In this document: positions 1 through 24,042 of the stretch, piece by piece | Position numbering within the stretch: the stretch's first letter is position 1 | Layout of the letters: every line of letters begins with the position of its first letter | From: a virus | Reading direction: 5' to 3' (one strand) | Length of the DNA stretch: 24,042 nucleotides | IMG/VR virus record: IMGVR_UViG_3300038701_001557 | Coordinates: 1-24,042 of that record | Translations under genes and position numbers: made by a program | Notes under the pieces: model-generated | Told to the model about the DNA's origin: nothing | Database searches by the model: none | What the model saw: the letters and a program-made list of their open reading frames with translations, nothing else

Positions 1-66
1 GGAGAGAACGCACCCAATAGTGTCGGTAATTTTATGTATCTATACGGCCCCCAAAATGCAACCTAC

Positions 67-90
67 TGCCTATCGCGGGGGCGATATGCA
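67..90. repeat. GGGG-loop hairpin, copy 1 of a dispersed repeat
   Basis: The arms TGCCTATCGC and GCGATATGCA pair with a single mismatch around a GGGG loop; the inner six pairs (TATCGC/GCGATA) are perfect. The segment 69-86 is identical to 11209-11226, and allowing one mismatch the match extends to 65-86 versus 11205-11226. The left arm also occurs inverted at 128-137. An 18-nt exact match is unlikely by chance in 24 kb. It could be a protein-binding site, an RNA hairpin or a recombination remnant; the sequence does not decide. Confidence 0.6.
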
Positions 91-173
91 CAGGTAGATT
101 GTCCTCGGAGGGGGTAGATCGTGTTTGGCGATAGGCAATTTGGGCCCCAAGGCTCCGATTCTGAAAACTCCGC

Positions 174-201
174 TTTACATCGGCGATTCTGTCATTATAT
201 T
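174..201 (+). promoter_or_regulatory. candidate sigma70-type promoter
   Basis: TTTACA (174-179, five of six matches to the -35 consensus) lies 16 nt before TATATT (196-201, five of six matches to the -10 consensus). It points into the long co-directional gene run that starts at 555. Transcription would begin near 208. No other promoter of this quality was seen between genes, which fits one long transcript. Host sigma-factor preferences are unknown, so this is only a consensus match. Confidence 0.35.
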
Positions 202-212
202 AGCCTGTAAAA

Positions 213-226
213 GTCATCAGTCATCA
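213..226. repeat. tandem heptamer pair
   Basis: GTCATCA occurs twice with no spacer (213-219 and 220-226), immediately downstream of the candidate start of transcription. A tandem 7-mer beside a promoter could be an operator. Two copies of a 7-mer are weak evidence by themselves. Confidence 0.35.
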
Positions 227-240
227 GTTCCATCACACCG

Positions 241-301
241 GAGCGGAACCCGAGAAGGACGGAGCCCCAAAGGCGAAGTCCCTCGCAGGGTGACTCCGCT
301 C
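241..301 (+). ncRNA. possible structured RNA element in the leader
   Basis: GAGCGGA (241-247) pairs perfectly with TCCGCTC (295-301). Inside this closing stem, GGAC (257-260) can pair with GTCC (278-281) through an internal loop leading to GCC/GGC closing a CCAAA loop. An alternative is CCCT-CGC-AGGG at 280-290, which competes with the former. The nested pattern resembles a folded RNA leader, but I recognise no riboswitch or ribozyme family and there is no comparative support. Confidence 0.25.
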
Positions 302-372
302 GATGCAGATTGACAGGCTTAGCAAGCTAAACACCAAACAGACACAAATCGCGAACGTACAATGTACTACTT

Positions 373-421
373 GGAACCTGAAAATTTTCCTTCATTTTAG
401 ATTCCGGAAAATTTCGGTTCC
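373..421. promoter_or_regulatory. large bulged inverted repeat, operator or RNA hairpin
   Basis: The arms 373-390 and 406-421 form 16 base pairs with only two single-base bulges (T379 and A384). GGAACC pairs with GGTTCC at the base and an AT-rich stretch ending in TTTTCC pairs with its complement, closing a 15-nt loop. The left arm itself contains the perfect palindrome GAAAATTTTC (380-389). No T-run follows, so an intrinsic terminator is unlikely. Its position between the candidate promoter and the first gene suits an operator or a leader hairpin. Confidence 0.45.
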
Positions 422-554
422 TCTAGTGTCTGTATTGGTAAGAAAAACGCGAAAAGTGGAAAGAAAAGCCATTTTTGGCACGTCATGTGCGTCGTGTGCG
501 ACTATATTGGGCGAGAAATCCAAATTCCACCCGAACGTCCTACAGAAAAACGCC

Positions 555-884
555 ATGAACATTTTCGAGTACAAGTCCCGAATCCTTGACAAGATCAACG
601 ATGAACTCGATCTGCCCTTTGTCTCCGAGGAAAAAGAAGGCGAAGCCATCGAATTCCTGGTCGGCAAGGTCATCGATTTCGTTCCGGTCGACCTCCTGCC
701 TCTCGTGTTCGACGCCCTCGACGGCCTGACCCGTGACGAACTGGCCCGCCACAAGGCTGCCATTGTTGATTCCGTGAACACGCGGATTGACATCCCTTAC
801 GTGTGGGAAGGTGTCGAGGCTGACATGATCGGCATGGTTGTTGACGCCGTTCTCAATCCCCTCCTGATTGACGAGTCCGTATAA
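555..884 (+). CDS. small acidic helical protein with an internal duplication
   Basis: This 109-aa protein is not assigned to a family. It is acidic and rich in Leu, Ile and Val. It appears to consist of two copies of one ~45-residue unit: residues around 10-45 and 70-105 share the pattern I/L-D-x-I/V-N-x-x-L/I-D-L/I-P-F/Y-V, followed by a Glu-rich turn and a hydrophobic helix. I chose the ATG at 555 because the upstream in-frame extension has a different composition, although no clear Shine-Dalgarno precedes it. It is the first gene of the co-directional run, and its TAA overlaps the next ATG (TAATG). The hydrophobic stretches contain charged residues, so a soluble helical bundle is more likely than a membrane protein. 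Confidence 0.65.
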   Translation: MNIFEYKSRILDKINDELDLPFVSEEKEGEAIEFLVGKVIDFVPVDLLPLVFDALDGLTRDELARHKAAIVDSVNTRIDIPYVWEGVEADMIGMVVDAVLNPLLIDESV

Positions 885-1192
885 TGAATTGGCCCCTCAT
901 TGCTGCAGGCGTCGTTGTGCTGGTTCTGCCCTACCTGACGCCAATGATCCGGCGTTTAGCTACGCAGAAACCAACGACGCAAGGGGTCGAAGGCGAGGCA
1001 GGATCTCCAAACTTCGCACCTGCCTCGCCTCCCCCAGAGGGCTGTGCGGAATTTTGTCGTTTCATGCAGGACACACTGCCGAACGAGTCGGCGGCTGACA
1101 TCCTGTTCTATCTGACCCAGGGACTTAGCCCCCACAAAGCCTTGAAACAGGCATACGCTGGCGGCCCAGAGGAAGCCGAGAAGTCAGAATGA
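884..1192 (+). CDS. small single-span membrane protein
   Basis: This 102-aa protein begins with a hydrophobic helix at about residues 4-20 (PLIAAGVVVLVLPYL), followed by a basic patch (MIRR). Its remainder is soluble, with a Pro/Ala-rich linker (about 36-52) and a C-terminal helical part containing two Cys (CAEFC). This is an N-terminal anchor with a cytoplasmic or periplasmic tail. Its start overlaps the preceding stop and its own stop overlaps the next start (ATGA), so translation of the three genes is probably coupled. Size and position are compatible with a holin or accessory lysis protein, but a single helix with a long tail is not diagnostic. Confidence 0.65.
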   Translation: MNWPLIAAGVVVLVLPYLTPMIRRLATQKPTTQGVEGEAGSPNFAPASPPPEGCAEFCRFMQDTLPNESAADILFYLTQGLSPHKALKQAYAGGPEEAEKSE

Positions 1193-1539
1193 GAAACGTT
1201 TCCACAATTCTGGCCCTGTGCCTCATCCTCTTTGGTGCATTCGGCACTGGTCCATCCCAGGATGACACCACTCCCGACCCTGTTCCCATTCAGGATGAGG
1301 TTCATGAGGCTTGTGTCCAGTATGAGAAGTATTTCCGCCAGGCGTCTGGCACCGTGGCCAAAGAACTCGAATCTGGCCAGCTGACAACTGACACCGAATC
1401 CCGCGAACGTCGAGCCACTCTTCTCAAAGAGGCCCGGCGTATCGCCTTTGGGGCCCTGGCCAAGAAAGAGGCTGAAGCCTTCCAGCCCTGGACCCCTGCC
1501 AAAGAAGCCGAGATTCTGCGAAGTTATGAAGCAAATTAG
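1189..1539 (+). CDS. small exported protein of unknown function
   Basis: The 116-aa product starts with a plausible signal peptide: MRN, then a hydrophobic core (about residues 5-18, STILALCLILFGAF), then a small-residue region (GTGPSQ) where cleavage could occur. The mature part is a polar, Glu/Arg/Ala-rich helical protein. The Cys at residue 11 lies inside the hydrophobic core and does not make a convincing lipobox. It overlaps the preceding gene by ATGA and the following peptidase gene by 14 nt. It might be an exported partner or inhibitor of that peptidase, but this rests only on adjacency. Confidence 0.65.
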   Translation: MRNVSTILALCLILFGAFGTGPSQDDTTPDPVPIQDEVHEACVQYEKYFRQASGTVAKELESGQLTTDTESRERRATLLKEARRIAFGALAKKEAEAFQPWTPAKEAEILRSYEAN

Positions 1540-2320
1540 CACAATCAACCTTGACCTGGAAGATCGAGACTTTCTCGACTCCATGTCAGAAGTTCCTATG
1601 ATGTTCGGTGTGGGTTCGCAACGGCCCGAACGCATCACCATTCCTGAGTGGCATGTCCGTCACAACCAGGGGGCAATAGGATCTTGTCAGGGTCACTCAA
1701 TCACTTCATGTGTTGAGCGGCTTTTGACCGTTGGCCGGACCCACAAAGGGGTACAATTATCCCGCATCTACGCCTACCTGGCGTCTCAACAGGTGGATGG
1801 CCTGCTTGGCAGCGACCGGGGGTCTACGATCTCCGCTGGTGTGAAAGTCGCTCTGAAGGGCATCCCCAAAGAGTCTGACATCCCGTACCCGTCTCCTGCC
1901 CGGTATCCCAGCAGATCGCAGCGTCAACAGATCCTCGACAGCTGGGACTCATACCAAACGGAGCCGTTCTCAGCAAAGTCGTCATGGAAAGTCCCCAAGG
2001 ACCCGGAAGCCATTCGCCAATTCCTGGCCGGGGGTGGGGCCATCAATCTCGGCATTCTGTGGTACGGGGGAATCATCCCGCGTAACCGCGTAGTCACAAG
2101 CTTCAACTCTCGTGCCCGTGGAGGTGGCCATGCCATCTCAATCCTCGGCTACGAACCCGATCGTTTCACCCTGCTGAACTCCCACAACGATGGTGTGTTC
2201 TACGTGATGGATGATGCGATGATGACAATGCTGAATCACTCATGGACTGCCGCTGTTGGCGTCCTGGGATCTCCTGAACCAGAACCAGTTGACTGGTTCG
2301 AAGATTCACCGATGTTTTAA
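1526..2320 (+). CDS. papain-like cysteine peptidase (C1A-type)
   Basis: The 264-aa product carries papain-superfamily landmarks in the right order. Gln48 and Cys54 lie in HNQGAIGSCQGHS, corresponding to the oxyanion Gln and nucleophile. His202 lies in GGGHAISILGY and Asn218 in LLNSHNDG, completing the triad; the usual NSWG reads NSHN here. Between them, a G-S-T-I-S-A-G-V-K segment and I-P-Y-P match the middle of bacterial C1A peptidases. No signal peptide or propeptide of normal length precedes the catalytic domain. I chose the ATG at 1526 because the longer frame runs over the previous gene. It sits among membrane-associated genes and next to a thioredoxin-like protein. It could act in lysis, virion maturation or host-surface attack; the fold is secure, the role is not. 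Confidence 0.82.
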   Translation: MKQISTINLDLEDRDFLDSMSEVPMMFGVGSQRPERITIPEWHVRHNQGAIGSCQGHSITSCVERLLTVGRTHKGVQLSRIYAYLASQQVDGLLGSDRGSTISAGVKVALKGIPKESDIPYPSPARYPSRSQRQQILDSWDSYQTEPFSAKSSWKVPKDPEAIRQFLAGGGAINLGILWYGGIIPRNRVVTSFNSRARGGGHAISILGYEPDRFTLLNSHNDGVFYVMDDAMMTMLNHSWTAAVGVLGSPEPEPVDWFEDSPMF

Positions 2321-2321
2321 C

Positions 2322-2891
2322 ATGAATATTGCAGACCGCATCACAATGGGTTGTCTTCTCGCCACTCTCCTGATCATTGGTGTTATTATTGGCAACAATT
2401 CTCCGGAGGTCAAGATCGATCTACCAGATTATCAGTTTCCGGTAGAAATCGACTTCGGTTCTCTGGAATTGCCGGGACCATCCGAGAGCGAGGATTCCTT
2501 CGAGGCCCCAGAGCCCCCTGCGGCCCCTGTGACGCCTCCTGCCATCGAAGACGAACCATTTGTCGAAGTTCCAAACGTAGACCCTCCTAAGTCACCTGAG
2601 CCCCCTCAGCGGGAACCTCAGTATGATGTCGTTCGGGTTGTAATGCACACGGCCTCCTGGTGTGCTCCCTGTCGGCGATGGAAGATCAACGAAGAACATA
2701 AAGTCACGGTCGACGTGATTCACACCGAGGACCCACCCCCACAGACGGCCGCTGGCAAGGTATATCCCACCTTTGAGATCCAGTACCACAACGGGAATAG
2801 CTGGGTCCCGAAGGTTCGCTTCGGCGGGTATGTCTCTGCTGAGAGTATCAACGATCAGGTCGACGCGGTCCTGGAGAAAGAACCAGTATGA
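2322..2891 (+). CDS. membrane-anchored thioredoxin-like protein
   Basis: The 189-aa protein has three parts. Residues 9-24 are a transmembrane anchor (MGCLLATLLIIGVIIG). Residues about 50-100 form an acidic Pro/Glu-rich linker. Residues about 102-189 form a short thioredoxin-fold domain with the redox motif W113-C-A-P-C117 and a later YPT that fits the cis-proline loop. The domain is shorter than the usual ~105 residues. The topology suggests the redox domain faces the periplasm on a flexible stalk. It follows the peptidase gene by one base and overlaps the next gene by ATGA. A role in keeping the peptidase cysteine reduced, or in disulfide exchange during virion assembly, is inference from adjacency. 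Confidence 0.8.
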   Translation: MNIADRITMGCLLATLLIIGVIIGNNSPEVKIDLPDYQFPVEIDFGSLELPGPSESEDSFEAPEPPAAPVTPPAIEDEPFVEVPNVDPPKSPEPPQREPQYDVVRVVMHTASWCAPCRRWKINEEHKVTVDVIHTEDPPPQTAAGKVYPTFEIQYHNGNSWVPKVRFGGYVSAESINDQVDAVLEKEPV

Positions 2892-3280
2892 GTCTGACAA
2901 ACACAATCGTCGAAGATGTACGGGGCAAGTTCGCCCCGTTTTCTGATACCCCGAACGCAAAAGCAGCCCTCCGTCAACTGAAGCGTCGACAAAAGGTCGA
3001 CAAGGTTTTGGTGGCGTATGAGATGGCCTTGAAACAGGGTCTCCCGATGGGGACCGAAAAGCAGGCGATGAAATCGGTCGCGTCCCTGCTACTGCCCTTC
3101 CTTCTTCGCTGGTTCCTCGGTCAACTGGCATCGGCCGTCATCTCGTTCATCTGGAACAAATACTTCAAAGGGAACAACCATGAGCCAGCTGGCCAAAGAC
3201 CTGATTGTACAGGGACATGCCGAACAGACACCTGCAGCAGATCTGGCTGCGGCCCTGAATGCGAATGTCCTTCACCATAA
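2888..3280 (+). CDS. membrane protein with Cys-rich C-terminal tail
   Basis: This 130-aa protein has a basic N-terminal half (for example QLKRRQKVDK) and a long hydrophobic stretch at about residues 66-92, enough for one long helix or a tight hairpin. It ends in a short tail with six Cys in about 25 residues. The tail is encoded in a 101-nt overlap with the next gene, which has its own good ribosome site, so the Cys-rich sequence may be partly a by-product of overlapping frames. Size, basic charge and neighbourhood suit a holin or other lysis accessory, but no holin family is recognised. Confidence 0.6.
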   Translation: MSLTNTIVEDVRGKFAPFSDTPNAKAALRQLKRRQKVDKVLVAYEMALKQGLPMGTEKQAMKSVASLLLPFLLRWFLGQLASAVISFIWNKYFKGNNHEPAGQRPDCTGTCRTDTCSRSGCGPECECPSP

Positions 3281-3914
3281 CGACATCAAAATCACCGGGA
3301 CGAACCAGGACGTTACCCTGCACCACCTGCTCGTCGCACGATGGGCAGTCCTCGGTCAGACGGCGAACGGTACGTGGGTTGGACCAATCGAGAGTCACGT
3401 GGAGTCTCTTGATCCGAGTCACCCTGTGGTCCCTGCTTGGGGCCAACTGCTGGCGTTCATGGCGATCGTCGATCAGTGGGCTTACACCTCACGAGATAAC
3501 AACATTGCGTCGGTCGTTGAGTATCTCATTCCGCAGGTGGCTGCCGCCTCTCCTTACCCTCACGTCACTCAAGAGTCTGTCCGGGCAGATATTGAGTCTG
3601 TAACGGGTGGTCGCCAGATCCCACGAGCGGACTACACTGAAGCCGAGATCCAGGAAGAGTATGATGCCCTGGAAGCTGAAGCCGCAAACGCCGCGAGATT
3701 GGCCGAACGCGAGACCATCCTGGCCGGCGTACCTCAGCATTATGAGGACCAAATCACAGCCCTTCGAGCCCAGTTCGACGCTGACGTGGCTGTTATTGTC
3801 GGGCACCAGAACAACGCTGCTGCCAGCATGGCTGACACCCAATCCCTCACGAACGAAGAACTGCAGACCCGAGCCGACCAGGTTATCACCTCTGCTGACG
3901 GAGTTGTTGCATAG
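3180..3914 (+). CDS. uncharacterised phage protein upstream of the LamG gene
   Basis: The 244-aa protein is unassigned. The N-terminal ~130 residues are a compact-looking domain rich in Ala, Val and His. Residues about 148-240 are strongly helical and rich in Glu, Ala and Gln, with coiled-coil character. The start at 3180 is supported by AAAGGGA seven to eight bases upstream, even though it makes a 101-nt overlap with the preceding gene. Its TAG overlaps the GTG start of the LamG gene (TAGTG), which suggests coupled translation and possibly a joint role, such as an adaptor or chaperone for that appendage. That role is inferred from position only. Confidence 0.65.
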   Translation: MSQLAKDLIVQGHAEQTPAADLAAALNANVLHHNDIKITGTNQDVTLHHLLVARWAVLGQTANGTWVGPIESHVESLDPSHPVVPAWGQLLAFMAIVDQWAYTSRDNNIASVVEYLIPQVAAASPYPHVTQESVRADIESVTGGRQIPRADYTEAEIQEEYDALEAEAANAARLAERETILAGVPQHYEDQITALRAQFDADVAVIVGHQNNAAASMADTQSLTNEELQTRADQVITSADGVVA

Positions 3915-6900
3915 TGGCAGCCATTCGCCCCCATCAGAAAACCCGCCTTCACCTGCGAGATTCCGCCACCGTGGATTTCGGGCCGGAAGGGCAGGCGCTG
4001 ACCAATAACGGCGTGACGGTTGTGGATGACGTGTTCACCTTCCCGAGCGGTGGAGAGATCCGACTCGGCACCAACACAACGTTTACCGACTCTTACACCG
4101 TGTCGGGTTGGGTGAAGCCGGTTGCATCAGGAAGCCACATTCTGCTGTTTTCTCGTGCAGACGCTTCTATTGGAACCTCGCTGCGGCCATCGGATATAGA
4201 GGTTTACGTCCAAGCGACAAACATGAACATTACGGTAGTTCACAACCGCAACGGTTCTGTTCAGGTTGAGCAAACCGCGAACAATGTAGCGGTCCCTGGC
4301 GAGTGGATGCACGTTGCGGTAGTGTTTGACGCTAACGACAGCACAAACCTTAGAATCTACAAAAACGCAACCCTCATAGACTCCGCGGCGTCCATGGTAA
4401 CACCGGGCAGTGTGGGGGATGTTTCTACGGTGGGACGTTGGCCTGACTACACGGGGGCTACTGGAGGCGACATCGCTGATTTGCGCGTGAATGAATACGC
4501 GATGACCGCTGGCGAAGTGTTCGACCTGTACAACGAAGGACGCGGCTATGATCTGCCCGAACGTCGCCAATTGCCGGACACAGTCGTTCACTTGCTGGAT
4601 GGCCAAACCGACGCAGGTGTGTATGGAGAAGAGATCAGCCTGGACGAAGTCACCTATGCCAATGGTGCCTACACATTCTCCGGAACAACCCCACACATTG
4701 ACTTCGGCCAGACAACTGTTCTTAGTGAAGCCGATGGGTTTTCTTTCGCCGGGTTCTTCAAACCCGATGCCGTCGCCACACGCCAGTTCCTGTGGTGCCA
4801 CGGTACGGTCACCTATGTTGAGCTCAACGGCAGCACCGCACTTCGGTACAAAGCTTCTGACAACACCCTCCGATTCATAAACCGCACATTTGCGGCTGAC
4901 ACAGTTTATCATGTCGCCCTGGTTGTGAAGGGTAGTACAGCCACTCTGTACATTGATGGTGTCGAGGAAGGTACGTTCGGTGTTAATGGGTCTTCTACGT
5001 TCTCGGTCTCACAGATCAGCGCGGCGAATGCAACTTTTGATTACCAGGGTGACATGTGGGATTGCCGAGTGTTTGACCGGGAGATCTCGGCTGAGGAAGT
5101 GGTCAACCTGTACCGGAATGGCCTGCCTTCCATCCGACCCGCAGAGGTAATCAAGCTGGACCCTGCTTTGTACTCTGGCAGTGGTGACTTGATTGATCGA
5201 TCGGGGAATGGCAACAACGTGACTTTGCCCAGCGGTTACTCGGTAACCGGGGACGTGATTGATTCCGATGGAACAGCCGATGGACCGGACCTGGGGTTTG
5301 ATCTTGACAGTGATTTTACCCTGTCTGCCTGGGTACGAACTACAGACTCAGATTGCGTGTTTCTGTATGACACAGGCACCCGGTTTGGTTTCTGCTGGCA
5401 AGATGGTAGTGCATCCAGCACATCCCAGAATATCACCTCAGGGCAAAACTACGTCGATGGTGTGGCTATCGCCGACAACCGTGACACACTACACGCGGCA
5501 GTAGCAGATGGTGAGTGGCATCATATCGCGTTGACCGGGACATTCTCCACCACATGGGGTATCAAACTGTGCCACTACTCGGCAGCTACACAGTTTCGTT
5601 TGGATGGTGAGATCGACAAGCTCGCTTTCTATAGTGAGATTCTGACGGCTGACCAGATTGCCATGTTGGCCGCGAATCGAGAATTCCCGGACTTCTACCA
5701 CGCACCCTTCGGCACGCTCGGCGGGGAAGAAACCTGCATCCAACCCGAACGTAACAGTGGAGCTCTCTTCAACGACCTCTCCCCTGACGCGACCGGCGAA
5801 GGCACTCCATCCTTGTCTGACGCAGAAATCGTTGACGGCAAAATCGAGTTCGACGGTACCTCTGACATGGTGTCCTTGTCGGACCTCGAACTGGGTAGTT
5901 CGGACTCCGTGACATTGTCCATGTGGGTGACCCGTGATACCGGCAACTGCACGTTGTTCTCACGTGCGTCTGGTGGTGGGGCCTACTATTGGGGTTTGGG
6001 TCAGACAAGTGCATCTGCCTCATCGACGGGTTTTTCAAGTATGGGCCAGTATTTTGATGGTGTGAATCAAGGCTCCAGCACACTCACACGTCAGGATATC
6101 ATCGATCTGCTGCCTGAAGGTGAAAGAGTCCATGTTTGTTTCATAGGTGATACAAGTACAAACCTCGGAACAGGTTTTCAGATTGGCCGATACCAGGCTC
6201 TTACATCACTCACCCTGAATGGCCGGATTGAAGATGTTCGGGTGTTCAAGCGTCGGCTGACTGCTGAAGAAGTCGCGTTTCTGTACAACGACGGCACACC
6301 CGGTGTGGAAGTACCCAACACACGGGACAGTAAACTCGCTGTCCTTCCTTCTTATGACACGGCATCGGATGGCAGCACTTCCAACGTTATCGACTACAGC
6401 GGAAACACGGGTGGCAGCGGGCAGCCAGATTTGTCGGACCCACCCACGTGGACGCCCGACACGGGCGAAAGCGGGCGAGCTAGCTTAGTGTTTGTCGACA
6501 GTGAGACGGAGTACATCGAAAGTTCCGAAAAGCCGATTCAGGGTAACGCAACGCAATTTAGCGTGTTTTTCTGGATGAAACCGACAGACGAAAGCACGCA
6601 ACGTTCCATCTTTACCCAGCATGGGAGCAACGGGAATCGTTCGCTTAATCTGTACCTGAGTACCACCGGCCAGATCGTTTTGCAGACATCAGCCAATGGA
6701 TCGGCACTAACTAGCCATATCACTACGACGCTTTACGACCAGGTCGCAGAGTGGGTACCGATCTGCGTGACGTGGGACGCTGACGCGGACGAAGCGGCAG
6801 TCTGGTCCAATGGTGTTCGTGATGAAACGTTTTCGGGGTTAGCGGCATCGCTTCACGATACGGCGTCACCGGCACGGATTGGATTAAACGGCGTCGGCAG

Positions 6901-7060
6901 TGCTGGGTTCGATGGGTCGCTTGACGATATCGCAATTTATCAGCGAGTCTTGACACCCGCCGAAATCGCCCGCTTCTCCGAACGCCGGAACATCTTCGGT
7001 GAAGCGTACACCGCCCCCACCCCCGGTTCTGGTGGTTTAATACCTATCATCTTGTTTTAG
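3914..7060 (+). CDS. five-domain LamG/concanavalin-like appendage protein
   Basis: The 1048-aa protein is built of about five tandem LamG-like (concanavalin-fold) units, roughly residues 20-212, 222-405, 410-592, 605-795 and 800-1025. Each unit closes with the family's recurring end pattern: D-x-R-V-F-x-R-x-L/I-x-A-E-E-V, then LYxxG. Examples are VFDREISAEEV (386-396) and VFKRRLTAEEV (777-787). Other marks are F-S-V/T-x-x-W-x-K/R-P near the start and W-x-H-V-A mid-domain in most units. LamG domains bind glycans or surface proteins, so a receptor-binding or decorating fibre is likely. The start is a GTG overlapping the previous TAG. The C-terminus is short and hydrophobic (GLIPIILF). Confidence 0.82.
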   Translation: MAAIRPHQKTRLHLRDSATVDFGPEGQALTNNGVTVVDDVFTFPSGGEIRLGTNTTFTDSYTVSGWVKPVASGSHILLFSRADASIGTSLRPSDIEVYVQATNMNITVVHNRNGSVQVEQTANNVAVPGEWMHVAVVFDANDSTNLRIYKNATLIDSAASMVTPGSVGDVSTVGRWPDYTGATGGDIADLRVNEYAMTAGEVFDLYNEGRGYDLPERRQLPDTVVHLLDGQTDAGVYGEEISLDEVTYANGAYTFSGTTPHIDFGQTTVLSEADGFSFAGFFKPDAVATRQFLWCHGTVTYVELNGSTALRYKASDNTLRFINRTFAADTVYHVALVVKGSTATLYIDGVEEGTFGVNGSSTFSVSQISAANATFDYQGDMWDCRVFDREISAEEVVNLYRNGLPSIRPAEVIKLDPALYSGSGDLIDRSGNGNNVTLPSGYSVTGDVIDSDGTADGPDLGFDLDSDFTLSAWVRTTDSDCVFLYDTGTRFGFCWQDGSASSTSQNITSGQNYVDGVAIADNRDTLHAAVADGEWHHIALTGTFSTTWGIKLCHYSAATQFRLDGEIDKLAFYSEILTADQIAMLAANREFPDFYHAPFGTLGGEETCIQPERNSGALFNDLSPDATGEGTPSLSDAEIVDGKIEFDGTSDMVSLSDLELGSSDSVTLSMWVTRDTGNCTLFSRASGGGAYYWGLGQTSASASSTGFSSMGQYFDGVNQGSSTLTRQDIIDLLPEGERVHVCFIGDTSTNLGTGFQIGRYQALTSLTLNGRIEDVRVFKRRLTAEEVAFLYNDGTPGVEVPNTRDSKLAVLPSYDTASDGSTSNVIDYSGNTGGSGQPDLSDPPTWTPDTGESGRASLVFVDSETEYIESSEKPIQGNATQFSVFFWMKPTDESTQRSIFTQHGSNGNRSLNLYLSTTGQIVLQTSANGSALTSHITTTLYDQVAEWVPICVTWDADADEAAVWSNGVRDETFSGLAASLHDTASPARIGLNGVGSAGFDGSLDDIAIYQRVLTPAEIARFSERRNIFGEAYTAPTPGSGGLIPIILF

Positions 7061-7068
7061 GATATACA

Positions 7069-8112
7069 ATGGCAAACATTTACAGCGATACAACTAATCC
7101 CTGGGTGGTGTTCTGGGTAGGTGACTCCAGCAACGCTCCAGTCACCGGACTCACCGCTTCTGATTTCTCGTCTACCGTGTTGGTCCGGGACAACCTGGCC
7201 GACACGGCTCTGACGTTTACAGACGCGTCAGGACCTACCGACTGGGCTGCAGGTAAGCTCTATGAGGTTGGTGGTGGGTACTATAAGGTGGGGGTGGCTA
7301 CGGCCAGCATTTCCAGTTTCTCCGGCAATGCATCTATCTCGGCCACTTACGCCAGTGGTACGGTGTTTGGGATTTCCAACTTCGTCCAATCCCCCGAACG
7401 TGGAACTGACTCAGCCGCGACCGCTGCCGACCTGGCAACACTTGACGGTAAGGTCGACACGATCGACGGTATCGTCGACAACATCCTGGTTGATACCAGT
7501 ACCACCCTGGACGGCAAGCTGGACACCATTGACGGGATCGTCGACGACATCCTGGAAGACACGGGAACTACGCTGCCCAACACCTTGTCCTCCATGGATG
7601 GCAAGCTGGACACGATCGACGGGGTTGTCGATGACATCTTAGAAGACACGGGAACCACCCTGCCAGGCACCCTCTCCACTATCAGTGGAAAGGTCGACGT
7701 GGTTGATGGCATCGTGGATGCGATCCTGGTTGACACCGGCACCACCATCCCCGCCGAACTGTCTGACATCGAATCAAAGGTTGACACGATTGATGGCATC
7801 GTGGATGCGATCCTGGTCGACACAGGGACTACGCTGCCTGACCTGATCAGCACCGTGGACACTGTTGTGGATGGTATCGCCTCCAACATGACCACCGTTC
7901 TCTCCAACCAGGCAGACATTGAGAGCAAGGTCGACACGCTCGACACGGTGGTTGACAACCTGACCTCAAATCTTGCAACTCTGGATGCCGTGGTAGACAA
8001 CGTGTATGTAGAGGTGCAGAAGATCCCACGATCCGGGCTCACCTACCGCTACACCCAGGTGGCCTCTAACACTGGCAGCCAGTATGCAGACGTGAGTATC
8101 GGAGCCGCATAA
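7069..8112 (+). CDS. fibre protein with 29-residue coiled-coil repeats
   Basis: The 347-aa protein has a globular N-terminal domain (1-110) with alternating beta-like segments, a repeat region (about 120-310) and a short C-terminal end. The repeats have the form K-V/L-D-T-I-D-G-I-V-D-x-I-L-x-D-T-G-T-T-L-P. Repeat Lys residues fall at 128, 150, 179, 208 and 237, so units are 29 residues except the first, which is seven shorter. Valine, Ile and Leu spacing fits a trimeric coiled-coil stalk, as in many phage tail fibres. SD-like AGGA precedes the ATG at 7069. It lies between the LamG gene and small appendage genes, consistent with a fibre or its stalk. Confidence 0.75.
   Translation: MANIYSDTTNPWVVFWVGDSSNAPVTGLTASDFSSTVLVRDNLADTALTFTDASGPTDWAAGKLYEVGGGYYKVGVATASISSFSGNASISATYASGTVFGISNFVQSPERGTDSAATAADLATLDGKVDTIDGIVDNILVDTSTTLDGKLDTIDGIVDDILEDTGTTLPNTLSSMDGKLDTIDGVVDDILEDTGTTLPGTLSTISGKVDVVDGIVDAILVDTGTTIPAELSDIESKVDTIDGIVDAILVDTGTTLPDLISTVDTVVDGIASNMTTVLSNQADIESKVDTLDTVVDNLTSNLATLDAVVDNVYVEVQKIPRSGLTYRYTQVASNTGSQYADVSIGAA
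7450..7863 (+). repeat. in-frame 87-bp tandem repeats
   Basis: Repeat starts fall at 7450, 7516, 7603, 7690 and 7777. The units are 87 bp (29 codons), except the first, which is 66 bp and lacks seven codons, one heptad. Copies at 7690 and 7777 share long near-identical stretches, as do those at 7516 and 7603, indicating recent duplication. Repeats always preserve frame and heptad register. Confidence 0.8.
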
Positions 8113-8291
8113 TGCCGAGCAATGACGTATTCGACGTGGTGTTTGATTATGACACCGATACATCTGTCTTCGGAAACGTATTCACCCTTGTAGATCTCGT
8201 TTTGAAGACTACATTGGAAGAAGCCTTAGGGGTGTTTTGTAGCACCCCAGTAGACGTGTTCTCGAACAGTATCGTGGACACAAACCGCTAA
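8112..8291 (+). CDS. small ORF of 59 aa after the fibre gene
   Basis: This short gene starts with an ATG overlapping the preceding TAA (TAATG at 8110-8114) and ends with TAA at 8289-8291. The 59-aa product begins MPSNDVFDVVFDYDTDTS and is acidic, rich in Val, Phe and Asp, with no transmembrane segment or recognised motif. I accept it because it fills the space between two accepted genes, uses the same TAATG junction found across the operon and has coding-like composition. A small fibre partner or chaperone is possible. Confidence 0.6.
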   Translation: MPSNDVFDVVFDYDTDTSVFGNVFTLVDLVLKTTLEEALGVFCSTPVDVFSNSIVDTNR

Positions 8292-8306
8292 CGAAGGGGA
8301 AAGAAA

Positions 8307-8687
8307 ATGACTTGCTGTGCAAAGACGGTGGTCGTGAATGAGTCCTCGTCGTTCTCAACCATGTACCGCGTTCTCGTTGACGGGGCAGCTGCAAAACAAG
8401 CGGATGTTGCCTCTGTTGAGTTCTCGGTCATCAACGACGAAACGAAGGAGGTGATCCAGTCTCTGACTGCTCTGACAGTAGCCGATGTAGTATTCGACTC
8501 CCTCCAGCTGAACACTATGTGGGACGTAGACGCGTCCGGTTACAACGTCAAGCACGATGTTCCGCACACGTTGCTCACTGATGCAACGATTCGCTACCGA
8601 CTGGAATACAAGATCACCTTCACCGGTGGCACAGAAGTATTCTTGACCCCGATTGTAGTCACTCTCAATCAGATTTACTCCAACTAA
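8307..8687 (+). CDS. small beta-rich appendage protein of unknown function
   Basis: The 126-aa protein begins MTCCAKTVVV and then shows alternating hydrophobic/polar strands typical of an Ig-like or jelly-roll fold, ending in TFTGGTEVFLTPIVVTLNQI. It lacks a signal peptide or membrane helix. A strong ribosome site (AAGGGGAAAG) lies a few bases before the ATG. Position after the fibre genes and before the packaging genes suggests an appendage or fibre-capping component. I do not recognise a named family. Confidence 0.65.
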   Translation: MTCCAKTVVVNESSSFSTMYRVLVDGAAAKQADVASVEFSVINDETKEVIQSLTALTVADVVFDSLQLNTMWDVDASGYNVKHDVPHTLLTDATIRYRLEYKITFTGGTEVFLTPIVVTLNQIYSN

Positions 8688-8696
8688 GGAAATCCC

Positions 8697-8846
8697 ATGA
8701 AAGCAGAACAACGACAAGCAGTACAGGTACTGGTCAATAAGGCCACCGGAAAGCGGGCCACCAAGGCCGAGCTACAAAAGGCTCTGGCCGAAGCACAGAA
8801 GATGCTGGCTGAACCCTCACGCGGCGTGAAGAGGGTCGACCTCTAA
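8697..8846 (+). CDS. 49-aa basic helical protein before terL
   Basis: This small gene has a very good ribosome site (AAGGA at 8686-8690, six bases before the ATG) and a TAATG junction with the terminase gene. The 49-aa product is basic and almost entirely helical, with a Lys/Ala-rich core (ATKAELQKALAEAQKML). The position is where a small terminase subunit usually lies, but 49 residues is far shorter than typical TerS proteins, and no DNA-binding motif is evident. It may be a reduced packaging helper or unrelated. Confidence 0.6.
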   Translation: MKAEQRQAVQVLVNKATGKRATKAELQKALAEAQKMLAEPSRGVKRVDL

Positions 8847-10951
8847 TGGTCGATAAGCCTGATCGTTCGGAGAGATTAGCCCGCCAACTCCGATACCAGG
8901 CACGCAAGAGTGAGCAGGCGGCTTCGGTACCCGGAATCCCGCCAGTGAAGAACCCGGAACGGCGAGAGGCGTGTCGCAACGACCTCTCGCTTTTCCTCCG
9001 AACGTACTTCCCTCACAGCACGGGGCTCAAGCCCTTCAGTAAGGCCCATGAAGAAGCGATTATTCGCATGCAGATGGCCATCCTGGAGGGAGGTTCTGTC
9101 GTCTTGACCTGCTTTCCCCGAGGCTTTGGCAAGACAACCATTTCAGAAAACACAGCGATCTGGGCAGCACTCTATGGCCATCGCAAGTTCGTTCCAATCA
9201 TCGGGGCGGACAAAGGTGCCTCGGTCGACAACATCGCATCACTCAAATTCGAGTTGACAGAGAATGACTTGCTGGAAGAAGACTTCCCGGAAGTCGTTAT
9301 GCCATTTAAGCACCTGGACAACAAATCACAGCGGTGTGCCACACAGAAGATCAACGGCGAACTGTCCTACGTTCGGTGGTCCGCCGACGAACTGGGCTTC
9401 GCCTGGGTCAAAGACTCGAATGGCGAGTTTCTGCCAAACTCTGGAGCTCTATTCCGCTGCCTGGGTATCACGGGTCGAATCCGAGGTATGTCGGTGAAGA
9501 TGCCGAGCGGTGCCAAGCAACGCCCAGACTTCTTTATCCTGGACGACCCACAGACTGACGAATCCGCAATGAGCCCTGCCCAATGTGAGAAACGCATGTC
9601 TGTCTACCAGAAATCTATCCTCCGTCTCGGCGGTCACCAGAAGCTGCTGTCCGGCATTATCAATGCCACGGTGATTGAGCCAGAGGATATGGTTGACCAG
9701 CTGCTGAGCCAGGAGAAGCATCCTGAAGTCGAGGGCGTGCGTATCCCAATGCTGTCTTCCATGTCGGACAATCACGAGAAGATGTGGATGGATGTCTACG
9801 CTGAGATCCGACGAACGTACAACCCAGAAGACCCGAGGGACCGGCGACGTGCGATCAACGATGCCAATGACTACTACCGACAAAATCAGAGTGAGATGGA
9901 CAAAGGTGCCGCCGCCACCTGGGAACACTGCTTTGCATCAGCGGATGGTGAGATTTCTGCAATTCACCATGCCTATAACATCCTCATTGATGATGGCCCT
10001 GTGGTATTCGCTTCAGAGTGCCAGAACGAGCCTATCTCCCGGCTACCGGCAGGACTGGACTTTCTCTCTGCAGCCGAGATTAACACAACGCGTGTGGGAC
10101 GCCATACGTTACTTCCCGACAGTGTGGAAACACTTTCATTCCATATTGATGTTCAGAAGAAGGCTCTGTACTACACGGTTGTGGGCTTCTCTGACAAATT
10201 TGATGTGTTCCCCATTCGATACGGAATGTTCCCGGAACAGCCGAATGGGAAGCTGACATATCAACGTCTGCGGAACACGCTGGCGAAGAAGTACCGGGAC
10301 ATGTCCGACGAACGTCAGATCTCCGAGGCAGTCAATGAACTATGCTGTCGTTTGATGGCCGAGCGTTTCGAGCGGGAAGATGGTATCCGCCTGAAGATTG
10401 ACTGCGGCCTGGTGGACGGGGGTTATCAGACCGATGCCGTCCACACGGGTGTCAAAGAGTCAAGATTTGACAACGTATATGTCGCCTTCGGTCGTGGTAT
10501 CAAGGCAGCAGATACGCCGATGCTGCAGCTGGCCCGCAAGCCTGGCGAGCGTCGGAGTAAAGACCCTTATATCCCCTGGCGACTACTCCGTGATCCAAAC
10601 CGCCGCAACACCAGATACGCCTTGTTCTGTGCGAACAGCGTCAAGACTTTCCTCCATCGCCGCATCCGAACGATTCAGGGTGAGGCGGGGTCCTTCCTTC
10701 TGCCGGAAGGGGACCACCTGGAATATGCTCAGCATCTGAGCGGTTCTGAGTTTCCGACTGAAACCGAAGGGCCGTATGGCCGTGTCATTGAGTGGGCAAT
10801 GAAGCCCGGCAACCCTGATAACCACCTGTTTGATACCACCGTGGGGGCGATTGTCGCCGCCAGCATCTCTGGAAAACTCGTGTTTGGTGATCCGACCGCA
10901 CGTGTGTCACGCCCGACCTCCCGAAAAAAGAAAGTCCAGTACCTTGACTAA
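8846..10951 (+). CDS. terL: terminase large subunit
   Basis: The 701-aa product is the DNA-packaging ATPase/nuclease that docks at the portal. A Walker-A-like loop is at residues 89-98 (CFPRGFGKTT). The Walker B strand is at about 229-234 (FFILDD), followed by PQTDE. A F-x-x-E-x-Q-N-x-P motif at 389-396 (FASECQNEP) marks the end of the ATPase part. In the C-terminal RNase-H-like nuclease, D435 in FHIDVQ and the Asp residues in KIDCGLVDGGYQTDA (517-531) are candidate metal ligands. Its length is slightly above the common 450-650. It overlaps the small upstream ORF by one base. No TerS homologue was recognised next to it. Confidence 0.9.
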   Translation: MVDKPDRSERLARQLRYQARKSEQAASVPGIPPVKNPERREACRNDLSLFLRTYFPHSTGLKPFSKAHEEAIIRMQMAILEGGSVVLTCFPRGFGKTTISENTAIWAALYGHRKFVPIIGADKGASVDNIASLKFELTENDLLEEDFPEVVMPFKHLDNKSQRCATQKINGELSYVRWSADELGFAWVKDSNGEFLPNSGALFRCLGITGRIRGMSVKMPSGAKQRPDFFILDDPQTDESAMSPAQCEKRMSVYQKSILRLGGHQKLLSGIINATVIEPEDMVDQLLSQEKHPEVEGVRIPMLSSMSDNHEKMWMDVYAEIRRTYNPEDPRDRRRAINDANDYYRQNQSEMDKGAAATWEHCFASADGEISAIHHAYNILIDDGPVVFASECQNEPISRLPAGLDFLSAAEINTTRVGRHTLLPDSVETLSFHIDVQKKALYYTVVGFSDKFDVFPIRYGMFPEQPNGKLTYQRLRNTLAKKYRDMSDERQISEAVNELCCRLMAERFEREDGIRLKIDCGLVDGGYQTDAVHTGVKESRFDNVYVAFGRGIKAADTPMLQLARKPGERRSKDPYIPWRLLRDPNRRNTRYALFCANSVKTFLHRRIRTIQGEAGSFLLPEGDHLEYAQHLSGSEFPTETEGPYGRVIEWAMKPGNPDNHLFDTTVGAIVAASISGKLVFGDPTARVSRPTSRKKKVQYLD

Positions 10952-11234
10952 GAAAAAAGCAACACCGAAAAAGACCACCCCAAAAACCACTCCAGCTGCC
11001 CAGAAGCAGAAGGAGAATCCGGTGGTAGCTACCTCGATCGCAGCCTGCCCAAAGTGTGGTTGCACTGAACGTACAAAGAAGCAGAACGTCCGCAAGCGGG
11101 ACATCGTGGGCAAGACCCGTGACGGTATCCCATTTACCCAGGTTGTCTGGTCAACAGTGACCTGCAAGCAGTGCCCACAGCGGTACTCTTTGCAGGAATT
11201 TTTGACTCCCTATCGCGGGGGCGATACCAAGTAG
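10944..11234 (+). CDS. zinc-ribbon protein with Lys/Pro/Thr-rich tail
   Basis: From TTG at 10944 the product is 96 aa: a basic, low-complexity N-terminus (KKKATPKKTTPKTTP), then a compact domain with two Cys pairs, C-P-K-C-G-C and C-K-Q-C about 40 residues apart, typical of a zinc ribbon. A GTG at 11022 with AGGAG six to seven bases upstream is an alternative start, giving the 70-aa zinc-ribbon domain alone. I favour the longer form because otherwise a 70-bp gap with protein-like composition would be left. It lies between terL and the gpW-like gene, where lambda has no counterpart; a packaging or DNA-binding accessory is a guess. The second copy of the GGGG-loop hairpin is inside its 3' end. 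Confidence 0.65.
   Translation: MTKKKATPKKTTPKTTPAAQKQKENPVVATSIAACPKCGCTERTKKQNVRKRDIVGKTRDGIPFTQVVWSTVTCKQCPQRYSLQEFLTPYRGGDTK
11205..11226. repeat. GGGG-loop hairpin, copy 2
   Basis: TATCGC and GCGATA (11211-11226) form six perfect pairs around GGGG. The segment matches 65-86 at 21 of 22 positions. Here it is inside the last codons of the zinc-ribbon gene (reading P-Y-R-G-G-D), eight bases before the stop codon. Copy 1 falls in the same frame relative to a nearby stop, if its flanking open frame is translated. Confidence 0.6.
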
Positions 11235-11273
11235 AGTTCACCCGTGTAACCCTTGACTATATTGGAGCGTGAA

Positions 11274-11495
11274 ATGGAAAGTATTTCTCAAAAAGAAGCT
11301 GATTTGGCCAATCTTAACCGCATGATCCGGGCAGGGATCACGACGGTTGTCGTCGGTGGCCAGACCACGGTGTTTGCCAGCATCAAAGACATGCGTTCGG
11401 TGGCCCGTGAGCTTGAAGCAGATATTGCACGCTGCAAGGGTCTTGCACCACAACGACCACGCGTCTCGTCTATCAACCTCAGTCGAGGCGTATAA
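11274..11495 (+). CDS. gpW-like head-tail joining protein
   Basis: The 73-aa product is similar in size and pattern to lambda gpW, which plugs the portal after packaging. A polar N-terminal helix (ADLANLNRMIRAG) is followed by a beta hairpin (TTVVVGGQTTVFA), a second helix (KDMRSVARELEADIARC) and a basic C-terminal tail. The location is also diagnostic: lambda order is A (terminase), W, B (portal), exactly as here. I chose ATG 11274 because GGAG lies six bases upstream; the further-upstream TTG has no comparable site. The stop overlaps the portal start (TAATG). Confidence 0.78.
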   Translation: MESISQKEADLANLNRMIRAGITTVVVGGQTTVFASIKDMRSVARELEADIARCKGLAPQRPRVSSINLSRGV

Positions 11496-12922
11496 TGTCG
11501 AAGTTGAAGAAGATCACCCCAAAAACGAAGAAAGCGTCTTTCCGCGTGAGCGGATATGATGCCATCGACTCCCAGGGCAAGCGAAAGCCTGCCCAGGCGG
11601 TCATCAAGCATGAAGACACTGCCCTTCGAGGTCGTGACCGTCGCTCCCTGCAGAGCGTCGGCACAGACCTCTACCGGAACTTCTCGATGGTCTCCTGGGC
11701 CGTCCGGAAGCATCTGGACTATAACACACAGTTCAACTTCCAGGTCCGAACGGACAACGAAGATCTGAACAACCAAATCGAAGCCTTGATGAAAGACTGG
11801 TCGCGTCCACATAACTGTGATGCTTCCGGTCGTTTGTCGTTGGCACAGATGATTCGTCTGGCTGAGATGCGGCACATCCTGGACGGCGACTTTTTCTTCC
11901 TGAAGCGTCAGCAGGGTTTTCTGAACTCTATCGAAGCTGACCTGATCCGTAACAAGTCTGAGTCTTCAACTGAAGAACAGGAAGGCTGGTACAACGGCAT
12001 CAAGGTCAACAAAGACGGCCGACCCCAGGCATATCACCTCCACAAGCGTGACCCCTACGGCAACTACGAGCCTCTGCGGGAGATCCCTGCACGCAACATG
12101 ATCCACCTGTGTCACTTCGATCGCTTCGATCAGGTACGCGGGATTAGCCCTCTGGCCGCAGCCTACAACACCTTCCGCGACGTGTATGAAGGTGTGGACT
12201 ACGCCCTGGCCAAGATGAAAGTCGAACAGCTGTTCGCCCTGGTCATCCACTCTGGCGGCATGTCCGGCACGGGTGACTACACGCGAAACGGCGACGGAAC
12301 CTACGACGTTGACTTTGGCCGTGGTCCAGTGAAGCTGGAACTGGACAATGACGACGACGCCAAGTTCCTCACGAGCGACAATCCCGGAAGCAATACCCAG
12401 GAGTTCATTCAGCTGGTTCTGTCCATGGCCATCAAGGCCCTCGACCTGCCGGTGAACTTTGTCGATGAATCCCGAACGAATTTCTTCGGGTCCAGAGCCG
12501 CATGGATGCTGTACGATCGGTCATGCGTGGCCAAACGCGGAGTTGTCTTAGAGATGCTTCGCCGCATTACAGTGTGGAAAATTCGTCAATGGATCATCTC
12601 GAATGATCTGACGTTGCCAAGCGGCATGACAATTCTGGACATTGACTTTGAATGGGTTCACGTCGGTATGCCCTGGTGGGACCCCGCCAAGGAAATCGCC
12701 GGTGATGTCCTGGCTATTCAGGCCGGACTCGACAACCCCTACCGCATCTGTAAGGAACGCGGCCGTGGTGAGTTTGAAGAGAACCTGCGTCTGATTGCTC
12801 AGGCCCAGGAGAAAGCTGAAGAGTTGGGTGTCACACTGAACTTCGCTGTTCCTGAAGGGACAGAAGACAACGAACAGGACACACAGGAAAACGCAGAATA
12901 CGAGGACGGCGATGACGATTGA
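11495..12922 (+). CDS. portal protein (lambda gpB-like)
   Basis: The 475-aa product forms the dodecameric DNA channel at the capsid vertex. Features of the lambda-type portal family are visible: an N-terminal region with R-x-L-x-x-x-G-T-D-L-Y-R-N-F, a WAVRKHLDY helix, an LDGDFFFLKR strand, and the highly typical FDQVRGISPLAAAYNTFRD segment near residue 210. This is followed by the wing/stem region (FFGSRAAWMLYDR) and an acidic C-terminus (EYEDGDDD). Its length is near the family's usual ~500. Neighbours fit: gpW-like upstream, protease downstream overlapping by 11 nt. The first residues are very basic. Confidence 0.9.
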   Translation: MSKLKKITPKTKKASFRVSGYDAIDSQGKRKPAQAVIKHEDTALRGRDRRSLQSVGTDLYRNFSMVSWAVRKHLDYNTQFNFQVRTDNEDLNNQIEALMKDWSRPHNCDASGRLSLAQMIRLAEMRHILDGDFFFLKRQQGFLNSIEADLIRNKSESSTEEQEGWYNGIKVNKDGRPQAYHLHKRDPYGNYEPLREIPARNMIHLCHFDRFDQVRGISPLAAAYNTFRDVYEGVDYALAKMKVEQLFALVIHSGGMSGTGDYTRNGDGTYDVDFGRGPVKLELDNDDDAKFLTSDNPGSNTQEFIQLVLSMAIKALDLPVNFVDESRTNFFGSRAAWMLYDRSCVAKRGVVLEMLRRITVWKIRQWIISNDLTLPSGMTILDIDFEWVHVGMPWWDPAKEIAGDVLAIQAGLDNPYRICKERGRGEFEENLRLIAQAQEKAEELGVTLNFAVPEGTEDNEQDTQENAEYEDGDDD

Positions 12923-14015
12923 AACTAAACCAACACGCTTCCGAGGCACCACCTGCTTCGCCCGCAAAGACGAACTGCAGGTCGATCGCAAAGGTGGCAA
13001 ATGGGAACTGGGTATCATCCGCGGTGTGTCCCTGAACACTCGCGGCGAAGCACTGGGCCACGAGTTGTGGTGCGATGCTGACTTCGTTCAGAAAGTCTGC
13101 GACCTGACGAACGATAAGAACCTGGGCCTGAAGGCTCGCTTCACTCATCCCGGTCTGTCAGCAGACGGCGTCGGTACGAAGCTGGGTAAGTTCTTCAACG
13201 CTCGTGTGGTTGGTGACCGCGTGCTGGCTGACCTGCACTTTCAGGAAGCTGCCTACAACACACCGAACGGAGATCTGGCCACTTACGTTCTGAGCATGGC
13301 CGAGGACACTCCCGAGGACTTTGGCCTGTCGATTGCCTTCGGCTATCACGAAGTCAAAGAAGAAAACACAGATCCTGAAAACGTCGAAGAGTATGACATT
13401 CCGCTTCTGTCGGAACTCTACGCCTGCGACGTTGTTGATACTCCTGCCGCCAACCCTGATGGGTTGTTCAAACGTGGTCAGGATGCGGCTGTCGAAGCTG
13501 ACGGCCTTCTCTCTTACGCTCTGGGGCTTTCTGATTCGCCACCCGAGCAATCGCTGTTCAACGTGGACGGTGACCGTGCCAAACAGTTTGTGGCACGTTT
13601 CCTGGCGAATCATGGACTTTCCATTACAAAGGAAGATCAGATGGCTGATGAAAACCAGTCTCCTGAAGTCTCAGAGCCTGTGGCTCCAACGAAAGAAGAC
13701 TTCAGCAAAGACCTGATCCGCTACACCGAAGCGTTCGGTGCGGAAAACGGTGTTAAGTGGTTCACCGAAGGCGTTGCCTTTGAGGACTGCCAGGCACTGC
13801 ACATTGCGGCTCTGAGCGAAGCTCTTGAGTCTCTGCAGGCCAACTCTGCCAAGCAGGTAGAGGAACTGACGGCTCAGCTTGCTGAAGCCAATGAAAAACT
13901 CGCTCAGGTTGATACCGGCGAGGAAGATGGTACAGACTTCTCTGCTACCGAACCTAAAGGCGAACCAAAGGGGTTTGCCGCTATCCGTATCGCAGGTAAA
14001 GATTACTCCAACTAA
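12912..14015 (+). CDS. prohead protease fused in frame to scaffold
   Basis: The 367-aa product has an N-terminal protease domain (1-190). His79 in FTHPG and Ser140 in FGLSIAF are candidate catalytic residues, and LSELYACDVVDTPAANP (167-183) matches the conserved end of HK97-type prohead proteases. The C-terminal part (about 244-367) is acidic with a coiled-coil stretch (about 300-340), typical of scaffold. The catalytic assignment is by motif spacing only. A strong internal ribosome site at 13628-13635 precedes an in-frame ATG at 13641, so the scaffold part is probably also made alone. It overlaps the portal gene by 11 nt and precedes the capsid gene. Confidence 0.82.
   Translation: MTIETKPTRFRGTTCFARKDELQVDRKGGKWELGIIRGVSLNTRGEALGHELWCDADFVQKVCDLTNDKNLGLKARFTHPGLSADGVGTKLGKFFNARVVGDRVLADLHFQEAAYNTPNGDLATYVLSMAEDTPEDFGLSIAFGYHEVKEENTDPENVEEYDIPLLSELYACDVVDTPAANPDGLFKRGQDAAVEADGLLSYALGLSDSPPEQSLFNVDGDRAKQFVARFLANHGLSITKEDQMADENQSPEVSEPVAPTKEDFSKDLIRYTEAFGAENGVKWFTEGVAFEDCQALHIAALSEALESLQANSAKQVEELTAQLAEANEKLAQVDTGEEDGTDFSATEPKGEPKGFAAIRIAGKDYSN
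13641..14015 (+). CDS. nested scaffold protein from an internal start
   Basis: An in-frame ATG (codon 244 of the protease gene) is preceded by AAAGGAAG with about seven bases of spacing, better than the site of the full-length gene. The 124-aa product starts MADENQSPEVSEP, is acidic, and has an Ala/Glu/Leu coiled coil followed by an acidic linker and a short C-terminal segment (FAAIRIAGKDYSN) that could bind the capsid. This arrangement matches lambda C/Nu3, where the scaffold is translated from within the protease gene. Scaffolds are produced in excess over protease, which the strong internal site would achieve. Confidence 0.68.
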   Translation: MADENQSPEVSEPVAPTKEDFSKDLIRYTEAFGAENGVKWFTEGVAFEDCQALHIAALSEALESLQANSAKQVEELTAQLAEANEKLAQVDTGEEDGTDFSATEPKGEPKGFAAIRIAGKDYSN

Positions 14016-14030
14016 GAAAGGTATGGACCT

Positions 14031-14951
14031 GTGGCAAACGATCTCTTTACAGTAGCGGACTTCATCTCCGATGCTTTGGACGTTGATCCAACGCAGACGA
14101 CTGAAGTCCTGAACCAGTCTCCTACCGTGGCACGAGTGCCTATCGGTGACACTTCTGACGGTTCTGAAACCCATAAGTACAACAAGTACACGGGTGCCCC
14201 AGTCGTCGGCTTCCGCCAGGCGAACGCCGGTCGGGACTACGACCACTCTGTCGACACCGTCGTCACTGTGGCCTGTAAGATTCTCGACTTCTCATGGCGA
14301 GTTGACTACGCTGAAGCCAACGCATGGCGTCGTGGCCCTGAGGACCTGATTCGTCGCGAAGGTATCCGTCACCTGAACGCCGCTCTGTTCAAGCTGGAAC
14401 AGCAGCTGTTCTACGGAACGGGCAGCCTGGGTGACAGCGATGGTTTCGAAGGTCTGGCTGACTCCAGCTACCTGAACCAGCTGTCTGACGACATGGTTGT
14501 GAGTGCCGGCGGATCTACCGCTGACTCTCAGACCTCTGTGTACTTCCTGAAGACTGGCTTCGACGACGTTCGCTTCGTTACGCCAATCGGTCGTGGTCCT
14601 TCACTGGGTCAGACGATTGTGACTGAAGCCAACGACAGCAATCACCCTGTCTACTACACGCCTGCGAGCATGTATGTCGGCGTTCAGCTGGGTGGTGCTT
14701 ACTCTGTCGGCCGAATCGCCAACGTCGAGTCTGCTCTGGACGACGACGACATCGCGGAAGTTCTGTCTGCATTCCCTGCAGGCATGGGCCCAAGTCTTGG
14801 CGTGATGAACCGTAAGGCTCTGCGACTCCTGCGGGAATCTCGCACTGCCACGAACGTCACGGGTGCTCCTGCACCATTCCCAAGCTCTGCGTTCGGCGTA
14901 GACATGTTCACGACTGACGGCATCGTCAGCACTGAAGCTGTGGTATCCTAA
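14031..14951 (+). CDS. major capsid protein (HK97 fold, inferred)
   Basis: The 306-aa protein follows protease and scaffold directly, as capsid genes do. It has an N-terminal region with V-A-D-F-I-S-D-A-L, a charged central helix (PEDLIRREGIRHLNAALFKLEQQ) that fits the HK97 spine helix, then LFYGTGSLGDSDGFEGLA, a pattern common in major capsid proteins. The C-terminal part (GVMNRKALRLLRESR, then TDGIVSTEAVV) resembles the A-domain end. The start is GTG at 14031, with AGAAAGG about nine bases upstream; the nearby ATG at 14024 is out of frame. The length is near the family's usual 280-400. No separate decoration protein gene follows. Confidence 0.85.
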   Translation: MANDLFTVADFISDALDVDPTQTTEVLNQSPTVARVPIGDTSDGSETHKYNKYTGAPVVGFRQANAGRDYDHSVDTVVTVACKILDFSWRVDYAEANAWRRGPEDLIRREGIRHLNAALFKLEQQLFYGTGSLGDSDGFEGLADSSYLNQLSDDMVVSAGGSTADSQTSVYFLKTGFDDVRFVTPIGRGPSLGQTIVTEANDSNHPVYYTPASMYVGVQLGGAYSVGRIANVESALDDDDIAEVLSAFPAGMGPSLGVMNRKALRLLRESRTATNVTGAPAPFPSSAFGVDMFTTDGIVSTEAVVS

Positions 14952-15400
14952 TGTCGATCAATAGATCTCCTTTTGAGAACGCCCTTAAAGCGGGTCTGGA
15001 CGCCACGCGTTATGCACATGGCGTCCAGATCACGTACAAGCGAGGGGACCTCTCACGGACTATATCTAAAGCTATTCAGGGTTACTCCCGCAAGCGTGAG
15101 ATTGAAGTCGGCGATGAGGAGATCTTGGTGGAGTATCAGCAATGGCATATCGCCGTTGCTGATCTCGCCGCTTTCGGCGTTCCGCAGGTTCGGGACAAGA
15201 TCACTCGGTACTCTGATGCCGATGGCTCCACCCGAACGTTCACCGTAGAACAGTTGGAACTGGCAGAATCGTGCTTCGACTGGGCTGATATCGGTCGAAC
15301 GCATTACCTCATTCAGACTCGCCTCGACGGCGACGACGCGTTTGAGATCATCAACCCAAGCGGTTTTGATCTGGCGGGAAATCCTATCGACAATGTTTAA
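14951..15400 (+). CDS. putative head completion / connector protein
   Basis: The 149-aa protein lies between capsid and the HK97 gp10-like gene, the usual site of head-tail connector proteins. It is mixed alpha/beta, with a central segment (VEYQQWHIAVADL) and a conserved-looking end (DWADIGRTHYLIQTRLDGDDAFEI), reminiscent of the strand patterns in FII-like connectors. No named family is certain. The start overlaps the capsid stop (TAATG) and the end overlaps the next gene by eight bases. Confidence 0.65.
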   Translation: MSINRSPFENALKAGLDATRYAHGVQITYKRGDLSRTISKAIQGYSRKREIEVGDEEILVEYQQWHIAVADLAAFGVPQVRDKITRYSDADGSTRTFTVEQLELAESCFDWADIGRTHYLIQTRLDGDDAFEIINPSGFDLAGNPIDNV

Positions 15401-15953
15401 GTTCGACCCAGACAGGAAGCTGAAGCGAACAATCAAAACGCTCCAAAAGCGTGTTCGCATTCTGAAGAAGTCTGCGGCCGAGCAAGTGATGCAATCCGCC
15501 CAGCTGGCGGGTGCAAGGGAAATCGGCAAGAAGGCAAAGTCACAACTGCCCTCTGGCTACAAATACCTGTCACGCGGAATACGTGCCAGGGTCGTACGAC
15601 GGAAGAAAACCAAACAGCGAGTCGTCAAAGTTGGATTCGGTGTTGGTATGTCCCGCGACAAGCAGGACTCCATCGTTCGGAAGAAAAAGAACAAGCCAGC
15701 GATTCGCGGAAAGGGGGCCGGTGTTGGCATCTCGATCCGCAATATTCATTGGAAGGTTCTGGGTCTTAAGACGCAACAGCGTAGACATGAATCCGGTCAA
15801 TCCACCGGAACCCATGGTGCGGACCCTCGGTTCAAGAACTTCATGCACCGTGCCGCCATAGCAAGCCGTTCGCGGGTATCGAGAGCGATGCGGAAGGTAG
15901 GCAAGGCTAAACTCAAAAAACAAGTGGCCAAGATCAAACAGAAAGCGAGATAA
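15393..15953 (+). CDS. HK97 gp10-like / gpZ-like tail completion protein
   Basis: The 186-aa protein is very basic (Lys/Arg throughout). A long N-terminal helix (TLQKRVRILKKSAAEQVMQSA) is followed by KAKSQLPSG and beta strands. The segment around NIHWKVLGLKTQQRRHE, then GTHGADPRFKNFMHRA, fits the pattern H/E-x-G-T-x-x-x-x-A-x-P-F of the HK97 gp10 family, which caps the tail tube at the head end. The start ATG at 15393 overlaps the previous gene's end by eight bases. The order connector, gp10-like, tail tube is standard for siphophages. Confidence 0.7.
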   Translation: MFKFDPDRKLKRTIKTLQKRVRILKKSAAEQVMQSAQLAGAREIGKKAKSQLPSGYKYLSRGIRARVVRRKKTKQRVVKVGFGVGMSRDKQDSIVRKKKNKPAIRGKGAGVGISIRNIHWKVLGLKTQQRRHESGQSTGTHGADPRFKNFMHRAAIASRSRVSRAMRKVGKAKLKKQVAKIKQKAR

Positions 15954-16387
15954 TGGCAAAGATCCCAAGTCGCGGCACAATCCTGAAGACCGATATCGCA
16001 TCGACTCTGACTGCTGTCGCTCAGCTGAATAGCATCAACGTAAATGGTATCGAGGTGGAGACCTTCGACGGCTCTACACTCGATCAGACTCTGCCCGGTA
16101 AGATCATGTGTCCTACCGGCTACGTCGAGTCTGGTGAGATCGCCATCGGCGGTTTCATGGACCCAACCGGCATCGCCTGGTTGACCGACCTGATCGACGA
16201 TCCCATTGGCACGATCGGCGGAAACGCTGCTGGTGGTATCCCTGCAGAGATCACTTTCGCCGACTCTGGAAGCACTGCCTGGTCCTTCGTGATCGCTGGT
16301 GTGTCTCTGGACTTCTCTATTGAAATGTCAGACGGCGTGAAGTTCAACAGCACGCTCACTCTGACGCACATCCCAACTGGCTGGTAA
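15953..16387 (+). CDS. major tail tube protein
   Basis: The 144-aa protein is all-beta and rich in Gly, Thr, Ser and Ile, with the segment SINVNGIEVETFDGSTLDQ near residues 27-45, typical of lambda gpV-like tail tube proteins. The end (VKFNSTLTLTHIPTGW) is a typical terminal strand plus cap. It sits immediately before the tail assembly chaperone region and after the gp10-like gene, which supports the call. No sheath gene was seen in the tail module, favouring a siphovirus with a non-contractile tail. Confidence 0.78.
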   Translation: MAKIPSRGTILKTDIASTLTAVAQLNSINVNGIEVETFDGSTLDQTLPGKIMCPTGYVESGEIAIGGFMDPTGIAWLTDLIDDPIGTIGGNAAGGIPAEITFADSGSTAWSFVIAGVSLDFSIEMSDGVKFNSTLTLTHIPTGW

Positions 16388-16405
16388 GCCTGGAAAGTTT
16401 GAGTC

Positions 16406-16735
16406 ATGAAAGCCCGACTGACGCAAACAATGCGAGTGTCAAAGATCACCGCCAAGTTAGAGCCCAAAGATGTGGTCTGGGAAGATGGTCTCCCCTACAA
16501 AATAGAGGGGACCATCATCGACCATCCACAGGCATACCGCCTTGTGCATGGAGGACTGGCCACAGCTGAAGACGACGAATGCCGCGAACGTGCAGAAGCC
16601 ATGAACGCGGAACGTCCTAAACTCGTTGGCAAACTTGCTGCCGCCCACAACCAGTACCTGGAAGACAACCAGGCTGCAATGGATGAAGCAATGGATGCCG
16701 AATTTGAAGCTCAACTTGAAGAGGATGACGAATAA
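16406..16735 (+). CDS. small acidic protein between tail tube and chaperones
   Basis: The 109-aa protein is unassigned. The first ~55 residues are beta-rich (TAKLEPKDVVWEDGLPYKIEG), the rest a strongly helical, highly acidic tail that ends EEDDE. GGAAAG lies 11 bases before the ATG, a weak site. The stop overlaps the start of the G-type chaperone (TAATG). An additional tail assembly factor is a reasonable guess from position. Confidence 0.6.
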   Translation: MKARLTQTMRVSKITAKLEPKDVVWEDGLPYKIEGTIIDHPQAYRLVHGGLATAEDDECRERAEAMNAERPKLVGKLAAAHNQYLEDNQAAMDEAMDAEFEAQLEEDDE

Positions 16736-17115
16736 TGACACTGTCACGAGAAGCGTTCCTGAACGCAAAAATTGAAGTACCCCTGAACAAAGTCGATATC
16801 CCGGAACTCGGCGGTAGCGTGTACGTGAAGGGCATGACTGCCAAAGAGCGTTCCGCGTTCGAAGTCAGCCTCCAGACGAACGGCAAGCGAAGCCTCCGCA
16901 AGATGCAGTTGTTCCGCGAGATGCTGGTTGTCAAGTGCTGCTGCGATGAGCAGGGCACAAAGCTGTTCACCAAAGAAGACATGTCGACCATCGGCGACCT
17001 TCCCATCACAGTGGTGGAGCGTATCGTAGACGAATGTATGCTCGTCTGCGGCATGAAGGACGAAGATGTTGAAGGCATGGTGGGAAACTCCGACGACAGC
17101 CTGAGCGACTCCTAG
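16735..17115 (+). CDS. tail assembly chaperone, gpG-like
   Basis: The 126-aa product is the unshifted form of a G/GT chaperone pair. It is a mixed alpha/beta domain with G-S-V-Y-V-K-G-M-T-A-K-E-R, a pattern common at the start of phage tail assembly chaperones, a cluster of Cys (CCC at about residues 64-66), and an acidic C-terminus (GNSDDSLSDS). In the lambda model, G and GT bind the tape measure and recruit tail tube subunits, then are lost. Near its 3' end is a GGGAAAC slippery heptamer followed by a stem-loop, so a fraction of ribosomes should continue into the T frame. It lies between tube and tape measure genes, as expected. Confidence 0.82.
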   Translation: MTLSREAFLNAKIEVPLNKVDIPELGGSVYVKGMTAKERSAFEVSLQTNGKRSLRKMQLFREMLVVKCCCDEQGTKLFTKEDMSTIGDLPITVVERIVDECMLVCGMKDEDVEGMVGNSDDSLSDS

Positions 17116-17126
17116 CATTCAGGCTG
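17082..17126 (+). promoter_or_regulatory. programmed -1 frameshift signal making gpGT
   Basis: GGGAAAC at 17082-17088 is read in the G frame as (gt)G-GGA-AAC, exactly the X-XXY-YYZ form. Eight bases later, CAGCCTGA (17097-17104) pairs perfectly with TCAGGCTG (17119-17126), enclosing the G stop codon (17113-17115) in its 14-nt loop. The -1 frame is closed by a stop at 17070-17072 but open from 17073 to 17357, so the shift has a narrow window that contains the heptamer. The predicted fusion is about 208 aa: 118 from G plus 90 from T, spanning 16735-17360. Lambda uses GGGAAAG at the same place. Confidence 0.85.
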
Positions 17127-17132
17127 GCACGA

Positions 17133-17360
17133 ATGGTGGGGACCGTCGATGTTGATGGTCTCCTTGATTCAATGACTCCGGAACAGTTCAACGAGTGGGC
17201 TGCGTACGACATAGTCGAACCCATCGTCCACTCCGAACGTTTACAAGCCTACCTCGTTCAGATGCTCTCCAAGTGGATGGGCCATGAGGTAGACAGCGAA
17301 GTCATCACCCCCTGGCTCGAACCTCCGAAGTTCGATCCGGCTTCTCTAAGGAAACAGTAA
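17133..17360 (+). CDS. T-domain ORF of the gpGT tail chaperone
   Basis: Read alone from ATG 17133 this is a 75-aa ORF, but it is more likely translated only as the C-terminal part of gpGT through the -1 shift at 17082-17088. The frame is open upstream to 17073, and the extra residues (LLAFRLARMVGTVDVDG) run naturally into LLDSMTPEQFNEWAAYDIVEP, the pattern of T domains, where M-S/T-x-x-Q/E-F-x-E-W-x-A-Y-x-x-x-E-P is common. No good ribosome site precedes 17133. The T part binds the tape measure or tail tube in lambda. The stop overlaps the tape measure start. Confidence 0.75.
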   Translation: MVGTVDVDGLLDSMTPEQFNEWAAYDIVEPIVHSERLQAYLVQMLSKWMGHEVDSEVITPWLEPPKFDPASLRKQ

Positions 17361-19177
17361 TGGCCAGTCTCGGTGACTTGGTAGTTGGCATGCGAGCCGA
17401 CATCCAGAATTTCGAGCGACGGATGACCAAGGTGGAACGTCGCCTTGGTCGTCTCGAAGGCAAGTTCCGAAAAGTCGGATCGGCCGTCGCGAGCGTAACC
17501 GGAAAGATCAAGGGCCTTGTGGCTGCTTACGCAGGCATAAGGTTCTTTGGCCATGCTTTCTCCGAGTTCGCTCAGTTCGACGATGCCATGCGTATGGTAG
17601 GTGCCCGGTCTCAGGCAACTCAGAATGACTTGCGAAAGTTGACTGAGATTGCTGAGTACCTTGGCCGCACAACCTCTCACACCGCGACAGAGATCGCGGA
17701 GATGATGAACATCCAGGCTCAGGCGGGCTTCAAGCCGAATCAGATCGGCAACCTCATCGAACCGACCGCGAACCTGAAACGTGCCACTGGCTCCGACGCC
17801 GCGACGGCCTCAGAAGTTATCGCGTCGACTCTTCGCGTGTTCCAGATGGAAACCAAGGAAGCCACTCGTATCGCTGATGCCTTCACATCGGCTACGATCG
17901 AATCGATGGCTTCGCTGACAGACCTGGCAGGCGGTATGTCCTATGTGGGTGAGAATGTCACCTCGCTGGGCGTCTCGCTGGAAGAAACGCTCGGGTTTAT
18001 GGCTGTTCTCCACAATCGAAACATCAAGGGAGAGCGGGCAGGTACAGCCCTCCGCCGAACGTTCTCCACGTTGGCCGCTGAGGCCGATCGCCTGTCAGAC
18101 GTGTTCAACACCCCACTGAAAGAAGATGGCTTCTTCGTGGGGGTGCCAGAGGCTCTGCGGCGTATCAATGCTGCCACCAGTAACCTTGAAGGTGCGGAGA
18201 AGCTTCGCGTATTCAAGGAAGCCTTCCAGCTGCTCGGTATGGAAGCTGCTCTCGTAATGACCGACAGCGTCGATCAGGTCGACGAACTGGTAGCCAAGAT
18301 GGGCAAAGCTGGTACGACGGCCAAAGACGTAGCCGAATCAATGGATGCGGGCTTCGGTGGTGTGCTGCGGCGGTTTAAGTCTGCCTTCTCCGGGTTCATG
18401 ATCCGGCTGGGTAGACTTATGGCGGCCGTAGTCACTCCCGTCATCGAACGTATCACCAAGATGCTGAATCACATGGCTTCAGATGAGGTAATGGGCTCTA
18501 TCGCTCAGCACCTGGAGAAAGCCATGATTCTGGTGGGTAACATCATCAGCAGCATCACAGATGGCTCTGCCTGGGAGTACATGGCTCTGACTCTGGAGAA
18601 TATCTTCTCCGACATCCTGTACACGCTGGGCAGCAATCTGGAAATGATCCTGAAGGACTCAGCCCGTATGGTCCGGGACATCATGACCGGCAAGTACGAC
18701 GACCAGAAGGACTACTTCAAGGCCAGCCGTATCATGGCGGGTGCGGGTCTGATGACCTCAGACACCACCATGGAAAACCAGCCACGCCTCCATCAACTGG
18801 AAGCGATCATGGAGAAGAATGGTGCGGCCACAGCTGAGGCCATCCGCAACATGGGTCTGGGTGACATGTTCAACCCGGCCAGCAAGCTGTGGGAAGTCCT
18901 CGGCAAAGAGGTATTCCCACAGGGCCCTGGCGGCATGGAACTGATGGACGACGCAGCCCCTGCTGCTCAGGCACCCTCTCACGCTGGTGTGGCTATGCTG
19001 CGTGGCAGCATGGAGGCATGGCAGGCTCAGTTCAGCCAGGCCAAGCAGGCTGAGAAGATCGCCAAAGATCAGCTGGCGGTACAGAAGGACATCAACAAGA
19101 ACCTGGAAGACTTCCCGCAGCAGGTCTCTATTTCGTTCGGGAAGGTTCTCGCTGACAACGCTGTAGGAATCAACTGA
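17360..19177 (+). CDS. tail tape measure protein
   Basis: The 605-aa protein sets tail length and sits inside the tail tube. The N-terminus has a coiled coil (about 10-40, DIQNFERRMTKVERRLGRL). Residues about 70-260 match the TP901-type tape measure core: FAQFDDAMRMVGARSQAT, LTEIAEYLGRTTSHTATEI, ANLKRATGSDAATASEVI, SYVGENVTSLGVSLEETL and NIKGERAGTALRRTFSTLA. After that come amphipathic and hydrophobic helices (about 345-375) and a C-terminal Gln/Lys-rich helix. At about 1.5 angstrom per residue the tail would be near 90 nm. It is shorter than many tape measures but complete. SD-like AAGGAAA precedes the ATG. Confidence 0.88.
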   Translation: MASLGDLVVGMRADIQNFERRMTKVERRLGRLEGKFRKVGSAVASVTGKIKGLVAAYAGIRFFGHAFSEFAQFDDAMRMVGARSQATQNDLRKLTEIAEYLGRTTSHTATEIAEMMNIQAQAGFKPNQIGNLIEPTANLKRATGSDAATASEVIASTLRVFQMETKEATRIADAFTSATIESMASLTDLAGGMSYVGENVTSLGVSLEETLGFMAVLHNRNIKGERAGTALRRTFSTLAAEADRLSDVFNTPLKEDGFFVGVPEALRRINAATSNLEGAEKLRVFKEAFQLLGMEAALVMTDSVDQVDELVAKMGKAGTTAKDVAESMDAGFGGVLRRFKSAFSGFMIRLGRLMAAVVTPVIERITKMLNHMASDEVMGSIAQHLEKAMILVGNIISSITDGSAWEYMALTLENIFSDILYTLGSNLEMILKDSARMVRDIMTGKYDDQKDYFKASRIMAGAGLMTSDTTMENQPRLHQLEAIMEKNGAATAEAIRNMGLGDMFNPASKLWEVLGKEVFPQGPGGMELMDDAAPAAQAPSHAGVAMLRGSMEAWQAQFSQAKQAEKIAKDQLAVQKDINKNLEDFPQQVSISFGKVLADNAVGIN

Positions 19178-20058
19178 TGACAATCTCTTTCACAAGTGGT
19201 AATGGTATCTCTGGTCGCGAGGCGGAAAACAACGCGGGCCAGAGAAGCTTCACGCATACCTACAAGCTGAAGACTACGGACCCCAGCACTGAAGGTGAAT
19301 GGCAGGTCGGCTCTTTCCCCGGCCTGCCGGTCATCGGTGATGTCCACCCGGATGACCCGAACGCCTATGTCCAGCGTATCCGGGTTGTCTGCAGTGACCC
19401 ACCCAACGGCTGGACCGTTGTCGTCTACTATTCCGACGAACGTTCATTTGATCAGAACAACCCCAACACGCCAAACAACTCCGGCCCTGACGCCGATGAG
19501 GTGTTGGTAAGTATCTCGTCGGAGAACTATGAGGTTCTGATCGACAAGGACAAAGACGACGAGGGGCTGGTAAACTCTGCTGGCGATCCGTTCTACACAC
19601 CACCAACCACTCAGCTGACTCGCCTGAACATCAATGTCTCATTCAACGCCACGACGGTTCCGGGGGCCTTGCTGACTCGCCTCGACCACGTGAACTCTAT
19701 CGAGTGTACCGTAGGCAACATCGTGTTCCCCATGCGAACGTTGAAGTATGGTAACCTTCAGGTAGGCAACCGTAAGATTCGAAACGGCATCGCCTACTAC
19801 CCGGTCTCGTACCAGTTCAAGCACAACCCCAACCGCTGGGACATTGAGGTATTGGACGCCGGTTTTCGCGAGATCAACGCTCGTGGGGTGGCGGTGGCAA
19901 TTGTGGATGAAGACGAGCAGCCAATCAGCCAGCCTCACCCACTCGATCAGTTCGGTAGAGCCTTGGCCACACCCATTGACCCGGCCGACTACAACTACAA
20001 GACCTTCCGGTACTTCCAGGAAATCGACTTCACAGACATGCCTGGAGTCTCGCAGTAA
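19177..20058 (+). CDS. putative tail-tip protein after the tape measure
   Basis: The 293-aa protein is unassigned. It is beta-rich, with a first domain (about 20-100) that includes FPGLPVIGDVHPDD and WTVVVYYSDE, and a second (about 145-290) with a strand-rich segment and an Asp/Pro-rich C-terminus (IDPADYNYKTFRYFQEIDF). Its place immediately after the tape measure is where the distal tail or tail-tip hub gene normally lies, which supports a tail-tip role without fixing a family. The start overlaps the preceding stop (TGATG). Confidence 0.68.
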   Translation: MTISFTSGNGISGREAENNAGQRSFTHTYKLKTTDPSTEGEWQVGSFPGLPVIGDVHPDDPNAYVQRIRVVCSDPPNGWTVVVYYSDERSFDQNNPNTPNNSGPDADEVLVSISSENYEVLIDKDKDDEGLVNSAGDPFYTPPTTQLTRLNINVSFNATTVPGALLTRLDHVNSIECTVGNIVFPMRTLKYGNLQVGNRKIRNGIAYYPVSYQFKHNPNRWDIEVLDAGFREINARGVAVAIVDEDEQPISQPHPLDQFGRALATPIDPADYNYKTFRYFQEIDFTDMPGVSQ

Positions 20059-20774
20059 TGTACACACTTCGACCAGAATTTGCTCAGGCCCTCCAGCAGC
20101 TTGTCCGGGAATTCAACCAGGGCAAGCTGACCAACAAAAAGGGTTTGACGCAGGGCCCCAACGCCAACTGGCGACCAATGCAGCTGGCCCGTACCACCGA
20201 GAACATCGACGCGGCCACGGACGTTGCCACGCCTGGCAGCGGTACGGCTGAGCTGTACATCCCGGACCCTGGCTCTGCGGCTGACATCCACGAGAAGGGG
20301 TACATCGCAGACTCGAAGCCCGAAGACCGTTCGGCGGGTTCATGGGTTTATGTGGCTCGTGAGATCAACGTTACAAACCCGTTCCAGAAGGACATCCCAA
20401 AGGACACCTTCATCATCGTGACCTTCACCCGCGGCCAGTGGGTCCCGGTCAATGGGTCAAGCGACAGCGTGTACATCGAACTGGAGTCAGACCTTGGAGA
20501 ACCATCAACCGGCCTGGAAGCCTCGCCGCCATCCGCCACAGCCACCATCCTGGAATTCAATGAAGTCACTGGCAAGCTGGAAAAGAGTGACACCCAGATC
20601 ACTGTAATCAACCGCGGCCGTGGCCAGTTCTACGTGGAAGGGACTCGCGGGTATCCCAAGACCCTTTCCGGCGAACGTCACTTCTTCCCGATCGAATGTG
20701 ACCCTGGCGAATCATCCAGTTCCGTCTCTACCACAACCAACTCATCACTCACCGTATCGAGTGCATCGCCCTAA
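20058..20774 (+). CDS. tail-region protein with Ser/Thr-rich C-terminus
   Basis: The 238-aa protein has a helical N-terminus (LRPEFAQALQQLVREFNQ), a central beta-rich domain (about 60-210) and a Ser/Thr-rich end (about 217-238, ending SSASP). No family is recognised. A similar SSASP ending occurs in the 131-aa protein encoded at 22658. The Ser residues use several different codons, so the tract is maintained as protein sequence and not as a DNA microsatellite. TAATG junctions flank it on both sides. Confidence 0.65.
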   Translation: MYTLRPEFAQALQQLVREFNQGKLTNKKGLTQGPNANWRPMQLARTTENIDAATDVATPGSGTAELYIPDPGSAADIHEKGYIADSKPEDRSAGSWVYVAREINVTNPFQKDIPKDTFIIVTFTRGQWVPVNGSSDSVYIELESDLGEPSTGLEASPPSATATILEFNEVTGKLEKSDTQITVINRGRGQFYVEGTRGYPKTLSGERHFFPIECDPGESSSSVSTTTNSSLTVSSASP

Positions 20775-21589
20775 TGAGTGTCATCATCTCATGCTGCTGC
20801 GACAGGTCCGACCCACCGTCGTCTTCGTCGCCGTCAGACAGTTCATCATCCTTCTCGGATAGCTCCCCGAGCGGAAGCAGTTCCAGCAGCTACAGCGAAT
20901 CGCTGTCAAGCTCGTCTGTGTCCGCGTCCTCGGACAGCCAGTCTGGATATGACTTCTGTGCATGTGACTGTTGCCTCTGGCCCAATACCGTCAAGCTGAC
21001 AATCAGCGAAGCCACCTTCATCAACGATGGCGGCTTCGGTGGTACGCAGCCTGGCCTGGTGACCTTCCCAACTGAGATCATCCTTGACCGAAACCCGAAC
21101 AGCCTGAACTACTCATCGCGTCTGAAGGTCCAGGATGTGGCCGACGATCTGAGCGATGGTGGGTTTGACTTCCCCACAACCATCTGGGGTATGGCACCCG
21201 GTGGTGCATTTGCGGAGGCACAAAGTTGGCCGGGCGGGGCCCCTGGCTCTCGGTTCTATGATGAGACGCTGGCAGGCACACCCGCCGATCACGCATTCAC
21301 AGTAGGATTCAACTCTAACCAGTGTTACTGGTTCTTTACTTCATTTGCCGTTGGCTCTATTTTCCGAAGCTGGATCTCAGGCACTACGGGATTCACCCCT
21401 GCGTTTCCACCGATCGACACGGGTGTAGGTGCGTGGTCCTGCATGGGTGGTGCCACATTTGGTCACTTCTCTCCGAGGATCACAAGTACTAACCCATTCC
21501 GTATTACTCCGTTTCGCGGTGCCTTCACCTGGTGGGAACCATGGGGTGTGGGTACTGAGACCCCGACAGCGACGCTGGAGATCGTATGA
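20774..21589 (+). CDS. Ser-rich, Cys-motif virion-type protein
   Basis: The 271-aa protein has a Cys cluster at the N-terminus (C7-C8-C9), a long Ser-rich tract (about 12-57, interrupted by Asp, Pro, Tyr and Gly), then C-A-C-D-C-C (62-67) and a beta-rich domain to the end with many Phe, Trp and Gly. The combination of a Ser tract, a Cys-pair motif and a following strand starting with W-P-N-T-V-K-L-T-I resembles proteins I associate with planctomycete phage regions, but I cannot name a family. The domain could be a receptor-binding or decoration module. The Ser tract is a candidate O-glycosylation or linker region. Confidence 0.68.
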   Translation: MSVIISCCCDRSDPPSSSSPSDSSSSFSDSSPSGSSSSSYSESLSSSSVSASSDSQSGYDFCACDCCLWPNTVKLTISEATFINDGGFGGTQPGLVTFPTEIILDRNPNSLNYSSRLKVQDVADDLSDGGFDFPTTIWGMAPGGAFAEAQSWPGGAPGSRFYDETLAGTPADHAFTVGFNSNQCYWFFTSFAVGSIFRSWISGTTGFTPAFPPIDTGVGAWSCMGGATFGHFSPRITSTNPFRITPFRGAFTWWEPWGVGTETPTATLEIV

Positions 21590-22665
21590 CAATTCCGCCC
21601 TGTAGATTTCGACGAGCAGTCGATAATGAACTCAACTGGTGCGACCACCCGAACGTTCACGTGGGTGCGGCGTTCCCTGATTCTATGTGTGCGAACTGTG
21701 CCGTAGCTGAAGCCGTTCCAGGCGTTCGTCGCGTGGACTTCTTCAAGGCTACCAACAAGCTGGCCACTACACCCTTCTCCGCTCAGCCAGCACCTAAGCC
21801 TGTTGAGAAAAAGGAGGACTGCAAGCCCTGCCAGAAGAGAAAGAAAAGACGCCGAAAGGTCGCAGCCCAGTTCAAGTCTCACCCACGAACGATTCGCCGT
21901 AGATCCAACGCTGACGGCCAGACCGTTGTGTGGGTTTACTGGGAGGCGGGGGCCCGCACGAACGAACTGCAATACTCCATGGCATCTGTGTTGGAGAACC
22001 TGACGGGGTTCAGCAACCTTGTCATTTGTGGCGACCGTCCGTCATGGTGGAATGGCCCCTTTATCCCCAGCCCACGCGTGACACGCCGCATGACGCAAAG
22101 GTCCTTTGGGTCTGCCCGCTTCCAGAAGTGGTGTGACTCCATTGCCAAGCTGTGGACGATTATCGAGTCGGACCTGGTCACAGAAGATTTCCTGTGGATG
22201 TATGATGACACGTTCATCATGAAGAACTACTCATTCGAGGCAATCTCGAAGCCGGTAGCCCAGGGAACAATCACACGGTCATTGCGGCCGAACAACCGCA
22301 ACATCTGGCGTGAGGTTAAGCGTCGGACGGGTGCAGATCTTCGGGAGCGTGGCCTGCCGGACTGGGACTATTCGACCCACCACCCTGTGACGTACAACAA
22401 ACTGAAGCTGGTTGAAACCATCAACACGTTCGGGTTGCCGCAGAACCCTCGCCTGATCGAGTCCATCTACAGCAATCACCACGTGAAGCACAAGCCAGCC
22501 AGAGCCCTGAACACTTTCCAGTACACCCGGCGAGTCCTGCCGAGCTGGACCCCTCGGGATGTGCCAGTCATCAACGTTGGCCAGTTCAACGACCACATCC
22601 GGACAACCCTGGAAGCCCACATCCCGAACGTAACAAACCGGATCGCGGAGATCTCCAATGGCTGA
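21586..22665 (+). CDS. putative glycosyltransferase with N-terminal Cys motifs
   Basis: The 359-aa protein has a Cys-containing N-terminal segment (C6, C19, and C35-x-x-C38), a basic linker with another C79-x-x-C82 and runs of Lys/Arg (about 74-92), then a catalytic-looking domain (about 112-340). In that domain VVWVYWEAG starts a nucleotide-binding strand and FLWMYDDTFIMKN (202-214) contains the D207-D208 acidic pair expected of a metal/nucleotide-sugar site, similar to the DD motif in Stealth-type and other GT-A enzymes. I assign it as a glycosyltransferase by this motif, with donor and acceptor unknown. Neighbours include Ser-rich proteins and a UDP-GlcNAc 2-epimerase. It starts in an ATGA overlap. 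Confidence 0.65.
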   Translation: MTIPPCRFRRAVDNELNWCDHPNVHVGAAFPDSMCANCAVAEAVPGVRRVDFFKATNKLATTPFSAQPAPKPVEKKEDCKPCQKRKKRRRKVAAQFKSHPRTIRRRSNADGQTVVWVYWEAGARTNELQYSMASVLENLTGFSNLVICGDRPSWWNGPFIPSPRVTRRMTQRSFGSARFQKWCDSIAKLWTIIESDLVTEDFLWMYDDTFIMKNYSFEAISKPVAQGTITRSLRPNNRNIWREVKRRTGADLRERGLPDWDYSTHHPVTYNKLKLVETINTFGLPQNPRLIESIYSNHHVKHKPARALNTFQYTRRVLPSWTPRDVPVINVGQFNDHIRTTLEAHIPNVTNRIAEISNG

Positions 22666-23053
22666 TTACTACACAGTCTATCTCTCCGCAGAATCGGAAG
22701 CAGACCGCGAATCATACTGTGTGTGGTTCGCGCCAACGGAGGCAGAAGCCAACGTTATACGAGACTTCTTCAACGACCAGTTTGACACCAACACCTACAC
22801 ATCCTATCTGATCTCAGACGCGGACGTGACTGGCAGCGGAACCCTGGAAGACGTAGACGCAACCAACCTGCCTGGCTGGAAGTACCGGGCGATTGGGAAT
22901 GAACGGTATGACGCGGCCAATCGTGTATTGGTCGAAGGTTTGTTTGAGGATTCCAGCAGTTCAAGCAGTGGCAGTAGCAGCAGCTTTGACCTGACATCTT
23001 CTGCCGGTTCTAGTTTGTTCACCAGCAGTGCCTCACCACCCCCGCCGTTTTAG
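22658..23053 (+). CDS. small protein with Ser-rich C-terminal tail
   Basis: The 131-aa protein has a folded N-terminal part (1-95, mixed alpha/beta, including EAEANVIRDFFND) and a Ser-rich tail (about 99-126) that ends SSASPPPPF. No family is recognised. The tail resembles that of the protein at 20058, so the two may share a modification or an assembly partner. Its start overlaps the glycosyltransferase stop by eight bases. An inverted repeat follows the stop. Confidence 0.62.
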   Translation: MADYYTVYLSAESEADRESYCVWFAPTEAEANVIRDFFNDQFDTNTYTSYLISDADVTGSGTLEDVDATNLPGWKYRAIGNERYDAANRVLVEGLFEDSSSSSSGSSSSFDLTSSAGSSLFTSSASPPPPF

Positions 23054-23080
23054 TAAAGCATTTGCCCGATTCCTTTACTA
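23051..23080. repeat. inverted repeat between stop codon and the wecB start
   Basis: TAGTAAAG (23051-23058, including the stop codon) pairs perfectly with CTTTACTA (23073-23080) across a 14-nt loop. The stem is AT-rich and no T-run follows, so an intrinsic terminator is unlikely. It borders the ribosome site of the next gene (AGGA at 23081-23084), so it could modulate its translation or mark a processing site. Confidence 0.45.
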
Positions 23081-23091
23081 AGGATTGCCCA

Positions 23092-24042
23092 ATGAAACTT
23101 ATGATCATCCTGGGGACTCGCCCCGAAGCAATCAAACTCGCACCCGTCATCGCTGCCGCCAACGCGGATGAGCGGTTTGACGTTCGTGTGGTGTTCACCG
23201 GACAGCACGCGGACCTGGTTCCGCCTGTCTTCGAAGAGTTCAAAGTCACTTATCACCACGACCTGCGGTGCATGGCCGAGGGACAGTCCCTGTCGGCCCT
23301 CACGTCGCGTATCTGCATGGCCCTCGACCCGGTTGTCGCGGAACACAAACCGGACGTTGTGATGGCTCAGGGGGACACCACGTCGACCCTCTGTGCTGGC
23401 ATGGTCTCATTCTACAACCGTATTCCCTTCGTCCACGTGGAGGCAGGGTTGCGAACCCCGGACATCGATTCACCCTTCCCTGAAGAACTCAACCGCCGGA
23501 TCTGCAGCCTTGCCGCCACGCTCCATTGCTGTCCCACCAAGGATGCCATGTACAACCTGCGTGGCGAGAACACCGTCCTAACGGGCAACACGGTCGTAGA
23601 CGCCGTCCGGATGGTGGACCTGATTGAATCGCGTCGGAGCTACATCATTGCGACCTGCCACCGCAGAGAGAACCGTGGTGCGGCATTTTGGCGTATCCTG
23701 ACGGCCCTGAAGGCGATTGACCACTGGCTGGATTATCCGGTCATCCTCATCAAACACCCGTCCAACCCGGACGTAAAAAGCATCATGACCTCAGAGCCCT
23801 TGCCTTATCACCAGATGATCCGGGCAATGGCCAACTCCCACATGGTTATCACCGATTCGGGGGGTTTGACGGAGGAAGCGGTGTCACTGGGCATCCCTGT
23901 CCTCATCACCCGCGATTCAACCGAACGTTCAGAAGCCGTACAGGCAGGATCGGCCCTGCTCGTCGGCACACAGACCAGAAGCATCGTTAAAGCCGCCCAG
24001 GACGTTCTGAGTGGCGATCTGACACTAAACACGACACTCAGC
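23092..24042 (+). CDS. wecB: UDP-N-acetylglucosamine 2-epimerase, 3' end outside window
   Basis: The visible 317 codons are open to the window edge. The product should convert UDP-GlcNAc to UDP-ManNAc, a precursor for surface polysaccharides. Landmarks: GTRPEAIK (8-15), Asp95 in QGDTTST, Glu117 in VEAGLRT, Glu131 in FPEELNRR, His190 in CHRREN, and SDSGGLTEEA-type signature TDSGGLTEEA (254-263). D95, E117 and E131 fall at the same numbers as in the E. coli enzyme; His190 is about 23 residues earlier than His213, because the segment after GNTVVDAV is shortened. AAGGA lies upstream of the ATG. Phage-encoded copies are known in other contexts; here it may feed the adjacent glycosyltransferase. 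Confidence 0.85.
   Translation, partial: MKLMIILGTRPEAIKLAPVIAAANADERFDVRVVFTGQHADLVPPVFEEFKVTYHHDLRCMAEGQSLSALTSRICMALDPVVAEHKPDVVMAQGDTTSTLCAGMVSFYNRIPFVHVEAGLRTPDIDSPFPEELNRRICSLAATLHCCPTKDAMYNLRGENTVLTGNTVVDAVRMVDLIESRRSYIIATCHRRENRGAAFWRILTALKAIDHWLDYPVILIKHPSNPDVKSIMTSEPLPYHQMIRAMANSHMVITDSGGLTEEAVSLGIPVLITRDSTERSEAVQAGSALLVGTQTRSIVKAAQDVLSGDLTLNTTLS

Follow-up and report, generated by a model that had tools for sequence, protein, structure and literature searches.

Why should a phage keep a sugar transferase and a nucleotide-sugar enzyme among the genes of its tail tip, and on what do these enzymes act? The first-pass annotation of this locus proposed that the phage O-glycosylates its own Ser-rich virion proteins, with modification of the host surface as the alternative. 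We analysed the window, i.e. the entire record of 24,042 bases, the right end of which falls inside the sugar cassette. Virion self-glycosylation is the reading favoured here, and the genomic evidence makes it on balance probable that the phage sugar-coats its own tail tip.

The tail module and its serine tracts

Full-length relatives of the terminase are present in Planctomycetota genomes (identity up to 46%), and the window is therefore assigned to a phage of that phylum; the terminase relatives within the phage collection were too remote for use. All five open reading frames (ORFs) named in the first-pass annotation were found at the positions assigned to them. The first gene past the tape measure gene is the conserved syntenic anchor among the relatives (table 1). 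From this gene to the one at 22658 the genes form a single chain of overlaps, which includes both the Ser-rich tail-tip proteins and a Stealth-type transferase, and the gene for the UDP-GlcNAc 2-epimerase starts shortly downstream. The window pairs a phage-encoded transferase with a Ser-rich protein, and the operon position of the Ser-rich proteins suggests that they are components of the virion. Scanning the region for promoters and terminators gave nothing above chance and, as regards glycosylation of the phage DNA, no gene for base modification was recognised in the window.

Table 1. Coordinates of the tail-module and sugar genes, with the main evidence for each.
Feature	Coordinates	Strand	Evidence and remarks
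Tape measure protein (context)	17360..19177	+	PF10145 E 3e-34; phrog_1533 E 3e-55
Distal-tail-like protein, first gene past the tape measure	19177..20058	+	Homologues in the corresponding position of L174, L212, L316, L317, L318, L240
Tail-tip protein with Ser-containing C-terminal tail (~20706-20771)	20058..20774	+	10 Ser/25 aa; homologous to same-place protein in L346 (E 2e-5)
Cys-rich tail-tip protein, main Ser tract ~20816-20953	20774..21589	+	18 Ser/25 aa; architecture and position as for the protein 5' of the Stealth enzyme in 17 other non-redundant loci
Stealth-type GT-A transferase	21586..22665	+	phrog_7999 E 1.8e-12; structure model and Foldseek; profile match to GNPTAB
Small protein, C-terminal Ser tract ~22949-23041	22658..23053	+	15 Ser/25 aa
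UDP-GlcNAc 2-epimerase lacking its 3' end; best matches of the non-hydrolysing type	23092..24042	+	PF02350 E 6e-77

Among the 29 proteins of the window, those at 20774, 22658 and 20058 have, in this order, the three highest maxima of Ser per 25 amino acids. When the pooled window proteome was shuffled 1000 times, the maximum had a mean of 7.5 and never exceeded 11; the tracts of the 20774 and 22658 proteins are therefore clearly beyond chance, whereas the milder tail of the 20058 protein is borderline. With that gradation, the Ser-rich tracts described for these three proteins in the first-pass annotation are confirmed. Since AGY and TCN codons are mixed, a simple DNA repeat does not account for the tracts. 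The SSASP motif, to which attention had also been drawn because two of the tails end in it, is weak evidence: in 12.6% of cases shuffled tails have some 5-mer in common, and a match of the exact C-terminal 5-mer turns up in 0.8%, by a post hoc count. On these frequencies SSASP was rejected as a common recognition motif.

The main Ser tract of the 20774 protein, which we propose as the sugar acceptor, is flanked by a CCC cluster and a CxC cluster. Its C-terminal domain was modelled with a pTM of 0.70, yet no PDB match was better than E 0.3. For the 22658 protein, domain and phage-family profile searches gave no family match above chance.

The transferase and the epimerase

The gene guessed earlier to encode a glycosyltransferase turns out, by structure model, Foldseek and profile, to specify a Stealth-type GT-A enzyme. 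Its model matches 8j2n (CpsY, E 2.5e-7) and 7s6n (GNPTAB, E 1e-6), and the profile match to GNPTAB has E 1e-12. The N-terminus is disordered and contains Cys, and the motifs are DD at residues 207-208 and HxP at residues 265-267. Stealth conserved region 2 (PF11380) is matched by 8 of 11 family members (best 8.5e-16), the window protein itself lying below the cut-off with E 0.043, and the Pfam models for CR3 and CR4 found no match in the 11 members. The DD pair is invariant in the phage family, aligns with the DD of GNPTAB and corresponds to D324 in the metal site of CpsY. In CpsY, R419 is essential and N322 is important (PMC10668966). In the phage family N322 is not conserved, most members having Tyr or Met before DD, and there is no invariant Arg past HxP, the position of R419 being taken from motif order and not from structure superposition. 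The phage enzyme shares with CpsY (8j2n) and GNPTAB (7s6n, 9bgg) the GT-A fold, the DD pair and, in most members of its family, a CR2-like segment, but it is compact, with a catalytic part of about 250 residues, the CR3 and CR4 models are unmatched and the donor-site residues are changed.

By homology, the product of the 23092 gene, which is cut at the contig end, is certainly a UDP-GlcNAc 2-epimerase, as the first-pass annotation had it. It scores 259 bits against PF02350 (curated cut-off 30.6) and its PDB match is E. coli WecB (E 2e-65). R10, K15, D95, E117, E131 and H213, the catalytic residues of WecB, are each present in the alignment to 1f6d. The enzyme is absent from all 47 Stealth loci and adjoins a Stealth enzyme in the window only, and epimerase and Stealth enzyme were accordingly rejected as a conserved pair. 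Three epimerase-bearing "phages", Yong-DA, MaAM05 and MD-2021a, resemble plasmid or bacterial sequence and were excluded as phage evidence.

Co-occurrence of Ser linker and transferase

Single-protein scans with the transferase, the 20774 protein or the epimerase as query found nothing, and neither did the first genome scan. Relatives of the Stealth enzyme were retrieved by a DNA pattern around MYDD...HxP and then by profiles. Planctomycetota genomes were reached via a chimeric query that included a planctomycete prepilin motif; the prepilin matches themselves carry no weight.

Directly 5' of the Stealth enzyme, each of 18 non-redundant loci has an ORF whose Ser-rich stretch counts 7-25 Ser per 25 amino acids, several of these linkers reaching only 7-10; in 19 relatives that lack a transferase, the corresponding count for the Cys-rich tail-tip ORFs is 2-7 (p 2e-7, post hoc and among related sequences). 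Against the top Ser value of any control-zone ORF the difference has p 3e-6, again post hoc and among related sequences. This larger comparison supersedes an initial small-scale test of Stealth enzyme against Ser tract (4/5 against 5/23, p 0.026). The start/stop overlap of acceptor and enzyme is found again in 7 of 16 loci, and in the nearest resolved relatives (L317 and L318, 71% in the terminase) Ser linker, transferase and epimerase are all missing. Homology between the 20774 protein and the family upstream of the Stealth enzyme is not detectable in sequence (hhalign probability 3.6%). When any transferase is considered, the association with a Ser tract in 23 prophages is not significant (p 0.34): there are loci with a transferase and no Ser tract (L174, L209, L212, L231 and L232), and prophages with a Ser tract and no recognised transferase (L191 and L194).

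The co-occurrence analysis suggested by the first-pass annotation mostly favours self-glycosylation. On the one hand, the Ser protein is paired with the Stealth enzyme and both are gone in the nearest relatives. On the other hand, the epimerase lies outside the conserved pair, and the relation between Ser tracts and transferases in general is loose.

In other phages of the phylum the same slot holds unrelated transferases, sulfotransferases or nucleotide-sugar enzymes; the transferase families differ widely, and some relatives have several sugar genes, capsule-type ones included. The prophages L174, L189, L197, L212, L213 and that of B. marina DSM 3645 resemble the window in the slot after the tail-tip genes, in overlapping functions and in a transferase that often has a Cys-rich N-terminal domain, but their transferases, B. 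marina excepted, are unrelated to the Stealth type. An earlier description of a sugar cassette after the tail-tip genes of Planctomycetota prophages was not found in the literature searched.

Discussion

Taken from its gene content and order, the region seems rather likely to be the distal-tail module of a Planctomycetota phage with a resident sugar cassette that acts on its own tail tip. Late in infection, the epimerase would convert UDP-GlcNAc to UDP-ManNAc, and translation of the transferase would be coupled to that of its acceptor. In the cytoplasm, sugar would be added to the hydroxyl groups of Ser residues in the disordered segment that links the two Cys clusters, and the tails of the 20058 and 22658 proteins may be modified too. 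Displayed at the tail tip, the glycosylated linker could guard against proteases or tune adsorption, and surface variation would follow from the swapping of transferases among relatives.

Mycobacteriophages Che8 and Rita, the virions of which are glycosylated, provide a precedent (Freeman et al. 2023, as cited in PMC11256854), in which phage-encoded transferases are thought to modify the phage's own structural proteins. In those phages the capsid is the part reported, and the genes are located close to the 3' end of the genome, whereas the putative system in the window would concern tail-tip proteins and has a Stealth-type enzyme that is coupled to the protein it presumably modifies, as well as a private nucleotide-sugar enzyme.

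It is unlikely that the transferase and UDP-ManNAc instead alter a cell-surface glycan and shut out other phages, the Ser tracts being unrelated linkers. Phage-borne transferases that modify the host surface are well known, UDP-ManNAc commonly serves as a precursor of surface polysaccharides, and relatives with several sugar genes, or with a transferase and no Ser tract, would fit such a role. However, the sugar genes alternate with tail-tip genes, to which they are translationally coupled, and the Ser protein goes together with the Stealth enzyme. Modification of the host surface is also less likely because neither a flippase nor a membrane-anchored polyprenol transferase (gtr-type) is found among genes 19177-24042, where the contig ends inside the cassette, and the proteins of this region have no membrane segments. 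The gtr-type serotype conversion by temperate phages is similar in that sugar transfer is encoded by the phage, but it differs from the window in these membrane components and in that the genes here sit in the tail operon.

Self-modification through a sugar-1-phosphate appears improbable; here a phage counterpart of meningococcal CsaA/CsaB, in a Planctomycetota phage lineage that swaps sugar enzymes, would attach ManNAc-1-phosphate, taken from UDP-ManNAc, to the Ser linker of the tail tip. The top structural and profile matches of the transferase are indeed sugar-1-phosphotransferases, and an epimerase adjoining a Stealth-type enzyme equals the CsaA epimerase and CsaB polymerase of the serogroup A capsule (PMC7501274), but R419 and N322 of CpsY are not conserved in the phage family, CR3 and CR4 are unmatched and the pairing with an epimerase was found once. 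CsaA/CsaB serve a capsule polymer with a lipid acceptor, whereas the phage enzyme is compact, lacks the key Arg and has a protein as its proposed acceptor. To our knowledge, protein phosphoglycosylation by a Stealth enzyme on Ser-rich proteins is known only from eukaryotes.

Similarly improbable is that sugar genes of mixed use are tolerated as insertions in the slot past the tail tip, with the Ser segments as flexible linkers gained and lost, as the non-significant association with transferases at large, the Ser tracts of L191 and L194 and the variety of transferase families would allow, since Ser content separates loci with and without a Stealth neighbour, and gene order and overlap are conserved.

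Reports of virion glycosylation exist for a few mycobacteriophages. Self-glycosylation of the tail tip would place, in a phage family of another phylum, a dedicated transferase in genetic coupling with the protein it presumably modifies, together with transferases that can replace one another and the phages' own nucleotide-sugar enzymes (UDP-GlcNAc 2-epimerase, UDP-galactopyranose mutase and one of a CMP-sugar type). If this is true, the signature of a Ser linker between Cys clusters, an overlapping start and a Stealth-type transferase would predict self-glycosylated phage tails in metagenomes, and the small enzyme-acceptor pairs would be open to experiments in E. coli that need neither phage nor host culture. 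It would also provide a likely mechanism of surface variation for the phages of Planctomycetota.

Gene organization and host

The window is an IMG/VR record in its full length (24,042 bases) and carries a tailed-phage structural operon recognized from domain and family matches (table below). Genes are named by their start coordinates; 19177, 20058, 20774, 21586 and 22658 follow the tape measure gene in this order, and a short gap separates them from 23092, the last gene, which is truncated at the contig end. Stop/start overlaps (TAATG, TAATGA, ATGA and one of 8 bases) link the five genes from 19177 to 22658, which suggests translational coupling.

Relatives of the terminase are present in 65 of the 392 Planctomycetota genomes searched (best identity 46%, full length), identity to named phages is about 24%, and viral contigs reach 71%. 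Two genomes, G404 and G039, are syntenic with the window through 19177. These similarities argue strongly, but not exclusively, for a host in Planctomycetota, the phylum that the search covered.

Features of the window and of one compared locus
Location	Feature	Match or remark
Window 1448-2320	Papain-like cysteine protease	PF00112, E 2.8e-4; counterpart in relative L240 55% identical
Window 2256-2891	WCAPC thioredoxin-like motif	Pfam gave no match; the phage also encodes Cys-rich tail-tip proteins
Window 3914-7060	1048-aa protein 5' of terminase, possibly a glycan-binding fibre	Five Laminin_G_3 (concanavalin-like) domains
Window 7069-8112	Coiled-coil protein	Repeated LDTIDGIVDDILEDTGTTLP units
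Window 8846	Start of structural operon	
	Large terminase	PF20454
	Portal	PF05136
	Capsid	PF20911, GP7
	Tail chaperone	phrog_344
	Tape measure	PF10145
Window 23092-24042	UDP-GlcNAc 2-epimerase	PF02350, E 6e-77
L357 10745-11857	UDP-galactopyranose mutase	PF03275, E 5e-68

The Stealth-type transferase

Taken alone, 21586 gives no more than a weak Stealth_CR2 signal (E 0.04) and matches an unnamed phage family, phrog_7999; a DNA pattern retrieved seven phage contigs carrying this family, confirmed by phrog_7999. E127, S131, P152, D207, D208, H265 and P267 are invariant in the 11-member family alignment. For the AlphaFold model (pTM 0.64), in which the catalytic core is mostly well predicted and the first 76 residues poorly, the top structural matches are M. 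tuberculosis CpsY (E 2.5e-7) and GNPTAB. The family profile finds the same two proteins by sequence (GNPTAB E 1e-12, CpsY 2e-7), and 8 of the 11 members match Stealth_CR2. Together, these matches identify 21586 as a compact Stealth-type GT-A enzyme. The stealth family comprises hexose-1-phosphate transferases (PMC5974469). The window enzyme may transfer either a sugar or a sugar-1-phosphate: R419 is essential in CpsY (PMC10668966), whereas the alignment of the 21586 family contains no invariant counterpart of R419, and the position of CpsY N322 is occupied by another residue.

Ser-rich proteins and their partners

The first-pass annotation had described Ser-rich tracts in three tail-tip proteins, and 20774, 22658 and 20058 do have the highest Ser contents among the 29 window proteins (18, 15 and 10 in the best 25 residues). 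In 1000 whole-proteome shuffles the maximum was 11 or less; the tracts of 20774 and 22658 are therefore real, whereas that of 20058, although third in rank, lies within the shuffle range. The two Ser codon classes are intermixed, so slippage of a DNA repeat does not account for the tracts. Sharing of the SSASP motif by two tails is weak evidence.

Pairing of a Ser-rich protein with a Stealth enzyme was hinted at earlier by L091/L092, Blastopirellula marina, G423 and G440. A profile scan in which Ser content played no part retrieved 47 Stealth loci. In the clade nearest to the G423 enzyme, the Stealth gene follows structural genes in synteny with those of the window, and the adjacent 5' ORF encodes a 205-322 aa protein with the layout M-L-x-GC(G)CHC, Ser-rich linker, CxxC and C-terminal domain. 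The best 25 residues of these ORFs mostly contain 7-11 Ser, and 22-25 in L357, L358 (G440) and L364. As a set, the values of 18 non-redundant loci (7-25) are higher than those of Cys-rich tail-tip ORFs in 19 transferase-less relatives (2-7; p 2e-7), and p is 3e-6 when the top Ser value of any control-zone ORF is used instead, the comparisons being post hoc, among related rows, and with automatically picked control ORFs, some of which are non-orthologous; more distant Stealth matches in other contexts (L352, L361, L365 and below) were excluded from the count. The closest contrast in phylogeny, L317 and L318 (71% terminase identity), is without Ser linker, transferase and epimerase. A four-base start/stop overlap joins the Ser protein and the Stealth enzyme in 7 of 16 loci. 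The architecture and position of 20774 are those of this family, and profile comparison detected no homology between them.

For Ser tracts and transferases at large, Fisher p was 0.34 among 23 prophages, with ORFs scored by reading, so a general association is not established; the picture differs for the Stealth enzyme. About half of the prophages compared have neither. At the tail-tip slot, L174 (G404) has, in order, a Cys-rich protein, a Cys-rich plus GT1/GT4 protein and a sulfotransferase-like protein, with no Ser tract; L212 and L231 have a putative GT-A transferase whose N-terminus is Cys-rich (sequence reading; no Pfam match); in L189, GT1 and GT2 follow a protein of 675 aa that contains a long Ser tract; in L197, DUF115-like and GT32 genes accompany a Ser/HINT protein; and L213 has a Ser/Thr-rich protein, then GT2. 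Ser/Gly-rich proteins with a HINT/intein-like domain occupy this position in L191, L194 and L197. A Cys-rich domain (CxHRG...CxxC...) stands alone or is fused N-terminally to unrelated transferases in L174, L204, L212, L231 and B. marina L139.

The epimerase and other sugar genes

Alignment of 23092 with E. coli WecB shows that the catalytic residues are kept; its internal loops are shortened and several loops of cellular WecB proteins are absent, making it a compact version. Its product would be UDP-ManNAc. Accessory sugar genes differ among loci, and none of the 47 Stealth loci has an epimerase. The L357 mutase sits two genes 3' of the Stealth enzyme, the place of the window epimerase; the B. 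marina locus has CTP_transf_3 and PS_pyruv_trans, and the G423 clade Rhamno_transf-like and methyltransferase genes. Among 80 viral epimerase loci, L063 has GT25, a sulfotransferase and a protein with a Ser tract alongside its epimerase, amid genes reading as phage structural; in L025, the epimerase occurs with transferases amid head genes. Three records labelled as phages (ON073792.1, MW495066.1, CAKLQF020000007.1) resemble either a plasmid, with ParA/ParB and exopolysaccharide genes, or contigs of bacterial origin. In B. marina DSM 3645 (L139/L140), a tail-module-like remnant lies between transposase-like genes. It encodes a Stealth-type enzyme and two proteins rich in Ser, one of which contains about 190 aa of poly-Ser, together with GT2/GT7, PS_pyruv_trans and CTP_transf_3 genes.

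Possible function

Virion glycosylation is known in phages Che8 and Rita (PMC11256854), and a capsule locus, like the window, has an epimerase with a Stealth enzyme (PMC7501274). A coupled tail-tip cassette of this kind in phages of Planctomycetota was not found in the literature searched, with partial coverage. The analysis shows the gene content, the enzyme class and the conserved pairing. Modification of the host surface is a possible alternative, because the cassette runs off the contig end. These findings are best explained by a phage that glycosylates its own tail tip, and the acceptor, linkage, sugar and biological role are what we infer for it: soluble enzymes, expressed in coupling with their acceptor, would modify its Ser-rich linker with a dedicated donor sugar.
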